From an uncultured Eisenbergiella sp. (GTDB lineage: Bacteria; Bacillota; Clostridia; Lachnospirales; Lachnospiraceae): DNA of 60,069 bases. Within the stretch, counting starts at the first letter, position 1; every line of letters begins with the position of its first letter. The notes below the pieces were generated by a model, which was given only the letters and a program-made list of their open reading frames with translations, ran no database searches and was not told the DNA's origin. The translations under genes were made by a program, and so were the position numbers. Positions 1 through 60,069 of this stretch are shown in pieces. The stretch spans positions 1-60,069 of the forward strand of contig CANQVD010000021.1 of NCBI GenBank assembly GCA_947627215.1, in the 5' to 3' direction.

Positions 1-413
1 GTGTCCAGTTCAAAGAGATAGGGGCATGTGACCCGGAAGAAGTTGCCCATCATCAGATCGGTGTACCAGGCCGACTGGAGCTCGGACAGGCAGTCAAACA
101 CATAGAAGGCGTCCCGCCCCCGGCGGGTGATCTCGTCGTGGAGTTTGACAGTGAAGGTCTCAAAGCCCTCCTCCGGGTCAAACCGGCGCACGTCGATGCC
201 GGTCAGGTCCGTGAGGACCGGCTCATGCTGGGCGAAGCGGATATAGACGATGTTTCGCCCGTCGGCCACCGCCTGCCGGGCGAAGGGTTCGGCGAACAGC
301 CGGAACTCGTCGATGCCGGATACCTGCCAGACCACGTTGTCCCCCAGCCGGATGTGATCCAGGATCTGATCCATGCCGGGATAGCCGCTCAGGATCGGGT
401 CAAAGGCTGCCAT
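1..413 (-). CDS. PEP synthase / PPDK-type protein, N-terminal part (cut by window edge)
   Basis: Only the first 137 codons are present; the gene runs off the left edge. The peptide contains LRLGDNVVW-type, VYIRFAQHEP and FYVFDCLSELQ segments. I recognise these as the RecA/KaiC-like N-terminal domain that precedes the PEP/pyruvate-binding and PEP-utilising domains in a clostridial group of phosphoenolpyruvate synthase-like proteins. The ATG at 413-411 follows an AGGGGGA ribosome site. The kinase and phosphohistidine domains lie outside the window, so the catalytic assignment rests on family memory of this N-terminus only. It is read divergently from panE and has its own promoter and leader hairpin. 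Confidence 0.65.
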   Translation of the reverse strand, partial: MAAFDPILSGYPGMDQILDHIRLGDNVVWQVSGIDEFRLFAEPFARQAVADGRNIVYIRFAQHEPVLTDLTGIDVRRFDPEEGFETFTVKLHDEITRRGRDAFYVFDCLSELQSAWYTDLMMGNFFRVTCPYLFELD

Positions 414-446
414 GTGCAATCCCCCTTTTTTTATCAAAGTATGGTT

Positions 447-493
447 AAAAAAAAAACAAAGCGGGACAAAGAAGTATGAACCTCTCTGTCCCG
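447..493 (-). terminator. Leader hairpin with T-run (candidate attenuator)
   Basis: On the minus strand a 7-bp stem (CGGGACA/TGTCCCG, arms 493-487 and 468-462) is followed by CTTTG and a run of ten T (456-447). It lies between a predicted start site near 495 and the start codon at 413, so it would terminate the gene's own transcript after about 45 nt unless bypassed. No known riboswitch or T-box consensus was recognised in this short leader. Confidence 0.55.
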
Positions 494-501
494 TTTCTTA
501 T

Positions 502-530
502 ATGATACATCCGATCAGCGGAAATTGCAA
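502..530 (-). promoter_or_regulatory. Sigma-A-type promoter for the PEP-synthase-like gene
   Basis: On the minus strand TTGCAA (530-525), a 17-bp spacer and TATCAT (507-502) predict a start near 495. The leader then begins directly with the attenuator-like hairpin. Confidence 0.6.
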
Positions 531-695
531 TCGTTTATTTTCAGCCGCTGAAAGGGCCAAAATGAGATCAAAAACAGACCATGAAAGGTGTGGAAATTTG
601 GGATCCGTACAACTATAATGATTATAAAGATGATAAAGACTGTAAGGACCGGAAATCGGACGTGACAGATTGTTGAGGCGGCAAGGAGGAAAAAT

Positions 696-1733
696 ATGAA
701 TCTGCAGGATAAAAGGATCGCCGTGATCGGCGCAGGAGGTGTGGGAGGATATCTGGCCGGGATGCTGGTGCAGAAATTTCCCCATGTGACGCTGGTTGCC
801 CGGGGAGAGCGGGGCCGGGCGATCCGGGAGCGGGGCCTGATTTTGCACAGCGAGTATAAAGGAGAGAAAACGGGAAGGCCGGAACAGGTGGCCGAGGCCG
901 TTCGTCTCCTGGAGCCGCAGGACTATATTTTCATCTGTGTGAAAAATTATTCTCTGGAAAAAGTCTGCCGCGATCTGGCCGATTCCGGCGCAGTGACGGA
1001 TGAGACGGGGATCATTCCGGTCATGAACGGCGTGGACGCGGGCGACCGGGTGCGGGAGCTGCTGCAGCTGGAAGAAAGCGGAACTGCCGCCTGTCGGCCG
1101 GATGATGCAGAGGCAGGCGGCGCTCTTATGCCGTCCCGGAAGGCGGTGGTCGTGGATTCCCTTATCTACATCGTCTCCTTCGCCCGCCCGGATTATTCCA
1201 TCGAGCAGCAGGGCCGGTTTGCCAACCTGCGGATCGGGATCCGAAACGCGGACGCGCGGCAGCGGGAGAAGGTGGCGGAGGTTTCCCGGATCCTTTCCGA
1301 AGCGGATATCGACCACGAGACGGCGGCGGACATCCGGTGTGAGATCTGGAAGAAATATATCCTGAACTGCGCCTACAATGTGGAGACCGCCTATTGTGAC
1401 AATACCATCGGCCAGCTTCGCGGTGACCCGGTGAAGGCGGAGCAGTATGAGCAACTGGTCCGCGAGGCCTGCGCGGTAGCGCGGGCGAAGGGGATCGGCG
1501 TTCCGGAAGACCACGCGGACGCAGTGATCCATAAGTTTTACAGGGATTACGGCGACGACGCCACCAGTTCCCTTCAGCGGGACGTGCGCGCGGGGAAACA
1601 GTCGGAGCTTGAGACCTTCAGTGGCTATCTGGTGCGGGAGGCCAGACGGCTGGGCGTACCGGTCCCGGTGTCAGAGCGGATGTATGCGGGGCTGAAAGAG
1701 AAGGAAATGACCGCGGCGGACGGGAGCCTGTAA
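696..1733 (+). CDS. panE: 2-dehydropantoate 2-reductase (ketopantoate reductase)
   Basis: Cytosolic NADPH-dependent reductase converting 2-dehydropantoate to pantoate in pantothenate/CoA synthesis. The N-terminus has the dinucleotide-binding glycine motif GAGGVGGYLAG at about residues 11-21, then CVKNYS and MNGVDA, which match the substrate-binding Lys/Asn region. The C-terminal half has IWKKYILNCAYN, with the Lys/Asn pattern of the helical catalytic domain. At 345 residues it is somewhat longer than the usual 300 or so, with an insertion around residues 130-150. AAGGAGG precedes the ATG. No other pantothenate gene is nearby, and the family includes paralogues acting on other 2-oxoacids, so substrate specificity is inferred. 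Confidence 0.85.
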   Translation: MNLQDKRIAVIGAGGVGGYLAGMLVQKFPHVTLVARGERGRAIRERGLILHSEYKGEKTGRPEQVAEAVRLLEPQDYIFICVKNYSLEKVCRDLADSGAVTDETGIIPVMNGVDAGDRVRELLQLEESGTAACRPDDAEAGGALMPSRKAVVVDSLIYIVSFARPDYSIEQQGRFANLRIGIRNADARQREKVAEVSRILSEADIDHETAADIRCEIWKKYILNCAYNVETAYCDNTIGQLRGDPVKAEQYEQLVREACAVARAKGIGVPEDHADAVIHKFYRDYGDDATSSLQRDVRAGKQSELETFSGYLVREARRLGVPVPVSERMYAGLKEKEMTAADGSL

Positions 1734-1846
1734 CGAAAAGGACGGGGGCCTTTTTTCTGCTCTCAGCCGTGACAGTTATCATAGAGGATCAGTATTCATA
1801 GAATGACAGTCTGTCCGTACAGAGATAAGATCGGAGAAAAGAAAAC

Positions 1847-4231
1847 ATGCTGCAGGCAGAGAAGAGAAAAGAAAGGACTATCACGGAGGCGAGGCGGGAG
1901 GGAAATGCGCTGTTCCTCTTTTCGGAAGCTGGGATCATCCGCCTGATCCCCCAGACGGACCGGGCGGTGCGCGTTTCCTATACGGAAAGCGGCGTTTTCG
2001 GAACGGAACAGGGGCAGGAATACGCGGATCTTTCCGCCTCCTGTGCCTGGGACTGGCAGGAGGATGACCGGGAGATCCGGCTGGAGACGGCGGCCCTGCG
2101 GCTGATCGTCGACCGGGCCACGGGTTCTATCCGGTATGAAAAGACGGACGGAACGAAGCTGGCGGCGGAGCGGGCCTGGGAGAGCAAAAACGTGGAGGAG
2201 TACGATGTGTACCGTCCCGCCATCGGGGAAAACACCCGTTATGAGGAGATCCGCACGCCGGACGGCGTCAAGCGTCGGATCCGGGCGGCGGAGAAGGTGT
2301 TTGACAGGAAGCTGTGCCGCACCCGTCTGTGCCTGGAATTTGCGCCGGGGGAGCGGCTGTACGGGCTGGGGCAGTCGGAGGAAGGGATATGGGATCTGCG
2401 CCATACCGTGCGGTATCTGCACCAGGCGAACCTAAAGATCGCGATCCCCCTGCTCCTTTCCGGGAACGGCTACGGGATTCTGCTGTCCACTCAGGGGACG
2501 GCGGTGTTTGACGATACGGCATACGGCTCCTGCCTGTATACGGACGCGGACGAATATCTGGATTATTATTTCCTGGCCGGGAGCCCGGATCAGGTGGCGG
2601 CGCAGTTCCGTGACCTGACGGGCCGGGCGGCCATGCTGCCCAGATGGGCCTTCGGCTATATCCAGTCCCAGGAGCGCTATGAATCCGCGAAGGAGCTTTT
2701 GGATACGGCGGCGGAATTTCGCAGGCGGGGCATCGGGCTGGACGCGCTGGTGCTGGACTGGATGTCCTGGACGGGGGAACTCTGGGGGCAGAAGAGCTTC
2801 GATCCGGCGCGTTTCCCCGATCCGGCGGCGATGACGGACGCCCTGCACGCGCAGGGGGTGCATTTCATGCTTTCCGTCTGGCCCAATATGAGCCCGGCGG
2901 GGGAAAACTATCGGGACTTTGCACAGGCTGGCCTTTTGCTGCCGGGGAGCGAGATCTACGACGCCTTCCGGGAGGAGGGGCGGCGGCTGTATTGGAAGCA
3001 GGCCGAGGAAGGGCTGTTCCGCTATGGGATCGACGCCTGGTGGTGCGATTCCTGCGAGCCGGTGACGCCGGAGTGGAGCCGGAGGATGAAGCCGGAGCCG
3101 GGGGAGATGTACCGGGATTATCTGGAAGCGGCTTCGGAGATTCTGCCGCGGCAGAAGACCAACGCTTATGGCATGTACCATGCCCGGGCCGTTTATGAGG
3201 GACAGAGGAGTTCTCAGGCGCTGTGCGGTTCTCAGGTACAGCGGGATTCCCGGACGCAGCAGGAAAAGCGGGTGTGCAATCTCACCCGCAGCGGTTGGGC
3301 CGGGAGCCAGCGGTACGGGACGGTCTTCTGGTCCGGGGACACCAGCGCGAAATGGGACACGCTGAAGCGGCAGGTCGCGGAGGGGTTGCATTTCTGCGCC
3401 AGCGGCATGCCCTACTGGATGCTGGATATCGGCGCCTTTTTCGTGAAACGGGGAACGCCCTGGTTCTGGGACGGCGATTATGAGCGGGGCAATCTGGATC
3501 CGGCCTATCGGGAGCTGTATGTGCGGTGGTTCCAATACGGGGCGTTTCTGCCCGTGTTCCGCAGCCACGGTACGGACTGCAGAAGGGAGCCCTGGCAGTT
3601 CGGCGCGCCGGGAGAGCCTTTTTATGAGGCGATTCTTTCCGCCATTCGGGGACGGTATCGGCTGCTTCCGTATATTTATTCGCTGGCCGGGGCGGTATGG
3701 CGGGAAAACGGTACCATGATGCGGCCGCTGGTCTTTGATTTCCCGGATGACGAAAGGGCAGCGGGCAGGATGGACCAATATCTGTTCGGGCCTTCCCTTC
3801 TGGTCTGCCCGATCACGGAGCCCATGGAAGGAGCGGAATCCGTCCGGAACGTGTATCTTCCGGCGGGGACGGACTGGTATGATCCTGAAATGCAGGAGCG
3901 GTATGCGGGCGGACAGGAGATCACGGCCCGTGTGGGGATCGGCCGCATCCCGGTCTATGTGAGGGCCGGGGCCATCGTGCCGGTCATGGAGCCGGGAGAG
4001 AGCACGGCGGAAATGGAAGGCCGGGATATCCTGCTGCTGGTCTACGGCGGGGCGGACGGAACGTTCACGCTGTATGAGGATGCCGGGGACGGCTACGGCT
4101 ACGAGAACGGGGAATATTGCCTGACGCGGATCCGTTATCGGGACGCGGACGGAAGCGTGGAATGGAAGTCCGAAGGAGATATGACGTTTCGGAAGGGAGA
4201 GATCCGAAGCCGCGTGATCCGCGGCGTTTGA
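1847..4231 (+). CDS. Glycoside hydrolase family 31 (alpha-glucosidase/alpha-xylosidase type)
   Basis: A retaining alpha-glycosidase of 794 residues in the YicI-like part of GH31. An N-terminal beta-sandwich (about 1-255) is followed by the (beta/alpha)8 barrel. LDALVLDWMSW (about 298-308) is the substrate-contact strand. YGIDAWWCDSCEP carries the expected nucleophile Asp at about residue 401, and VFWSGDTSAKW carries the acid/base Asp at about 498. C-terminal beta domains follow (YVRAGAIVPV, then a small tail domain with TLYEDAGDGYGYENG). No signal peptide is visible, so it is probably cytosolic and acts on imported oligosaccharides. Whether it prefers glucosides or xylosides cannot be told from the sequence. 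The ribosome site (GGAG) is rather far from the ATG. Confidence 0.88.
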   Translation: MLQAEKRKERTITEARREGNALFLFSEAGIIRLIPQTDRAVRVSYTESGVFGTEQGQEYADLSASCAWDWQEDDREIRLETAALRLIVDRATGSIRYEKTDGTKLAAERAWESKNVEEYDVYRPAIGENTRYEEIRTPDGVKRRIRAAEKVFDRKLCRTRLCLEFAPGERLYGLGQSEEGIWDLRHTVRYLHQANLKIAIPLLLSGNGYGILLSTQGTAVFDDTAYGSCLYTDADEYLDYYFLAGSPDQVAAQFRDLTGRAAMLPRWAFGYIQSQERYESAKELLDTAAEFRRRGIGLDALVLDWMSWTGELWGQKSFDPARFPDPAAMTDALHAQGVHFMLSVWPNMSPAGENYRDFAQAGLLLPGSEIYDAFREEGRRLYWKQAEEGLFRYGIDAWWCDSCEPVTPEWSRRMKPEPGEMYRDYLEAASEILPRQKTNAYGMYHARAVYEGQRSSQALCGSQVQRDSRTQQEKRVCNLTRSGWAGSQRYGTVFWSGDTSAKWDTLKRQVAEGLHFCASGMPYWMLDIGAFFVKRGTPWFWDGDYERGNLDPAYRELYVRWFQYGAFLPVFRSHGTDCRREPWQFGAPGEPFYEAILSAIRGRYRLLPYIYSLAGAVWRENGTMMRPLVFDFPDDERAAGRMDQYLFGPSLLVCPITEPMEGAESVRNVYLPAGTDWYDPEMQERYAGGQEITARVGIGRIPVYVRAGAIVPVMEPGESTAEMEGRDILLLVYGGADGTFTLYEDAGDGYGYENGEYCLTRIRYRDADGSVEWKSEGDMTFRKGEIRSRVIRGV

Positions 4232-4364
4232 AATCCCATACTGCTTCTGGCCGACCGCAGGGGATGTCCTGTTGGACAGAATGTTTTCACAGAATGAATA
4301 CGGCTGCGCAGAGCTTTGCCCAAGAAGGATTTGCCTGAGAATGATTTGCCCGGGAATAAAAGAT

Positions 4365-4404
4365 CCTGCCGGGATGTATCTGTCCCGGCAGGGCCTCTTT
4401 TTTT
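4365..4404 (+). terminator. Rho-independent terminator after the GH31 gene
   Basis: A perfect 10-bp stem CCTGCCGGGA/TCCCGGCAGG (4365-4374 and 4383-4392) is followed by a T-rich run to about 4404. It lies 130 bp past the GH31 stop and before the convergent DUF975 gene. Confidence 0.8.
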
Positions 4405-4519
4405 ATCCTTTTATTCAAATGAAATTTGATCCGGAAAATCGGCTGTCCGGAAGATATCAGCGGCACTTCGCCGTATCCGGTCCGTTCAATATCCGATTCC
4501 TTCGAAGGGACAGCTCCGG

Positions 4520-5227
4520 TCAGTTGACAAATCCGTCAGAAGCGTAGGTGCCGCCCGTCTGACCGCCGGAATAAGGAGACGGCTTCAGGCTCAGGTAATA
4601 TCCGGCCTGGGTGATGTTCATGTAAGGCGCGACATACAGGGCCGCGATACCGCAGGTGACGCTCACCAGCAGGATCCAGAGGATGAAGGAGAGCTGCAGG
4701 ACGAAATACTCCCAGAGATGGCCGGACATCAGCAGCTTGCTCTCGTTGACGCATTCCCGGATGCCTTTGTCCGGGTTCTCCGCCAGGATGAAGAACGCCT
4801 GGGAATACCGCAGGGCGGCGATGATGCCGGGGATATAGCACAGGCAGCTCCAGAGCATGATGAACAGGCTCATCCACAGGGAAAGGCCGAAGACCTTGAA
4901 GAGCATGTGGAAATGGCCGAACAGATCGCCGATGCCGGCTTCTTCGTGCTTGAAGACCTTCAGGCTGTAGACGTAATAACCGTATTCCACCGTAGCGAGC
5001 AGAAGAGCGACGACGACGGCCACGACAAAGTAGATCAGCGCCCCCACAACGCTGACCGCATCAGAGCCCGTGAGTGCTCCGCCGATGCTGAAAATGGCGG
5101 ATACGACGCCCAGGATGATGGATGCGGCGATGCTGACCGCCAGCAGGGCCAGGGTGACCAGGCAGGGATGGGGATTCGCCAGGTTCATGGCATCCTTCGC
5201 ATCCTGTTTTAACAGTGCGCGGTTCAT
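4520..5227 (-). CDS. DUF975 family integral membrane protein
   Basis: A 235-residue protein with a short N-terminal segment (MNRALLKQDAKDAM), then about five or six hydrophobic helices. The family-typical internal part LWSCLCYIPGIIAALRYSQA, and the NPDKGI / SKLLMSGH region after it, match DUF975 proteins of Firmicutes. No enzymatic motif is visible and the family function is unknown to me. The ATG is preceded by AGGAGG. Upstream on the minus strand a TATAAT-like hexamer (5296-5291) lies in AT-rich DNA and may be its -10. It is convergent with the GH31 gene and monocistronic. Confidence 0.75.
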   Translation of the reverse strand: MNRALLKQDAKDAMNLANPHPCLVTLALLAVSIAASIILGVVSAIFSIGGALTGSDAVSVVGALIYFVVAVVVALLLATVEYGYYVYSLKVFKHEEAGIGDLFGHFHMLFKVFGLSLWMSLFIMLWSCLCYIPGIIAALRYSQAFFILAENPDKGIRECVNESKLLMSGHLWEYFVLQLSFILWILLVSVTCGIAALYVAPYMNITQAGYYLSLKPSPYSGGQTGGTYASDGFVN

Positions 5228-5445
5228 AAAAAGTACCTCCTCATAATGTAATGGTTATACGGTCGATTACTGCAAAACCGTAATTAAGTTCATTATAACA
5301 TATTATTTATAAATAGGGTATATCGATTATGTATTTTTCCCGCTCCTCATGACGTATTTTTCCTTTCCATGAGCAGAGGCCCGGCGATCTGTATCCTCCG
5401 TGCCGGACGGTGCTTTTTCTTCCTGAAGCATGTCAGATTCACATT

Positions 5446-5467
5446 TTGTGCAGCGTATCCTGCACAA
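5446..5467. promoter_or_regulatory. Inverted repeat TTGTGCAG-N6-CTGCACAA
   Basis: Perfect 8-bp arms separated by 6 bp in the divergent space between DUF975 and the ATPase remnant. It has no T-run and is the size of a dimeric repressor site. No regulator can be named. Confidence 0.35.
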
Positions 5468-5509
5468 TAACGAAGAATATGCCAATCTGTGAAAGAAGGA
5501 GTGCACAAA

Positions 5510-5638
5510 ATGAGACTGAAAAGGGAAACCTATCTGAAACAGATCTGTCCGTATGATGACTCGAATGTCACCAAGGTGATCACCGGGGAGACGGACCGCG
5601 GAGATATTTTTTGCAAAACGATTGTAATTTACGGATGA
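5510..5638 (+). pseudogene. Remnant of an AAA_14/DUF4143-type ATPase gene
   Basis: A 42-codon frame with a good ribosome site (AAAGAAGGAG) reads MRLKRETYLKQICPYDDSNV followed by TKVITGETDRGDIF. This resembles the first 30 or so residues of the AAA_14/DUF4143 ATPases, which normally continue KVITGIRRCGKS through the Walker A loop. Here the frame breaks away at the point where the Walker A sequence should start and stops soon after. I read it as the 5' stub of a deleted gene; the glnS promoter now overlaps its end. A chance resemblance is possible because the match is short. Confidence 0.5.
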
Positions 5639-5650
5639 GTTTGTTAAGAT
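5622..5650 (+). promoter_or_regulatory. Promoter for glnS
   Basis: TTGTAA (5622-5627), 17-bp spacer, TAAGAT (5645-5650); predicted start near 5657. It overlaps the 3' end of the ATPase remnant. Confidence 0.55.
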
Positions 5651-5678
5651 AACTTACAGCGAAGCGCAGGGCGCGGGT

Positions 5679-5700
5679 CCTGTCCGGCTCCCCGGACGGG
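5679..5700 (+). other. GC-rich hairpin in the glnS leader
   Basis: A 9-bp stem (core GTCCGG/CCGGAC, 5682-5687 and 5692-5697, extended by CCT/GGG pairs) with a CTCC loop in the roughly 95-nt leader. There is no T-run and no recognised T-box or riboswitch. A tiny frame, MKNGT (5747-5764), overlaps the glnS start. Confidence 0.4.
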
Positions 5701-5753
5701 CGCGGCGGGGCGCAAAAGGAGGAGGCCGCCTGCCAAAGGCGGTATTATGAAAA

Positions 5754-7451
5754 ATGGAACGTGAAAATATTGCAGCGGAAGAGAATAAGGAAGTCGTTTC
5801 CAGAAATTTCATTGAAATGCTGATCGACCAGGATCTGGCGGAGGGCGTATACGATACGGTGCACACCCGTTTCCCGCCGGAGCCCAACGGATATCTTCAT
5901 ATCGGACATGCCAAGAGCATCCTGCTCAACTACGGTCTGGCGCAGGAGTACGGCGGCAAGTTCAACATGCGTTTTGACGATACGAACCCCACGAAGGAAA
6001 AGACGGAGTTCGTGGAGTCCATTCTGGCGGACATCAAATGGCTGGGGGCCGACTGGGAGGACAGGCTGTTCTTCGCCTCCAATTATTTCGGGCAGATGTA
6101 CGAGGCCGCGGTGAAGCTGATCCGGAAGGGCAAGGCCTATGTCTCCGACCTGAGCGCGGACGAGATTCGGGAGTACCGGGGGACGCTGACGGAGCCGGGC
6201 CGGGAGGATCCTTCCTCCGGGCGGAGCGTGGAGGAGAATCTGCGCCTGTTTGAGGAGATGAAGGACGGCGTCTATCAGGACGGCGAAAAGGTGCTGCGTG
6301 CCCGCATCGATATGGCCAGCCCCAACATGAACATGCGCGATCCGGTGATCTACCGGGTGGCCCACATGAGCCATCACAATACGGGAGACGCCTGGTGCAT
6401 TTATCCCATGTACGATTTCGCCCATCCCATCGAGGACGCCATCGAGGGGATCACGCATTCCATCTGTACGCTGGAGTTCGAGGATCACAGGCCGCTGTAT
6501 GACTGGGTGGTCCGGGAGCTGGAATATCCGCATCCGCCCCGGCAGATTGAGTTCGCCAAACTGTATCTGACCAACGTGGTGACGGGCAAGCGCTATATCA
6601 AGAAGCTGGTGGAGGAGGGAATCGTGGACGGCTGGGACGATCCCAGGCTGGTTTCCATCGCCGCCCTGCGCAGAAGGGGCTTCACGCCGGAGTCCATCCG
6701 AATGTTCGTGGAGCTGTGCGGCGTCTCTAAGAGCAATTCCTCCACAGATTATGCCATGCTGGAGTACTGCATCCGGGAGGATCTGAAGCTGAAGCGTTCC
6801 CGGGTGATGGCGGTGATCGATCCGGTGAAGCTGGTGATCGACAACTACCCCGAAGGACAGGTGGAATATCTGGACGTTTCCAACAATCTGGAAAACGAGG
6901 CGCTGGGGAGCCGGAAGGTGCCCTTCGCCAGGGAGCTTTATATCGAGCGCGAGGATTTCATGGAGGAGCCGCCGAAGAAATATTTCCGGCTGTTCCCCGG
7001 CAATGAAGTGCGCCTGATGAACGCCTATTTCGTGAAGTGCACCGGCTTTGAAAAGGATGAGAACGGCAATGTGACCGTGGTGCACTGCACCTACGATCCC
7101 GAGACCAAATCCGGCAGCGGCTTCGAAGGCCGCAAGGTGAAGGGGACCATCCACTGGGTTGCCTGCAAGACCGCCGTAAAAGCGACCGTGCGCCTGTATG
7201 AAAACATCGTGGACGAGGAAAAGGGCGTTTACAATAAGGAGGACGGTTCCCTGAACCTGAATCCCAATTCGCTGACCGTCCGGGAAGCCTGGCTGGAGCC
7301 GTCCCTGCGGGGCGCGAAGCCCTATGAGAGCTTCCAGTTCGTCCGCCAGGGCTATTTCTGCGTGGACTATAAGGATTCCAAAGAGGGGGCGCCGGTGTTC
7401 AACCGCATCGTTTCGCTGAAGAGCTCTTTCAAGCTGCCCAGGCAGGGCTGA
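5754..7451 (+). CDS. glnS: Glutaminyl-tRNA synthetase
   Basis: A class I aminoacyl-tRNA synthetase of 565 residues charging tRNA-Gln directly with glutamine. The N-terminal Rossmann domain shows [18 protein letters not shown] (HIGH motif near residue 50). The region [20 protein letters not shown] is characteristic of GlnRS, and the two C-terminal anticodon-binding beta-barrels follow ([11 protein letters not shown] to SSFKLP). The loop at the KMSKS position reads [12 protein letters not shown] instead of the canonical MSKRKL-type sequence; I believe this is a clostridial variant. The in-frame codon just upstream of ATG 5754 is a stop, which fixes the start. Having GlnRS suggests this cell does not rely only on the GatCAB route for Gln-tRNA. 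Confidence 0.95.
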
Positions 7452-7512
7452 ACGAAAAAACGAGAGGCCGTCACACGCTGTGCGGCGGCCTGTCTGTATC
7501 GGAACGTGACGG

Positions 7513-7557
7513 AGCTGCTGCAAAATAGATGAGCAATCTATGGAGCAGCAGCTTTTC
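7513..7557. terminator. Terminator between convergent glnS and mocR-like genes
   Basis: A 9-bp stem AGCTGCTGC/GCAGCAGCT (7513-7521 and 7545-7553) has an inner TAGAT/ATCTA pair and ends in TTTTC. It serves glnS, and may act in both directions. Confidence 0.6.
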
Positions 7558-7563
7558 AGTTAT

Positions 7564-8658
7564 TTAGCGGTACTCTCTTCTTTTCTGTCTGCGCACCCGG
7601 TTGATGTGCCGTTCGAAATCGCCGCCCCGGATCAGCTCCGCCAGGACGTACTGGATGAAGGTAGGAACCGTGCAGGAGTAAAAACCGAGTTTTTTTTCAA
7701 AAAGCGGGGACAGGCGTTCGGGCAGGACCATATAGCCGGTCCGCAGGGACGGCGAGACGGTCTGGGAAAAGGTGTTCATGTAGATCACATTTTCCCGGTC
7801 CGTGTGGGTGAACAGGGTTTCCTCCGGTTTTCTCGAAACGGAGAACTCGGATTCGAAGTCGTCCTCCACCAGATAGCGGTCCCCTGTGTCCGCCCAGCGG
7901 ATGTACTCGTGCCGCTTGGAGGCGGAGGCGGTCACACCGCTGGGATAGCTGCGGTAGGGAGAGATATGGAGGATGTCGGCGCCGCTTTTCCAGAGGGCGG
8001 CGCTTTCGATGCCGTCCTTTCCCAGCGGGAGCATCTCATAGCGGACATTGCAGGCCTGATAGACCTGCTCTATTTTTTTGTAGGAAGGGGATTCGATCCC
8101 GTACGTCCGGTTCCGGCCCAGCAGCTCGACGATCAGGCTGTAAAGGTATTCGGAACCGGAACCGATGACGATCTGGGCCGGATCGGCGAAAATGCCGCGG
8201 CTCTGGGCCAGATACTGGCTGATGGCACGGCGCAGATACAGACAGCCCTGTCCCGGAGAGCGGTCGAGAATGGTTTCCCCGAAGTCGTTCATGACGCGCC
8301 GCATGGTTTTGGTCAGGACGGAAAAGGGAAATTCCGGAGCGGAACGGTCGGCGGAAGAATGCGTGGATAAAACCGACGGAGAGGTGTCCTCGCTGCCAGG
8401 AGCGAGAAAACCGTCCTCCACCCGGAAGCTCACGAAATAGCCGCTGCGTTCCCGGGCCTCGATATAGCCCTCCTCGCACAGAAGGTCATAGGCATGCTCC
8501 ACCGTCACGGTGCTGACGCCGGTCTCGGCAGCGGCGGTCCGGCGGGAGGGCAGCCTGTTCCCCCAGGGATATACGCCCCGGATGATGTCGTCCCGGATCA
8601 GCCGGTAGAGCTGCAGATAGGCGGGTGATTCGCTGTCCTTTTGAATGATATAGTTCAT
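7564..8658 (-). CDS. MocR-type (GntR HTH plus aminotransferase-like) regulator, atypical
   Basis: The N-terminus (about residues 8-75) is a GntR winged helix (YLQLYRLIRDDIIRG, RLPSRRTAAAETGVSTVTVE, GYIEARERSGYFV). The remainder is the fold-type I aminotransferase-like domain that in PdxR/MocR proteins binds PLP. Two oddities are seen directly. The PLP-lysine motif, normally SKT-like, reads NTFSQTVSPSLR, so the Schiff-base Lys is Gln. The protein also ends at residue 364, just after FERHINRVRRQKRREYR, without the roughly 90-residue small domain usual in the family. Divergent location beside a pyridoxamine kinase and an ECF S component points to control of vitamin B6 uptake and salvage. Ligand sensing without the lysine is open. 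Confidence 0.8.
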   Translation of the reverse strand: MNYIIQKDSESPAYLQLYRLIRDDIIRGVYPWGNRLPSRRTAAAETGVSTVTVEHAYDLLCEEGYIEARERSGYFVSFRVEDGFLAPGSEDTSPSVLSTHSSADRSAPEFPFSVLTKTMRRVMNDFGETILDRSPGQGCLYLRRAISQYLAQSRGIFADPAQIVIGSGSEYLYSLIVELLGRNRTYGIESPSYKKIEQVYQACNVRYEMLPLGKDGIESAALWKSGADILHISPYRSYPSGVTASASKRHEYIRWADTGDRYLVEDDFESEFSVSRKPEETLFTHTDRENVIYMNTFSQTVSPSLRTGYMVLPERLSPLFEKKLGFYSCTVPTFIQYVLAELIRGGDFERHINRVRRQKRREYR

Positions 8659-8661
8659 CTG

Positions 8662-8693
8662 GTATTATAAAATTCTCCTGTTCTGAGTATTAT
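8662..8693. promoter_or_regulatory. Two direct GTATTAT repeats (candidate MocR operator)
   Basis: GTATTAT occurs at 8662-8668 and 8687-8693, 25 bp apart in the divergent mocR/pdxY space. The second copy overlaps the predicted -35 of the kinase promoter. MocR regulators are known to bind direct repeats; the assignment here is inference. Confidence 0.3.
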
Positions 8694-8718
8694 CATGTAT
8701 GCAAAACCATTATATACT
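8690..8718 (+). promoter_or_regulatory. Promoter for the pyridoxamine kinase operon
   Basis: TTATCA (8690-8695), 17-bp spacer, TATACT (8713-8718), predicted start near 8725. This argues that translation begins at GTG 8753 and not at the ATG at 8699, which would lie upstream of the transcript. Confidence 0.5.
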
Positions 8719-8752
8719 GACCTTGTTGAAAAAACAAGCGGGAGGTTTGGAC

Positions 8753-9616
8753 GTGTCTGAGAAAAAAAAGGAGTGCGCGCTTCGGACAGCTTCGGCGCAC
8801 AACCATCAGAAGAAGATCGCGGTCATCAACGATTTCTGCGGCTTCGGGCGATGTTCCCTGGCGGTTTCCCTGCCCATCATTTCGGCTAAGAAGATACAGT
8901 GCTGTCCGCTGCCCACATCGATCTTTTCTAACCATACGGGGTTCGACAGCTTTTATTATACCGATTTTACGGAGCACATGAACGCCTATATGGACGAGTG
9001 GAGCAGGCTGGACCTGCAGTTCTGCGGTATTCTGACGGGATTCCTGGGCTCGGCGGAGCAGATCGGTATTGTGAAGCGGTTCATGGAGCGGTTCAAGGGA
9101 GAGAAAACGGTCGCGGTCGTCGATCCCGTCATGGGGGATTACGGGAAGCTCTATCCCACCTATTCGCCCCGGCTGGCGGAACAGATGGGTTCGCTTCTGC
9201 CCTTCGCGGATATCCTGACGCCGAATCTGACGGAGGCCTGTATCCTCACTGGGACACAGTACCGGGCGGATCTGCGGGAGGACGCCCTGTTTGATATCTG
9301 CGAAAGCCTCTGTGCCCAGGGGCCGAAAAAAATCGTGATTTCCGGGCTGGAGCGGGGTGACGATCTGGAAAACTTCGTATATGAGGAAGGCCGGGAGCCG
9401 GTGCTGCTCAAGGAGCACAAAACCGGGCCCTGCCGTTCGGGAACGGGGGATGTGTTTTCCTCCATCATCGCGGCGGACGCTGTGAACGGCGTTCCGTTTC
9501 CGGAGTCCGTGCGCAGCGCTTCCTCCTTCATCGCGAGGGTGCTGCGGCGCGCGCTGGAGCTGGATCTGCCGAAGACGGACGGCATCTGTTTTGAGGAATT
9601 TCTGACGGAGCTTTGA
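8753..9616 (+). CDS. pdxY: Pyridoxamine/pyridoxal kinase
   Basis: A ribokinase-superfamily B6-vitamer kinase of 287 residues that phosphorylates pyridoxal, pyridoxamine or pyridoxine to the 5'-phosphate in the cytosol. The N-terminal substrate strand INDFCGFGRCSLAV, the middle VAVVDPVMGDYGKLY and TPNLTEA, and the C-terminal anion hole with catalytic Asp (RSGTGDVFSS) are all present. I chose the GTG start because GCGGGAGG lies 7 nt upstream and the promoter maps downstream of the earlier ATG. The next gene encodes a membrane S component, and the divergent regulator is MocR-like. Together they read as a B6 import-and-trap locus. The symbol is by family; pdxK is equally possible. Confidence 0.85.
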   Translation: MSEKKKECALRTASAHNHQKKIAVINDFCGFGRCSLAVSLPIISAKKIQCCPLPTSIFSNHTGFDSFYYTDFTEHMNAYMDEWSRLDLQFCGILTGFLGSAEQIGIVKRFMERFKGEKTVAVVDPVMGDYGKLYPTYSPRLAEQMGSLLPFADILTPNLTEACILTGTQYRADLREDALFDICESLCAQGPKKIVISGLERGDDLENFVYEEGREPVLLKEHKTGPCRSGTGDVFSSIIAADAVNGVPFPESVRSASSFIARVLRRALELDLPKTDGICFEEFLTEL

Positions 9617-9663
9617 GGCGGAAGGATAAGGCTTCCGCAAAAAGGAAAGGAGAGCGATCTGTT

Positions 9664-10194
9664 ATGAGTATGCATGAGGTAAAGGGACAGGAGGTCATGA
9701 ACCGCGTGAAGGTGCAGCGCATGTGCCTGTCAGGTGTTTTTGCCGCCGTGATATTCGTGTTTACGGCGTATTTTCATATTCCCAGCCATACAGGCTATAC
9801 CCATGTGGGCGATGGGTTTATTTATCTGGCAGCCTGTCTCCTGCCGACGCCCTATGCCGTGTTCGCCGGTTCCGTCGGGGCCATGCTGGCCGACTGCCTG
9901 AGCGGGTATGCCCTTTGGGCGCCGGGGACCGTGGCGATCAAGGCCGTCGCCGTGCTGTTTTTCTCCAGCAAACGGTCCCGGATCGTCTGCGCGCGGAATC
10001 TGCTGGCGCTTCTGCCGGCCTGGGCGGTGTGCATCGGCGGCTATTATCTGTATGAATCGCTGATCACCTGGAATTTTGCCGCGCCGCTGGCGGGCATTCC
10101 GGGATATGTGACGCAGTCCGCGCTGAGCACGATCCTTTTCATCCTGCTTGGCTCTATCTTTGATAAAATGAAGATAAAAGAAATGCTCTCCTGA
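9664..10194 (+). CDS. ECF transporter S component, probably for a vitamin B6 compound
   Basis: A 176-residue membrane protein with about six hydrophobic segments. GYTHVGDGFIYLAACLLP followed by YAVFAGSVGAMLADCLSGY is typical of a small-vitamin S-component group (the TIGR04002 / PdxU/HmpT-like type, to my memory). It would bind the substrate and dock on a shared EcfAAT energy module such as the one at 30-32.5 kb. ATG 9664 is preferred over the upstream ATG at 9613 because AAAGGAGAG is well placed before it. Tight linkage to the pyridoxamine kinase suggests pyridoxine or pyridoxamine as substrate; thiamine precursors are an alternative. Confidence 0.7.
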   Translation: MSMHEVKGQEVMNRVKVQRMCLSGVFAAVIFVFTAYFHIPSHTGYTHVGDGFIYLAACLLPTPYAVFAGSVGAMLADCLSGYALWAPGTVAIKAVAVLFFSSKRSRIVCARNLLALLPAWAVCIGGYYLYESLITWNFAAPLAGIPGYVTQSALSTILFILLGSIFDKMKIKEMLS

Positions 10195-10324
10195 TCCGGC
10201 GCGTCCGGGAACGTGCGGACCGGGTGCCGAAAAGAGGCGCCCGGCGTATTCGGTGCGTGCGGAACGGATGCAAAAAGAAGACGTTCCGCGCGGTCGAGAG
10301 CATCAGAAACGGAGGAAACGAAAT

Positions 10325-10930
10325 ATGATGACCATCACATATCCCGTGAAAAACGGGATCTACGTGAACATGACCAACCGCTGTCCCTGCGCGTGTACCT
10401 TCTGTCTGCGCGGCAACGGAGACAGCATTTACGGTTCCCAGCCGCTCTGGCTGGACCGGGAACCGACGGTGGAGGAGGTGTGCGAGAGCATCGACGCCTG
10501 GGAGCTTGACCGTCACAGCGAACTGGTTTTCTGCGGATACGGGGAACCCACGGAACGGCTGGCCGATCTTCTGCGGGTCGCGGCCCATGTGAAAAAGGAG
10601 AGCAGTATTCCGATCCGCATCAACACCAACGGTCTGGCCGATCTGCTCTGGAAACAGCATACGGCTCCCAGGCTGATGGGGCTGATCGATACCGTGTCCG
10701 TGAGCCTGAACGCCACGAACCGGGAAGCGTATTGCGAGATCGTCCGGCCGAAATTCGGCATCGAATCCTATGACGCCATGCTCCGCTTCACGAAGGAATG
10801 CACGGCGTTCGTGCCCAACGTGGTGATGACGGTGGTGGATGTGGTGACCACGCCCGAGGAACAGGAGCGCTGCCGGAAAATCTGCGCCTCCCTGGGGGCG
10901 ACGCTGCGCGTGCGGCCCTTTGAGAGCTGA
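10325..10930 (+). CDS. TatD-linked radical SAM protein
   Basis: A 201-residue radical SAM enzyme. The cluster-binding motif CxxxCxxC is seen in NRCPCACTFCLRG at about residues 17-29, followed by FCGYGEPTE (the GGE-like SAM contact) and RINTNGLADLL. The compact size and these signatures match the family named for its frequent linkage to tatD genes (TIGR04038 type); no tatD gene is present here. The reaction is unknown to me. GGAGG sits about 9 nt before the ATG. The protein ends shortly after ATLRVRPF, as is usual for this small family. It follows the S-component gene by 130 bp. Confidence 0.75.
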   Translation: MMTITYPVKNGIYVNMTNRCPCACTFCLRGNGDSIYGSQPLWLDREPTVEEVCESIDAWELDRHSELVFCGYGEPTERLADLLRVAAHVKKESSIPIRINTNGLADLLWKQHTAPRLMGLIDTVSVSLNATNREAYCEIVRPKFGIESYDAMLRFTKECTAFVPNVVMTVVDVVTTPEEQERCRKICASLGATLRVRPFES

Positions 10931-11002
10931 GCAGGGCGTTCCGGTTCCTGGAAAAAGCGGCTTTCCGCGGACAGAAGGCCGGTATTTTTCCTCTTTTTCA
11001 TG

Positions 11003-11031
11003 TTTACATGCGGAATAAAAACTGATAAAAT
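11003..11031 (+). promoter_or_regulatory. Promoter for the TIR-domain gene
   Basis: TTTACA (11003-11008), 17-bp spacer, TAAAAT (11026-11031); predicted start near 11038, 56 nt before the chosen ATG. Confidence 0.55.
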
Positions 11032-11093
11032 TGTTTTGGCGCAGAAAAACAGAGGATGTCCCGTACCCGGGAAAAAGAAAAAGAGGAATACAG

Positions 11094-12128
11094 ATGGATA
11101 AGCCGATCCCTTACAAAGGCCGTAAGCCATATATTTTTATCAGCTATGCGCATGCTGACAGCGAGCGCGTGTGGCCCATTCTCAACCGTCTGGCGGCAGA
11201 CGGGTTCCGGTTCTGGTATGACGAAGGGATCGATCCGGGCACCGAGTGGGCGGACGATATTCAGCATTACCTGGCCAGGTGCACGTATTTTTTTGCGTTT
11301 CTGTCGCGCAGCTATCTCGCTTCGGACAACTGTAAGGACGAGCTGCACCAGGCCAGAGAGAGCCAGGTGAAAAACCGCCTGTTGATTTATCTGGACGACG
11401 TACAGTTGGAGGGAGGCATGGCGCTGCGCAACAGCCGTCTGCAGGCGATCCACTGGCACAGCTATGGCACGGTGGACGAGGCGATGGCCAAGCTGTATAC
11501 GGCGCGGGAGCTGGGTGCCTGCCATGAAACGGGGCATGTCCCGGAGGTCACGGTCCCCGATGCTGACGGGGAAAAGCCGACGCCGTCCCCGCAGCCGGAA
11601 CCGGCTCCACAGAAGGGAAATACATCTACCATCACCATCAATGTGCCGGAGCTCGACCTGGATAAGGCGCGCAAAAAGCTCGACGACGCTACGGTCTGGG
11701 TGAATGAGACAGCGACCCGGCTGGAGGCCACCGCAAAGGAAAATCTGAACAGCGGATCGTTGGGAAAGATGCTGGACAGCGCGGTTTCTCAGGTCAGCGG
11801 ACCTGCGGACGGTAAGGCGAAAGGGAACAGATGGCTGATCGTCATCGTGGTTCTGCTCGTGGCGCTTTCCATCCTGCAGGCTGTGCTGGATCGGGCCCCC
11901 TGGCTGCTGGTACTGGCGGCTGTGGTGGTCATTGTACGGTTCACGCCTCTGTACGGGAAAATACAGGCGGCGTTATCCGGACGAAAGGAAACGCCCGCGC
12001 AGGCGGCGGAGGAAGATGTTCCGCCCGGGGCGGAGGATATTCCGACGGACGCGGAAGCGCCCGGCGCAGCGGCATATGAGGCGGTTCCCGCGGCAGCGGA
12101 GGAGGCCGCTGATCCGAAAAATCCGTAA
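11094..12128 (+). CDS. TIR-domain protein with C-terminal membrane segments
   Basis: 344 residues. The N-terminal TIR domain (about 10-145) starts with PYIFISYAHAD and continues with FRFWYDEGIDPGTEW, FFAFLSRSYLASDNCKDEL and a C-terminal IHWHSYG. The CKDEL glutamate is at the position of the catalytic Glu of TIR NADases. A Pro/Glu linker (PSPQPEPAPQKG) and a region like TITINVPELDLDKARKKLDD follow. Two adjacent hydrophobic helices (WLIVIVVLLVALSILQAVL and WLLVLAAVVVIV) come next, then an acidic Ala/Glu-rich cytosolic tail. ATG 11094 has AAAGAGG before it. A role in signalling or phage defence is possible, but no partner effector or sensor gene is adjacent. The low-complexity tail resembles that of the convergent neighbour. 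Confidence 0.82.
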   Translation: MDKPIPYKGRKPYIFISYAHADSERVWPILNRLAADGFRFWYDEGIDPGTEWADDIQHYLARCTYFFAFLSRSYLASDNCKDELHQARESQVKNRLLIYLDDVQLEGGMALRNSRLQAIHWHSYGTVDEAMAKLYTARELGACHETGHVPEVTVPDADGEKPTPSPQPEPAPQKGNTSTITINVPELDLDKARKKLDDATVWVNETATRLEATAKENLNSGSLGKMLDSAVSQVSGPADGKAKGNRWLIVIVVLLVALSILQAVLDRAPWLLVLAAVVVIVRFTPLYGKIQAALSGRKETPAQAAEEDVPPGAEDIPTDAEAPGAAAYEAVPAAAEEAADPKNP

Positions 12129-12154
12129 CGAAAGAAAAATCCATAACGAAACGA

Positions 12155-12197
12155 TAAAAAAGGCCATTTCCGGATTCCCGAAAATGGCCTTTTTGAA
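12155..12197. terminator. Palindromic terminator-like element, copy 1
   Basis: A near-perfect inverted repeat AAAAAGGCCATTT/AAATGGCCTTTTT around a CCGGATTCCCG loop, between the convergent TIR and Ala-rich genes. A and T tracts on both sides make it work as a bidirectional terminator. An almost identical copy in inverted orientation lies at 46596-46637. Confidence 0.75.
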
Positions 12198-12269
12198 GAA
12201 TCAGAAGGATCAGCGGACTGTGCCGCGGAATGGAAATCCCTTTCCGGATGCGTCAGGCCCCGGAAGGTG

Positions 12270-13088
12270 TCAGAAAGCGCTTTCCGGCTTGGGTTCCTCT
12301 GGCACAGCGCCGGCTTCTTCCGCTGCAGCAGCCTCCGCAGCGCCGTCGGCGGCATTTTCCGCGGGCGTGTCCGCCGCGGTTTCCGCAGGACCGGCCGTTT
12401 CGCCCGCCGCATCCGCTGCTTCAGGGCAGACGGCGGGGCCTTCCACCGGCTCGGGAGCCGCAGCGCTTTCCGCAGCTTCCACCGGCTCGGGCGCCGCAGC
12501 GCCCTCAGCCGCGTCCGCCGGGACATCCGCCGTCTGCGGATCCTCCGGTTCCTGCGCCGTCCCCTTTTCCAGCTTCCCGCTGACGGAATCGATGGCCTTT
12601 TCCGTGGCCTCCCGGACCTTGTGGAGCGCATTCTCCAGGTGGCTGTCTACGGACTGAAGCTTTTCGCTGTTTTTGATCTTGCTGACGGTCTCGGTGATCT
12701 TCTCGCTGACCGCCTTGTATTCATTGTTGGATTTGATTTTGGAAACGGTTTCCTCCGCTTTGGCCGTCACATTATCGCGCAGCGTGGCCGCCTTGTCCTG
12801 CGCCGCTTTCAGATCCAGCGTGACGTAGGTATGTCCGTGCTCCGAGGTGGTTTTGGAAAAAATATGCGATTCCTTCGGCTCGCTCTCGTCCTCGAAATCG
12901 TCGTCGTCAAAGGCGCCCTCGTCGAGTCCGTCGTCATCAAAAGCGTCCTCCTCCGGGGAAAGATCCGGAAAATTGTCGTTCTCCTTTTCTTCCTTCGCCT
13001 TTCTGTTCTGCAAATAGTAGTAGGTACCTGCCGCCGCCGCGCCGGCTACCGCCGCGAATGCCAGAAACTTGCCCAATTTTTTTGCCAT
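12270..13088 (-). CDS. Membrane-anchored Ala/Glu-rich protein of unknown function
   Basis: 272 residues. The start MAKKLGKFLAFAAVAGAAAAGTYY is an uncleaved-looking N-terminal anchor, similar in kind to YtxH-type proteins. An acidic Asp/Glu stretch (about 38-70) follows. A helical central part (about 80-170) has repeated TVSKIK segments (EETVSKIKSNNEY, ITETVSKIKNSEK), consistent with amphipathic or coiled-coil packing. The last 100 residues are Ala/Glu/Pro with tandem APEPVEAAES-type units encoded by short direct repeats at about 12430-12500. No enzyme motif is visible. The repeat-rich tail probably varies in length among strains. Function is unknown; a structural envelope role is only a guess. 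Confidence 0.7.
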   Translation of the reverse strand: MAKKLGKFLAFAAVAGAAAAGTYYYLQNRKAKEEKENDNFPDLSPEEDAFDDDGLDEGAFDDDDFEDESEPKESHIFSKTTSEHGHTYVTLDLKAAQDKAATLRDNVTAKAEETVSKIKSNNEYKAVSEKITETVSKIKNSEKLQSVDSHLENALHKVREATEKAIDSVSGKLEKGTAQEPEDPQTADVPADAAEGAAAPEPVEAAESAAAPEPVEGPAVCPEAADAAGETAGPAETAADTPAENAADGAAEAAAAEEAGAVPEEPKPESAF

Positions 13089-13193
13089 GATATCCCTCCA
13101 TCAGTGTGTTCAGATTTACTCCCTCTATTTTAATACTATTTTGCGGAATTGAAAAGGGACTATGTATAAAAATTCTTTAAAAATCGCGGGCAA

Positions 13194-13407
13194 GAGGCTG
13201 CCCGGCCAAAGCCCCCGGCAAAAAGGGGCGCCCGCGTCCGTTCCATTTTCCCGGACCGTAGAAAAACGCCGGCACTTGGCGAAGCAAGTCCGTCAGGACG
13301 CCGCTGAGCCTGGTGTCCGCTGCGTTTTTCTTTCGAGCGGAAGCGTGTCCGGAAAAGGAACGGACGCGGGCGCCCCTTTTTGCCGGGGGCTTTGGCCGGG
13401 CGGCTTC
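13194..13407. repeat. Long imperfect palindrome, candidate structured RNA or MITE
   Basis: Two arms are reverse complements over 44 bp without a mismatch (13201-13244 and 13357-13400). They extend outward to 13194/13407 with two G-T pairs, and inward to 13256/13347 with single-base bulges. The 90-nt centre has its own 9-bp helix GAAAAACGC/GCGTTTTTC (13261-13269, 13322-13330) and small hairpins such as ACTTG-GCGAAG-CAAGT (13274-13289). No transposase or coding frame explains it, and no clear target-site duplication flanks it. It sits in the 427-bp space between the Ala-rich gene and the tetR-like gene. Confidence 0.8.
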
Positions 13408-13515
13408 CGGTATTTTCGGGGGCGGCGGGCCGGAATTGGAAGAATGAAAAGGTTGAAGCGAAGATACGGTTGTGTTATGATAAAATTGCGGTTAGGTCAT
13501 ATGAGGGGCTGTATC

Positions 13516-14127
13516 ATGAACGATAAATTTTTCGATCTGAAACAGGAGAAGCAAAACCGGATCATCAACGCGGCGCTTTCCGCGTTCGCGGCGGAGGATT
13601 ACAGGCATGCCAGCACGGACGATATCGTTCGCCGGGCCGGGATCAGCAAGGGGCTGCTTTTTCATTATTTTGAGAGCAAGCTGGGACTGTATGCGTTTCT
13701 GTTCGATTACAGCGTGCGGTTTATGCTGCTGGAGTATTCCCATGAGGTGAGGCGGTCGGAAACGGACTTTTTTGAGCTGGTGCGCCAGATAGAGCGGGCG
13801 AAGATGCAGGTGATGAAGCTGTATCCCTGCATGCAGCAGTTCATCAACCGGGGGATGGCCGAGGATTGTCCGGAAGCGGCGGAGGCCACCGGAGAGAGAC
13901 GGCGGGATTACCGGGAATGGATGGAATCCTGTTTTATGCAGGCGGATTACAGCGTCTATGCCGGGATCGGGGATTCCGCGCGGCTCATCAGCCTGGTTCG
14001 CCATGTGGTCCGCGGGGTGACGGAGGAAATGACCCTGCGCTATGATTTCACGCCGGAAAAGCTGTACGATGAGGTGGGAGCGTATATCGATATGCTGCAG
14101 CGCGCGTGGACGGGAAGGAAGGATTGA
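13516..14127 (+). CDS. TetR/AcrR family transcriptional regulator
   Basis: 203 residues. The N-terminal helix-turn-helix (about 8-55) is typical: IINAALSAFAAEDYRHAST, then DDIVRRAGISKGLLFHYF and the following F. The C-terminal ligand domain is helical without a recognisable ligand signature. ATG 13516 has GAGGGG before it; an in-frame ATG at 13501 is an alternative. Its target is unknown. It precedes the DUF6062 gene by 126 bp in the same direction and lies directly downstream of the long palindromic element, which could form part of its leader. Confidence 0.85.
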   Translation: MNDKFFDLKQEKQNRIINAALSAFAAEDYRHASTDDIVRRAGISKGLLFHYFESKLGLYAFLFDYSVRFMLLEYSHEVRRSETDFFELVRQIERAKMQVMKLYPCMQQFINRGMAEDCPEAAEATGERRRDYREWMESCFMQADYSVYAGIGDSARLISLVRHVVRGVTEEMTLRYDFTPEKLYDEVGAYIDMLQRAWTGRKD

Positions 14128-14253
14128 AAAGACGGGCGCGGGCCGTATCGGGACGCCGGGAGCCGTGATTGCGGGCGGCCGGCGGATGCGGGCGGGCCGG
14201 GCGGATGTCTGTTCGATAAAAAAGCCGCTGCGGCGGCGGAATGTGAGGGAACC

Positions 14254-15012
14254 ATGAAAGAGAAGCTGTATACGATACCGCTCAACGACGCGGTAAACGC
14301 CAACGACGAATGCCCGTTCTGCTACATCGAGCGCAATGTGGAGCAGGATCTGATGGATTTTGTGCTGGGCTCCTGCGCTTCCTATATGGAGAGCGATGTC
14401 CGGGAGGATACGGACCGGGAGGGCTTCTGCCGCGCGCACATGAAAAAAATGTTCGATTACGGCAATACGCTGGGGAACGGCTGGATTCTGAAAACCTATT
14501 ACAAAAAGCTGCTGAAGGAAATGGACGCGCAGTTCAGACAGTTCAGGCCCGGCAGGGTGAGCATGGCCGACCGGTTTCGCAAGGCGGCGGCGAACAACGC
14601 CATCGGTCAGTGGGTGAGCGAAAAGGAGAGCACCTGCTATATCTGCGACCGTTTTCAGAAGGAATACGAGCGCTATCTGGATACTTTTTTCTATCTTTAT
14701 AAGAACGATCCCGCGTTTGTGGAGAAGATCAAAAACGGCAAGGGCTTCTGCCTGCATCATTTCGGCGAGCTGTGCAGCGGCTCCGACACGCGCCTCAACG
14801 ATAAGGAGAAGGCGGATTTTTATCCGATGATCTTTGAGGTGATGCGAAAGAATACGGAGCGCATGTCGGCCGATGTGGACTGGCTCATCGAGAAGTTCGA
14901 CTATCTGAACAGGGATGCGGACTGGAAGACATCGAAGGACGCGATCCAGCGCGGGATGCAGAAGATCAGGGGCGGATATCCGGCCGATCCGGTCTATAAG
15001 ATGAACAAGTGA
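14254..15012 (+). CDS. DUF6062 family protein
   Basis: 252 residues and soluble. The start MKEKLYTIPLNDAVNANDECPFCYIER, then DREGFCRAHMKKMFDYGN, STCYICDRF and GFCLHHFGELC match the Cys/His pattern of clostridial DUF6062 proteins as I remember them. The CxxC (ECPFC), CYIC, GFCRAHM and GFCLHHF pairs look like metal-binding or redox sites. No function is known to me. GTGAGGGAACC precedes the ATG. It may share a transcript with the upstream TetR regulator. Confidence 0.7.
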   Translation: MKEKLYTIPLNDAVNANDECPFCYIERNVEQDLMDFVLGSCASYMESDVREDTDREGFCRAHMKKMFDYGNTLGNGWILKTYYKKLLKEMDAQFRQFRPGRVSMADRFRKAAANNAIGQWVSEKESTCYICDRFQKEYERYLDTFFYLYKNDPAFVEKIKNGKGFCLHHFGELCSGSDTRLNDKEKADFYPMIFEVMRKNTERMSADVDWLIEKFDYLNRDADWKTSKDAIQRGMQKIRGGYPADPVYKMNK

Positions 15013-15072
15013 GCCGTCTTCGGCACGGCCCGTCCGGCCCGGAAAAAAGATGTCGGAAAATGAAATTTCCTG

Positions 15073-15101
15073 TTGCCATCCGAGAGAAACTGTAGTATTT
15101 T
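15073..15101 (+). promoter_or_regulatory. Candidate promoter for codB
   Basis: TTGCCA (15073-15078), 17-bp spacer, TATTTT (15096-15101). The -10 is weak. No purine or other known riboswitch was recognised between 15013 and 15134. Confidence 0.35.
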
Positions 15102-15134
15102 TAATGAAATGGGTTTTTTTCAGGAGGGCTAGAG

Positions 15135-16379
15135 ATGAGTGGACAGGAAATGAAAAAAACGGATCCGGACTATTCGCTGTCGCCGGTTCCCGCCGGGGCG
15201 AGACGAAGCTTTCTGACGATGTTCATGATCATGCTGGGCTTCACGTTCTTTTCGGCCAGCATGTGGACGGGGCAGACGCTGGGGCTTTCCCTGGATCTGG
15301 CGGGATTCTGGAAGGCGCTTCTTCTGGGCGGCGTCATCCTGGGGGCCTATACCGGGGCGCTGGGCTATGTGGGCGCGAAGACCGGCCTTTCCCTGGATCT
15401 GCTGGCACAGCATTCCTTCGGGGCGAAGGGCTCCTATCTTCCTTCCGCTCTGATCAGCTTCACGCAGATCGGATGGTTCGGCGTGGGCGTGGCGATGTTC
15501 GCGATCCCGGTGGCGAAGCTGGTGGCGCCGGATTCGGCGTGGGTGCCCTATGTGCTGGTGGCTGCGGCGGGCGTCTGTATGACCGCCTCCGCGTTCTTCG
15601 GCATCCGGGCCATGACCGTCGTCAGCTATATATCCGTTCCGCTGATCGCGGTGCTGGGCATTGCGGCGATGGTCATCGCGGTCCGAAACGGCGATATGTC
15701 CCTGGCGGAAAAGTTCGCTGAGCATCAGGGCATGAGCGTCGTGGCGGGCGCGGGACTGGTGATCGGTTCCTTCGTCAGCGGCGGCACGGCGACGCCCAAT
15801 TTCACCCGGTTCGCGAAAAGCGCGAAACAGGCGGTTATCGTGACAGTGATCGCGTTTTTCCTGGGCAACAGCCTGATGTTCTGTTTCGGGGCCGTCAGCG
15901 GCGTATATGTGGGCGGCAACGATATTTTTGAGGTGATGATCGCGCTGAACCTGACGGTGTTCGCGATTCTGGTGCTGGGGCTGAACATCTGGACGACGAA
16001 CGACAACGCGCTGTATTCCGCGGGACTCGGCCTTTCCAATATCACCAAGATCAGGAAAAGCCCCATGGTCCTGATTTCGGGCGTGCTGGGTACGGTGACG
16101 GCCATCTGGCTGTATGATAATTTTGTGGGCTGGCTGAACATCCTGAACTGTACGCTGCCTCCTGTGGGCGCGATCCTGGTACTCGGTTATTTCTGTCACG
16201 CGAAGGAATATGAGCGCTGGGACGAGATCGGACAGCAGGTGAACTGGTTTGCCGTGGCGGGCGTCGTTCTCGGCGCGGCGGTGGCGAATCTGGTCCCCGT
16301 CGGCATCGCCTCCATCAACGGCATGGTTGTGGCGTGTATCTGTTATCTGGCGGGAGAGGCTTTCAGCCGCAAAAAGTAA
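15135..16379 (+). CDS. codB: Cytosine permease (NCS1 family)
   Basis: A 414-residue nucleobase:cation symporter with about twelve membrane helices that brings cytosine into the cell. The N-terminal region SLSPVPAGARRSFLTMFMIM and the helix-1 segment FTFFSASMWTGQTLG are typical of CodB, as is ISFTQIGWFGVGVAM. The start has AGGAGGGCTAGAG upstream. It lies directly before the cytosine deaminase gene codA, as in the enterobacterial codBA operon, which supports the substrate. A strong terminator-like hairpin separates the two genes. Confidence 0.92.
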   Translation: MSGQEMKKTDPDYSLSPVPAGARRSFLTMFMIMLGFTFFSASMWTGQTLGLSLDLAGFWKALLLGGVILGAYTGALGYVGAKTGLSLDLLAQHSFGAKGSYLPSALISFTQIGWFGVGVAMFAIPVAKLVAPDSAWVPYVLVAAAGVCMTASAFFGIRAMTVVSYISVPLIAVLGIAAMVIAVRNGDMSLAEKFAEHQGMSVVAGAGLVIGSFVSGGTATPNFTRFAKSAKQAVIVTVIAFFLGNSLMFCFGAVSGVYVGGNDIFEVMIALNLTVFAILVLGLNIWTTNDNALYSAGLGLSNITKIRKSPMVLISGVLGTVTAIWLYDNFVGWLNILNCTLPPVGAILVLGYFCHAKEYERWDEIGQQVNWFAVAGVVLGAAVANLVPVGIASINGMVVACICYLAGEAFSRKK

Positions 16380-16384
16380 AAGCG

Positions 16385-16412
16385 AAGCGTACGGTTTTCC
16401 GTACGCTTTTTT
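16385..16412 (+). terminator. Terminator-like hairpin between codB and codA
   Basis: A perfect 10-bp stem AAGCGTACGG/CCGTACGCTT with a TTTT loop (16385-16408), then TTTT. It begins 6 bp after the codB stop and 27 bp before codA. It either limits codA expression relative to codB or implies a separate codA promoter, which I do not see. Confidence 0.75.
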
Positions 16413-16438
16413 AAAATCTCACAGCAAGGAGAGGGAAT

Positions 16439-17674
16439 ATGCTGATCAAACACATTCATCTGGAGAATGATCCCGATACGACGGATATTCGGGTGGAAAA
16501 CGGGACTTTTGTCAAATTTGCCAAGCATCAGGTGCCCCTGCCCGGGGAGGAAGTGATCGAGGGGCGCGGCTGCATGATTCTGCCGCCCTTTATCGAGTCC
16601 CATGTGCATCTGGATACCTGTCTGACGGCGGGAGAGCCCGACTGGAACCGCAGCGGCACGCTGTTTGAGGGGATCGAGCTCTGGAGCAAACGCAAGGAAC
16701 GGCTTTCCGCGGCGGACGTGAAGGAGCGGGTGAACCGGGTGGTGCGCATGCAGGCGGCCAACGGCGTTCAGTTTGTGCGCACCCATGTGGATGTGACCGA
16801 TCCGTCCCTGACCGCCATGGAGGCGATGCTGGAGCTGCGGGAGGAACTGAAGGATCTTGTGACCATTCAGGTGGTGGCCTTTCCGCAGGAGGGGATCTTA
16901 AGCTATCCCAACGGGAAGGCGCTGCTGGAGGAGGCCGTGCGGATGGGCGCGGACTGCGTGGGGGCCATTCCCCACTATGAGTTCACCCGGGAATACAGCG
17001 TGGAATCTCTGAATTACGCCTGCAGTCTGGCGGAGAAATACGATAAGCTCGTCGATGTGCACTGCGACGAGATCGACGACGAGGCCTCCAGGGGTCTGGA
17101 GACGCTGGCCTGCCGCGCGCTGGAAACGGGGCTTTCGGATCGGGTGACGGCCAGCCACACCACGGCCATGCATTCCTATAATAATGCTTATGTAAACCGC
17201 CTGATGCGCCTCCTGAAGATGAGCCGGATCAATTTCGTGTCCAATCCGCTGGTCAACACCCATTTGCAGGGCCGGGCGGATACCTATCCGAAGCGCCGGG
17301 GCGTGACCCGGGTGAAGGAGCTGCTGGCCGCGGGCTGCAACGTGTCCTTCGGGCACGACGACATTTTCGATCCCTGGTATCCGCTGGGCACCGGGAACAT
17401 GCGGGACTGCGTGTTCATGGGCCTGCATGTATGTCAGATGATGGGATATGAGGAGATCATGGATTCCTATAAGCTGATCACCCATAATGCGGCCAGGACG
17501 CTGCACCTGGGGGATTCCTACGGGATTCGGGAGGGCAATCCCGCCAGCTTCATCATCCTGAACGCGGAGAACTTTTATGACGCCCTGAACCGGAAGAGCG
17601 AGGTGCTTTTCTCCTGCCGCGAAGGCAGGATGCTGGTGAAAACGCAGCCCGCGAAGACGCAGGTGCTGTTCTGA
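16439..17674 (+). CDS. codA: Cytosine deaminase
   Basis: A 411-residue amidohydrolase-superfamily enzyme converting cytosine to uracil and ammonia. The metal ligands are visible: [10 protein letters not shown] (HxH-type), [21 protein letters not shown] and [19 protein letters not shown] and GHDD are the characteristic CodA signatures. The C-terminal sandwich ends with [21 protein letters not shown] precedes the ATG. It is placed between codB and uraA, so imported cytosine would feed the uracil pool. Confidence 0.92.
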
Positions 17675-17811
17675 GTCCGCAGGCAGCGGAGGCGCAGCCG
17701 GCTCTGGGATCCGCCGGCGGCAGGAGGATACGGCGTTTGAGATCCGCAGCCCGCAAAAAGCGCGGGATGCGTTTCCCATATTCAGTTTCTTAAAAAGGAG
17801 GAGGAAGACAA

Positions 17812-19083
17812 ATGAAGGAAAGAACTTGGGGTCAGAAGATCGTTCTGGGGATTCAGCACACGCTGGCCATGTTCGGCGCGACGGTGCTGGTGCCCACGCT
17901 GACGGGACTGAACGTTTCCATCACGCTGTTCTGCGCGGGCCTGGGCACGCTGCTGTTCCATCTGGTGACGAAGAAAAAGGTGCCGGTTTTTCTGGGCTCC
18001 AGCTTCGCGTTCATGGCGGGCATCATGGCGGTCCTGGGGGATTCCCGGGTGGGGGATCTGGACTATCTGGAAAAGCTGGCGGCCTTAAAGGGCGCGCTGA
18101 TCGTCGCCGGTCTGGTGTATGTGGTGTTCGCGCTGCTGATCAAAATTTTCGGCTATGAAAAGGTGAATAAGCTGCTGCCGCCCATCGTCACGGGCCCTGT
18201 GATCATCGTCATCGGCCTGCGGCTGTCCGCGTCCGCCATCAACAGCGCTTTTTATCACGACGGCGTGTTCAGCATGAAATCCATTCTGGTAACGGTGGTG
18301 GTGCTGGCCACGGTCATCGTGGTTTCCATCTGGGCCAAAGGGATCTTTAATCTGATGCCTATTCTGTTCGCGATCATCGTGGGCTATCTGGTCTGCCTGC
18401 CGCTTGGCTTCTGTGACTTTACGGCGGTCCGCCAGGCCCACTGGATCTCCTTTATGGATCAGGCCATTTATTCCCAGATCCTCTGCCTGCCCACCTTCCG
18501 CATGGACGCCATCATGGCGGTGGCCCCCATCGCGCTGGTGACGATGATCGAGCATGTGGGCGATATCACGACCAACGGCGCGGTCGTGGGGCAGAATTTC
18601 TTTGAGGATCCCGGCGTGCACCGCACGCTTCTGGGCGACGGCCTCGCCACGGCGCTGGCCGGTCTGCTGGGCGGCCCCGCCAATACGACCTACGGAGAAA
18701 ACACGGGCGTTCTGGCGGTGACGAAGGTGTACGATCCTTCCATCATCCGCATCGCCGCGGTGTTCGCCATCGTGCTTGGTACGATCGGGAAGTTCGGCGG
18801 CTTCATCACCAGCCTGCCCTCTCCCGTGACCGGGGCCATCAGCATCGTCCTCTACGGCATGATCTCCGCGGTGGGCGTCCGGATCCTGATCAATTCCCGG
18901 CTCAATTTCGGCAACAGCCGCAATCTTCTGACCGCGGCCATCATTCTGGTGCTGGGCATCGGCTGCGACAGCATTCCGGTCACGGAAACCGTGACGATTT
19001 CCGGTCTGGCGCTGGCCGCCGTGGTGGGCATCCTGCTCGGCCTGATCCTGCCGGAGGGCGAGGACAGCGTGCTGCAGGGGTGA
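17812..19083 (+). CDS. uraA: Uracil permease (NCS2/UraA family)
   Basis: A 423-residue nucleobase:proton symporter with about fourteen membrane segments. The opening GQKIVLGIQHTLAMFGATVL and the core IALVTMIEHVGDITTNGAVV, GGPANTTYGENTGVLA and ISAVGVRILI are diagnostic. The substrate Glu residues sit in the EHVGD and TTYGENTG segments. AAAAAGGAGGAGG lies before the ATG. No PyrR-binding loop was recognised in the 137-nt gap after codA. With codBA it completes a cytosine/uracil uptake and salvage block. Confidence 0.92.
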   Translation: MKERTWGQKIVLGIQHTLAMFGATVLVPTLTGLNVSITLFCAGLGTLLFHLVTKKKVPVFLGSSFAFMAGIMAVLGDSRVGDLDYLEKLAALKGALIVAGLVYVVFALLIKIFGYEKVNKLLPPIVTGPVIIVIGLRLSASAINSAFYHDGVFSMKSILVTVVVLATVIVVSIWAKGIFNLMPILFAIIVGYLVCLPLGFCDFTAVRQAHWISFMDQAIYSQILCLPTFRMDAIMAVAPIALVTMIEHVGDITTNGAVVGQNFFEDPGVHRTLLGDGLATALAGLLGGPANTTYGENTGVLAVTKVYDPSIIRIAAVFAIVLGTIGKFGGFITSLPSPVTGAISIVLYGMISAVGVRILINSRLNFGNSRNLLTAAIILVLGIGCDSIPVTETVTISGLALAAVVGILLGLILPEGEDSVLQG

Positions 19084-19189
19084 GGACCCTGCGGGCCCGC
19101 GGCCGGAAAACGGGGCAGAGGGCGCACAGGCGACCGGTATCCGCCTTTGGGGAGCGATGCCGTCTGTCAGCCGCAAAGGAGTGAAACAG

Positions 19190-22100
19190 ATGTCTCTCGG
19201 TTTTGTGATCGGCGCTTCGGGCGCGGGGAAAAGCACCTATATTTACCGAAGAATCATTGCGCGGTCGCAGGCCGCGCCGGAGAAGAAATTTTTTGTCATC
19301 GTGCCGGATCAGTTCACCATGCAGACGCAGATGGACCTGGTGACCATGCATGAAAAAAAGGGCATCATGAACATCGATGTCCTGAGCTTTAGCCGTCTTG
19401 CCCACCGGATCTTTGAAGAGCTGGGGGCGGACGGCATGCCCATGCTGGACGATACCGGGAAAAGCCTGATCGTGCGGAGGGTCGCCGCGGAGCGCAGGGA
19501 GCAGATGCCCCTCATCGGCGGGAATCTGGGACGGACCGGCTATGTGCATGAGGTGAAATCCTCGATTTCTGAATTCATGCAGTACGGGATCGGGCCGGAG
19601 GAGCTGGCAAAGCTGGCGGATTTTTCGCAGAAGCGAGGGCAGTTGTGTCACAAGCTGAAGGATCTCGGAGTCGTTTACGAGGGATTTCTGAAATTCATAC
19701 AGGATCGGTTTCTGACGGCGGAGGAGCTTTTGGAGGTGCTGGCGTCCCTGCTCCCGAAGTCCCGGCTGATCCCGGGCAGTACGGTGGTGTTCGACGGCTT
19801 TACGGGATTTACGCCGGTGCAGAATAAGGTCATTTACCAACTGCTGAGGCTGGCGGGAGAGGTGACCGTCACCGTCACCATGGATGCCCGTGAGGATCCG
19901 TTCGGCGGGACCGGAGAACAGGAGCTGTTCGCCCTGAGCAAAAAAACGGTGGCTTCTCTGACACGGCTGGCGCAGGAAGCGGGCGCGGCGGTGGAAAGGC
20001 CGATCCTGCTGACGCCGGAGGTGCCGCCCCGTTTTTCGCGCGGCGGCCAGCTTGCCTATCTGGAACGGAGCCTGTTTCGGTATCCGATGACGCCGTTTCC
20101 CGGAACGGACGCGGGGAAAACGGCGGATCCCGGCGGCGGAACCCTGTCAGATGAGATCGTTTTGATGGAGGCCTCCGCGCAGCGGGAAGAGGTTCATCAG
20201 ATCGGCATCGCGATCCGGCGGCTGGTGCGGGAAAAGGGATATTGTTATCGGGATATCGCCGTGATCTGCGGCGATCTGGGAGATTATGGCAGCAGCGTGG
20301 AGCGCGAGTTTCAGGCGCTGGATATCCCGGTGTATGTGGACAGGACCCGGGGGATCGGGCTGAATCCGTTCATCGAATACATCAAAAGCGCCCTGCAGGT
20401 GCGGGTGCAGAATTACAGCTTTGAGGCCGTTTTCCGGTATCTGCGCAGCGGACTGGCGGATTTTTCGCCGGAAGAAACGGACAGGCTGGAAAATTACGTC
20501 CGTTCCGCGGGAATCCGGGGACGGAAGAAATGGGAGACCCTGTTCGTCTGCCGTACGCGGGATATGGAGGCCCCCCTGCGGGAGCTGGAGGAGCTGAACG
20601 CCCTGCGCGTGCGCCTGACCGCGCAGTTGGAACCGCTGTTCGGGACGTTCCGGAAAACGGCGGATTTCGCCGAAGGGCTGTACCGGTTTATTGCGGCAAA
20701 CGGCGTGCAGCAGAAGCTGAAACGGTTTGAGGAAAAATTCGCACGGGAACAGGATGCCGTGCGGGAGAGAGAATACGCGCAGATCTACCGGCTGGTGATG
20801 GATCTGCTGGATCAGATTGTCAGCCTGATCGGAGAGGAGCCGGTGAAGGCGGAGGAGTTCGCGAAGATTCTGGACGCCGGCTTTGATGAGATCCAGGTGG
20901 GGACCATTCCCCAGAACGTGGACCGCGTGGTGGTGGGAGATATGGAGCGCACGCGCCTGAAGCCGGTGAAGGCGCTGTTTTTTGCGGGGATCAACGACGG
21001 ATATATTCCCCGGAACGCGGGAAGGGGAGGGATCCTTTCGGAGCTGGATCGGGAATTCCTGGCCGGGGCCGGCATGGAGCTGGCGCCCTCGCCCCGGCAG
21101 CAGATGTACATTCAGCGCCTCTATCTGTATCTGAACATGACGAAGCCGTCGGAGAGACTCATCCTGTCCTGGGCGCGGATGAACGCGGAGGGACGGGCGC
21201 TGCGTCCCAGCTTTCTGATCGGGCAGGTGCAGCGCCTGTTCCCGGAGCTGCGTGTACAGCGTCCGGAGACGGAGCCGGTATGGGAACAGATTCAGTCTCT
21301 GAAGGACGGCAGGCGGTATCTGGCCGCAGGGCTGCGCCGATTCGCGGACGGCAGACTGCAAAAGGAGGAGGAGCGTTCTTTTTTCACCCTGTACCACCTC
21401 TATCGGAGGGATCAGGTTTATGCCGCGTGGAGCGGGAAGCTGACGGATACCGCGTTCCTGCGGTATCGGGAGACTCCCCTGACCAGGGCGGTGGCGGCGG
21501 CGCTTTACGGGAGGACTCTTCTGGGAAGCGTGAGCCGCCTGGAGCAGTATGCCGCCTGCGCCTATTCTCATTTCCTGCGCTACGGTCTGCAGTTGGCGGA
21601 GCAGAAGGAATTTTCCTTTGAGGCGGCGGATCTGGGAAACCTGTTCCATGGAGTCCTGGAGATTTTTGCCGAAAAGCTGAAGGAAAACGGCTATACGTGG
21701 CTGGATTTTCCGCGGGAGGCGGGGGAACGTCTGGTAACGGAAGCGCTGGACGCTTATGCCGCCGCCTATAACAATACGGTCCTTTTTGACAGCGCCCGCA
21801 GCGCCTATATGATCACGAGGATCCGGCGGATCCTGTTCCGGACGGTGCAGGCCATGCAGTATCAGCTCAAAAAGGGCAGCTTTGTGCCGGAACAGTTCGA
21901 GGTGTCCTTTTCGGTGGCGGAGGATCTGGATGCGGTCAATATCGCGCTGGGCGAAGAGGAGAAAATGCGTCTGCGGGGCCGCATCGACCGGATGGATGTC
22001 AGGGAAGAGGAAGACAGGATCTATGTGAAGGTGGTGGATTACAAGTCCGGAAGCAGGAGCTTTTCTCTGTCGGCACTGTATTACGGGCTGCAGCTCCAGT

Positions 22101-22663
22101 TGGTAGTCTATCTGAACGCGGCCATGGAAATGACCGCCAGAAATCATCCCGGCAAAGAGGTGATCCCGGCCGCGATGCTCTATTACCAGGTGAAGGACCC
22201 GGTCATAGAGATGAAAAAAGAGGAAATGAGCCCGGAAGAGATCAATGCGCAGATCCTCCGGGAGCTGCGCGCCACAGGCGTGGTGAATGCCAGCGAAAGC
22301 GTTCTGCACGGTCTGGACGAGGGCTTTGCGGATTCCTCCGATGTGGTGACGGCGGAGCGCGGAAAGAAGAAAGAGGGCCCCGGTTCCGGTCTTCTGGAGG
22401 AGGCGGATTTCCGGAATATATCCGCGTTTGCGGAGAAAAGGATCCGGCAGATGGGACAGCAGATCCTGAACGGCCGGATCGCCCTGGATCCCTGTGTGCA
22501 CAGGGACAGGAACGCCTGCGAATTCTGCCCTTACCGAAGGGTATGCGGCTTTGACAGGCAGATCGGCGGATATGTGACGCGGGAGCTGGAACTCCTGGAG
22601 GAGGATGAGGCGCTTGCGCGCATCAGACAGGAGGTGTCCGATGGCGGCGAAATTCACGGATGA
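19190..22663 (+). CDS. addB: AddAB helicase-nuclease, subunit B
   Basis: 1157 residues. The N-terminal Walker A is VIGASGAGKSTYIY (about 7-18). The middle is an inactive-helicase-like region (VVVGDMERTRLKPVKALFFA, INDGYIPRNAGRGG). The C-terminal RecB-type nuclease shows VVDYKSGSRSF. The iron-sulfur cysteines are in EQYAACAYSHFLRYG and in RNACEFCPYRRVCGFD near the C-terminus. The start ATG 19190 has AAAGGAG upstream and places the Walker motif at the normal position. It overlaps addA by 23 bp, implying coupled translation. The complex resects double-strand breaks for RecA repair and degrades linear phage DNA. Confidence 0.93.
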   Translation: MSLGFVIGASGAGKSTYIYRRIIARSQAAPEKKFFVIVPDQFTMQTQMDLVTMHEKKGIMNIDVLSFSRLAHRIFEELGADGMPMLDDTGKSLIVRRVAAERREQMPLIGGNLGRTGYVHEVKSSISEFMQYGIGPEELAKLADFSQKRGQLCHKLKDLGVVYEGFLKFIQDRFLTAEELLEVLASLLPKSRLIPGSTVVFDGFTGFTPVQNKVIYQLLRLAGEVTVTVTMDAREDPFGGTGEQELFALSKKTVASLTRLAQEAGAAVERPILLTPEVPPRFSRGGQLAYLERSLFRYPMTPFPGTDAGKTADPGGGTLSDEIVLMEASAQREEVHQIGIAIRRLVREKGYCYRDIAVICGDLGDYGSSVEREFQALDIPVYVDRTRGIGLNPFIEYIKSALQVRVQNYSFEAVFRYLRSGLADFSPEETDRLENYVRSAGIRGRKKWETLFVCRTRDMEAPLRELEELNALRVRLTAQLEPLFGTFRKTADFAEGLYRFIAANGVQQKLKRFEEKFAREQDAVREREYAQIYRLVMDLLDQIVSLIGEEPVKAEEFAKILDAGFDEIQVGTIPQNVDRVVVGDMERTRLKPVKALFFAGINDGYIPRNAGRGGILSELDREFLAGAGMELAPSPRQQMYIQRLYLYLNMTKPSERLILSWARMNAEGRALRPSFLIGQVQRLFPELRVQRPETEPVWEQIQSLKDGRRYLAAGLRRFADGRLQKEEERSFFTLYHLYRRDQVYAAWSGKLTDTAFLRYRETPLTRAVAAALYGRTLLGSVSRLEQYAACAYSHFLRYGLQLAEQKEFSFEAADLGNLFHGVLEIFAEKLKENGYTWLDFPREAGERLVTEALDAYAAAYNNTVLFDSARSAYMITRIRRILFRTVQAMQYQLKKGSFVPEQFEVSFSVAEDLDAVNIALGEEEKMRLRGRIDRMDVREEEDRIYVKVVDYKSGSRSFSLSALYYGLQLQLVVYLNAAMEMTARNHPGKEVIPAAMLYYQVKDPVIEMKKEEMSPEEINAQILRELRATGVVNASESVLHGLDEGFADSSDVVTAERGKKKEGPGSGLLEEADFRNISAFAEKRIRQMGQQILNGRIALDPCVHRDRNACEFCPYRRVCGFDRQIGGYVTRELELLEEDEALARIRQEVSDGGEIHG

Positions 22664-25600
22664 CCAGCGGCGGGCCATCGATCTGAGAGGCTGTAATATC
22701 CTGGTTTCCGCGGCGGCGGGATCCGGAAAGACGGCGGTCCTGGTGGAGCGGATCGTTGAGCTGGTCAGCGATCCGAAGGCTCCGGTGGACATCGACAGAC
22801 TTCTTGTGGTGACCTTTACCAATGCTGCCGCGGCCGGGATGCGGGAGAGGGTGGAAGCGGCTCTGACCGCCAGAGCGCAGGAGAGGCCGGGGGATATTCA
22901 TCTGCAGCGGCAGCTCACCCTGCTGCACAATGCCCAGATCACCACCATCGACAGCTTTTGTCTGTATCTGATCCGCAATCACTTTCAGGAGATCGGACTG
23001 GAGCCGGATTTCCGGGTGGCGGATGACGGGGAGCAGAAGCTGCTGGCGCAGGATGTGCTGGGAGAGCTTCTGGAGGATGCTTACGCACGGAAGGAGCCCG
23101 CGTTCCTGCATTGCGTGGAATGCTTTGAAACCAACGGCCGGGACGGCAGGCTGGGTGAGCTGATCCTTTCCCTGCGCGAATTCGCCGTGAGCCATCCATG
23201 GCCGGAGAAATGGCTTTTATCCCACAGGGAGGATTTTGCGGTTTCTTCGCCGGAGCAGATGGAGAAGACGGACTGGTTCGCCTTTTTGGGAGACAGTGTG
23301 GAAAAAACGCTGCGGGCCTGTGAACAGCAGATCGCGGAGGCGTCGGCGCTTTGCGGACAGCCGGACGGCCCCTATCCGTATCTTGCCGCGCTGGACGCGG
23401 ACCGTGCCCTGGTGGAGAGGCTGCGCTGCGCCGCGGGCCGAGGAGAAGGAGACGCGCTGAATGCCGCGGCTTTTTTTGAGGCGGTTCGGGAGATTTCCTT
23501 TGCACGTCTTCCCGGAAAGCAGGATGCTTCCATATCCCCGCTGAAGCGTGAGGCGGTGAAAAAAGGCCGGGACAGGATGAAAAAGCTGCTGGGCGCCCTG
23601 AGGGACACCTGGTTTGCTCTTCCTCCGGCCGTCTGGGCGGAGGATATGCGCAGGGCGGCCCCGGCCCTGCAGATGCTGGTGGATCTGACGCTGGAGTTCA
23701 TGCGCCGCCTGGAGGAGAAAAAGCGGGAGAGGAATCTGCTGGACTTTGCGGATATGGAGCATCTCGCGCTGAAGATCCTTCTGACCGTGCGGGAGGACGG
23801 TTCCGTTTTTGCGACGAAGACGGCGGAGGAGTACCGGGCGCATTTTGCGGAAATCCTGATCGACGAATATCAGGACTCCAATCTGGTGCAGGAGCTTTTG
23901 CTGGAAAGCATTTCCGGAGAAGCGCTGGAGCGTTACAACCGGTTCATGGTGGGGGATGTAAAACAGAGCATTTACAAGTTCCGCCTGGCCCGACCGGAGC
24001 TGTTTATGGAAAAATTCGAACAGTACCGGAAAGCGGACGGGAGCGGCATCCGGGTGGATCTGAAGCAGAATTTCAGGAGCCGCCCGCAGGTGACGGACTG
24101 CGTGAATGCGGTCTTTTCCCGGATCATGCACCGGGAGCTGGGAGGCGTGGAATACGATCAGGATGCGGCGCTTGCCGCGGCGGCGCAGTTTCCGCAGCCC
24201 CCTGCGCCGGTACGGCAGTCACGGGGGACGGAAAGCGGGGCCGGCGGGCAGGAAACCGCTTCGGACGGGGCAAGCCCTTATGATCCGGAGCTTCTGCTGG
24301 CGGTTACGGACGAAACCGGGGAGAAGGCCAGACAGCGGGAAGCGCGGATGACGGCGGCCCGGATCCGGGAGCTCATGGGCCATTTATGTGTGCGGGATAA
24401 AAACACGGGAAAGCTGCGCCCGGTGTCCTATGGAGATATCGTGATCCTGCTGCGCACCGTTTCCGGATGGGATGAAATTTTCAAGCAGGCGCTGGAGGAA
24501 GAACACATCCCGGTCCATGTGACATCCCGTACGGGATATTTTGCGGCTCAGGAGGTGCAGAATGTCCTGCATTTTTTGCGAATACTGAATAATCCGCTGC
24601 AGGATATCCCGCTTTTCGGCGTGATGCATTCCTTCATCGGAGGCTTCTCCGATGAGGAGATCGCCATGCTGAGAGCGGGGGAGGAGGCGCGGAGGAAGAA
24701 GCTGTATGTCTGTCTGGAGGAAACGGCCGAAAAGGGCGGCACGGAGCTTGCCGAAAAATGCCGGACGTTTCTGAATCTGATCCGAAGATTCCGGGAATAC
24801 GCGGTTTATCTGCCCATTCACAGCCTGCTGGAGAAATTTTTTGAAGAGACCGGCTACTTATATGAGGCAGCGGCCATGCCCGGCGGGACGAAACGGCGCA
24901 CCAATGTGGAGATGCTTCTGACCAGGGCGGAAAGCTTTGAAAAGACCAGCTATTTCGGCCTGTTTCATTTCATCCGCTATATGGAGCAGTTGGAGAAGTA
25001 TGAAATCGACTACGGAGAAGCGGGCGATCTGGATGAAAACGCGGATGTGGTGCGGATCATGAGCATTCATAAAAGCAAGGGTCTGGAGTTCCCGGTCTGT
25101 TTCCTGTGCGGAATGTCCAGGCGCTTCAACCGGCAGGAGCTCAGTCAGCCCGTCATCATGGACATGGATCTGGGGCTGGCCATTGACTGTGTGGATCCGG
25201 AGGCGAGAACGAAGCGGGTGTCCCTGAAAAAGCGCGTGCTGTCCAAAAAGCTGGAGCAGGACAGCCTGGGGGAGGAACTGCGGATCCTTTATGTGGCGAT
25301 GACCAGGGCGGAGGAAAAGCTCATTCTGACGGCGGCGTGCAGAGAAAAGGCCGTGCCGTCCGACGGCGCTGACGGAGGCGCTTCGGTTGGGATACAGGGC
25401 GGCGCCCTGGCGATGCAGCTTCAGGGGGCCTCCTGTTATCTGGACATGCTGCTGGCGCCCTGGCAGGCGTCCGGATACGCGATACGCTGTATGGGGGAAG
25501 CGGAGCTGGTGAAAAAGGATCTCGTCCGGATGGCGGACGGAAAAAAGCTGCGCGATACGCTTTTGCATTCCGATCCCCGCGACTATCTCGGTTCCGGGGA

Positions 25601-26333
25601 CTGCAGGCGTTTGGAGCAGCGGATCAGGACGCCCTATGCGCACGGGAACCTGTCGGGGCTGTTCGCGAAGACCACCGTTTCCGAACTGAAGCTGGCGGGA
25701 ATACGGGAGATGGCGGAGGGCGGCGACGTGCTGTTCCGGGAAGAGGTGGCCGTCCCTTATGTTCCCCGGTTCGTGGAAGAGAGGGAGGAAGGTCCGGGCG
25801 GAGCATTTCGGGGCAGCGCTTACCATCGGCTTCTGGAGCTGTTTCCGTTTGAGAAAAAGGAAGAAGCAGGCTGGACCCGGGAGAGGATCCGCGAGGTGAT
25901 CGAAGAGAAAAGAGAGAGCGGAGAGCTGTCCGAGGCGTACGCGAAGGCCATTCACCCCGGGAAGATGGAGCGGTTTCTGGCCTCTCCTCTGGCGGAGCGG
26001 ATGCGGGCGGCGCTGGCGGAGGGAAATCTGTTCCGGGAGCAGCCGTTTGTGCTGGGAATACCGGCCAGCCGCCTGAAACCGGAATTCCCGGAGCAGGAGA
26101 CCGTTTTGATCCAGGGGATCATCGACGTGTTTTTTGAGGAAAACGGGGAGCTGGTCGTGGCGGATTATAAGACCGATGCTGTGAAGGATGCGGAAGAGCT
26201 GGCGCGGCGTTACCGGGTGCAGTTGGACTATTATGCGCAGGCGCTGGAACGGCTCACCGGAAAAAAAGTGAAGGAGAGGATCCTTTATTCGTTCGCCCTC
26301 GGCCGGGAAATTCTGCTGGAGACTGTATCGTAA
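22641..26333 (+). CDS. addA: AddAB helicase-nuclease, subunit A
   Basis: A 1230-residue UvrD-family 3'-5' helicase with C-terminal nuclease. Motif Q/I is FTDDQRRAIDLRG and SAAAGSGKTAVLVERI; motif II is EILIDEYQDSN; motif III is MVGDVKQSIYKFRLA; motif V is VRIMSIHKSKGLEFPV; motif VI is LRILYVAMTRAEEKL. The nuclease core is GELVVADYKTDAV with a following QLDYYAQAL. The ATG at 22641 has CAGGAGGTG before it, inside the addB reading frame. Length and domain order are standard for AddA. Confidence 0.95.
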   Translation: MAAKFTDDQRRAIDLRGCNILVSAAAGSGKTAVLVERIVELVSDPKAPVDIDRLLVVTFTNAAAAGMRERVEAALTARAQERPGDIHLQRQLTLLHNAQITTIDSFCLYLIRNHFQEIGLEPDFRVADDGEQKLLAQDVLGELLEDAYARKEPAFLHCVECFETNGRDGRLGELILSLREFAVSHPWPEKWLLSHREDFAVSSPEQMEKTDWFAFLGDSVEKTLRACEQQIAEASALCGQPDGPYPYLAALDADRALVERLRCAAGRGEGDALNAAAFFEAVREISFARLPGKQDASISPLKREAVKKGRDRMKKLLGALRDTWFALPPAVWAEDMRRAAPALQMLVDLTLEFMRRLEEKKRERNLLDFADMEHLALKILLTVREDGSVFATKTAEEYRAHFAEILIDEYQDSNLVQELLLESISGEALERYNRFMVGDVKQSIYKFRLARPELFMEKFEQYRKADGSGIRVDLKQNFRSRPQVTDCVNAVFSRIMHRELGGVEYDQDAALAAAAQFPQPPAPVRQSRGTESGAGGQETASDGASPYDPELLLAVTDETGEKARQREARMTAARIRELMGHLCVRDKNTGKLRPVSYGDIVILLRTVSGWDEIFKQALEEEHIPVHVTSRTGYFAAQEVQNVLHFLRILNNPLQDIPLFGVMHSFIGGFSDEEIAMLRAGEEARRKKLYVCLEETAEKGGTELAEKCRTFLNLIRRFREYAVYLPIHSLLEKFFEETGYLYEAAAMPGGTKRRTNVEMLLTRAESFEKTSYFGLFHFIRYMEQLEKYEIDYGEAGDLDENADVVRIMSIHKSKGLEFPVCFLCGMSRRFNRQELSQPVIMDMDLGLAIDCVDPEARTKRVSLKKRVLSKKLEQDSLGEELRILYVAMTRAEEKLILTAACREKAVPSDGADGGASVGIQGGALAMQLQGASCYLDMLLAPWQASGYAIRCMGEAELVKKDLVRMADGKKLRDTLLHSDPRDYLGSGDCRRLEQRIRTPYAHGNLSGLFAKTTVSELKLAGIREMAEGGDVLFREEVAVPYVPRFVEEREEGPGGAFRGSAYHRLLELFPFEKKEEAGWTRERIREVIEEKRESGELSEAYAKAIHPGKMERFLASPLAERMRAALAEGNLFREQPFVLGIPASRLKPEFPEQETVLIQGIIDVFFEENGELVVADYKTDAVKDAEELARRYRVQLDYYAQALERLTGKKVKERILYSFALGREILLETVS

Positions 26334-26340
26334 AAAATAC

Positions 26341-26369
26341 TTGACAAATCAGATAGACAAACTTACTAT
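26341..26369 (+). promoter_or_regulatory. Promoter of the metNIQ operon
   Basis: TTGACA (26341-26346), 17-bp spacer, TACTAT (26364-26369). The start would be near 26376, leaving a leader of only about 55 nt, too short for an S-box; none is seen. Confidence 0.7.
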
Positions 26370-26431
26370 GTTTTTGTTTGAAGAACAGGATTCGGTTCAC
26401 GTGCCGTCTGCGCGGCGGAATGAGGGACATA

Positions 26432-27208
26432 ATGGAAGAATATTTCATTGAGGTAAAGAATCTCTGCAAAACCTTTCATAATAAGAAAAGCTCGGTGCAG
26501 GTGCTCAAGGGCATCGATCTGGAGGTGAAAAAGGGAGAGATTTACGGTATCGTGGGGTTTTCCGGCGCGGGGAAGTCCACGCTGGTCCGCTGCATCAACC
26601 GTCTGGAGGAGCCGGACAGCGGCACCGTGCGGATCGGGGACAAGACCGTCACCTCTCTGAACAAGAAGGAACTGGATCTGCAGCGCAGCAAGATCGGCAT
26701 GATCTTCCAGCAGTTCAACCTGTTTGATTCCATGACGGTATATGAGAATATCGCTTATCCGCTGAAGATCAAAAAATGGAAGAAAGAGGACATCCGGAAG
26801 CGGATCGACGAGCTTTTGGAGCTGGTGGGGCTGACGGATAAGAAGGACGCCTATCCGGGGCAGCTTTCCGGCGGACAGAAGCAGCGGGTGGGCATCGCCA
26901 GGGCGCTGGCCAACGAGCCGGATGTGCTGCTGAGCGACGAGGCCACCAGCGCGCTGGACCCTCAGACCACGATTTCCGTTCTGGATCTGATCAAGGAGAT
27001 CAACCAAAAGCTCGGGCTGACGATCATCCTGATCACCCATGAGCTGGAGGTCATCAGGTATACCTGCGATCAGGTGGCCGTGATGGAAAACGGAGAGCTT
27101 CTGGAAAAGGGCAGCGTCCGGGAAATCTTTGAAAATCCGCAGTGCGAAACCGCAAGGAATTTCATCAGCGTTTACAACAAGCTGCGCGCCAGCGGCTGGG
27201 AAAGCTGA
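26432..27208 (+). CDS. metN: Methionine ABC transporter, ATP-binding protein
   Basis: 258 residues. Walker A GFSGAGKSTLVRCINRLE, Q-loop MIFQQFNLFDSMTVYEN, signature LSGGQKQRVGIARAL, Walker B PDVLLSDEATSALDP and the switch His in ILITHELEV are all seen. It is shorter than the roughly 340 residues of classic MetN: the C-terminal ACT/NIL regulatory domain that gives feedback inhibition by methionine is missing. ATG 26432 was chosen because GAGGGACATA precedes it; an in-frame ATG at 26420 is an alternative. Downstream metI and metQ define the transporter. Confidence 0.85.
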   Translation: MEEYFIEVKNLCKTFHNKKSSVQVLKGIDLEVKKGEIYGIVGFSGAGKSTLVRCINRLEEPDSGTVRIGDKTVTSLNKKELDLQRSKIGMIFQQFNLFDSMTVYENIAYPLKIKKWKKEDIRKRIDELLELVGLTDKKDAYPGQLSGGQKQRVGIARALANEPDVLLSDEATSALDPQTTISVLDLIKEINQKLGLTIILITHELEVIRYTCDQVAVMENGELLEKGSVREIFENPQCETARNFISVYNKLRASGWES

Positions 27209-27300
27209 GAGCCGCGGCCGTCAGGCAACGGATCCGGCGTCCCGCGGCATGAGGAGCGCACGGCCGGCCGCAGAAGTCCGCTGTACAGAGAGGAAAAAGC

Positions 27301-28011
27301 ATGAGCCTTTATAAATATTCGTTCTGGGAAGTGCTGATGCACAGTTTTTCAAAAGAGGTCTGGGATCAGGTGATCCCCGCGCTGGGCGAGACCATGTATA
27401 TGGTGGTGATCTCTTCCGTTTTCGTGCTGCTGTTCGGCGTGATCTTGGGACTGGTGGTGGTGCTGACCGGGCGGGAGGGGCTTTTCCCCTGCGTGCCCCT
27501 GCACACGGTGCTGGGCGCCATCATCAACTGCTTCCGCTCCCTGCCGCAGGTCATCATCATCATCGTCATGCTGCCGGTGGCGAGGCTTCTGCTGGGCCAG
27601 TCCTACGGCTCCAACGCCTGTATCATTTCCCTGATCGCGAGCTGTGTCCCGCTGTTCGCCAGACTGGTGGAGAGCAGCCTGCTGGAGATCGACAAGGGGA
27701 AGATCGAGGCGGCCAAGGCCATGGGGAGCGGCAATGCGCGCATCCTGTTCCGGGTCATGCTGCCGGAGACGCTGCCGTCCCTGATCCGTTCCTTCACCAA
27801 CGCGGTGGTCATCGTCATTTCCATGACGGCGCTGGCCGGAAGCTTCGGCGCGGGCGGGATCGGCTACATCGCGGTGACGTTCGGCTATACCCGCTATCAG
27901 CATGATCTGCTGTTCGCCACCATCATCGTGCTGATCATCATTGTGCAGGCGGTGCAGTTCTGCGGCGATGCCTGTTCCAAGATGATCCTGAAGAAAAGGC
28001 ATTTGATCTGA
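27301..28011 (+). CDS. metI: Methionine ABC transporter, permease
   Basis: A 236-residue inner-membrane permease with about five or six helices. It starts with a periplasm-facing segment, then LGETMYMVVISSVFVLLFGV. CFRSLPQVIIIIVMLPVARL and the cytoplasmic EAA loop KIEAAKAMGSGNARILFRVMLPE contact MetN. SMTALAGSFGAGGIGYIAV is typical of MetI. The RBS AGAGAGG is close to the ATG. It sits between metN and metQ, 92 bp after metN. Confidence 0.9.
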   Translation: MSLYKYSFWEVLMHSFSKEVWDQVIPALGETMYMVVISSVFVLLFGVILGLVVVLTGREGLFPCVPLHTVLGAIINCFRSLPQVIIIIVMLPVARLLLGQSYGSNACIISLIASCVPLFARLVESSLLEIDKGKIEAAKAMGSGNARILFRVMLPETLPSLIRSFTNAVVIVISMTALAGSFGAGGIGYIAVTFGYTRYQHDLLFATIIVLIIIVQAVQFCGDACSKMILKKRHLI

Positions 28012-28090
28012 CCGGCCTTCGCCTGTCGGATTTAATGTATACAAAATGGTGCGGGCTCATGGAGAGCCGCACAGAGAAGGAGTGAATATT

Positions 28091-29086
28091 ATGAAAAAGA
28101 AAGCAGTAGCCATGTTGACGGCCGCGGCCATGCTGGCGGCCATGCTGACCGGCTGCGGAAACAGCCAGGCCCCTGCGCAGGAGACAACGCCCGCGGAGAC
28201 GGCTGCGGCGGAGGAAACCGTTGCCCCTGAGACGGTTGCGGCGGAGGAAACCGCTGCCCCTGAGACGGTTGCGGAAGAAACCGCCGCGCCGGAGGAAACG
28301 GCGGCAGAAGAGACCGCGGCGGAGGAAACCACGGCGGCGGAGACCGCGGAAGAAGCGCCCGCTGAGACCGTTGTGCTCAAGACAGTCTGCGATCTGACCC
28401 CTCACAGCGAGATCCTGAACGCGGCGAAGGACCTGCTGGCGGCGGAAGGCATTGAGATCGACATCGTTTCCACCACCTGGGATGCAAGCTGGAACGAAAT
28501 GCTGGTGGACGGCGAAGTGGATTTCGCGTACTTCATGCATGTACCGGCCATGGAGAGCATTGAGGAAGAGATGGGCGTGACCCTCTACAGCGCGGGCACC
28601 GTCCATATCGAGCCCTACGCCTGCTTCTCCAACAAGGTGAACAGCGTGGACGACCTTCCGGAGAACGCGGTCATCGCGGTTCCCAACGACGCGTCCAACG
28701 AATACCGTGCGCTGAAGGTTCTGGAGGAGAACGGCTTCATCAAGCTGTCCGACGAAATGACCTCTCTCAACGCCAGCGCGCAGATGGTGACCGAATATGT
28801 GAAGCCCATCGAGATCGTGGAGATGGATCAGGCCAACATCATCCCCATGGGCGACGACTTTGACGCTTATTTCGTCAACGTCAACAGAGCCCTGGAGGCC
28901 GGTCTGGACACCACCGCATATCTGATGCGCGAGGGCGAGGATTCCGAGTACGCCAACATCATCACCGTGACCGAGGAGAACAAGGACAATCCGGCGATCG
29001 CGAAGATGGTGGAGGTGCTTAAGTCCGATGAGATCAAGAAGTTCATCGAAGACCATTACAACGGCGCGGTGATCCCCGCGAAGTAA
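28091..29086 (+). CDS. metQ: Methionine-binding lipoprotein (NlpA/MetQ family) with a long low-complexity linker
   Basis: 331 residues. The lipoprotein signal MKKKAVAMLTAAAMLAAMLTGCGN has lipobox LTGC, so the Cys is lipidated and anchors the protein outside the membrane. The binding domain (from about 95) shows DLTPHSEILNAAKDLL, FAYFMHVPAME, AVIAVPNDASNEYRALKVLE and an acidic-site segment DDFDAYFVNVNRALEAG. Between them about 65 residues consist almost only of Glu, Thr, Ala and Pro in imperfect AAPETVAEE-type repeats. This is much longer than in most family members and likely acts as a spacer through the cell wall. AGAAGGAGTG precedes the ATG. Confidence 0.9.
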   Translation: MKKKAVAMLTAAAMLAAMLTGCGNSQAPAQETTPAETAAAEETVAPETVAAEETAAPETVAEETAAPEETAAEETAAEETTAAETAEEAPAETVVLKTVCDLTPHSEILNAAKDLLAAEGIEIDIVSTTWDASWNEMLVDGEVDFAYFMHVPAMESIEEEMGVTLYSAGTVHIEPYACFSNKVNSVDDLPENAVIAVPNDASNEYRALKVLEENGFIKLSDEMTSLNASAQMVTEYVKPIEIVEMDQANIIPMGDDFDAYFVNVNRALEAGLDTTAYLMREGEDSEYANIITVTEENKDNPAIAKMVEVLKSDEIKKFIEDHYNGAVIPAK

Positions 29087-29160
29087 GGCGCCTTTGTTCC
29101 CGCGGGGTGCGGCGGACGTTTCGGTGAAAAAGTATATTTATGTAAAAAAGGCTGTTTGTC

Positions 29161-29201
29161 TGCCCGTTTCCGGCGAAATGTCGGAAACGGGCAATTTTTT
29201 T
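29161..29201 (+). terminator. Terminator of metNIQ
   Basis: A perfect 12-bp stem TGCCCGTTTCCG/CGGAAACGGGCA (29161-29172 and 29182-29193) followed by a run of seven T. Confidence 0.9.
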
Positions 29202-29212
29202 GTCGTATGGGA

Positions 29213-29241
29213 TTGCAAAAATATGCAAAATTCGATATAGT
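29213..29241 (+). promoter_or_regulatory. Promoter of the ECF transporter operon
   Basis: TTGCAA (29213-29218), 17-bp spacer, TATAGT (29236-29241), predicted start near 29248. Confidence 0.65.
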
Positions 29242-29254
29242 AAGTACGGATAAA

Positions 29255-29294
29255 CTGTTTCCGGCGGGAGAATAGCTCTCCTGTGAAGGGACAG
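29255..29294 (+). other. Two-tier hairpin in the ECF operon leader
   Basis: A 7-bp stem CGGGAGA/TCTCCTG (29265-29271, 29277-29283) is enclosed by CTGT/ACAG (29255-29258, 29291-29294). It occupies most of the 80-nt leader before the S-component gene. It does not fit the THF, FMN, preQ1 or TPP consensus as I know them. Confidence 0.4.
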
Positions 29295-29326
29295 CGGCAA
29301 ATCAATTTTATGAGGAGGATGATCTC

Positions 29327-29881
29327 ATGAATCAGAAATTCGGTATCAAGCAGGTTGTGGCGATCGGTATCGGCACCGCGCTTTTCATTGTGCTGACCAA
29401 TGCGCAGGTTCCTTTCCTGATCGTGCCCAATACCGCTCTGCAGTCCCGCGTGGCGGTGCTGACGTTCTTTTCCGCCATCTACGGACCCGTCGTGGGCGCT
29501 GCCATCGGCCTGATCGGACACGCGCTGGGCGACGCGCTGTTCTATGGCAGCATCTGGTGGAGCTGGGTGTTCCCGGAGGCCGTTTTCGCCATCGCGGTGG
29601 GCCTATTTTCCGCGAAGTATAAGGTAAAAGCGGGCGGCTTCGGCGGCAAGGAAATCGTGCTGTTCAACGTGGTGCAGATCATCGGCAACGCGATCGCATG
29701 GATCCTGTGCGCTCCCGTTCTGGATATCCTGATCTACGCGGAGCCTGCGGGGAAGGTGTTTGGACAGGGCGCGCTGGCCTTCGTCGGCAATATCGTTGTG
29801 GCCGGTGTGCTGGGCACGCTCCTTCTGGTGGCCTATTCCAAGGTGGGCGCCAAGTCCGGCAGTCTCACAAAGGAGAACTGA
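29327..29881 (+). CDS. ECF transporter S component, UPF0397 family
   Basis: 184 residues with about five or six helices. The start FGIKQVVAIGIGTALFIVL, then AIYGPVVGAAIGLIGHALGD and FYGSIWWSWVFPEA are diagnostic of UPF0397 (ECF-riboflavin-transporter-like S components). It determines the vitamin or metabolite carried by the energy module encoded next. GAGGAGG precedes the ATG. The substrate is not known for this family as far as I can say. Confidence 0.85.
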   Translation: MNQKFGIKQVVAIGIGTALFIVLTNAQVPFLIVPNTALQSRVAVLTFFSAIYGPVVGAAIGLIGHALGDALFYGSIWWSWVFPEAVFAIAVGLFSAKYKVKAGGFGGKEIVLFNVVQIIGNAIAWILCAPVLDILIYAEPAGKVFGQGALAFVGNIVVAGVLGTLLLVAYSKVGAKSGSLTKEN

Positions 29882-30015
29882 TCCGGGACGCATCCGGATA
29901 GAAAGGCATACAACATGCCCCATGGGAAGACTGTGGGGCATGGATTTTTTTGACCTGCCGCATGCCGCGGCAAAACAGAAAAATGCCGCGCGTGCCGCGG
30001 CGGAATGAGGAACGA

Positions 30016-31746
30016 ATGACCCCTATCATCGAATTTAAGAACTATACGTTTAAATATCGATCACAGGCGGAACCGACCCTTCTGGACATCAATCTGGCGA
30101 TCTATCCGGGGGAGAAGGTTCTGATCGTGGGACCTTCCGGCTCGGGGAAATCCACCCTGGCGCACTGCGTGAACGGAATGGTCCCTTTTTCTTATCCCGG
30201 AGAGAGCACGGGGACGCTGACCGTGAACGGCAAAGACCCGGCCAAGACGGGGATCTTCGGCATGTCCAAGTCTGTGGGGACGGTGCTGCAGGATACGGAC
30301 GGCCAGTTCATCGGGCTGACCGTGGCGGAGGACGTGGCCTTCGCCCTGGAAAATGACTGCGTGGAGCAGAAGGAAATGTTCCGCCGCGTGGACGAGGTGG
30401 CGGAGACGGTGGATATCAAAAAGCTGCTGGATCACGCGCCCACCGAGCTTTCCGGCGGGCAGAAGCAGCGCGTTTCCATGGCCGGGGTGCTGGTGGACGA
30501 TGTGGACATCCTGCTGTTCGACGAGCCGCTGGCGAATCTGGATCCGGCCACGGGCAAGCGTGCCATCGATCTGATCGATAAGATCCACCGGGAGGAGAAA
30601 AAAACGGTGCTCATCATCGAACACCGTCTGGAGGATGTGCTGTACCGGGACGTGGACCGGATCATCGTCATCGGCGAAGGACGGGTGGTGGCCGACCAGA
30701 AGCCGGACGATCTGCTGGTGTCGGATGTGCTGATCAAAGAAGGGATCCGCGAGCCGCTGTATGTGACGGCCCTGAAGCATGCGGGCTGTCAGATCAAGGC
30801 CTCGGACCTGCCGCAGCATATCGAGACCATGAAGCTGGAGGACCATAAGCAGAAGGTACAGGAATGGTACAGCCATGTGACGCTGCCGGAGCCCAAACAC
30901 GAAAAGGAGGCGGCGCTGGAGATCCTGGATCTGGACTTCTCCTATATTTCCGGGAATCCGGTCCTTTCGAATATCCGTTTCCGCGTCAGTAAGGGAGAGA
31001 TGATCTCCATTGTGGGGAAGAACGGCGCGGGCAAGAGCACGCTTTCCAGCCTGATCTGCGGCTTCATCGATCCGGACCGGGGGAAGATCCTGCTGAACGG
31101 ATCCGATATCGCGGACAAATCCATCAAGGAACGGGGCGAGGTCATCGGCCTGGTGATGCAGAATCCCAATCAGATGATCTCCAAGCCCATGATCTTCGAC
31201 GAGGTGGCGCTGGGGCTTTCCGTGCGGGGCGTGCCGGAGGAGGAGATCAAAGAACGGGTCAACGAGACGCTGAAAATCTGCGGCCTGTATCCCTTCCGCA
31301 ACTGGCCGGTATCGGCCCTGAGCTTCGGACAGAAAAAGCGCGTGACCATCGCCTCCATCCTGGTGATGAATCCCAGCGTGATCATCCTGGACGAGCCCAC
31401 CGCGGGACAGGATTACCGGCACTACACGGAGATCATGGAATTCCTGAAGGACATCAATGAGAAATTCGGCATCACCATCATCATGATCACCCATGACATG
31501 CATCTGATGCTGGAATACACCGACCGGGCCATCGTCATCGCGGACGGACAGCTTATTGCGGACGATACGCCCGCCAACGTGCTGACTGACGAAGAGATCG
31601 CGGACAGGGCCTATCTGAAGAAAACGTCGCTCTACGACCTGGCGGTCAAATGCGGCATCACGGACGCGTCCGGCTTTGCGGACCGTTTCATCTATTTTGA
31701 AAGGCAGGTGAGGGAAAATGGCAGGGTCCAGACTTCTGACGTATAA
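30016..31746 (+). CDS. ECF transporter duplicated ATPase (EcfA-EcfA fusion)
   Basis: 576 residues with two complete ABC ATPase domains. Domain 1: Walker A GPSGSGKSTLAHCVNG, signature LSGGQKQRVSMAGVL, Walker B DILLFDEPLANLDP, switch LIIEHRLED. A linker at about 250-300 has the helical region common to these double ATPases. Domain 2: GKNGAGKSTLSSLICG, Q-loop VMQNPNQMI, LSFGQKKRVTIASIL, IILDEPTAGQDY, IMITHDMHL. The second signature is LSFGQ, as is usual in EcfA. ATG 30016 has TGAGGAACG upstream. It overlaps ecfT by 29 bp. It energises the UPF0397 protein and possibly orphan S components such as those at 9.7 and 43.8 kb. Confidence 0.92.
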   Translation: MTPIIEFKNYTFKYRSQAEPTLLDINLAIYPGEKVLIVGPSGSGKSTLAHCVNGMVPFSYPGESTGTLTVNGKDPAKTGIFGMSKSVGTVLQDTDGQFIGLTVAEDVAFALENDCVEQKEMFRRVDEVAETVDIKKLLDHAPTELSGGQKQRVSMAGVLVDDVDILLFDEPLANLDPATGKRAIDLIDKIHREEKKTVLIIEHRLEDVLYRDVDRIIVIGEGRVVADQKPDDLLVSDVLIKEGIREPLYVTALKHAGCQIKASDLPQHIETMKLEDHKQKVQEWYSHVTLPEPKHEKEAALEILDLDFSYISGNPVLSNIRFRVSKGEMISIVGKNGAGKSTLSSLICGFIDPDRGKILLNGSDIADKSIKERGEVIGLVMQNPNQMISKPMIFDEVALGLSVRGVPEEEIKERVNETLKICGLYPFRNWPVSALSFGQKKRVTIASILVMNPSVIILDEPTAGQDYRHYTEIMEFLKDINEKFGITIIMITHDMHLMLEYTDRAIVIADGQLIADDTPANVLTDEEIADRAYLKKTSLYDLAVKCGITDASGFADRFIYFERQVRENGRVQTSDV

Positions 31747-32548
31747 GGAAAAGGACACGTGGATCCACCGCCTGAGCGGCGTCACCAAGATGCTGTTTTT
31801 CCTGCTGTGGTCCATCACCGGCATGCTGACCTATGACACCCGCGTCCTGCTGGTGATGCTGGTGTTCAGCTTCGTGATCTTCTGGATGTCCAAGACCGAG
31901 TGGAAGCAGGTGGGCACGGTGTTCAAGTTCATCCTGTTCTTCCTCTGCCTGAACCTGCTGGCGGTGTACGCCTTCGCGCCTCATCAGGGCACAGAGATTT
32001 ACGGCACCATGACGGTGCTGGCGTTCTCCGGCAGATACAGCCTGACGGCGGAGCAGCTCTTTTACGAGTTCAATATCATGCTCAAATACCTGACCGTGAC
32101 GCCGGTGGTGCTGATGTTCATCGTTACCACCAATCCCAGCGAATTCGCGGCCAGCCTAAGCCGCCTGGGCATAAGCTATAACGTGGGCTATGCCATCGCC
32201 ATCGCGCTTCGCTATGTGCCGGACGTGCAGGCGGACTTCACCAAGATCAAGCACGCGCAGGAGGCGCGGGGCATCGAGATGAGCTCCAAGACTTCCCTGT
32301 GGGACCGCCTGAAAAAGATGAGCATGATCATTTTCCCGCTGCTCTTTTCCAGCATGGACCGCATCGACGTGGTCAGCAACGCCATGGAGCTGCGGGGCTT
32401 CGGCAAGCATAAGAAGCGCACCTGGTACATGGGGAAGAAGCTGGCGCTCAACGACTATCTGACCATCGCCTTTGTGGTGGTGTTTATGGTGGCCGCGCTG
32501 ACGATCACGTTCTCCCACGGGAGCAGGTTTTATAATCCGTTTGTTTGA
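31718..32548 (+). CDS. ecfT: ECF transporter transmembrane (T) component
   Basis: A 276-residue membrane protein. Helices near the N-terminus (MLFFLLWSITGMLTYDTRVLLVMLV-like region, about 25-55) precede the conserved cytoplasmic coupling helices with the Ala-Arg-Gly-type motifs: KIKHAQEARGIEM and NAMELRGFGKHKKRTW. These couple the ATPases to S components. The start overlaps the end of the ATPase gene and has GTGAGGG before it, so the two are translationally coupled. A long bidirectional hairpin lies 64 bp after its stop. Confidence 0.9.
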   Translation: MAGSRLLTYKEKDTWIHRLSGVTKMLFFLLWSITGMLTYDTRVLLVMLVFSFVIFWMSKTEWKQVGTVFKFILFFLCLNLLAVYAFAPHQGTEIYGTMTVLAFSGRYSLTAEQLFYEFNIMLKYLTVTPVVLMFIVTTNPSEFAASLSRLGISYNVGYAIAIALRYVPDVQADFTKIKHAQEARGIEMSSKTSLWDRLKKMSMIIFPLLFSSMDRIDVVSNAMELRGFGKHKKRTWYMGKKLALNDYLTIAFVVVFMVAALTITFSHGSRFYNPFV

Positions 32549-32611
32549 GCCTGTACTTTGGGGCGGGAGCTTCTTTTAAAGACGGATATCTGAGAATACT
32601 GTGATGCGGAC

Positions 32612-32675
32612 AAAACCGCCGCCGTTCGGCGGCCGGACCGGAAAGACGGTCGGGCTGGTGAACGGCGGCGGTTTT
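32612..32675. terminator. Bidirectional terminator shared by the ECF operon and the crRNA-like RNA
   Basis: A perfect 16-bp inverted repeat AAAACCGCCGCCGTTC / GAACGGCGGCGGTTTT (32612-32627 and 32660-32675) with an inner GACCG/CGGTC helix. It reads as a GC stem with a T tract in both directions: + for the ECF operon, - for the small RNA starting near 32796. Confidence 0.7.
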
Positions 32676-32796
32676 GGGTTGGGGGCGTCTTCCGAAAGAT
32701 GCGGCCTGCGGAGGACGTCCCGGGGATGGAACATTAACATATCCCATTACATTTTTCAATCCACATGAGAGCACGATATTTAAAATGCTTCATGAC
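32612..32796 (-). ncRNA. crRNA-like guide RNA predicted to target the cas promoter (CreR/CreA-like)
   Basis: On the minus strand the predicted transcript begins with a stem CATGAAGCA/TGCT-C-TCATG (32794-32786 and 32773-32764, one bulged C), followed at once by TGGATTGAAAA (32763-32753). The array repeats have the same order: stem CGCTCCCC/GGGGAGCG, then TGGATTGAAAT. Ten of the 11 handle bases are identical, as is the G closing the stem. The next 8 nt, ATGTAATG (32752-32745), are identical to 33003-33010 on the + strand, which is preceded by TTC, the known type I-C PAM. Allowing one unpaired target base, 18 of 19 pseudo-spacer positions match. A consensus-like promoter and a terminator bracket it. 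Only one repeat copy exists. It matches the logic of known CreA/CreR RNAs of other type I systems; function is inferred. Confidence 0.72.
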
Positions 32797-32802
32797 GAAT
32801 TC

Positions 32803-32831
32803 ATTATATCGGGGAGAGAAAAGATGTGCAA
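32803..32831 (-). promoter_or_regulatory. Promoter of the crRNA-like RNA
   Basis: On the minus strand TTGCAC (32831-32826), a 17-bp spacer and TATAAT (32808-32803) predict a start near 32796, that is, at the first base of the pseudo-repeat hairpin. Confidence 0.7.
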
Positions 32832-32999
32832 TCTTTTTTGGGAAAATTAAAGGACCTTTTGGCGGATACTGTTTCAGAGTCCGTTTTATAGGACAGAAAG
32901 AATGCTACAGTTCTTTTAATATATGTGGGTGTTGATTCATCAAAGATGCAGCTCGAATGTTCCGTGTGATATGATGTATTGCAGGAATGCCATTTTAAA

Positions 33000-33036
33000 T
33001 TCATGTAATGTGGACATGTTAAAATATATTGACACA
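33000..33036 (+). promoter_or_regulatory. Predicted Cascade target: TTC PAM and protospacer at the cas promoter
   Basis: TTC at 33000-33002 is followed by ATGTAATG, identical to the first 8 nt of the pseudo-spacer. One extra T (33011), GGA, a C/T mismatch and ATGTTAA (to 33022) continue the match. A 34-nt protospacer would end at 33036 and cover the -35 of the cas promoter. Partial pairing is expected to allow binding and repression but not Cas3 cleavage. Confidence 0.65.
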
Positions 33037-33057
33037 AATTGTGTTTTATGATAAGAT
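33029..33057 (+). promoter_or_regulatory. cas operon promoter with overlapping palindrome
   Basis: TTGACA (33029-33034), 17-bp spacer, TAAGAT (33052-33057), start near 33064. The perfect palindrome ACACAA-A-TTGTGT (33032-33044) overlaps the -35 and the spacer, which is a natural position for a repressor dimer. Confidence 0.7.
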
Positions 33058-33100
33058 ACGATAAAATGAGACAGGGACGTTCAGAGGGGTACATATTTTT

Positions 33101-35527
33101 ATGAAAACACTTGCTCATATTGTCATTCGGGATGGGATCCGACAGGAACAGGGACTCGCGGCGCATTGTTTGACGGCGGCGAAGTATGCATCGGAGTGCC
33201 TGCAGAAGACGAACCTTCAGAATACGGCTTTCCTGGCAGGCATACTGCATGATATGGGGAAAGGAAAGCAGACATTTTCCGATTATCTGGAAAGCGCATC
33301 CGCAGGGGAGGATGTGAAAAGAGGAAGCATCGATCATTCCACTGCCGGAATGGTCTGGCTGTTGGAAAGATTTCACACAGCGGCTTCTGACAAATGGGAA
33401 AAACTGACCAGCGAGATCATCGCATACGCTGTCGGAGCACACCACGGACTGTTCGATTGTGTGGACCTGGACGGCTGCAATGGTTTCCTGCGCAGACTGC
33501 AGAAGGACAGAGAAGAACTCGGGTACGCAGAAGCGCTGGAGAATTATTTTGAGGAAGTGATCTCCGAGAACGAATTGTGCCTGCACTTTGCACAGGCGAA
33601 GGCGGAGGTGCGGAGTTTTTTTGAAACGGCATCGGAGGAATATGGAAAAAGGCGCAGTGAAATCTTTTTTCAGATCAGTATGCTGGTGCGCCTGATCCTG
33701 TCAGCAGTTATATATGGGGACAGGAGGGATACGGGCGAGTTTATGGCGCAGGCGGACCGTCTGCAGAGAAGCCCGTATGACTGGCAGAGCAGACGGGAGT
33801 TTTTCGAAACAAAATATCGGGCTCTGGAAGCGGACAGCGGGCTGAATCTGGTCAGGCAGGATATCTCCAGGCAATGTCTGCGGTTTGCCGGTCGCGGGAG
33901 CGGGATCTTCAGGCTGAACGTTCCGACCGGAGGCGGGAAGACACTCAGCGCGCTTCGTTTCGGACTGGCGCATGTGGAAAAATACGATAAAAAACGGATC
34001 ATTTTTATCATTCCGCTGCTGAGCATTCTGGATCAGAATGTGAAAGTGATACGGGATTATCTTCCGGATCCGGAAAATGTTCTGGAGCACCATTCCAACG
34101 TCGTGAAGGAAAAAGAAGCGGGAGACCGGATGGATCAGTATGAGATCCTGGCGGAAAGCTGGGATTCGCCGGTCATCGTGTCCACTCTGGTGCAGTTTCT
34201 GGAAATATTGTTTTCCCATAAGACTTCGGCTGTCGGACGGCTGCAGGCTTTGAATGACAGCGTGATCGTGATCGATGAAGTACAGTCGCTGCCCTCGAAA
34301 ACGACATTTATGTTTAATATGGCGCTGAATTTTTTACAGAGATCCTGCAATGCGACGATCGTTTTGTCTTCGGCTACACAGCCGTGTTTTGACGAGCTGC
34401 AATGGCCGCTGCACTTTGCGGAAGAGGCGGATATGGTGCGTCTGTCAGCGGACCAGAGAAGGCTGTTTGAGCGTGCCGAAATACGGAACTGTACGGATCC
34501 TTATGGAATGAGCCTTGAGCAGTGCGGGGAATTCTGCGCTGGGCTGATGAAAAAGCATGTATCCCTGCTGGTTGTCTGCAATACGAAAGCGGAGGCAGGA
34601 AGACTGTTCGAAATGCTTGCGGGACGTGAGGATGCGGCGGAGTGGGATGTTTTTCATCTGTCCACATCCATGTGTCAGGGGCACAGGCTTGATACGATGG
34701 AACGTCTGCAGAACCGGCTGAAGACGATTCAGAAGGAGCGGCAAAACGGGACGGTGGAGAGAAAAACATTGTGTATTTCCACACAGCTGATCGAGGCAGG
34801 CGTTGATCTCTCTTTTGAGGGCGTGGTGCGTGTCCTGGCCGGAATCGACAATCTGGTGCAGGCGGCAGGGCGGTGCAATCGAAGCAATGAATACGGAGAT
34901 TTCGGGACGGTCTATATGATAAATCTCCGAAACGAAAACCTCAGTATGCTTCCGGAGATCGCGAATGCCCGCAGCAGTACGCTGCAGGTCCTGGAATGCG
35001 CCGGCAATTCCAATGATTTTTCTCTGGCGGGAGAAGAGGCCGCAAGGCTGTTTTACCGGTATTTGTTTGAAAAGACGAAGGACGGCATGAAATATCCGAT
35101 AAGAGACTGCGGAATGACACTGTATCTTGCCGAACTGTTGGGCAACAGGAACGGAGCGGCGCAGACGGGTGAAAATCTTCGCTTCATTCTGCGACAGCCG
35201 TTTAAAACGGCAGGGGAGCGATTCAGGGTATTTGACCGGCAGACGACGGATGTACTCGTTCCGTATCAGGCGGGAGAGCAGTTGATAGAGAGGCTGGCAT
35301 ATCTGGGAGGACGGTCCTTCTCGCTCGCGGAGTACAGGGATGCGCTGCGTGAGGCGAAACAGTATACGGTAAATCTTTACGACTGGCAGATATCGAAACT
35401 GGAGCAGGCAGGCCTTCTGCGTCATCTGCTGGATGACCGCATTCTGGTGTTGGACGGACAGGCCTATGATCCGGATGTGGGAGTTTCTGTATTGGAAGAA
35501 CAGCCGGTCGGAAATTATATCGTGTGA
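33101..35527 (+). CDS. cas3: Cas3 helicase-nuclease (type I-C)
   Basis: 808 residues. The N-terminal HD nuclease has GLAAHCLTAAKYA, LAGILHDMGKGKQTF (the HD pair), DHSTAGM and AYAVGAHHG. The helicase follows: Walker A NVPTGGGKTLSALR, motif II VIVIDEVQSLPS, motif III LSSATQP, motif V QLIEAGVDLSFEG, motif VI LVQAAGRCNRSNE. It is recruited by Cascade to unwind and degrade target DNA. AGAGGGG lies about 12 nt before the ATG. A 12-codon frame (33065-33104) overlaps the start. It is the first gene of the cas operon and has a lower GC content than its chromosomal neighbours, consistent with acquisition. Confidence 0.95.
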   Translation: MKTLAHIVIRDGIRQEQGLAAHCLTAAKYASECLQKTNLQNTAFLAGILHDMGKGKQTFSDYLESASAGEDVKRGSIDHSTAGMVWLLERFHTAASDKWEKLTSEIIAYAVGAHHGLFDCVDLDGCNGFLRRLQKDREELGYAEALENYFEEVISENELCLHFAQAKAEVRSFFETASEEYGKRRSEIFFQISMLVRLILSAVIYGDRRDTGEFMAQADRLQRSPYDWQSRREFFETKYRALEADSGLNLVRQDISRQCLRFAGRGSGIFRLNVPTGGGKTLSALRFGLAHVEKYDKKRIIFIIPLLSILDQNVKVIRDYLPDPENVLEHHSNVVKEKEAGDRMDQYEILAESWDSPVIVSTLVQFLEILFSHKTSAVGRLQALNDSVIVIDEVQSLPSKTTFMFNMALNFLQRSCNATIVLSSATQPCFDELQWPLHFAEEADMVRLSADQRRLFERAEIRNCTDPYGMSLEQCGEFCAGLMKKHVSLLVVCNTKAEAGRLFEMLAGREDAAEWDVFHLSTSMCQGHRLDTMERLQNRLKTIQKERQNGTVERKTLCISTQLIEAGVDLSFEGVVRVLAGIDNLVQAAGRCNRSNEYGDFGTVYMINLRNENLSMLPEIANARSSTLQVLECAGNSNDFSLAGEEAARLFYRYLFEKTKDGMKYPIRDCGMTLYLAELLGNRNGAAQTGENLRFILRQPFKTAGERFRVFDRQTTDVLVPYQAGEQLIERLAYLGGRSFSLAEYRDALREAKQYTVNLYDWQISKLEQAGLLRHLLDDRILVLDGQAYDPDVGVSVLEEQPVGNYIV

Positions 35528-35572
35528 TCCGAAAAGGCAGGCCGGTTTTCCGGAAACAGTATAGAGGAGGAT

Positions 35573-36295
35573 ATGAAAATGGCTTACAGGAATACGGTAG
35601 AATTTGAAGTGTCGGGAGAGTATGCGCTGTTTTCCGATCCGGTTACCCGGGTCGGCGGGGAAAAATTTTCCTATCAGATTCCGACTTATGAGGCGCTGAA
35701 AGGGATCTTACAGAGCGTTTATTGGAAACCTTCACTGATCTGGATCATCGACGGGGCGCGTGTCATGAATCCGATCCAGACGGAGACAAAAGGGGTGCGT
35801 CCGATAAAATATTACAGCGATAAAAACGATCTGTCTTATTATACCTATTTGAAGGACTGCAGGTATCAGGTACGCGCGCATTTCATCTGGAATGAAAACC
35901 GGCCGGAGCTGGCGGCAGACCGCAATGAGAACAAGCATCACAACATTGCGAGAAGAATGATCGAAAAAGGCGGAAGACGGGATATATTTCTGGGGACACG
36001 GGAATGTCAGGGATATGTGAAACCCTGTGTCTTCGGGGAGGGAAAGGGCTTTTACGATGAGATACAGGAGCTGGATTTTGGCATGATGTATCATGGGGTC
36101 ACCTATGCGGATGAAGCGTACTCCGAAGAAACGAAGGGGAAGATGAGCATTCGGCTGTGGCAGGCTGTTATGAAAAAAGGCGTCATAGCATTTCTCCCGC
36201 CCTGGGAATGTATTCACAGACCTGTACGTGAAATGAATATCAAAAGATTTGGAAAGGATTACGGGAATTTTGATTTTCGGGAGGAGGTGATGTAG
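35573..36295 (+). CDS. cas5c: Cas5c (Cas5d), pre-crRNA endonuclease and Cascade subunit
   Basis: 240 residues. In type I-C this RAMP protein replaces Cas6: it cuts pre-crRNA at the 3' base of the repeat hairpin and stays on the 5' handle. The N-terminal ferredoxin-like fold (FEVSGEYALFSDPVTRVGGE, YEALKGILQSVYWKPS) and ENKHHNIARRM, with the Lys/His region known to be catalytic in Cas5c homologues, are visible. The Tyr that acts with it is plausibly in the SVYWKP segment. GAGGAGG precedes the ATG. The gene ends immediately before the cas8c ATG. Confidence 0.93.
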   Translation: MKMAYRNTVEFEVSGEYALFSDPVTRVGGEKFSYQIPTYEALKGILQSVYWKPSLIWIIDGARVMNPIQTETKGVRPIKYYSDKNDLSYYTYLKDCRYQVRAHFIWNENRPELAADRNENKHHNIARRMIEKGGRRDIFLGTRECQGYVKPCVFGEGKGFYDEIQELDFGMMYHGVTYADEAYSEETKGKMSIRLWQAVMKKGVIAFLPPWECIHRPVREMNIKRFGKDYGNFDFREEVM

Positions 36296-38197
36296 ATGTC
36301 CTGGATGAGCCAGCTTTACAGAACATATGAAAACAATGTGGGGCGGGGCGGTCCGGCCGGAGAACAGATGATCCCGGTGGCGCATATGAATGCCAATGCG
36401 CAGTTGGAGATCACATTGAACTTGTCGGGAGAATTTCAGGGCGCGGTATGTGTCGCCAGGGAGAATGCTGTGACATTGATCCCCGTCACGGAAGCATCGG
36501 AAGGACGCAGCTCGGGGATCGCGCCTCATGCGCTATGCGACACGCTTTCTTATGTTGCCGGAGATTTCGGTTCATACTGTGCGGAGGAAAAGCAGAGAAA
36601 GACAGCGGAGAATAAATTTCAGAGCTATATGAAGAATCTTCAGGACTGGAAAGAATCGGCGTTTTCTCATCCCAAGATCTGTGCGGTTTACGCCTATCTC
36701 ATGAAAAAAGAGCTGATAGCGGATCTGTATCGGGCCGGGATCGTGGAACTGAACGGGGAACGAAAGTTTGAGAACCGCAAGATTTCGGGTCTGCCTTATG
36801 AGAAGGCACTGGTCCGGTTCCGGATAAACGGTTCCGAACCGGCCGCCGCATGGGAGGACGTCTCTTTGATCCAGTCGTATACGGCATATTATCAGAGTGT
36901 GCAGCAGGGGAAAAAGGATGTCTGCTATTTTACGGGAAAGGAGGCTGTCATTGCCGAAAACCATCCGAAGGGAATCATTGCCGCGAACTACGGGGCCAAA
37001 CTGGTATCGGCGAACGACAGTCAGGGTTATACATACCGCGGCAGATTTCAGGATGCCCCGCAGGCCTTCACATTGAGCTATGAGGCCTCGCAGAAGATCC
37101 ACCGGGCGTTGACCTACCTGGCCAAAAACCAGGGAGCATATGTGGGAACAAAGGATAAGCGGACATTCCTCTGCTGGAGCCCGGAAGGGAAGCGGACGCC
37201 GGATCTGTTCCAGGAGTTTTCGAGGATGGCATCGGATGTCATGGATGAGTTCGATCTGGAAGAGGATGAGATGCAGCGGGCGGACGAAATCCCATACAGA
37301 CGGAAGCTGATCCGCGCTTTTCAGGGATACCGGGATCAGTTTGAGGGGATGGATTCCATCGTCGTTATGGCGCTGGATGCCGCCACCACCGGCCGCCTGT
37401 CCGTGACTTATTACAGCGAACTTCCGGCGCAGATCTTTTTGGACAGGCTTCAGTTCTGGGGAGAAACCTGCAGTTGGTATTTTTTGCGGTTCAATGAGAA
37501 CAAAAAGCCCTATTATGCAGTGGAAACGCCGACTTTCCGAAGGATAGCTGAATGTGCCTACGGCAGAGAACGCGGGAACAGCCTCGAGGCGGATGACAGA
37601 GTGTTAAAAGAGCAGGTTCAAAGACTCGTAGAGTGTATGGTGGACGGCAGAAGGATCCCGTACGATCTGGTCTGCGCTCTGACCGCCAGAGCGTCGCTTC
37701 CGCTTGCTTATTCCAGGGGGAACAGAGAACGGGTGTTGTCCACAGCATGTGCGGTGATCGCGAAATATTATCGGGAAAAAGAAACAGGAAAGAGAGGAGA
37801 AGGTATAACAATGAAGCTGGATGAAAAGAACCGGGACAGAAGTTATCTGTTCGGAAGACTGCTGGCAGTTTATGAGAAAGTAGAGCGCAGTACCTATGAC
37901 AGGGAAGAAACGCGTGAAACCAATGCGATCCGATTACAGTCTGCCTTTGTGAATCATCCCCTGCAGACCTGCATGACCCTGGAAGAAATGATGAATCCCT
38001 ATTTTCAAAAGCTGAAGCCGGGGCTGCGGGATTACTACAAAAACCAGATCGGGGACATCCTCGCAGCGCTGCAGGAAGAAGACGGGGATCTGCTGAATCA
38101 GGGACTAAAGGAAACCTATCTGCTCGGATATTATCTTCAAAGAGCGGAATTAAACAAAAAGAAAGAAGCCAAAAAGGAGGAAAACGAAAATGAGTAG
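36296..38197 (+). CDS. cas8c: Cas8c (Csd1), Cascade large subunit
   Basis: 633 residues. The large subunit recognises the PAM (TTC in type I-C) and opens target DNA. The opening SWMSQLYRTYENN, the PVAHMNANAQLEI segment, QGYTYRGRF and LTYLAKNQGAYVGTKDKRTFL-like region (about 270-300) match the Csd1 family. The 3' fifth also encodes the small subunit from an internal start (separate entry). GGAGGTG precedes the ATG, which abuts the cas5c stop. The end overlaps cas7c by 8 bp. Confidence 0.93.
   Translation: MSWMSQLYRTYENNVGRGGPAGEQMIPVAHMNANAQLEITLNLSGEFQGAVCVARENAVTLIPVTEASEGRSSGIAPHALCDTLSYVAGDFGSYCAEEKQRKTAENKFQSYMKNLQDWKESAFSHPKICAVYAYLMKKELIADLYRAGIVELNGERKFENRKISGLPYEKALVRFRINGSEPAAAWEDVSLIQSYTAYYQSVQQGKKDVCYFTGKEAVIAENHPKGIIAANYGAKLVSANDSQGYTYRGRFQDAPQAFTLSYEASQKIHRALTYLAKNQGAYVGTKDKRTFLCWSPEGKRTPDLFQEFSRMASDVMDEFDLEEDEMQRADEIPYRRKLIRAFQGYRDQFEGMDSIVVMALDAATTGRLSVTYYSELPAQIFLDRLQFWGETCSWYFLRFNENKKPYYAVETPTFRRIAECAYGRERGNSLEADDRVLKEQVQRLVECMVDGRRIPYDLVCALTARASLPLAYSRGNRERVLSTACAVIAKYYREKETGKRGEGITMKLDEKNRDRSYLFGRLLAVYEKVERSTYDREETRETNAIRLQSAFVNHPLQTCMTLEEMMNPYFQKLKPGLRDYYKNQIGDILAALQEEDGDLLNQGLKETYLLGYYLQRAELNKKKEAKKEENENE
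37811..38197 (+). CDS. cas11c: Cas11c small subunit from an internal start in cas8c
   Basis: 128 residues translated in frame with the C-terminus of cas8c (codon 506 onward). The internal ATG has its own strong ribosome site AGGAGAAGG (37795-37803) 7 nt upstream, embedded in the cas8c frame. Such internally initiated small subunits are established for type I-C systems, where several copies line the Cascade belly and bind the non-target strand. The product begins MKLDEKNRDRSYLFGRLL, is helical and has a Lys/Glu-rich tail. Automatic annotation normally misses it. Confidence 0.82.
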   Translation: MKLDEKNRDRSYLFGRLLAVYEKVERSTYDREETRETNAIRLQSAFVNHPLQTCMTLEEMMNPYFQKLKPGLRDYYKNQIGDILAALQEEDGDLLNQGLKETYLLGYYLQRAELNKKKEAKKEENENE

Positions 38198-39038
38198 CTT
38201 ACAGAACAAAGTGGATTTTCTGGTGCTGGTGAAGGTGGTAAATGCGAATCCCAATGGGGATCCGCTGAATGGGAACCGCCCCCGGACAACGTATACGGGG
38301 CAGGGAGAAATATCCGATGTCTGCATCAAGAGAAAACTGAGGAACCGCCTTCAGGACATGGGAGAAAATATTTTCGTGCAGTCGGCGGACCGCAGTGATG
38401 ACGGCTTTTCCTCATTGAGTGAGCGTGCATCGGGAAACATCGTTCATTATACGGACAGCGGCGATTACGCCAGACAGGCATGCGAGAAGTGGATCGATGT
38501 CCGGGCCTTTGGGCAGGTATTCGCGTTTAAGAGCAAAGATAAGAAGGAGGGGGTCTCTGTCGGTGTAAGAGGTCCTGTGTCCGTTCATCAGGCGGTGAGC
38601 TGTTCTCCGATCGATATTAACAGTATGCAGATCACGAAGAGCGTAAACGGAGAACCCACAGAGGGAAGAAGCTCGGATACGATGGGCACAAAGCATTATG
38701 TAGAGTTTGGGCTTTACAAAGTAAAGGGCTCCATTAATGTTCAGCTCGCAGAAAAAACAGGATTTTCGGAGGAGGATGCTGAGAAACTGAAGGAGGCGCT
38801 TCGGACGCTGTTTATCAATGATGCCTCCGCGGCCAGGCCGGATGGAAGTATGGAGGTCGTGACTCTGTATTGGTGGAGACACAATAACAAGATCGGGCAG
38901 TATTCGGCTTCTAAGGTACATGATTCCGTGAAAATAAGTCCCAAAGAAGGGATTTCCGTTCCGAGAGCGCTGGAGGATTACGATATCTCTCTGGAAGAGT
39001 TTGCGGATCTCAAACCGGAGATCATTCCCGGTATTTGA
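38190..39038 (+). CDS. cas7c: Cas7c (Csd2), Cascade backbone
   Basis: A 282-residue RAMP protein that polymerises along the crRNA spacer. VVNANPNGDPLNGNRPRTTY is the family hallmark, followed by ISDVCIKRKLRNRLQD. The C-terminal half has VVTLYWWRHNNKIGQYSASK. AAAAGGAGG precedes the ATG, which lies within the last codons of cas8c/cas11c. Stoichiometry and role follow from the family. Confidence 0.95.
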   Translation: MSSLQNKVDFLVLVKVVNANPNGDPLNGNRPRTTYTGQGEISDVCIKRKLRNRLQDMGENIFVQSADRSDDGFSSLSERASGNIVHYTDSGDYARQACEKWIDVRAFGQVFAFKSKDKKEGVSVGVRGPVSVHQAVSCSPIDINSMQITKSVNGEPTEGRSSDTMGTKHYVEFGLYKVKGSINVQLAEKTGFSEEDAEKLKEALRTLFINDASAARPDGSMEVVTLYWWRHNNKIGQYSASKVHDSVKISPKEGISVPRALEDYDISLEEFADLKPEIIPGI

Positions 39039-39043
39039 TCGGT

Positions 39044-39700
39044 ATGTATCGCGAAGAGGATTATCTGATGCTGTCAGGCCTGCAGCATTTCATGTTTTGC
39101 AGGAGACAGTGGGCGTTGATCCATGTGGAACAGCAGTGGGCCGAAAATGAACGGACTGTGGACGGACATTTATTCCATGCGACGGCACATGACGGAAGCC
39201 GTTTTGAAAAGAGGGGAGATATACTCATAACGAGAGGCCTGAATATAAGATCATCTTCCCTCGGGATGACAGGGATCTGTGATGTAGTGGAATTTCACCG
39301 GTCGGAGAAGGGCGTCTCTCTTCCGGATTTCGCCGGGACATGGCAGGCATATCCTGTGGAATACAAGAAAGGACTTCCGAAGGAGAATGATGCGGATCTT
39401 GTCCAGTTGTGTGCGCAGGCGATTTGCCTCGAGGAAATGTTATTGTGTGAAGTGCCGGAGGGCAGTCTGTTTTACGGAGAGAGTCAGCGCAGGCTGCGAG
39501 TGGAATTCTCAGAAGAGCTGCGCGAGAGGGTATGTGCTGCGGCCAGAGAAATGCACAGACTGTGGGAACAGGGCTATACGCCGAAAGTGAAGCCGAAAAA
39601 AGGCTGTAACGCATGTCCTTTGAAAGAAATCTGCATCCCCGGTTTGGGCAGGTCAGGCACGGCATCCGTATATATTCAGAAGAAGCTCCGGGAGGACTGA
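39044..39700 (+). CDS. cas4: Cas4 (PAM-selecting adaptation nuclease)
   Basis: 218 residues from ATG 39044 (MYREEDYLMLSGLQHFMFC); a TTG at 39035 that overlaps the cas7c stop is an equally possible start. Cas4 trims prespacers and fixes PAM choice and orientation with Cas1-Cas2. The four iron-sulfur cysteines are the one in HFMFCRRQW and three in GCNACPLKEICIPG at the C-terminus. The RecB-type nuclease core is visible as GICDVVEFHRS and AYPVEYKKGLPKENDADLVQ, with EYK as the catalytic strand. Confidence 0.92.
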   Translation: MYREEDYLMLSGLQHFMFCRRQWALIHVEQQWAENERTVDGHLFHATAHDGSRFEKRGDILITRGLNIRSSSLGMTGICDVVEFHRSEKGVSLPDFAGTWQAYPVEYKKGLPKENDADLVQLCAQAICLEEMLLCEVPEGSLFYGESQRRLRVEFSEELRERVCAAAREMHRLWEQGYTPKVKPKKGCNACPLKEICIPGLGRSGTASVYIQKKLRED

Positions 39701-39701
39701 T

Positions 39702-40733
39702 ATGCGGAAATTACTGAATACACTGTTCGTTACCAGCGAAAATGCATATCTGTCATTGGATGGGGAAACGGTCTGCGTGGAGATCGGACATCAGAAGGCG
39801 GGGCAGTTTCCGCTTCATACCCTGGAGAATATCTTGTGCTTTTCAAGGGCGGGGGCATCTCCGGCATTTATGGGAGAATGTGCCCGGAGAGGGATCGGGC
39901 TGTGCCTTTTTTCTCCCGGCGGGAGATTTTTGTGCCGTGCGGTCGGGGAAGCATGTGGAAATGTACTGCTCCGCAAGCAGCAATATCGTCTTTCGGATGA
40001 TGCGGTCTCCAGTTGCCGGATCGCGAAAAATATGATCCTCGGGAAGGTGTTTAATTGCCGATGGAGCATAGACAGAACGCTGCGGGATCATTCTCTGCGC
40101 GTGAAGGAAGAGCCCTGCAGGGATACGATCCGTTTTTTACAGGAAGCGCTGGAAAGGATACCGCGGGAGGAAGACATGGATTCCTTAAGAGGGATCGAGG
40201 GCGAATGTGCGTCGGTTTACTTCGGTGTTTTTGATGAATTAATACTGAATCAAAAAGATGCGTTTTCCTTTCATGGCAGGAACAGACGACCTCCGTTGGA
40301 TCCGGTAAACGCGATGCTTTCTTTTGGGTATACGCTTTTGGCCAATGACTGCGCGAATGCGCTGGAGGGAGTCGGACTGGATCCTTACGTCGGCTTTCTG
40401 CATCGTGACAGGCCGGGCAGAAAATCGATGGCATTGGACATTATGGAGGAATTGAGAGCCATCCTTGTGGATCGTTTTGTATTGACGCAGATCAATAATC
40501 GCCAAATAAGAAAAGAGCATTTTCAACTGTCGGAGAGCGGCGCGGTGCTGTTCACGGATGAAGGGAAAAGAAAATTTCTCACATCATGGCAGGAGCATAA
40601 ACGTGAACAGATCTGTCACCCGTTCCTTCAGGAAAAAATCTGTTGGGGGCTGGTCCCTCATATTCAGGCGCTGCTGCTGGCGCGGTATCTTCGTGACGAT
40701 ATTGATGAATATCCGCCGTTTTTATGGAAGTGA
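39702..40733 (+). CDS. cas1: Cas1 integrase (type I-C)
   Basis: A 343-residue spacer-integration enzyme. The N-terminal beta domain has FVTSENAYLSLDGETVCV. The catalytic helical domain has LRGIEGECASVYF (metal Glu), DPYVGFLHRDRPGRKSMALDI (His and Asp/Glu) and VDRFVLTQINNRQI. It starts 1 bp after the cas4 stop and forms the adaptation complex with Cas2. Confidence 0.95.
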   Translation: MRKLLNTLFVTSENAYLSLDGETVCVEIGHQKAGQFPLHTLENILCFSRAGASPAFMGECARRGIGLCLFSPGGRFLCRAVGEACGNVLLRKQQYRLSDDAVSSCRIAKNMILGKVFNCRWSIDRTLRDHSLRVKEEPCRDTIRFLQEALERIPREEDMDSLRGIEGECASVYFGVFDELILNQKDAFSFHGRNRRPPLDPVNAMLSFGYTLLANDCANALEGVGLDPYVGFLHRDRPGRKSMALDIMEELRAILVDRFVLTQINNRQIRKEHFQLSESGAVLFTDEGKRKFLTSWQEHKREQICHPFLQEKICWGLVPHIQALLLARYLRDDIDEYPPFLWK

Positions 40734-40740
40734 GAAGATC

Positions 40741-41031
40741 ATGCTCGTACTTATCACATATGATGTCAGCACAGAGGACGCAAAAGGAAAAGCCAGGCTG
40801 AGAAAGGTCGCCAGACAATGCGTGAATTATGGAAAACGGGTGCAGAACTCCGTGTTTGAGTGTATACTCGATGCGGGACAATGCAAGCTGTTAAAGGCAA
40901 AGCTGCTGGAGATAATCGATACGGATAAGGACAGCCTGCGGCTTTATTATTTAGGCAACCAATATCAAAACAAAGTGGAACATCATGGGGCGAAAAAAAC
41001 TTATGATCAGGAAGGCGTTCTGATCCTATGA
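40741..41031 (+). CDS. cas2: Cas2 (adaptation complex scaffold)
   Basis: 96 residues. MLVLITYDVSTED has the family Asp after the first strand, then RLRKVARQCVNYGKRVQNSVFEC and LRLYYLGNQYQNKVEHHG. The gene starts 7 bp after cas1 and is the last cas gene before the leader and array. Confidence 0.95.
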   Translation: MLVLITYDVSTEDAKGKARLRKVARQCVNYGKRVQNSVFECILDAGQCKLLKAKLLEIIDTDKDSLRLYYLGNQYQNKVEHHGAKKTYDQEGVLIL

Positions 41032-41191
41032 GTGCGAAGCGGAAGCTGACATATTTATGCGGACAGGTTCGCACGGGGATTGTATTTCTGTATGTAAAGA
41101 AGTTAATGTAATGAAGTTTATTGTAATGTTATATCAGGTAATATTGACGAATATGTGCTTGCCGTAAGAAATCGGGCAGGATATATTTGCA
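41032..41191 (+). promoter_or_regulatory. CRISPR leader
   Basis: 160 bp of AT-rich DNA between the cas2 stop and the first repeat, on the side where repeats are perfect. It is the expected place for array transcription start and spacer insertion. No hexamer pair was clear enough to assign. Confidence 0.7.
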
Positions 41192-42911
41192 GTCGCTCCC
41201 CGCGAGGGGAGCGTGGATTGAAATGATCATAAGATGGCACAGCACCCGGACGTCGCGGTCGCTCCCCGCGAGGGGAGCGTGGATTGAAATCTGGAACGTC
41301 TCCGGCATGATAACCGCGGTGCCAATGTCGCTCCCCGCGAGGGGAGCGTGGATTGAAATACGGTGTTGTACAGTCTGCTCATGCCATCCCCTCCATGTCG
41401 CTCCCCGCGAGGGGAGCGTGGATTGAAATAACGGGATAAAGGGAATCTTTTCGACGGATCCGGGTCGCTCCCCGCGAGGGGAGCGTGGATTGAAATAACA
41501 ACAACGGCAATGCCAACAACAACAACGCGTCCGTCGCTCCCCGCGAGGGGAGCGTGGATTGAAATAAGTTTACACTCATCGAGGCGATGAATGAGGAAGT
41601 GTCGCTCCCCGCGAGGGGAGCGTGGATTGAAATCGATATGTCGGCCACGCGATCCATCCCGCCGTCCCGTCGCTCCCCGCGAGGGGAGCGTGGATTGAAA
41701 TGTCAAGCGTTTACCTGCGCAAAGCCTGAAACGGCGTCGCTCCCCGCGAGGGGAGCGTGGATTGAAATATCCAGTGAAACGCTAATAGTAAACATATATT
41801 GCACGTCGCTCCCCGCGAGGGGAGCGTGGATTGAAATATAGACGCGGAAGTCCGCGTGAATGATATTAACGGGTCGCTCCCCGCGAAGGGAGCGTGGATT
41901 GAAATCCAAACGCATGCAGAATGTGGAAGGGAACGATGAGGTCGCTCCCCGCGAGGGGAGCGTGGATTGAAATGTTCTGCGCGAAATCAGGCAGAGGAAT
42001 TTGAGAACGTCGCTCCCCGCGAGGGGAGCGTGGATTGAAATTCACCTATCATTATAGATACGTGGCTGGCAGACAGTCGCTCCCCGCGAGGGGAGCGTGG
42101 ATTGAAATCCTGTGGTTTCCGTCCCGATCAGCTCCATTCCGCTGTCGCTCCCCGCGAGGGGAGCGTGGATTGAAATTATACGACCGGGAAGAATCAGGAT
42201 AACGGGAACAGTCGCTCCCCGCGAGGGGAGCGTGGATTGAAATAGGTATTTTACTACCATATAGACTGTCGATGCAAGTCGCTCCCTGCGAGGGGAGCGT
42301 GGATTGAAATCCGTTACAAGGCAACTGCAGCATAACAGCATAATGTCGCTCCCTGCGAGGGGAGCATGGATTGAAATAACAGTGGGGACCGCTAGATGAT
42401 TTTGGTAGGCCGTCGCTCCCTGCGAGGGGAGCGTGGATTGAAATGCTCTTTGCGGCTTCGGATACGGACGTTCCGATAGTCGCTCCCTGCGAGGGGAGCG
42501 TGGATTGAAATCGCTCGCCGGGCCCCCCAGCGATGCCCCCGGCTCGTCGCTCCCTGTGAGGGGAGCGTGGATTGAAATTCTGCTGTTGAAGTCCTCTTTG
42601 AAACAGTCCAAAGTCGCTCCCTGCGAGGGGGCGTGGATTGAAATGGCAAGAGGAGCCGCGCCTGGGACACGACCCATTTCGTCGCTCCCCGCGAGGGGGG
42701 TGGATTGAAATTGGGATCCTCTGTCCCATGTATATAACGCTCGAAGTCGCTTCCCGCGAGGGGGCGTGGATTGAAATCTCTCTGCCTACATGGGGCGGCG
42801 GCTGATTCGCGGTCGCTCCCCGAGAGGGGAGTGTGGATTGAAATCTCTTTATCCCCAAAGTGAAAATCCGTCAAAATAAGTCGCTCCCCGTGAGGGAGAG
42901 TGGATTGAAAT
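41192..42911 (+). CRISPR. Type I-C CRISPR array, 26 repeats and 25 ordinary spacers
   Basis: The 33-bp repeat starts GTCGCTCCCC-GCGA-GGGGAGCG and ends TGGATTGAAAT, with an 8-bp stem CGCTCCCC/GGGGAGCG. Repeats start at 41192, 41258, 41327, 41397, 41464, 41533, 41601, 41669, 41736, 41805, 41873, 41941, 42009, 42076, 42144, 42211, 42278, 42345, 42412, 42479, 42546, 42613, 42681, 42746, 42812 and 42880. Spacers are 33-37 bp. The first 10 repeats are identical. Repeats 17-22 share a C-to-T change (CTCCCTGCGAG) that turns a stem pair into G-U. Repeats 22-24 and 26 have 1-2 bp deletions. This places the old end on the right. A 27th decayed repeat follows after 316 bp. Confidence 0.97.
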
Positions 42912-43227
42912 GGGACTGCGGGAGTGCTTCCCGGAGGCATACAGAAAGTTTGAGGAGATGCTCAGAGATGGCGTTACCTAAATATCTGCAAGGACCGCAC
43001 CGGAAATTGACGGCAATAGAGGAGCGTTGTCTGGATTTGAAGGAGCAGTATGAGGACAGATATGGGGAGTGGGATTGGGATGAATTTGGATATGTACAGA
43101 CCGATGAGGAAATGATAGAGGCGCTTGAAATCTGTTTAAAGGAAGGAAAGTGCATGAAAGAGGTTCGGCCAGAGTGGTGCGAGGAGCTGCCACCGTGGAT
43201 ATGGACCTGATAGACTTTTCCCGCAAC
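42912..43227 (+). other. 316-bp phage-like segment in place of a spacer
   Basis: Between repeats 26 and 27 lies a segment about nine times the normal spacer length. It carries the 3' end of one reading frame (42913-42981, ending FEEMLRDGVT) that overlaps by 14 bp the start of a complete second frame (42968-43210). Tightly overlapping small genes are typical of phages. The segment contains no repeat internally. Confidence 0.7.
42968..43210 (+). CDS. Small phage-like protein of unknown function inside the array
   Basis: 80 residues, MALPKYLQGPHRKLTAIEER at the start, then an acidic middle (YGEWDWDEFGYVQTDEEMIE) and a Trp/Pro-rich end (EWCEELPPWIWT). It looks like a genuine soluble protein and not a repeat artefact: composition is balanced and it overlaps the end of another frame as phage genes do. 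The nearest ribosome-like sequence is GAGGAG at 42953-42958. It is not recognised. It may be a passive fragment of captured phage DNA, or an expressed gene. Confidence 0.45.
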   Translation: MALPKYLQGPHRKLTAIEERCLDLKEQYEDRYGEWDWDEFGYVQTDEEMIEALEICLKEGKCMKEVRPEWCEELPPWIWT

Positions 43228-43256
43228 GTCGCTCCCCGCAAGGGGGCGTGGATTGA
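43228..43256 (+). repeat. Decayed terminal CRISPR repeat (repeat 27)
   Basis: GTCGCTCCCCGC-AAGGGGGCG followed by TGGATTGA matches the array repeat but has lost stem bases and the last AAT. It marks the old distal end of the array. Confidence 0.85.
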
Positions 43257-43715
43257 TTGAGATAATGCATCTTCAAATGAAAAGTCGCTAAACCCTTCCC
43301 AGAATCAATGCTCAACGGATATAGATAACATAAGCTGATAGAAAGCGGTACTGCGTGAGCATATCGCCTTTTATGAAAAGATATGCATTGCAATCAGGAT
43401 ATTTTTCACTAATTACCGAAAAAATATATTGCTAATTTCCGAATTTTTCATGTCATTTCCATATCAAAGAGTATAATTCAGAAGATAGGCAGGTACGTAT
43501 ATACACAGAAAGGAACAGAATATCTTTACGTCTGGGACAAATCTCAACTGTCTGCTGAAGGGTGTGATGCTGATGCCGCGCTGATTGCTAGGCGATAACT
43601 TGCGTCTAAGGTCTAAGCTGCGGGATGTGGTTCGGTTTGAGATGGATCATTGTGGAGAGATGAGTTTGAGGGAACTGTTTAAACAGAAGTCTTCGCACAA
43701 TATCAGACCAAAACC
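43257..43715. other. Non-coding stretch downstream of the array
   Basis: No intact gene. An AT-rich part (43400-43480) holds two 12-bp direct repeats, CTAATTACCGAA (43409-43420) and CTAATTTCCGAA (43432-43443), and a TATAAT (43472-43477). Downstream short open fragments can be read (for example VVRFEMDHCGEMSLRELFKQ in one frame near 43625-43690), possibly debris of a lost gene. I could not identify them. Confidence 0.4.
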
Positions 43716-43756
43716 GCCCCGGAAGCATTCATGTGCTTCCGGGGCAGAAATTTTTT
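43716..43756. terminator. Bidirectional terminator of thiT
   Basis: A perfect 12-bp stem GCCCCGGAAGCA/TGCTTCCGGGGC (43716-43727, 43734-43745). A T6 follows on the + strand and a TTTT on the minus strand. Confidence 0.75.
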
Positions 43757-43776
43757 GATATGTCAGATTTGTTCTA

Positions 43777-44343
43777 TTATCCTCTGACTGCCAGCTCTTT
43801 CAGGCGGGCCAGCGCGTTCTTGACCGGGGGCAGCAGGAGCAGCACGATGGTCAGAATCATTTCCGGCAGGATGTAGCTCATGTTGTACACGGTGGACGCC
43901 CAGATGGCGGCGATGTTCGCGGCGGGACCGCCGGGGACATAGGTGGTGTAGAAAATGTAGCCGGAAATTTCATGAACCAGAAGTCTGCCCAGGACGCCGA
44001 CGATATAGCCCTTGAGCAGTCCGTTTTTGGATTTCCAGAAGAACCCGGACAGGCCCAGCGCGCCGAAAGCCAGCGGATAGTCCAGAACCATCTGCAGCGG
44101 GTGCACTACATAGGGCCCGGTGATGAACTGCAAGATGCCATAGGCAAAGGCGGTGATCAGGCCGGTGGCCGGTCCGTACCAGTAGCCGATCAGACAGATG
44201 ACCAGCATGGAAAACAGCGTGATGGATCCGCCGTTGGGCAGGCTGGGCAGCTTGAGTACGACCGAGATCACCGTAGCCAGCGCGATGGCCATGGCGCAGA
44301 AAACGAGTTTTCTGGTAGTGAGAGTTTTGGTGTTGTTTGACAT
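43777..44343 (-). CDS. thiT: ThiT, thiamine S component of an ECF transporter
   Basis: A 188-residue membrane protein with about six helices. LPSLPNGGSITLFSMLVICL and IGYWYGPATGLITAFAYGIL are ThiT signatures, as is the HEISGYIFYTTYVPGG segment. It binds thiamine and uses a shared EcfAAT module; none is adjacent, so the one at 30-32.5 kb is a candidate partner. The ATG at 44343 has AAGGAGG 7 nt upstream. The TPP riboswitch immediately upstream independently confirms the substrate. Confidence 0.93.
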   Translation of the reverse strand: MSNNTKTLTTRKLVFCAMAIALATVISVVLKLPSLPNGGSITLFSMLVICLIGYWYGPATGLITAFAYGILQFITGPYVVHPLQMVLDYPLAFGALGLSGFFWKSKNGLLKGYIVGVLGRLLVHEISGYIFYTTYVPGGPAANIAAIWASTVYNMSYILPEMILTIVLLLLPPVKNALARLKELAVRG

Positions 44344-44446
44344 AAAAAAACCTCCTTGTTTGCACAGGAGGGGATATCGCTTTTTCGCGGTGTGGTCAGG
44401 ATATCGGGGCATGCCCGATGCCGTATCCTGCGGCCGCGAAAAATCT
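44344..44446 (-). promoter_or_regulatory. Expression platform of the TPP riboswitch
   Basis: On the minus strand TTTTTCGCGG/CCGCGAAAAA (44443-44434 and 44390-44381) encloses an inner GC helix around GCATCGGGCATGCCCCGATA. Close to the gene, CCTCCT/AGGAGG (44371-44366 and 44356-44351) can pair over the thiT ribosome site itself. No T-run follows, so control at translation initiation looks more likely than termination. Confidence 0.6.
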
Positions 44447-44544
44447 GCCTCCCTCCGCCGGTATTATCCGGTTCAGGTAGTGAGGGTTAGAAAAGAAAAC
44501 CTCCATCCGATCTTCCTTTCAGTCTCAGCAATAAGCTCCCCTGG
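44447..44544 (-). promoter_or_regulatory. TPP riboswitch (THI element)
   Basis: On the minus strand GGGGAGC, then GCTGAGACTGAAAGGAAGAT, ACCCTCACTACCTGAACC, GGATAATACCGGCGGAGGGA follow the THI-box order, including CUGAGA and CCUGAACCGGAUAAUxCCxGCG. It binds thiamine pyrophosphate and controls thiT. Confidence 0.93.
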
Positions 44545-44622
44545 CGTGAATGATGATGACGGGAAGGCCGCTCTGCGTGCCTTTCGCCGTTTTTTCGGAG
44601 ACGCTGTCTCCGGCTGTCTATT

Positions 44623-44651
44623 ACTATAGCCGCTGCCCGCGTGTTTGTCAA
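44623..44651 (-). promoter_or_regulatory. thiT promoter
   Basis: On the minus strand TTGACA (44651-44646), 17-bp spacer, TATAGT (44628-44623). The start near 44616 leaves about 70 nt before the riboswitch. Confidence 0.8.
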
Positions 44652-44824
44652 TCCCGTACAGGAGAATATTGGAGGACGGTATGAGCGGTATGAGCGAGGA
44701 TTGGCCGGTACGGAGCCCTGGGGCCGGTATGGGGAGCAGCGGGATGGCGCTGTGTCCGCCGGGATGCGCGGAAGGCGGCAGCGCCGCATTTCACAAAATT
44801 TTCATGGAAGATTGCGGAATTTTC

Positions 44825-44833
44825 TGGTATGAT
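44825..44833 (+). promoter_or_regulatory. Extended -10 promoter of the HAD-CPBP gene
   Basis: TGGTATGAT, an extended -10 (TGn plus TATGAT at 44828-44833), lies 52 bp before the ATG. No good -35 is present. Confidence 0.4.
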
Positions 44834-44885
44834 AAGGACGAATATAAAAAGTGCCGCGGATAAGCGGTGCGGATGAGGTGAAGAA

Positions 44886-46589
44886 ATGTTTCCCTATATT
44901 TTATTCGATCTGGACGGGACGGTGAGCGATCCCAAGGAGGGGATCACGGCGAGTGTGCAATACGCGCTCAGAAGCTTTGGCATAGAAGAACCGGATAAGG
45001 ATAAGCTGGAGCCTTTTATCGGGCCGCCGCTGACGGACAGCTTCATGGAGTTTTACGGCTTTACCAGGGAGCAGGCGGAGGCTGCCGTTGTGAAGTACCG
45101 GGAGCGCTTTTCCGTGACGGGAAAATATGAGAACAAGCTCTATCCGGGCATGGCGCAGCTTCTGGCAGGGCTGCAGGGCGCGGGAGCGCATCTGGCGATC
45201 GCTTCCAGCAAGCCGGAGGTGTTCGTGGAGGATATTCTCGCCTATTTCGGGATACGGCAGTATTTTGAAGTCGTGGTAGGCAGTGAACTGGACGGAACGC
45301 GGGTGCGGAAAGAGGAAGTGGTGCAGGAGGCGCTGCGCCGTCTCAGGGTGACGGACTGCTCTCAGGTGGCGATGGTGGGCGACCGGAGATTCGATATTGA
45401 GGGCGCGAAGGCCATCGGCGCGCACAGTGTCGGGGTCACATACGGCTATGCGGGGCCGGGAGAGCTGCAGGCGGCCGGCGCGGAGTTCCTCGTGAACGAT
45501 GTGGAGGGACTGCGCCGAGTGCTGACGGAGTTCGGGTCAGCGCCGGTCAGGCGCTCTCATGCGGCGCAGGGACAGACGTTCACATCGGGCGGGAACCCGT
45601 ATACGGCGCAGGGGCAGGCGTCCGCACCGGGCGGGAACCTGTATGCGGCGCAGGGGCAGGCGTCCGCTTCGGGCGGGAACCTGTATGCGGCGCAGGGGCA
45701 GGCGTCCGCTTCGGGCGTGTTCTCCGGAGAGGAGAACGGATATTATCGCGAACGTTACCGGGGAACCCGGAGCAGAAAGCCGGAAACGGGATTCCAGATG
45801 GGCCTGAAGGCCATTGGGGTCAGCGCGCTGGCGATAGGCCTTTATTTCATCGTGACGCTCTCGGTCAGCATGCTCGCGCTGATCGTCGGGTCCGTACTCG
45901 AGGGAATCAGGAACGTCGGAAGCTTCGGAGTCTTCCAGCTGTATACGGACGATCTGTGGCTGAATCTGGGGAATGCGTTTGGGATCGCGGCCGCTTTCGC
46001 GGCATGCTTCGGCATCTGGCATAAGCAGGTGCAGTTTCGGCCCGCCGGGCCTGTCGACAGGCTTTCCCTGCTTCCCATGGGGATTCTGGCGGCGTCCCTT
46101 TCCGTTGGGCTGAACGGTGTTTTGTCTCTGCTGGAGCTGTATCGGTTTTCCCCGACGTTTCAGGAAGTGTCGGAGATGCAGGTGTCCGTCCCGGTCTGGC
46201 TGGGCATTTTGTCCTATGCGGTCCTGGCGCCGTTGGGAGAGGAATTTCTGTTCCGCGGCGTTGTTTATGGACAACTGCGGCGGGTGTGCAGCGCGCCGGT
46301 GGCCATTGCGGTCTCCGCGCTGGCGTTTGGTCTGTTCCACGGCAATCTGGTGCAGTTCGTATACGCGACGCTGCTCGGCGCCGTGATGGCGCTGGTGAGA
46401 GAGCTGTACGGGACGCTGTGGGCGTCGGTCGTTTTTCACGCGATCGCGAACCTGTTTGTATATGCCGTGCTGGATTTGTCGCCTGTGGGGGAAGCGTTTG
46501 TAACGGCTCCGGCCACCCTGTTCTTCCTGGGGATTTCCGCGGTTTGCCTGGTCTTCATGGTGATATGGCAGAAGAATACCGCCGCGTAA
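44886..46589 (+). CDS. HAD phosphatase fused to a CPBP (CAAX-like) intramembrane protease
   Basis: 567 residues, two domains not normally on one chain. Residues 1-215 are a HAD-superfamily phosphoglycolate-phosphatase-like domain: YILFDLDGTVSDP (nucleophile Asp), IASSKPEVF, MVGDRRFDIEGAKAIGAHSVGV. Residues about 220-285 are a Gly/Ala/Gln linker of four AAQGQASASGGNLY-like units. Residues about 305-567 are a multi-helix CPBP domain with motif 1 EEFLFRGVVYGQLR, motif 2 FGLFHGN and a third helix with FHAIANLFVYAV, so the catalytic Glu/His set looks intact. GTGAAGAA is a weak ribosome site. The protein would be membrane-bound with the phosphatase probably on the cytosolic side. Substrates are unknown; CPBP proteins in Firmicutes are often tied to bacteriocin processing or self-immunity. 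Confidence 0.85.
   Translation: MFPYILFDLDGTVSDPKEGITASVQYALRSFGIEEPDKDKLEPFIGPPLTDSFMEFYGFTREQAEAAVVKYRERFSVTGKYENKLYPGMAQLLAGLQGAGAHLAIASSKPEVFVEDILAYFGIRQYFEVVVGSELDGTRVRKEEVVQEALRRLRVTDCSQVAMVGDRRFDIEGAKAIGAHSVGVTYGYAGPGELQAAGAEFLVNDVEGLRRVLTEFGSAPVRRSHAAQGQTFTSGGNPYTAQGQASAPGGNLYAAQGQASASGGNLYAAQGQASASGVFSGEENGYYRERYRGTRSRKPETGFQMGLKAIGVSALAIGLYFIVTLSVSMLALIVGSVLEGIRNVGSFGVFQLYTDDLWLNLGNAFGIAAAFAACFGIWHKQVQFRPAGPVDRLSLLPMGILAASLSVGLNGVLSLLELYRFSPTFQEVSEMQVSVPVWLGILSYAVLAPLGEEFLFRGVVYGQLRRVCSAPVAIAVSALAFGLFHGNLVQFVYATLLGAVMALVRELYGTLWASVVFHAIANLFVYAVLDLSPVGEAFVTAPATLFFLGISAVCLVFMVIWQKNTAA
45561..45718 (+). repeat. 42-bp tandem repeat in the HAD-CPBP linker
   Basis: Units start at 45561, 45603 and 45645, with a partial fourth at 45687. 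Each encodes 14 residues; units 2 and 3 are nearly identical. In-frame length change by slippage or recombination is expected. Confidence 0.9.
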
Positions 46590-46595
46590 CGGTTC

Positions 46596-46637
46596 TTAAA
46601 AAGGCCATTTTTGGGAATCCGGAAATGGCCTTTTGAA
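46596..46637. terminator. Palindromic terminator-like element, copy 2
   Basis: Between the convergent HAD-CPBP and asnA genes. In reverse complement it reads AAAAGGCCATTTCCGGATTC and continues almost identically to copy 1 at 12155-12197, including the loop and the AAGAA flank. Confidence 0.75.
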
Positions 46638-46676
46638 ATGGATCGGAAAAAATGACGGAACGTCTGGCATACGCCG

Positions 46677-47687
46677 TTACAGCAGCCGGATGCCGTGGCG
46701 GAGCGCTTCCTGACGGACATTGTCCGGCCAGAGAGAGCACTGTACCTCTCCGATGTGCGCTTTGCGCAGGAAAAACATACAGATCCGGGACTGCCCGATG
46801 CCTCCGCCGATGGTATAGGGCAGTTCCTCGTTCAGGATCGCCTTCTGGAAAGGAAGCTCTGCGCGCTCCGGGCAGCCGGCCTTTTCCAACTGGGACAGCA
46901 GCGCGTCCCGGTCCACGCGGATGCCCATGGAGGAAAGCTCCAGGGCGATGTCCAGCACGGGGTAGTAGACGATGATATCGGCGTTTAGGCTCCAGTCGTC
47001 ATAGTCGGGAGCGCGGCCGTCGTGCTTTTCCCCGTTTTCCAGCAGATCGCCGATCTGCATCAGGCAGACGGCGCCCTTTGCCCTGGCGATGAAGTATTCC
47101 CGTTCCTTCGGGGTGTTGTCGGGGAACATATCGGCTAGCTCCTGTGTGGTGATGAAAAAGATATCCTTCGGCAGAATCTCTTCGATATAGTCATACTGGA
47201 TCGCCATATAGAGCTCGGTCTTGCGCAGCGTCTTGTACACGTCCCGCACCACGGACTTGAGCGTCTCCATGTTGCGTTCTTCTTTGGAAATGATCTTTTC
47301 CCAGTCCCACTGGTCCACGAAAATGGAATGGATGTTGTCCGTGACTTCGTCCCGGCGGATGGCGTTCATATCGGTGTACAGGCCTTCGCCGTGGGAAAAT
47401 CCGTAGTCCTTCAGGGCCTGGCGTTTCCATTTCGCCAGGGAATGCACGACCTCCGCCTCATATTCGTTCTGCTCTTTGATGCCGAAGGTAACGGGTCGCT
47501 CCACGCCGTTCAGATTGTCGTTCAGTCCGGAAGCCGGATCGACGAAAAGCGGCGCGGAAACGCGCAGCAGGTTTAAATGCTTTACGAGAAGGCTCTGAAA
47601 GAAATCCTTCACCGTTTTGATGCCGATCTGCGTATCGTGCAGGTTCAGCGCGGAATGATAGTTCTGTGGGATCGTCAGATGTTCCAT
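46677..47687 (-). CDS. asnA: Aspartate-ammonia ligase (asparagine synthetase A)
   Basis: 336 residues, resembling the class II tRNA synthetase fold. It makes asparagine from aspartate and ammonia with ATP to AMP. Family segments include RVSAPLFVDPASGLNDNLNG, VTFGIKEQNEYEAEVVHSLA, HSIFVDQWDWEK and, at the end, YTIGGGIGQSRICMFFL. The length is standard. The start has AGAGG upstream. It follows yfhO by 99 bp in the same direction and is convergent with the HAD-CPBP gene. Confidence 0.95.
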   Translation of the reverse strand: MEHLTIPQNYHSALNLHDTQIGIKTVKDFFQSLLVKHLNLLRVSAPLFVDPASGLNDNLNGVERPVTFGIKEQNEYEAEVVHSLAKWKRQALKDYGFSHGEGLYTDMNAIRRDEVTDNIHSIFVDQWDWEKIISKEERNMETLKSVVRDVYKTLRKTELYMAIQYDYIEEILPKDIFFITTQELADMFPDNTPKEREYFIARAKGAVCLMQIGDLLENGEKHDGRAPDYDDWSLNADIIVYYPVLDIALELSSMGIRVDRDALLSQLEKAGCPERAELPFQKAILNEELPYTIGGGIGQSRICMFFLRKAHIGEVQCSLWPDNVRQEALRHGIRLL

Positions 47688-47700
47688 TTTTCCTCTTTTC

Positions 47701-47771
47701 TGCCGCGCGCCGGCGGCCGATATGTGATATTTTGTTTCCCTGCCGCGTCCCGGCGGCTGGTATGTTATATT
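47701..47771 (-). repeat. Two 31-bp direct repeats upstream of asnA
   Basis: TGCCGCGCGCCGGCGGCCGA and TGCCGCGTCCCGGCGGCTGG open copies at 47701-47731 and 47741-47771 (period 40 bp), each ending TATGT(G/T)ATATT. On the minus strand each copy can form a GCCGC-N6-GCGGC hairpin next to an AT-rich box. They occupy most of the 99-bp space before asnA. This could be an operator pair or RNA hairpins; no promoter is clear. Confidence 0.5.
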
Positions 47772-47786
47772 CTGCGGCGCGGCGTC

Positions 47787-50393
47787 TTATGCTTCGCCGG
47801 CAGATGCGGCCCCGGCGGATGCGGCTTCGGCCGGCCCGTCTATTTGGGCATCAGGTCTGTCCGGCTTCGGCCCGTCCCGCAAAAGGAGCTGCAGGAGGAC
47901 GAAGGCGGCCAGACTGATAAGGCTGACGGCAATGCCGGTTTTCAGGCCGGAAGGGAAGAAGGAAAGCTCGACGGTGTGCATCCCCGCATCCAGCCGGGTG
48001 GAGAGGAACATGCCGTCAAAAAGCTCTATATCCGCCGCCTGCCCGTCCACCTTCAGCGTCCAGCCTGGTTCGTAGGCGATGGAAAGAACCAGCTTTGCGG
48101 CGGCCTCCGCGTTTACGCGGCCTTTGATATGGGCAACATCCCATTCCTCCACCGTGAAGGGCTGTGCGCCGATGCGGGCCAGCGCATCCGCGAGCACGTT
48201 CGTGTTCAGGCGGGCGGCGCAGGCGTCCAGCGCGCCGGAGTCCTGATTTTCCAGCGTGATCGTCTCGCCCGCTTCATGCCATCCGAGATCCAGGATATAG
48301 TCGTATTTCACCTTTGTAAAGGTTTTCGTGAGGCTGTCGGATATCAGCCTTACGTTGTCCGCCTTGCTGTCGGAACAGTAAGCGTAATAATGGCCCGCCG
48401 TGTCCGTCGGAAACTGCGCCGTTCCTTCGGCCTCCAGGACGTCGGCCATCGTAAACAGCTCTCCCCGGGCGCCGGTGGAGGCGGCCATCCGGTTCTGGAG
48501 GTCGAACGGGTTATCGCTTTCCTCCTCCAGCGCGAGGGAGGAAAGGTTCCAGTCGGGATTCAGCAGAAAGCCCGCGGGCAGCGTGTAGCGGTTTCGGTAG
48601 AGGTAGACGCCGTCCTGCTCGTCGATGAGCTCGTAGAGTGTGCTGTCCTCATCGGGGGTGCGGGAGAACATATAGCGCACGTTCAGGAGGGCGGAGGAAA
48701 AGGGCGTCTGTCCGTCGAAGCAGTAAAACACCTTGCTTTCCGAAAGCCCCATCCGGTCGTACCAGTCCTCCACATTGGCGTTGGCGGTGGAGGAAAAGAG
48801 AGAGGCCGTGGGATAATCCGCCAGCGCCCCGTCGTTCTTGGTCACGCGGCTGAATTTTTCAAACCGGTAATAGTCCGGATCGGCGGCCTGTCTGCGGTCC
48901 GCCAGCGCGCGGTAGGCGGGCAGGTTTTCCAGATACCGGCTGCGGCTGGTGGTGGTGACGCTGGTGGAGGCCATGTTGAAGGTGGCCTCGAAGGTCACGG
49001 CGCAGAGCGCCAGGACGGTCAGGAGCCGTCTGGCGCCCAGGCCCGCTCCCGCAAGCCGCTTCCGGCCGCAGAGCAGAAGTCCGTACGCCAGCACCAGAAC
49101 GGCGCTCAGCAGAAAGGTTCCGGTGGTAAAGGCGTCGTCCGTCACCAGCTTTTCGGCGAACAGCAGAAAGAGCAGGGCGAAAGCCACTGACCGGAACAGC
49201 TCCCGGCAGGTGTAGCCCTCCGTTTTCAGTGCCGCTTCGAAGCACATGGTCAGCACCAGAAAAATATAGAGGAAGGACTGCCTGCAGGGCAGGGAATCCG
49301 GGTAATTGAATCCGTGCCAGAGGAAATTCAGCGTGTTGACGGAAAAGCTGACGATCAGAAACGCGCACAGGAGCAGGCGCGGGAGCTTTTGGCGCAGGCT
49401 GATCCGGCGGTGGGATACGTACAGCGGCATCAGGAAGAAGACCGCGGAGGAGCAGAAAATATTGGGCCAGTGATCCAGCCCCGTTTCCCGCTGGACGCCG
49501 GTCGCGTGTCTGGCGATCACGTCCAGGAAGGAGAAATACCAGGTGACGTTTTTCGGAAAGCTGGAGTCCGCGAATTCCGTGAAGGACAGCGCGGAGAGCT
49601 CGGGCAGGAGAAGGATGGCCGCCATGCCTCCGGCCAGAATGGAAAACAGGACGAAGCGCGCCGCGGCCATGCCGATCCGCTCCAGGCTGGCCCGCGGGGA
49701 ATCCCCCTGCCACAGCTCCGGCAGAAGCACCAGAAAATACAGGCAGAGGAAAATGCAGATCATGATGGAGAGGTAGTAGTTGGACAGGATGGACAGCGCC
49801 AGCGTCACGCAGTACAGGCCGGTGCGTTCCTCCCGGACGAGGCGTTCCAGCCCCAGAAGGATCAGCGGCGTCAGCACCAGGCAGTCCATCCACATCACGT
49901 CCCAGTTATAGGCGGCCACAAATCCGGACATGGCGTAAAAGACGGAGAAAAGGAGGACGAGGGGGCTTTGGGTGGAAAACCGTTCCTTTAAATAATACGC
50001 GAAGGTGAAGCCGCACAGGCCGATCTTGAACACCACCATATAGCTCATGAATTCGATGAGGTATTCGGAGGGGCAGAGCAGAACGAGCCAGTTCAGGGGG
50101 CTGGCGGAATAGTAGATATACAGGGCCAGATAGTTCGCGCCCATTCCGATGTTGCGGGAGTAGGTCAGCGCCTCTCCGGCCCGCAGCTTGCGCAGGAATT
50201 CCTGCAGGAACGGCACATACTGGTGGTACATGTCGGAATGCATGAAGCTTTCGTCCCCGAAGGGAAAGATCCCGTTGCTGATGAAGATCAGCAGCATGGC
50301 GAAGAAGGGCAGCAGGAAGGACAGGAAACAGATCCGGTTGTCCGCAGCCAGACGGCCTGGTTTTCTTCTCAGGGAAAAAGGAAATTTTTTCAT
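47787..50393 (-). CDS. YfhO family GT-C membrane glycosyltransferase
   Basis: 868 residues. About 11-13 N-terminal membrane helices begin with FLSFLLPFFAMLLIFISNGI. The first extracytoplasmic loop FGDESFMHSDMYHQYVPFLQ carries acidic residues typical of GT-C enzymes, followed by SRNIGMGANYLALYIYY. The last 350 residues form an extracellular domain ending in LSFFPSGLKTGIAVSL, a final helix and an Ala-rich tail. YfhO of Bacillus is linked to glycosylation of lipoteichoic acid. Here the upstream gene encodes an LtaS-like enzyme, which fits. Start ATG 50393 has GAGGAG before it; a further ATG 12 bp upstream is less likely. Confidence 0.85.
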   Translation of the reverse strand: MKKFPFSLRRKPGRLAADNRICFLSFLLPFFAMLLIFISNGIFPFGDESFMHSDMYHQYVPFLQEFLRKLRAGEALTYSRNIGMGANYLALYIYYSASPLNWLVLLCPSEYLIEFMSYMVVFKIGLCGFTFAYYLKERFSTQSPLVLLFSVFYAMSGFVAAYNWDVMWMDCLVLTPLILLGLERLVREERTGLYCVTLALSILSNYYLSIMICIFLCLYFLVLLPELWQGDSPRASLERIGMAAARFVLFSILAGGMAAILLLPELSALSFTEFADSSFPKNVTWYFSFLDVIARHATGVQRETGLDHWPNIFCSSAVFFLMPLYVSHRRISLRQKLPRLLLCAFLIVSFSVNTLNFLWHGFNYPDSLPCRQSFLYIFLVLTMCFEAALKTEGYTCRELFRSVAFALLFLLFAEKLVTDDAFTTGTFLLSAVLVLAYGLLLCGRKRLAGAGLGARRLLTVLALCAVTFEATFNMASTSVTTTSRSRYLENLPAYRALADRRQAADPDYYRFEKFSRVTKNDGALADYPTASLFSSTANANVEDWYDRMGLSESKVFYCFDGQTPFSSALLNVRYMFSRTPDEDSTLYELIDEQDGVYLYRNRYTLPAGFLLNPDWNLSSLALEEESDNPFDLQNRMAASTGARGELFTMADVLEAEGTAQFPTDTAGHYYAYCSDSKADNVRLISDSLTKTFTKVKYDYILDLGWHEAGETITLENQDSGALDACAARLNTNVLADALARIGAQPFTVEEWDVAHIKGRVNAEAAAKLVLSIAYEPGWTLKVDGQAADIELFDGMFLSTRLDAGMHTVELSFFPSGLKTGIAVSLISLAAFVLLQLLLRDGPKPDRPDAQIDGPAEAASAGAASAGEA

Positions 50394-50426
50394 AGGGCTC
50401 CTCACTGTCTGCGCGCCGGCGGCGGC

Positions 50427-52226
50427 TCAGTCAAACAGCAGACGGTACTGCAGGGTCTGATAGGGGTTCAGAAGCTCCTTCCGGTCCTTGGCATAGGTGA
50501 ACGTGCCGTCCGCCAGCTCTATATGGCTGGCGCTGATGACGGGCACCTCCTGATTCAGCTCCTTCAGGAACCGGAAGAAAGCGGGAAGGGGCAGTCCGGC
50601 GGCCTCCAGCGTCTTCAGTCCCAGGAAATTGGCGCTGGTGCTGACGTTTGCAGCCTCCTCCAGGTCGTAGTTTGCCCAGATGAAAAACGGGACCCGATAG
50701 CGCAGCCGGGCCTCTTCCTCATCGGACAGCGTGCCGCAGCTTTTTCCGTGCAGCGCCAGCACCGGATTGACCACGGAATCCGTGGGCTGGTGATCCCCGA
50801 AGAAGACGACGACGGTTTCCTCCTCCTGCCCGGCAAAATACTCCACCAGCCGTTCGATGGCCTGATCCGACAGGCGCAGCAGGGACAGATAGGCGGGCAG
50901 CAGCTTCGATGAGGAATCCGTGACCGTGATGTCAGGCGTGAAGTTGTCATAGGCGTTCCAGTCGCTGTAGGAGGAATGGTTCTGCATGGTCACATTGAAA
51001 AGGAACAGCGGCTCGCCCTCGGGCTTGCTTTCAAAGACCTCCGCGATCTTTTCAAAGTCCGCCAGGTCGCTGACATATTTGCGGACCTTTTCGGAATCCC
51101 GGAAAAATTCCTGAAAGTGCAGCTCCTCAAAGCCGAAGTCGGGATATACGCTGTCCCGGTCCCATCCGGCCGCCCGGTACGGGTGCATCGCCACCGTGCG
51201 GTAGCCGAGAGAGGCCAGATAGGAAACCATAGTGGGCATGGGCTCCTTCACATACTGCTGATAGGGGATGCTGCCGTAGGGCAGGAAGGCCATGGTAGCG
51301 CCGGTCAGATATTCAAATTCGGTATTCGCCGTATTGCCGCCCTTTACGGAGACGGACAGCCAGCCGGAAACCGTGTTGTCCGCGCCGCGCAGCATGCGGT
51401 GCATGAAGGGCATATAGTCCCTGTTCGTCTCAAAAGCGCCCAGCACGGCCGGATCGGAAAACGCCTCGTTCATGATGACGATGATGTTCGGCGTCCGCCC
51501 GGGGGGCGTTTCTTCTGTTATGTAGGAGGACAGAAGCGCATCCGCCTTTTCTTCGTCATACCCCTCCGGCTGTTCGACGGCGATGTACTGCAGCTCCATC
51601 AGAAAGGCGGTCAGCGTGCCGTTTCGCGTCTGGATGACGGTGGGTGTGAAAAGCTTGTCGTACAGGCGCAGCTTTTGCTCCACGAATTCCTCGTCGTGCA
51701 GCATGCCGGCATAGGCGGCGATCAGGGAAAAGGACAGCGCTCCCAGCAGGATCCGCAGCAGCCGGGGATGGGACGGATGCCCCTTCCCCTTCCGGGGGCG
51801 GAAGGGACGGATGCGGATGAAGCACTCCGCGGCCAGCAGCAGGGCGAATCCGGCCAGCACCAGGACGGTTTCCTTTTCCAGCCGGTATTTGTAGTTGTCC
51901 GCCACGCTGGCGGCCGTGTCCAGGGAGAAAATGTCCCAGGGCTGGATGGGCGTGCCGCGGAATTCCAGCACGTAATATCCGGCCAGCCCATAGACGGCGC
52001 AGAACAGCGTCTGGAGCATCAGCGCGGTCCGGCAGCTTCCGGTGAGGGCGAGGAGAAACAGGGCGATGAAAAAGAAGAGCAGGACGTTCATGAGCTGGAT
52101 GTAGACTTTCATCGATGTAAACGGGTTATGGGTATAAAACTCGAGCAGATAAAAATTCAGCGCGGGTATGAGAACGCACAAAATGCAGGAGACGGCCGTC
52201 CGCAGGCGGCTCATCCGTTTCTTCAT
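50427..52226 (-). CDS. LtaS-like sulfatase-family membrane protein
   Basis: 599 residues: about five membrane helices in the first 200, then an extracellular alkaline-phosphatase-superfamily domain. The metal and nucleophile sites are seen as NIIVIMNEAFSDP (Glu), KGGNTANTEFEYLTG (the Thr of LtaS-type active sites), MQNHSSYSDW and VVFFGDHQPTDS (Asp-His). Such enzymes transfer glycerol-phosphate or similar phospholipid head groups to polymers or sugars outside the cell. The ATG at 52226 has AAAGGGA upstream. With yfhO 33 bp downstream it likely forms a cell-surface teichoic-acid operon. The exact substrate is uncertain. Confidence 0.85.
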   Translation of the reverse strand: MKKRMSRLRTAVSCILCVLIPALNFYLLEFYTHNPFTSMKVYIQLMNVLLFFFIALFLLALTGSCRTALMLQTLFCAVYGLAGYYVLEFRGTPIQPWDIFSLDTAASVADNYKYRLEKETVLVLAGFALLLAAECFIRIRPFRPRKGKGHPSHPRLLRILLGALSFSLIAAYAGMLHDEEFVEQKLRLYDKLFTPTVIQTRNGTLTAFLMELQYIAVEQPEGYDEEKADALLSSYITEETPPGRTPNIIVIMNEAFSDPAVLGAFETNRDYMPFMHRMLRGADNTVSGWLSVSVKGGNTANTEFEYLTGATMAFLPYGSIPYQQYVKEPMPTMVSYLASLGYRTVAMHPYRAAGWDRDSVYPDFGFEELHFQEFFRDSEKVRKYVSDLADFEKIAEVFESKPEGEPLFLFNVTMQNHSSYSDWNAYDNFTPDITVTDSSSKLLPAYLSLLRLSDQAIERLVEYFAGQEEETVVVFFGDHQPTDSVVNPVLALHGKSCGTLSDEEEARLRYRVPFFIWANYDLEEAANVSTSANFLGLKTLEAAGLPLPAFFRFLKELNQEVPVISASHIELADGTFTYAKDRKELLNPYQTLQYRLLFD

Positions 52227-52349
52227 GGGGATACATCCCTTTCTTTTTCTATGCTCCCGAAAAACGGCGCGGGTATCGCGGACAGTCCGGAGAGGGCCGC
52301 TCCCTGAAAAGGGATGCCGCGCGGCGGACTCCTTTCCTGTCCGCCCTAT

Positions 52350-52378
52350 ATTATAGTCATGCGCGGGAGGGATGTCAA
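52350..52378 (-). promoter_or_regulatory. Promoter of the ltaS-like/yfhO operon
   Basis: On the minus strand TTGACA (52378-52373), 17-bp spacer and TATAAT (52355-52350), both consensus hexamers. The leader to ATG 52226 is about 118 nt. Confidence 0.85.
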
Positions 52379-52483
52379 ATGAGAAAATCCGGCATGATGC
52401 GTGTCCGGGGCGCATATATATGGAAAAACCGGATGGCTTTCGTTTTTCTTAAGAAAATAATCATGGGAAAAACAAAATGCGTA

Positions 52484-52492
52484 TGGTAAAAT
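52484..52492 (+). promoter_or_regulatory. Extended -10 promoter of the MORN-repeat gene
   Basis: TGGTAAAAT (TGn plus TAAAAT, 52487-52492). The start would be near 52499, so the ribosome site AAAGGAG (52499-52505) is at the very 5' end of the mRNA. Confidence 0.4.
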
Positions 52493-52515
52493 CTTTGCAA
52501 AGGAGTTGAAAAACG

Positions 52516-53553
52516 ATGAGAGATAAAAAGAAGGACCTGATTCCCGTTGCGGCGATCGCGGTGTTCCTGATCATTATCATCATCCTGTGCGCGGTGCGCC
52601 TGTCACAGAGAGCCCATGGCAAAGAGGATGCTCCCGAAACGCAGGAAACGCTGACGCAGGAGACGGAGAGCGTGGAGGAAACGCAGGGGAACGGGGAGGA
52701 GGCCCGGGCGGAGGAGACGGAGAGCGGGACGGAAACGGCGGAGGACGGGGGGCCTGCGGAAACGGCTTCTGAGACGGAATCTGCACAGAACCGGCTTCCC
52801 TCCGGAAAGCAGAAGACGGAAAACAGCAAGCCCGCTTCCGGCGCGAGGACCATCAGCGGAAACGACCCGTTTGCGGCCGCGGAAGGGGTGAACAAGACCA
52901 ACGAGGAAATGCTGATGGAGATGTCCTCCTACTGGGAGCAGGATAATCTGGAGGCCGTGAGCGATCTGGCGCATCTGGGCTGGTTCATGAAGATGTCCGC
53001 CAGCATTGCGGATCAGAATACCTTCTATTATTATGGGGAGCGCAACGCGCAGGGACAGCCGGAGGGGCTGGGAATCGCCTGCTATGCGGACAATGAATAT
53101 TATTACGGCGACTGGGTGAACGGCAGGCGCGAAGGCGTCGGGAGATGGCTGAAATTTTATATGTATTATGACGACGATGCGGTTTCCGACCGCGCCTACA
53201 CGCTTCATATGTATATCGGAGAGTGGGCCGCGGACCTCCCGAACGGAGAGGGGCAGGAGCATTACGATCTGGATATGAGCCAGGCGGCGAAGCACGACCG
53301 GTACATCCAGAATGTCATCGGAACCTTTAAGGACGGCATGTACAGCGGGGAGATGTATCTGACCACGCTGGACTGGGACAACAGGCAGGAGGAGTGGAAC
53401 GGTCTGGCGGACGAGGGCGTCTGGAGCCCCTTCGGCGCGGCGACCAACCGGAGAGAGGTTCCCATTTGTCAGGATGCGGCGAACGATGACAATTATCTCT
53501 GGCTCACCGTGCGCGATAACAAGGAACAGGGCATCGATGAACTGATGCCGTGA
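52516..53553 (+). CDS. Membrane-anchored MORN-repeat protein
   Basis: 345 residues. An N-terminal anchor helix (LIPVAAIAVFLIIIIILCAV, about 8-27) is followed by about 85 residues of Glu/Thr-rich low complexity (ETESVEETQGNGEE). A C-terminal domain has MORN-like strands: YYYGERNAQGQPEGLGIACY, YYYGDWVNGRREGVGRWLKF, MYIGEWAADLPNGEGQEHYD and GTFKDGMYSGEMY. Such repeats form an elongated beta sheet often used for membrane or wall contact. No catalytic motif is seen. The Glu/Thr linker resembles that of MetQ, another surface protein here. The precise function is unknown. Confidence 0.75.
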   Translation: MRDKKKDLIPVAAIAVFLIIIIILCAVRLSQRAHGKEDAPETQETLTQETESVEETQGNGEEARAEETESGTETAEDGGPAETASETESAQNRLPSGKQKTENSKPASGARTISGNDPFAAAEGVNKTNEEMLMEMSSYWEQDNLEAVSDLAHLGWFMKMSASIADQNTFYYYGERNAQGQPEGLGIACYADNEYYYGDWVNGRREGVGRWLKFYMYYDDDAVSDRAYTLHMYIGEWAADLPNGEGQEHYDLDMSQAAKHDRYIQNVIGTFKDGMYSGEMYLTTLDWDNRQEEWNGLADEGVWSPFGAATNRREVPICQDAANDDNYLWLTVRDNKEQGIDELMP

Positions 53554-53636
53554 GAGGGGGACGCGCAGCCGGCCGGAGCTCTGCCGGCGGGAGAGGCATT
53601 TTTTTGAAAAAGCAGAAAAAGAAACAGGAAAAGTTC

Positions 53637-53665
53637 TTTACAAATCCCGCCAAATAGTTTACACT
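53637..53665 (+). promoter_or_regulatory. Promoter of pyrG
   Basis: TTTACA (53637-53642), 17-bp spacer, TACACT (53660-53665), start near 53672, giving a leader of about 160 nt. The start does not show the GGGC initially transcribed sequence used for reiterative-transcription control of Bacillus pyrG. Confidence 0.65.
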
Positions 53666-53704
53666 ATTACGAGTGAATCAACAGAACAGTTCTATTTGGG
53701 AGAC

Positions 53705-53749
53705 AAGGGCGTCAGATAGCCTGCATGCGCAGGCTTATTTGACGCCCTT
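53705..53749 (+). other. Strong two-part hairpin in the pyrG leader
   Basis: An outer 10-bp stem AAGGGCGTCA/TGACGCCCTT (53705-53714, 53740-53749) and an inner 7-bp stem AGCCTGC/GCAGGCT (53718-53724, 53729-53735) are separated by a small internal loop. There is no T-run after it, so it is not a simple terminator. It may control pyrG by RNA structure; no known class was recognised. Confidence 0.55.
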
Positions 53750-53833
53750 CACAGTTTACGGCCGGGCAGAGAATGCGCGCAGGCGGTCTTTCGGCCGGCG
53801 CGGGCAGGCCGCACCTTTGGGGAGAGTGACAGT

Positions 53834-55456
53834 ATGGCGGTAAAATATGTTTTTGTGACGGGCGGCGTCGTGTCCGGCCTGGGCAAAGGGATCACGGCGG
53901 CATCGCTGGGGCGCCTTCTGAAAGCGAGGGGTTACCATGTGACAATGCAGAAGTTCGATCCCTATATCAATATGGATCCGGGGACCATGAACCCGATCCA
54001 GCACGGGGAGGTCTACGTCACGGACGACGGCACGGAGACGGATCTGGATCTGGGGCACTACGAGCGGTTCATCGACGAGAGCCTGGACTACAATTCCAAC
54101 GTGACCACGGGCAAGATCTACTGGTCGGTGCTGAACAAGGAGCGCCATGGGGACTACGGCGGCGGCACCGTACAGGTCATCCCCCACATCACCAATGAGA
54201 TCAAATCCCGGTTCCATAAGGCGAAGACGCCGGAGGAGGAGACCATTTCCATCATTGAGGTGGGCGGCACGGTGGGAGATATCGAGAGCCAGCCCTTCCT
54301 GGAGGCCATCCGGCAGTTCCAGGCGGAGATGGGGCGGGAGAATGCGGTGCTGATTCAGGTGACGCTGATCCCCTATCTGAAGGCCTCCGGAGAGATGAAG
54401 ACCAAGCCCACCCAGATGAGCGTCAAGTCCTTACAGAGCATGGGCATCTGGCCGGATATTCTGGTCTGCCGTTCCGATTATCCCATCGATGATAAAATGC
54501 GGGAAAAAATCGCCCTGTTCTGCAATGTGAAAAAAGAACATGTGCTGCAGAATCTGGATGCGCCCTCCCTCTATGAGGTGCCGCTGATGCTGGAGGAGGA
54601 GAAGCTGGCGCAGGCGGTGTGCGAATGCCTGCACATTCCCTGCCCGGAGCCGGATCTCAGCGACTGGAAGCGCATGGTGGAGGATCTGCACCGGGTGACG
54701 AAGACCGTGACCATCGCGTTGGTGGGCAAATATGTGGCGCTGCACGACGCTTACTTAAGCGTGGTGGAAGCGCTGAAGCACGGCGGCATTGAAAACCACG
54801 CCGAGGTACATATCCGCTGGATCGACGCGGAGGAGCTGACGCCGGAAAATCTGGAGGAATATCTGCACGATGTGGACGGCATTCTGGTGCCGGGAGGCTT
54901 CGGACAGCGGGGCACGGAAGGCAAGATCCTGGCCGTCGGCTATGCCAGAAGGAATCAGATCCCCTATCTGGGCCTGTGCCTGGGCATGCAGCTCGCCATC
55001 GTGGAGTTCGCCAGAAATGTGGCGGGGCTGCCGAAGGCCGCCAGCATCGAGCTGGAGCCCGATACGCCGGATCCGGTCATCGCCCTGATGCCGGAGCAGA
55101 ACGGCGTCACCGATATCGGCGGGACCCTGCGGCTGGGCGCCTATCCCTGCGTGCTGAAGGAAGGGACGCTGGCGCACAGGCTGTACGGAAGGACGGAGAT
55201 TTCGGAACGCCACCGTCATCGCTATGAGGTCAACAACGATTACCGCGATGTTCTCACCGCCCACGGGATGGTGCTTTCGGGCCTTTCCCCGGACGGACGG
55301 ATCGTGGAAATGATAGAACTGAAGGAGCATCCGTTTTTTATCGCCACCCAGGCGCATCCGGAGTTCAAGTCCCGTCCCAATCTGGCCCATCCGCTGTTCA
55401 AGGGTCTGATCGCGGCGGCCGTGGCGCACGGCTGCGCGGCGGCGCTGGATTCGTGA
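53834..55456 (+). CDS. pyrG: CTP synthase
   Basis: 540 residues. It makes CTP from UTP, ATP and glutamine. The N-terminal synthetase domain starts with [20 protein letters not shown] (P-loop) and has [20 protein letters not shown] and [11 protein letters not shown]. The C-terminal glutaminase has [10 protein letters not shown], the nucleophile elbow [10 protein letters not shown] (Cys) and the His/Glu pair in [12 protein letters not shown]. The length is typical. The start is GTGACAGT-ATG with GGGGAGAG upstream. It ends 44 bp before the gltB start used here; the two are probably cotranscribed, and both consume glutamine. Confidence 0.97.
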
Positions 55457-55500
55457 GAGGCGGGGAAGACGGAATGCGGCAGTCAAGTGAGGAAATCAGT

Positions 55501-58500
55501 ATGAATCAGAACAGAGAAGAGGAAATCGGCGCGCGGCGCGGCCTGTACAGCCCGGCCTTCGAGCATGACAACTGCGGCATCGGCGCGATCGTCAATATCA
55601 ACGGGGAGAAAAGCCACCGGATCGTGGCGGACGCGCTGAAGATCGTGGAAAATCTGGAGCACCGGGCCGGGAAGGACGCGGAAGGAAAGACCGGCGACGG
55701 CGTGGGCATCCTGACTCAGGTCTCTCACCGGTTCTTTTCCAGGGTGTGCGGGAAGCTGGGCATCGCGGTCGGCGGCGAGCGGGAATACGGCGTGGGCATG
55801 TTCTTTTTCCCGCAGAATGAGCTGAAGCGGAGTCAGGCCAAGAAGATGTTCGAGATCATCGTCCAGAAGGAGGGCATGAAGTTTCTGGGCTGGCGCGATG
55901 TGCCCACGGATCCGGATGTGCTGGGCCACAAGGCCAGGGAATGCATGCCCGTGATCTGCCAGGGCTTTGTGCAGAAGCCAGCGAACTTGGAGAAGGGCCT
56001 GGATTTCGACCGCAAGCTCTATGTGGTGCGCCGGGTGTTTGAGCAGAGCAACGACAACACCTACGTGCCCTCGCTTTCCAGCAGGACCATCGTCTACAAG
56101 GGGATGTTCCTGGTGGGGCAGCTTCGCACGTTTTTCCTGGATCTGCAGGACACGGATTACGAGTCGGCCATCGCCATCGTCCATTCCCGCTTTTCCACCA
56201 ACACCAATCCCAGTTGGGAGCGGGCCCATCCCAACCGGTTCATCGTTCACAACGGCGAGATCAACACCATCAAGGGCAATGTGGACAAGATGCTGGCCCG
56301 GGAAGAGACCATGTCCGCCCACAAGTTCTCCGCGGACGACCTGACCAAGGTTCTGCCCGTGATCAACGTGAACGGCTCCGATTCCGCCATGCTGGACAAT
56401 ACGCTGGAATTCCTGGCCATGAGCGGCATGGATCTGCCGCTGGCCGTGATGATCACCATTCCCGAGCCCTGGACCCACAACGATACCATCTCCCAGGAAA
56501 GACGGGATTTTTATCAGTATTATGCCACCATGATGGAGCCCTGGGACGGCCCGGCCTCCATCCTGTTTTCCGACGGCGATCTGATGGGGGCGGTGCTGGA
56601 CCGCAACGGCCTGCGCCCTTCCCGGTATTATATCACGGACGACGGCCGGCTGATCCTCTCCTCCGAGGTGGGCGTGCTGGAGCTGCCCGCGTCCCATATC
56701 CTGAAAAAGGAGCGGCTGCACCCCGGCAAGATGCTGCTGGTAGATACGGTGAACCATCAGGTGCTCACCGACGAGCAGATCAAGGAACGCTACGCCATGA
56801 AGGAGCCCTACGGCGAATGGCTGGACAGCAATCTGGTGACGCTGGCGGAGCTGAAGATCCCCAACGAGAAGATCCCTTCTTTTTCATCGGAAGAGCTGGC
56901 GCGCCTGCAGAAGGCGTTCGGCTATACTTATGAAGAATACCGCAGCAGCATCTGCGCCATGGCCTTAAACGGGTCGGAGCAGATCGGCGCCATGGGCGTG
57001 GACACGCCGCTGGCGGTGCTGTCGAAAGAATATCAGCCCCTGTTTTTCTACTTCAAGCAGCTGTTCGCGCAGGTGACGAATCCGCCCATCGACGCGGAGC
57101 GGGAAAAGATCGTCACCTCCACCACGGTCTACGTGGGCAAGAACGGCAATCTGCTGGAGGAAAAGCCGGAGAACTGCCAGGTCTTGAAGATCAACAACCC
57201 GATCCTCACCGATCTGGATCTTCTGAAGATCCGCACGATGAAAAAGCCCGGCTTCCAGGTGGCCTATGTGCCGATTATCTTCTACAAGAGTACGCCCATG
57301 GAACGGGTGCTGGAGCATCTGTTCGTGGAGGTGGATAAGGCGTACCGGGAGGGCGCCAATATCCTGATTCTGTCCGACCGGGGCGTGGACGAGAACCATG
57401 TGGCCATCCCGTCCCTGCTGGCGGTGGCGGCGGTCCACAGGCACCTGGTGCAGACCAAGAAATGCACGGCCCTTTCCCTGATCCTGGAATCCGGCGAGCC
57501 CAGAGAGGTGCACCATTTTGCGGCGCTGCTGGGCTACGGTGCCAGCGCCGTCAATCCCTATCTGGCGCACGCCACCATCGCGGAGCTTCTGGACGCGGGG
57601 CTGGTGAACAAGGACTATTATGCGGCGGTCAACGACTATGACAGCGCGGTCCTGCAGGGCATCGTCAAGATCGCTTCCAAGATGGGCATTTCCACGATCC
57701 AGTCCTATCAGGGCAGCAAGATCTTCGAGGCCGTGGGCATTTCCCGGGAGGTGATCGACCGGTATTTCACGGGAACGGTGAGCCGCGTGGGCGGCATCAC
57801 GCTGGCCGATATCGCGGCCCAGACCGACGAGCAGCATTCCCGCGCCTTCGATCTGCTGGGGCTGGAGACCGACCTGACCCTTTCCTCCGTGGGGCGGCAC
57901 AAGATGCGCAGTCAGGGAGAGCAGCACCGCTACAATCCCCAGACCATCCATCTGCTGCAGCAGTCCACCCGGGAAGGGGATTATGCCAAATTTGTGGAAT
58001 ATACGAAGCTGGTGGACCGGGAGGAGACCGGGTATCTGCGCAGCCTGATGGACTTCAATTATCCCGAAGAGGGTGTGCCGCTGGAAGAGGTGGAGAGCGT
58101 AGAATCCATCGTGCAGCGCTTCAAGACCGGTGCCATGTCCTACGGCTCCATTTCCGAGGAGGCCCATGAGGCGCTGGCCGTGGCCATGAACCGGCTCCAC
58201 GGCAAGTCCAACAGCGGCGAGGGCGGCGAGAGCGACGAGCGCCTGCTGTCCGCGGGCACCGATCACGACAGGAGCTCCGCCATCAAACAGGTGGCCAGCG
58301 GCCGGTTCGGCGTCACGAGCCGGTATCTGGTCAGCGCCAGAGAGATCCAGATCAAGATGGCCCAGGGCGCCAAGCCCGGCGAGGGCGGCCATCTTCCGGC
58401 GAAAAAGGTCTATCCCTGGATCGCCAGGACCAGGCATTCCACGCCCGGCGTGAGCCTGATCTCCCCGCCGCCGCACCATGACATTTATTCCATCGAGGAT

Positions 58501-60063
58501 CTGGCGCAGCTGATCTATGATCTGAAAAATGCCAATAAATATGCCCGCATTTCCGTGAAGTTGGTTTCCGAGGCCGGTGTGGGCACCGTGGCCGCGGGCG
58601 TGGCAAAGGCCGGGGCCCAGGTGGTGCTGATCTCCGGCTATGACGGCGGTACGGGCGCGGCGCCCGTCAGCTCCATCCACAACGCGGGCCTGCCCTGGGA
58701 GCTGGGGCTGGCGGAGACCCATCAGACGCTGCTGGCCAACGGCCTGCGCAACCGGGTCATGATCGAGACCGACGGCAAGCTGATGAGCGGACGGGACGTG
58801 GCCATCGCGGCCCTGCTGGGCGCGGAGGAATTCGGCTTCGCCACGGCCCCGCTGGTGACGCTGGGCTGCGTGATGATGCGCGTCTGCAACCTGGATACCT
58901 GTCCTATGGGCGTGGCGACCCAGAATCCGGAGCTGCGCAAACGCTTTACCGGCAAGCCGGAATATGTGGAAAATTTCATGCGCTTCATCGCCAGGCAGCT
59001 GCGGGAATATATGGCGAAGCTGGGCGTGCGCACCATCAATGAGATGGTGGGGCGTACCGATCTGCTCAAAAAGAAAGAAGGGCTCACCGGCCGGGCGGCC
59101 AAGGTGGACTTAAGCGGCATCCTGGACGCGCAGATCTGCACCGACAGAAAGCGCTGCGTCTTCGATCCGGCCTGCGTTTACGATTTCCAGCTGGAGCGCA
59201 CCAAGGATGAGGCGGTGCTTCTGAAGAAAAAGGATCTGCTGCGGGCCATCGCCAACGGTGAGAAGAAAGAATATAAGGTAAAGCTGTCCAATGTGGACCG
59301 GACCTTCGGCACGCTGCTGGGGGCCGAGATCACCAGGCTGCATCCGGAAGGGCTTCCGGCGGATACCGTCACCATCCGCTGTGAGGGAGCCGGCGGACAG
59401 AGCTTCGGCGCGTTTCTGCCGAAAGGTCTGACCCTGTCCCTCTGCGGCGACAGCAACGACTATTTCGGAAAGGGGCTTTCCGGCGGCAAGCTGGTGGTAT
59501 ATGCGCCGGAGGACGCCAAATTTGAGCCCCATGAGAACATCATCATCGGCAACGTGGCCCTTTACGGCGCCACCAGCGGCGAGGCCTATATCGCGGGCGT
59601 GGCGGGCGAGCGGTTCTGTGTCCGCAATTCCGGCGCCACCGCGGTGGTGGAGGGCGTGGGCGAGCACGGCTGCGAATATATGACCGGCGGCCGGGCCGTG
59701 ATCCTGGGGCCCACGGGCAAGAACTTCGCGGCCGGCATGAGCGGCGGCATCGCCTATGTGCTGGATGAGAAAAACTGTCTGTACCGAAACCTGAACAAAC
59801 AGATGGTGCTCATGGAAAAGGTGGAGACCAAATACGATAAAGAGGAACTGAGGGCCATGATCGAGGCCCATGTGGCGCACACCGGTTCCGCCAAGGGAAA
59901 AGAGGTGCTGGAGCACTTCGCGGAATATCTGCCCAAATTCAAGAAGATCATACCGGGAGATTATAAGCGGCTGATCCAGCTTTCCTCCCAGTTCGAGGAG
60001 CAGGGCATGAGCCGGGAGGAGGCGCAGATCGAGGCGTTCTACGCCAGCCTGGCGGAGCGCTGA
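55501..60063 (+). CDS. gltB: Glutamate synthase, large subunit
   Basis: 1520 residues. It transfers the glutamine amide to 2-oxoglutarate, giving two glutamates. The short propeptide ends before the nucleophile Cys in AFEHDNCGIGAIV (about residue 24). The glutaminase domain continues with SRFSTNTNPSWERAHPNRF. A central domain and the FMN barrel follow (GEGGHLPAKKVYPWIARTRH, ISGYDGGTGAAPVSSIHNAG), with the 3Fe-4S cysteines in CVMMRVCNLDTCPMGVATQN. The beta-helix domain (FGAFLPKGLTLSLCGDSNDY) closes the protein. ATG 55501 with GTGAGGAAA upstream is preferred over frame-compatible starts at 55453 and 55474. The gltD-type small subunit is not in the window but may follow just downstream. Confidence 0.96.
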   Translation: MNQNREEEIGARRGLYSPAFEHDNCGIGAIVNINGEKSHRIVADALKIVENLEHRAGKDAEGKTGDGVGILTQVSHRFFSRVCGKLGIAVGGEREYGVGMFFFPQNELKRSQAKKMFEIIVQKEGMKFLGWRDVPTDPDVLGHKARECMPVICQGFVQKPANLEKGLDFDRKLYVVRRVFEQSNDNTYVPSLSSRTIVYKGMFLVGQLRTFFLDLQDTDYESAIAIVHSRFSTNTNPSWERAHPNRFIVHNGEINTIKGNVDKMLAREETMSAHKFSADDLTKVLPVINVNGSDSAMLDNTLEFLAMSGMDLPLAVMITIPEPWTHNDTISQERRDFYQYYATMMEPWDGPASILFSDGDLMGAVLDRNGLRPSRYYITDDGRLILSSEVGVLELPASHILKKERLHPGKMLLVDTVNHQVLTDEQIKERYAMKEPYGEWLDSNLVTLAELKIPNEKIPSFSSEELARLQKAFGYTYEEYRSSICAMALNGSEQIGAMGVDTPLAVLSKEYQPLFFYFKQLFAQVTNPPIDAEREKIVTSTTVYVGKNGNLLEEKPENCQVLKINNPILTDLDLLKIRTMKKPGFQVAYVPIIFYKSTPMERVLEHLFVEVDKAYREGANILILSDRGVDENHVAIPSLLAVAAVHRHLVQTKKCTALSLILESGEPREVHHFAALLGYGASAVNPYLAHATIAELLDAGLVNKDYYAAVNDYDSAVLQGIVKIASKMGISTIQSYQGSKIFEAVGISREVIDRYFTGTVSRVGGITLADIAAQTDEQHSRAFDLLGLETDLTLSSVGRHKMRSQGEQHRYNPQTIHLLQQSTREGDYAKFVEYTKLVDREETGYLRSLMDFNYPEEGVPLEEVESVESIVQRFKTGAMSYGSISEEAHEALAVAMNRLHGKSNSGEGGESDERLLSAGTDHDRSSAIKQVASGRFGVTSRYLVSAREIQIKMAQGAKPGEGGHLPAKKVYPWIARTRHSTPGVSLISPPPHHDIYSIEDLAQLIYDLKNANKYARISVKLVSEAGVGTVAAGVAKAGAQVVLISGYDGGTGAAPVSSIHNAGLPWELGLAETHQTLLANGLRNRVMIETDGKLMSGRDVAIAALLGAEEFGFATAPLVTLGCVMMRVCNLDTCPMGVATQNPELRKRFTGKPEYVENFMRFIARQLREYMAKLGVRTINEMVGRTDLLKKKEGLTGRAAKVDLSGILDAQICTDRKRCVFDPACVYDFQLERTKDEAVLLKKKDLLRAIANGEKKEYKVKLSNVDRTFGTLLGAEITRLHPEGLPADTVTIRCEGAGGQSFGAFLPKGLTLSLCGDSNDYFGKGLSGGKLVVYAPEDAKFEPHENIIIGNVALYGATSGEAYIAGVAGERFCVRNSGATAVVEGVGEHGCEYMTGGRAVILGPTGKNFAAGMSGGIAYVLDEKNCLYRNLNKQMVLMEKVETKYDKEELRAMIEAHVAHTGSAKGKEVLEHFAEYLPKFKKIIPGDYKRLIQLSSQFEEQGMSREEAQIEAFYASLAER

Positions 60064-60069
60064 AAGCGG

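Follow-up and report, generated by a model that had tools for sequence, protein, structure and literature searches.

The 552-nt gap before cas3 in a type I-C CRISPR-Cas operon of an uncultured Eisenbergiella sp. carries, on the minus strand, a predicted RNA gene that diverges from the operon and is built like a crRNA unit. The question raised by this locus is whether the RNA guides Cascade to the promoter of its own genes, as a first-pass annotation had proposed. The window, which is the whole 60,069-nt stretch of DNA analyzed here, places the element between a CbiQ-like transporter gene, whose match lies below its family's cut-off, and the cas operon. This operon is a complete type I-C system in the order cas3-cas5c-cas8c-cas7c-cas4-cas1c-cas2, followed by the array, and the NCBIfam families of its proteins (Cas5c, Cas8c, Cas7c, Cas1c) bear out the subtype assigned in the annotation. 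The features of the window are as follows.

32612..32675, unstranded: 16-bp bidirectional terminator ending the RNA gene (arms 32612-32627 and 32660-32675)
32734..32752, minus strand: guide stretch pairing with the cas promoter region at 18/19 positions (scored guide positions 1-17: 15/15 with one target bulge)
32753..32763, minus strand: crRNA 5' handle TGGATTGAAAA, identical to the array handle TGGATTGAAAT save for the last base
32764..32796, minus strand: pseudo-repeat, comprising GT and a bulged 9-bp hairpin with a C-G closing pair and a degenerate stem sequence (fold prediction)
32803..32831, minus strand: promoter of the crRNA-like RNA (TTGCAC 32831-32826, N17, TATAAT 32808-32803)
33000..33002, plus strand: PAM TTC (read directly from the sequence)
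33003..33022, plus strand: target site (T33011 unpaired; guide position 12 faces C33015)
33003..33036, plus strand: 34-nt protospacer footprint, which would span the -35 (the -35 begins at protospacer offset 26)
33029..33057, plus strand: cas operon promoter (TTGACA 33029-33034, N17, TAAGAT 33052-33057)
33101..35527, plus strand: cas3 (NCBIfam)
35573..36295, plus strand: cas5c, expected pre-crRNA endonuclease (TIGR01876)
36296..38197, plus strand: cas8c (TIGR01863)
38190..39038, plus strand: cas7c (TIGR02589)
39035..41031, plus strand: cas4, cas1c and cas2 (NCBIfam)
41192..42911, plus strand: CRISPR array with repeat GTCGCTCCCCGCGAGGGGAGCGTGGATTGAAAT and 26 handles containing TGGATTGAAA

The anatomy of the RNA gene is as the annotation had described it. 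A check of coordinates recovers the minus-strand promoter TTGCAC-N17-TATAAT, the sequence and its minimum-free-energy fold reproduce the bulged 9-bp hairpin, closed by a G and followed by an 11-nt handle that departs from the array handle in its last base, and the 16-bp bidirectional terminator is found in its place. The pseudo-repeat retains the 5' GT of the real repeat at 32796-32795, where transcription is predicted to start, which would make the pseudo-repeat the 5' end of the RNA. At -8.1 kcal/mol (z = -1.38) the hairpin is the most stable predicted structure, and 22 of 200 shuffles fold equally well, so that thermodynamics by itself argues weakly for it. From guide position 6 onward the RNA can also fold on itself (32747-32726, minus strand) into a 9-bp hairpin, which may mark the 3' end or impede pairing. 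A search of 32300-33300 against Rfam returned six matches up to E = 5, none at gathering level; the terminator hairpin accounts for five of them, and the sixth falls at another place.

The handle itself is rare outside arrays. The 10-mer TGGATTGAAA has 8 copies outside the two CRISPR arrays of the 4.04-Mb genome, the window copy included (a tally from 61 listed places), so about 0.001 would be expected in the 552-nt gap. The eight nucleotides that follow the handle recur at 33003-33010 as ATGTAATG, directly preceded by TTC, again as the annotation had it. Aligned with TTC-ATGTAATG-T-GGACATGTTAA (33000-33022), the guide matches at 18 of 19 positions with T33011 unpaired, the single mismatch being guide position 12. 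This match had also been claimed beforehand; none of 2,000 shuffled guides, allowed equal freedom, attains it (shuffle maximum 15). A 34-nt protospacer starting here indeed covers the -35 of the cas promoter TTGACA-N17-TAAGAT. With the bulge disallowed, the match shrinks to 8 contiguous nucleotides, and since it requires one unpaired target base, repression at this locus could be weak or decaying.

When one bulge is allowed throughout the survey described below, the window scores 15/15, locus L122 15 and locus L106 14, the last with its bulge at the same position as that of the window; in cross-locus trials (n=2,983) none reaches 15 and one reaches 14. Elsewhere in its own genome the window guide has no other target under 2 mismatches (PAM required, positions 6 and 12 free, no bulge). 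Against the second type I-C locus of that genome (C3) its best score is 11/15, and a YTY PAM is absent from the three sites shown. The 26 array spacers give six 13/15 matches in other parts of the window; all six lack a YTY PAM and lie away from the cas promoter. The final array repeats of the window (42611-43259) are degenerate, the last one lying beyond a gap of >300 nt.

The second type I-C locus (G000:C3:14135-34134, L039) comprises cas5c-cas8c-cas7c; the scanned frames include neither cas3 nor cas1. It is flanked by a TnpB gene upstream and by recombinase-like and adenine-methyltransferase genes downstream, with an array ∼10 kb away. Right after its cas7c, at ∼8160-8255 of the reverse complement, is a mini-CRISPR in which two degenerate repeats enclose a ∼36-nt spacer; with up to 3 mismatches allowed, the first 29 nt of this spacer match nowhere else in the genome.

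Related type I-C loci were gathered by searching for Cas5c in genomes sampled at genus, family, order, class and phylum level and in named genomes (best 80 of 571). Genomes were taken among those with a match (family 23/24, order 40/50 new, class 35/56, phylum 25/81), mostly by contig room; three further genomes of the class-level set and two of the phylum-level set were already included. This gave 188 loci in which cas3 is preceded by at least 150 nt, 184 of them distinct after duplicate removal; loci with <150 nt before cas3 or no Cas3 match (L039 included), array-like elements and duplicates were left out. Within 900 nt before cas3 we collected 75 handle elements, and within 700 nt before cas5c a further 38, giving 113. 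Handles were sought with that of the local array, allowing up to 1 mismatch, or with four variants at loci that showed no array. Each element was scored on its best target flanked by a YTY PAM in the same region, over guide positions 1-17 minus 6 and 12 (15 positions). L053, array-like under a stricter rule, was kept under the looser rule for the 113-element scan; L081 (score 15) and L084 (14) fall outside the scanned regions and hence outside the 113-element counts. Of 41 plasmid records with type I-C loci, 6 were covered, and a phage collection yielded one remote Cas5c match.

Guides that match a site beside their own cas genes recur across this sample. At least 13/15 is reached by 41 of the 113 stand-alone handle elements against a YTY-PAM site next to the cas3 or cas5c of the same locus, and 22 of these 41 score 15/15; when guides are instead set against the regions of other loci, 3 of 6,734 reach 13. 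The positive elements represent 40 distinct guides in 40 loci. The window is an extra case, counted separately because its guide match needs a one-base bulge; the other gapped cases (L106 and L122) and L037 (12/15) likewise stand outside the 40. The annotation had looked to related type I-C loci for the handle, register and PAM together with a covarying guide/promoter pair, and this combination is present in 40 of the 184 distinct loci, against the 3/6,734 of the control and with a six-base periodicity besides; the remaining 143 loci, the window aside, fail the ungapped test. Positive loci occur in every batch (family 9/24, order 4/34, named 16/68, class 10/32, phylum 1/25), those among the named genomes being mostly metagenome assemblies. 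Thirty of the 40 lie before cas3 and 10 before cas5c, with 32 oriented opposite to the operon, and the PAMs, in a scan restricted to YTY, are TTC in 28, TTT in 8 and CTC in 4. A handle-blind search returned 327 pairs of at least 14/15; compared with the handle, the 11-mer just before differs at 0-1 positions in 18 of them, at 2-3 in none and at 4 or more in 309 (many of them array repeats).

The close relatives L103, L105 and L108 lack an exact handle in the 800 nt ahead of cas3 and are absent from the positives. Elements between cas3 and cas5c are seen in L090, L121, L126, L139, L186, L188, L200, L202, L204 and L223, and also in L081 and L084; the first ten have a minus-strand target ahead of cas5c, L081 and L084 a plus-strand one. 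A handle, hairpin and terminator also stand between cas3 and cas5c in L244 (near 5041, minus strand), on plasmid pY5S7-1 of the Bacilli soil strain Paenibacillus amylolyticus, with no target of at least 13/15 and a proper PAM within 700 nt. Near-canonical solitary repeats precede cas3 in L227 (-118) and L228 (-177), neither with a matching target (best 10 and 11 of 15). L106 and L053 display a two-repeat form as well, which is perhaps the ancestral state.

The most distinctive feature of these matches is their rhythm. Over the 40 guides, mismatches number 28 at position 6, 30 at position 12, 32 at position 18 and 12 at position 17, with 0-3 at each of the others in 1-16, the score being blind to 6 and 12. 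From position 18 onward, where the score has ended (at 17), 26-35 of 40 guides mismatch, near the chance value of three quarters, and matching in the relatives stops near 17 nt. With targets picked by total matches over positions 1-20, 20 of 48 elements reach at least 15 (shuffled guides: 99th percentile 14, maximum 15, n=960), and these 20 mismatch at positions 6, 12, 17, 18, 19 and 20 in 10, 14, 4, 17, 14 and 13 cases, and in 0-2 elsewhere in 1-16. One of them, a second element of L054, lacks the rhythm and is probably a chance match. In an even phase test, which keeps 15 positions per phase and allows at most 1 mismatch, omission of 6 and 12 yields 32 of the 113 elements, compared with 12-14 for the five other phases and 12 with nothing omitted, shuffled guides giving at most 1 in 20 rounds. 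On 48 elements the same test yields 17 for the 6/12 phase versus 7-8 for the others; it is preferred to an uneven version (17/48 versus 3), in which phases 1-5 faced a harder threshold. In type I effectors each sixth base of the crRNA is turned outward and left unpaired, and, read against this general rule, the rhythm in which 6, 12 and 18 are skipped is the apparent footprint of Cascade.

The pseudo-repeat is likewise shared. A GT-stem of at least 4 bp reaching the handle is present in 32/40 positives versus 10/72 other handle elements, and right arms swapped between elements produce such a stem in 221 of 1,560 combinations (14.2%), a control that repeats the choice of left arm. In a test of 27 elements whose left arm was chosen for pairing, own arms form 4.78 of 5 pairs against 3.11 for swapped arms (0/10,000 permutations). 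The stems covary: in the 27, which were picked for their GT-stem, pair 1 is always C-G, and pairs 3 and 4 each show all four Watson-Crick types. GTC is invariant across 26 aligned pseudo-repeats; a covariance model of this alignment would match the array repeats as well. At some loci the handle equals the local variant exactly (L053 and L054, with TGAGTTGAAA), and at others (L044, L215) it is one base off. As the search itself used the local handle, agreement with the local variant is just consistent with co-evolution.

Upstream of the GT, at 4-8 nt and usually 6, a TATAAT-like box (at least 5/6) is found in 20 of the 32 GT-stem positives, against 4.9% of 1,376 random sites. A simple terminator rule applied within 150 nt detects 15/40 positives and 24/400 random stretches. 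The detected stems begin 17-32 nt past the handle in 14 cases, so that at least those 14 RNAs bear a guide shorter than an array spacer, and at 60 nt in one; that of the window begins ∼77 nt past the handle. Promoter-like sites near the target were sought at 37 loci (the window included, some outside the 40), and 36 yielded one. The 34-nt protospacer covers the -35 or -10 of the best such site in 27/36 loci and misses it in 9/36, an overlap common by chance, since any predicted promoter overlaps 61.6% of random places. A site scoring at least 10/12 overlaps the protospacer in 21/36 loci versus 5.9% of random places. This strong promoter-like overlap, with the recurrence and the periodicity, lends comparative support to the autoregulatory guide of the annotation.

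As judged from sequence, this is very probably a CreR-type RNA through which the type I-C Cascade represses its own genes. Since differently worded versions of the guide stand in dozens of relatives, the defence complex probably turns down its own production. We infer that transcription would start at 32796 with the degenerate repeat and that Cas5c would cut 3' of the closing G of the hairpin, giving an 11-nt handle followed by the guide. The type I-C processing cut leaves a handle of this length at this position. A passage of one report names Cas5 as the type I-C processing enzyme (PMC10651486). Cascade loaded with the RNA would recognize TTC at 33000 and pair through three five-base segments (guide 1-5, 7-11 and 13-17), and its footprint would cover the -35 of the cas promoter and block RNA polymerase. 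Pairing ends near 17-19 nt, so a full R-loop would not form, Cas3 would remain untriggered and the chromosome uncut. In type I-F1, truncated R-loops fail to trigger Cas2/3, according to a passage of the relevant study (PMC7296934), and by analogy the same behavior may carry over to type I-C. Cascade would thereby limit its own synthesis, and array crRNAs or anti-CRISPR proteins that draw Cascade off would raise cas expression.

We propose more tentatively, as a possibility somewhat short of an even chance, that widespread and previously unlisted type I-C autoregulatory guides share one design. Pairing would be fixed at three Cas7 segments (5+5+5 read bases), the terminator would leave a short guide, a shortened and Cas3-silent Cascade would act as a natural repressor, and the RNA gene would have settled at two operon promoters, one before cas3 and one before cas5c.

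Several other explanations of the window element bear on this. Its one-base bulge, set against ungapped pairing at 40 other loci, could mean that the guide once worked and is now decaying in this genome, its pairing broken by the unpaired T33011. We think this unlikely, given that all 15 scored positions of guide 1-17 match, that L106 has the same bulge at 14/15, and that the promoter, handle and terminator are intact. The bulge aside, guide and target share one intergenic region and the window match is short, as would be expected if they were two transcription-factor sites or a local duplication and there were no RNA guide at all. This account is hardly credible: the handle stands on one copy and the PAM on the other, the likeness passes over 6 and 12 and breaks off near 17 nt, a shift of phase lowers the matching elements from 32 to 12-14 of 113, and the 40 guides differ in sequence.

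The two remaining alternatives accept an RNA and assign it another role. It might be a Racr-like decoy that titrates Cas5c or Cascade, the promoter match being incidental, for which there is precedent in a solitary type I-C repeat unit from a prophage that inhibits type I-C (RacrIC1, in a passage of PMC10651486). We hold a decoy to be very improbable, because the guide/promoter match recurs in 40 loci, with differing sequences and at the bases that Cascade is expected to read, and the element adjoins the cas operon. Alternatively, as in CreTA or CrePA, a CreA-like antitoxin RNA would guide Cascade to repress a toxin gene and not the cas operon. The anatomy is of the same kind as that of CreA RNAs, as a passage of PMC9458426 describes them, and targets 513 (L054), 384 (L212) and 374 nt (L184) before cas3 leave room for a small RNA. 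In the window, however, the -10 of the targeted promoter begins 49 nt before cas3 with no gene between. At seven loci whose targets are distant, forward frames that start with ATG between target and cas3 reach at most 38 codons, stop included, and four of these loci have none of at least 25, an RNA toxin being possible there. On this evidence an antitoxin role is improbable.

If the preferred reading, a CreR-type RNA used by the type I-C Cascade against its own promoter, is true, type I-C systems would gauge by means of a guide how much Cascade they have, and cas expression would be tied to crRNA load and to anti-CRISPR attack. Natural guide/target pairs would then reveal which R-loop bases Cascade uses in living cells. 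They would also show what length of pairing evolution tolerates without self-cutting, and hence give design rules for type I-C based gene repression. The survey yields 40 test cases besides the window, in what a passage of one source counts among the commonest CRISPR subtypes (PMC7684278).

Known CreRs have a two-repeat mini-CRISPR form, and Shmakov 2023 reportedly surveyed lone repeats, termed CRISPR-derived regulatory elements, whose spacers have partial complementarity to cas promoters; type I-C cases may already be listed there. According to a passage of one review, CreR cas-regulating RNAs belong to types I-B, I-E and V-A (PMC13131331), and another review, in which the term I-C is absent, assigns such RNAs to type I and V-A. 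The literature surveyed, in a search that did not reach the primary CreR paper or Shmakov 2023, showed no type I-C cas-regulating RNA, and its passages gave no account of type I-C self-regulation.

Like CreR, the window encodes a predicted crRNA-like RNA beside cas, with a degenerate repeat, a PAM, partial complementarity to the cas promoter and its own effector as the expected partner; like CreR, it has no coupled toxin gene, and nothing lies between the target and cas3. It differs from CreR in its subtype, I-C being outside the reported I-B, I-E and V-A, which concerns where such RNAs have been shown so far and not how they work. It differs further in that Cas5c is the expected processing enzyme, that sites occur before cas3 or before cas5c, that many type I-C loci have one repeat and then a terminator in place of the two-repeat form, and that pairing is restricted to three five-base segments, over ∼17 nt. 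The type I-C elements resemble the CRISPR-derived regulatory elements in being stand-alone repeats whose spacers partly match cas promoters. With CreA of CreTA they share the degenerate repeat, the partial match and Cascade as putative repressor, but in the window the target promoter leads into cas3 and no toxin was found. The solitary type I-C-type repeat unit recalls Racr (RacrIC1). Racrs are encoded on mobile elements; the window element lies beside cas, and its guide matches the cas promoter. In tracr-L guided autoregulation, Cas9 uses a short guide to repress its own promoter, as Cascade would here, but tracr-L belongs to type II and a single protein. In contrast to a canonical array unit, with its ∼34-nt spacer between two repeats, the window element is a single unit in which the stem differs from that of the array repeat and a terminator replaces the second repeat.
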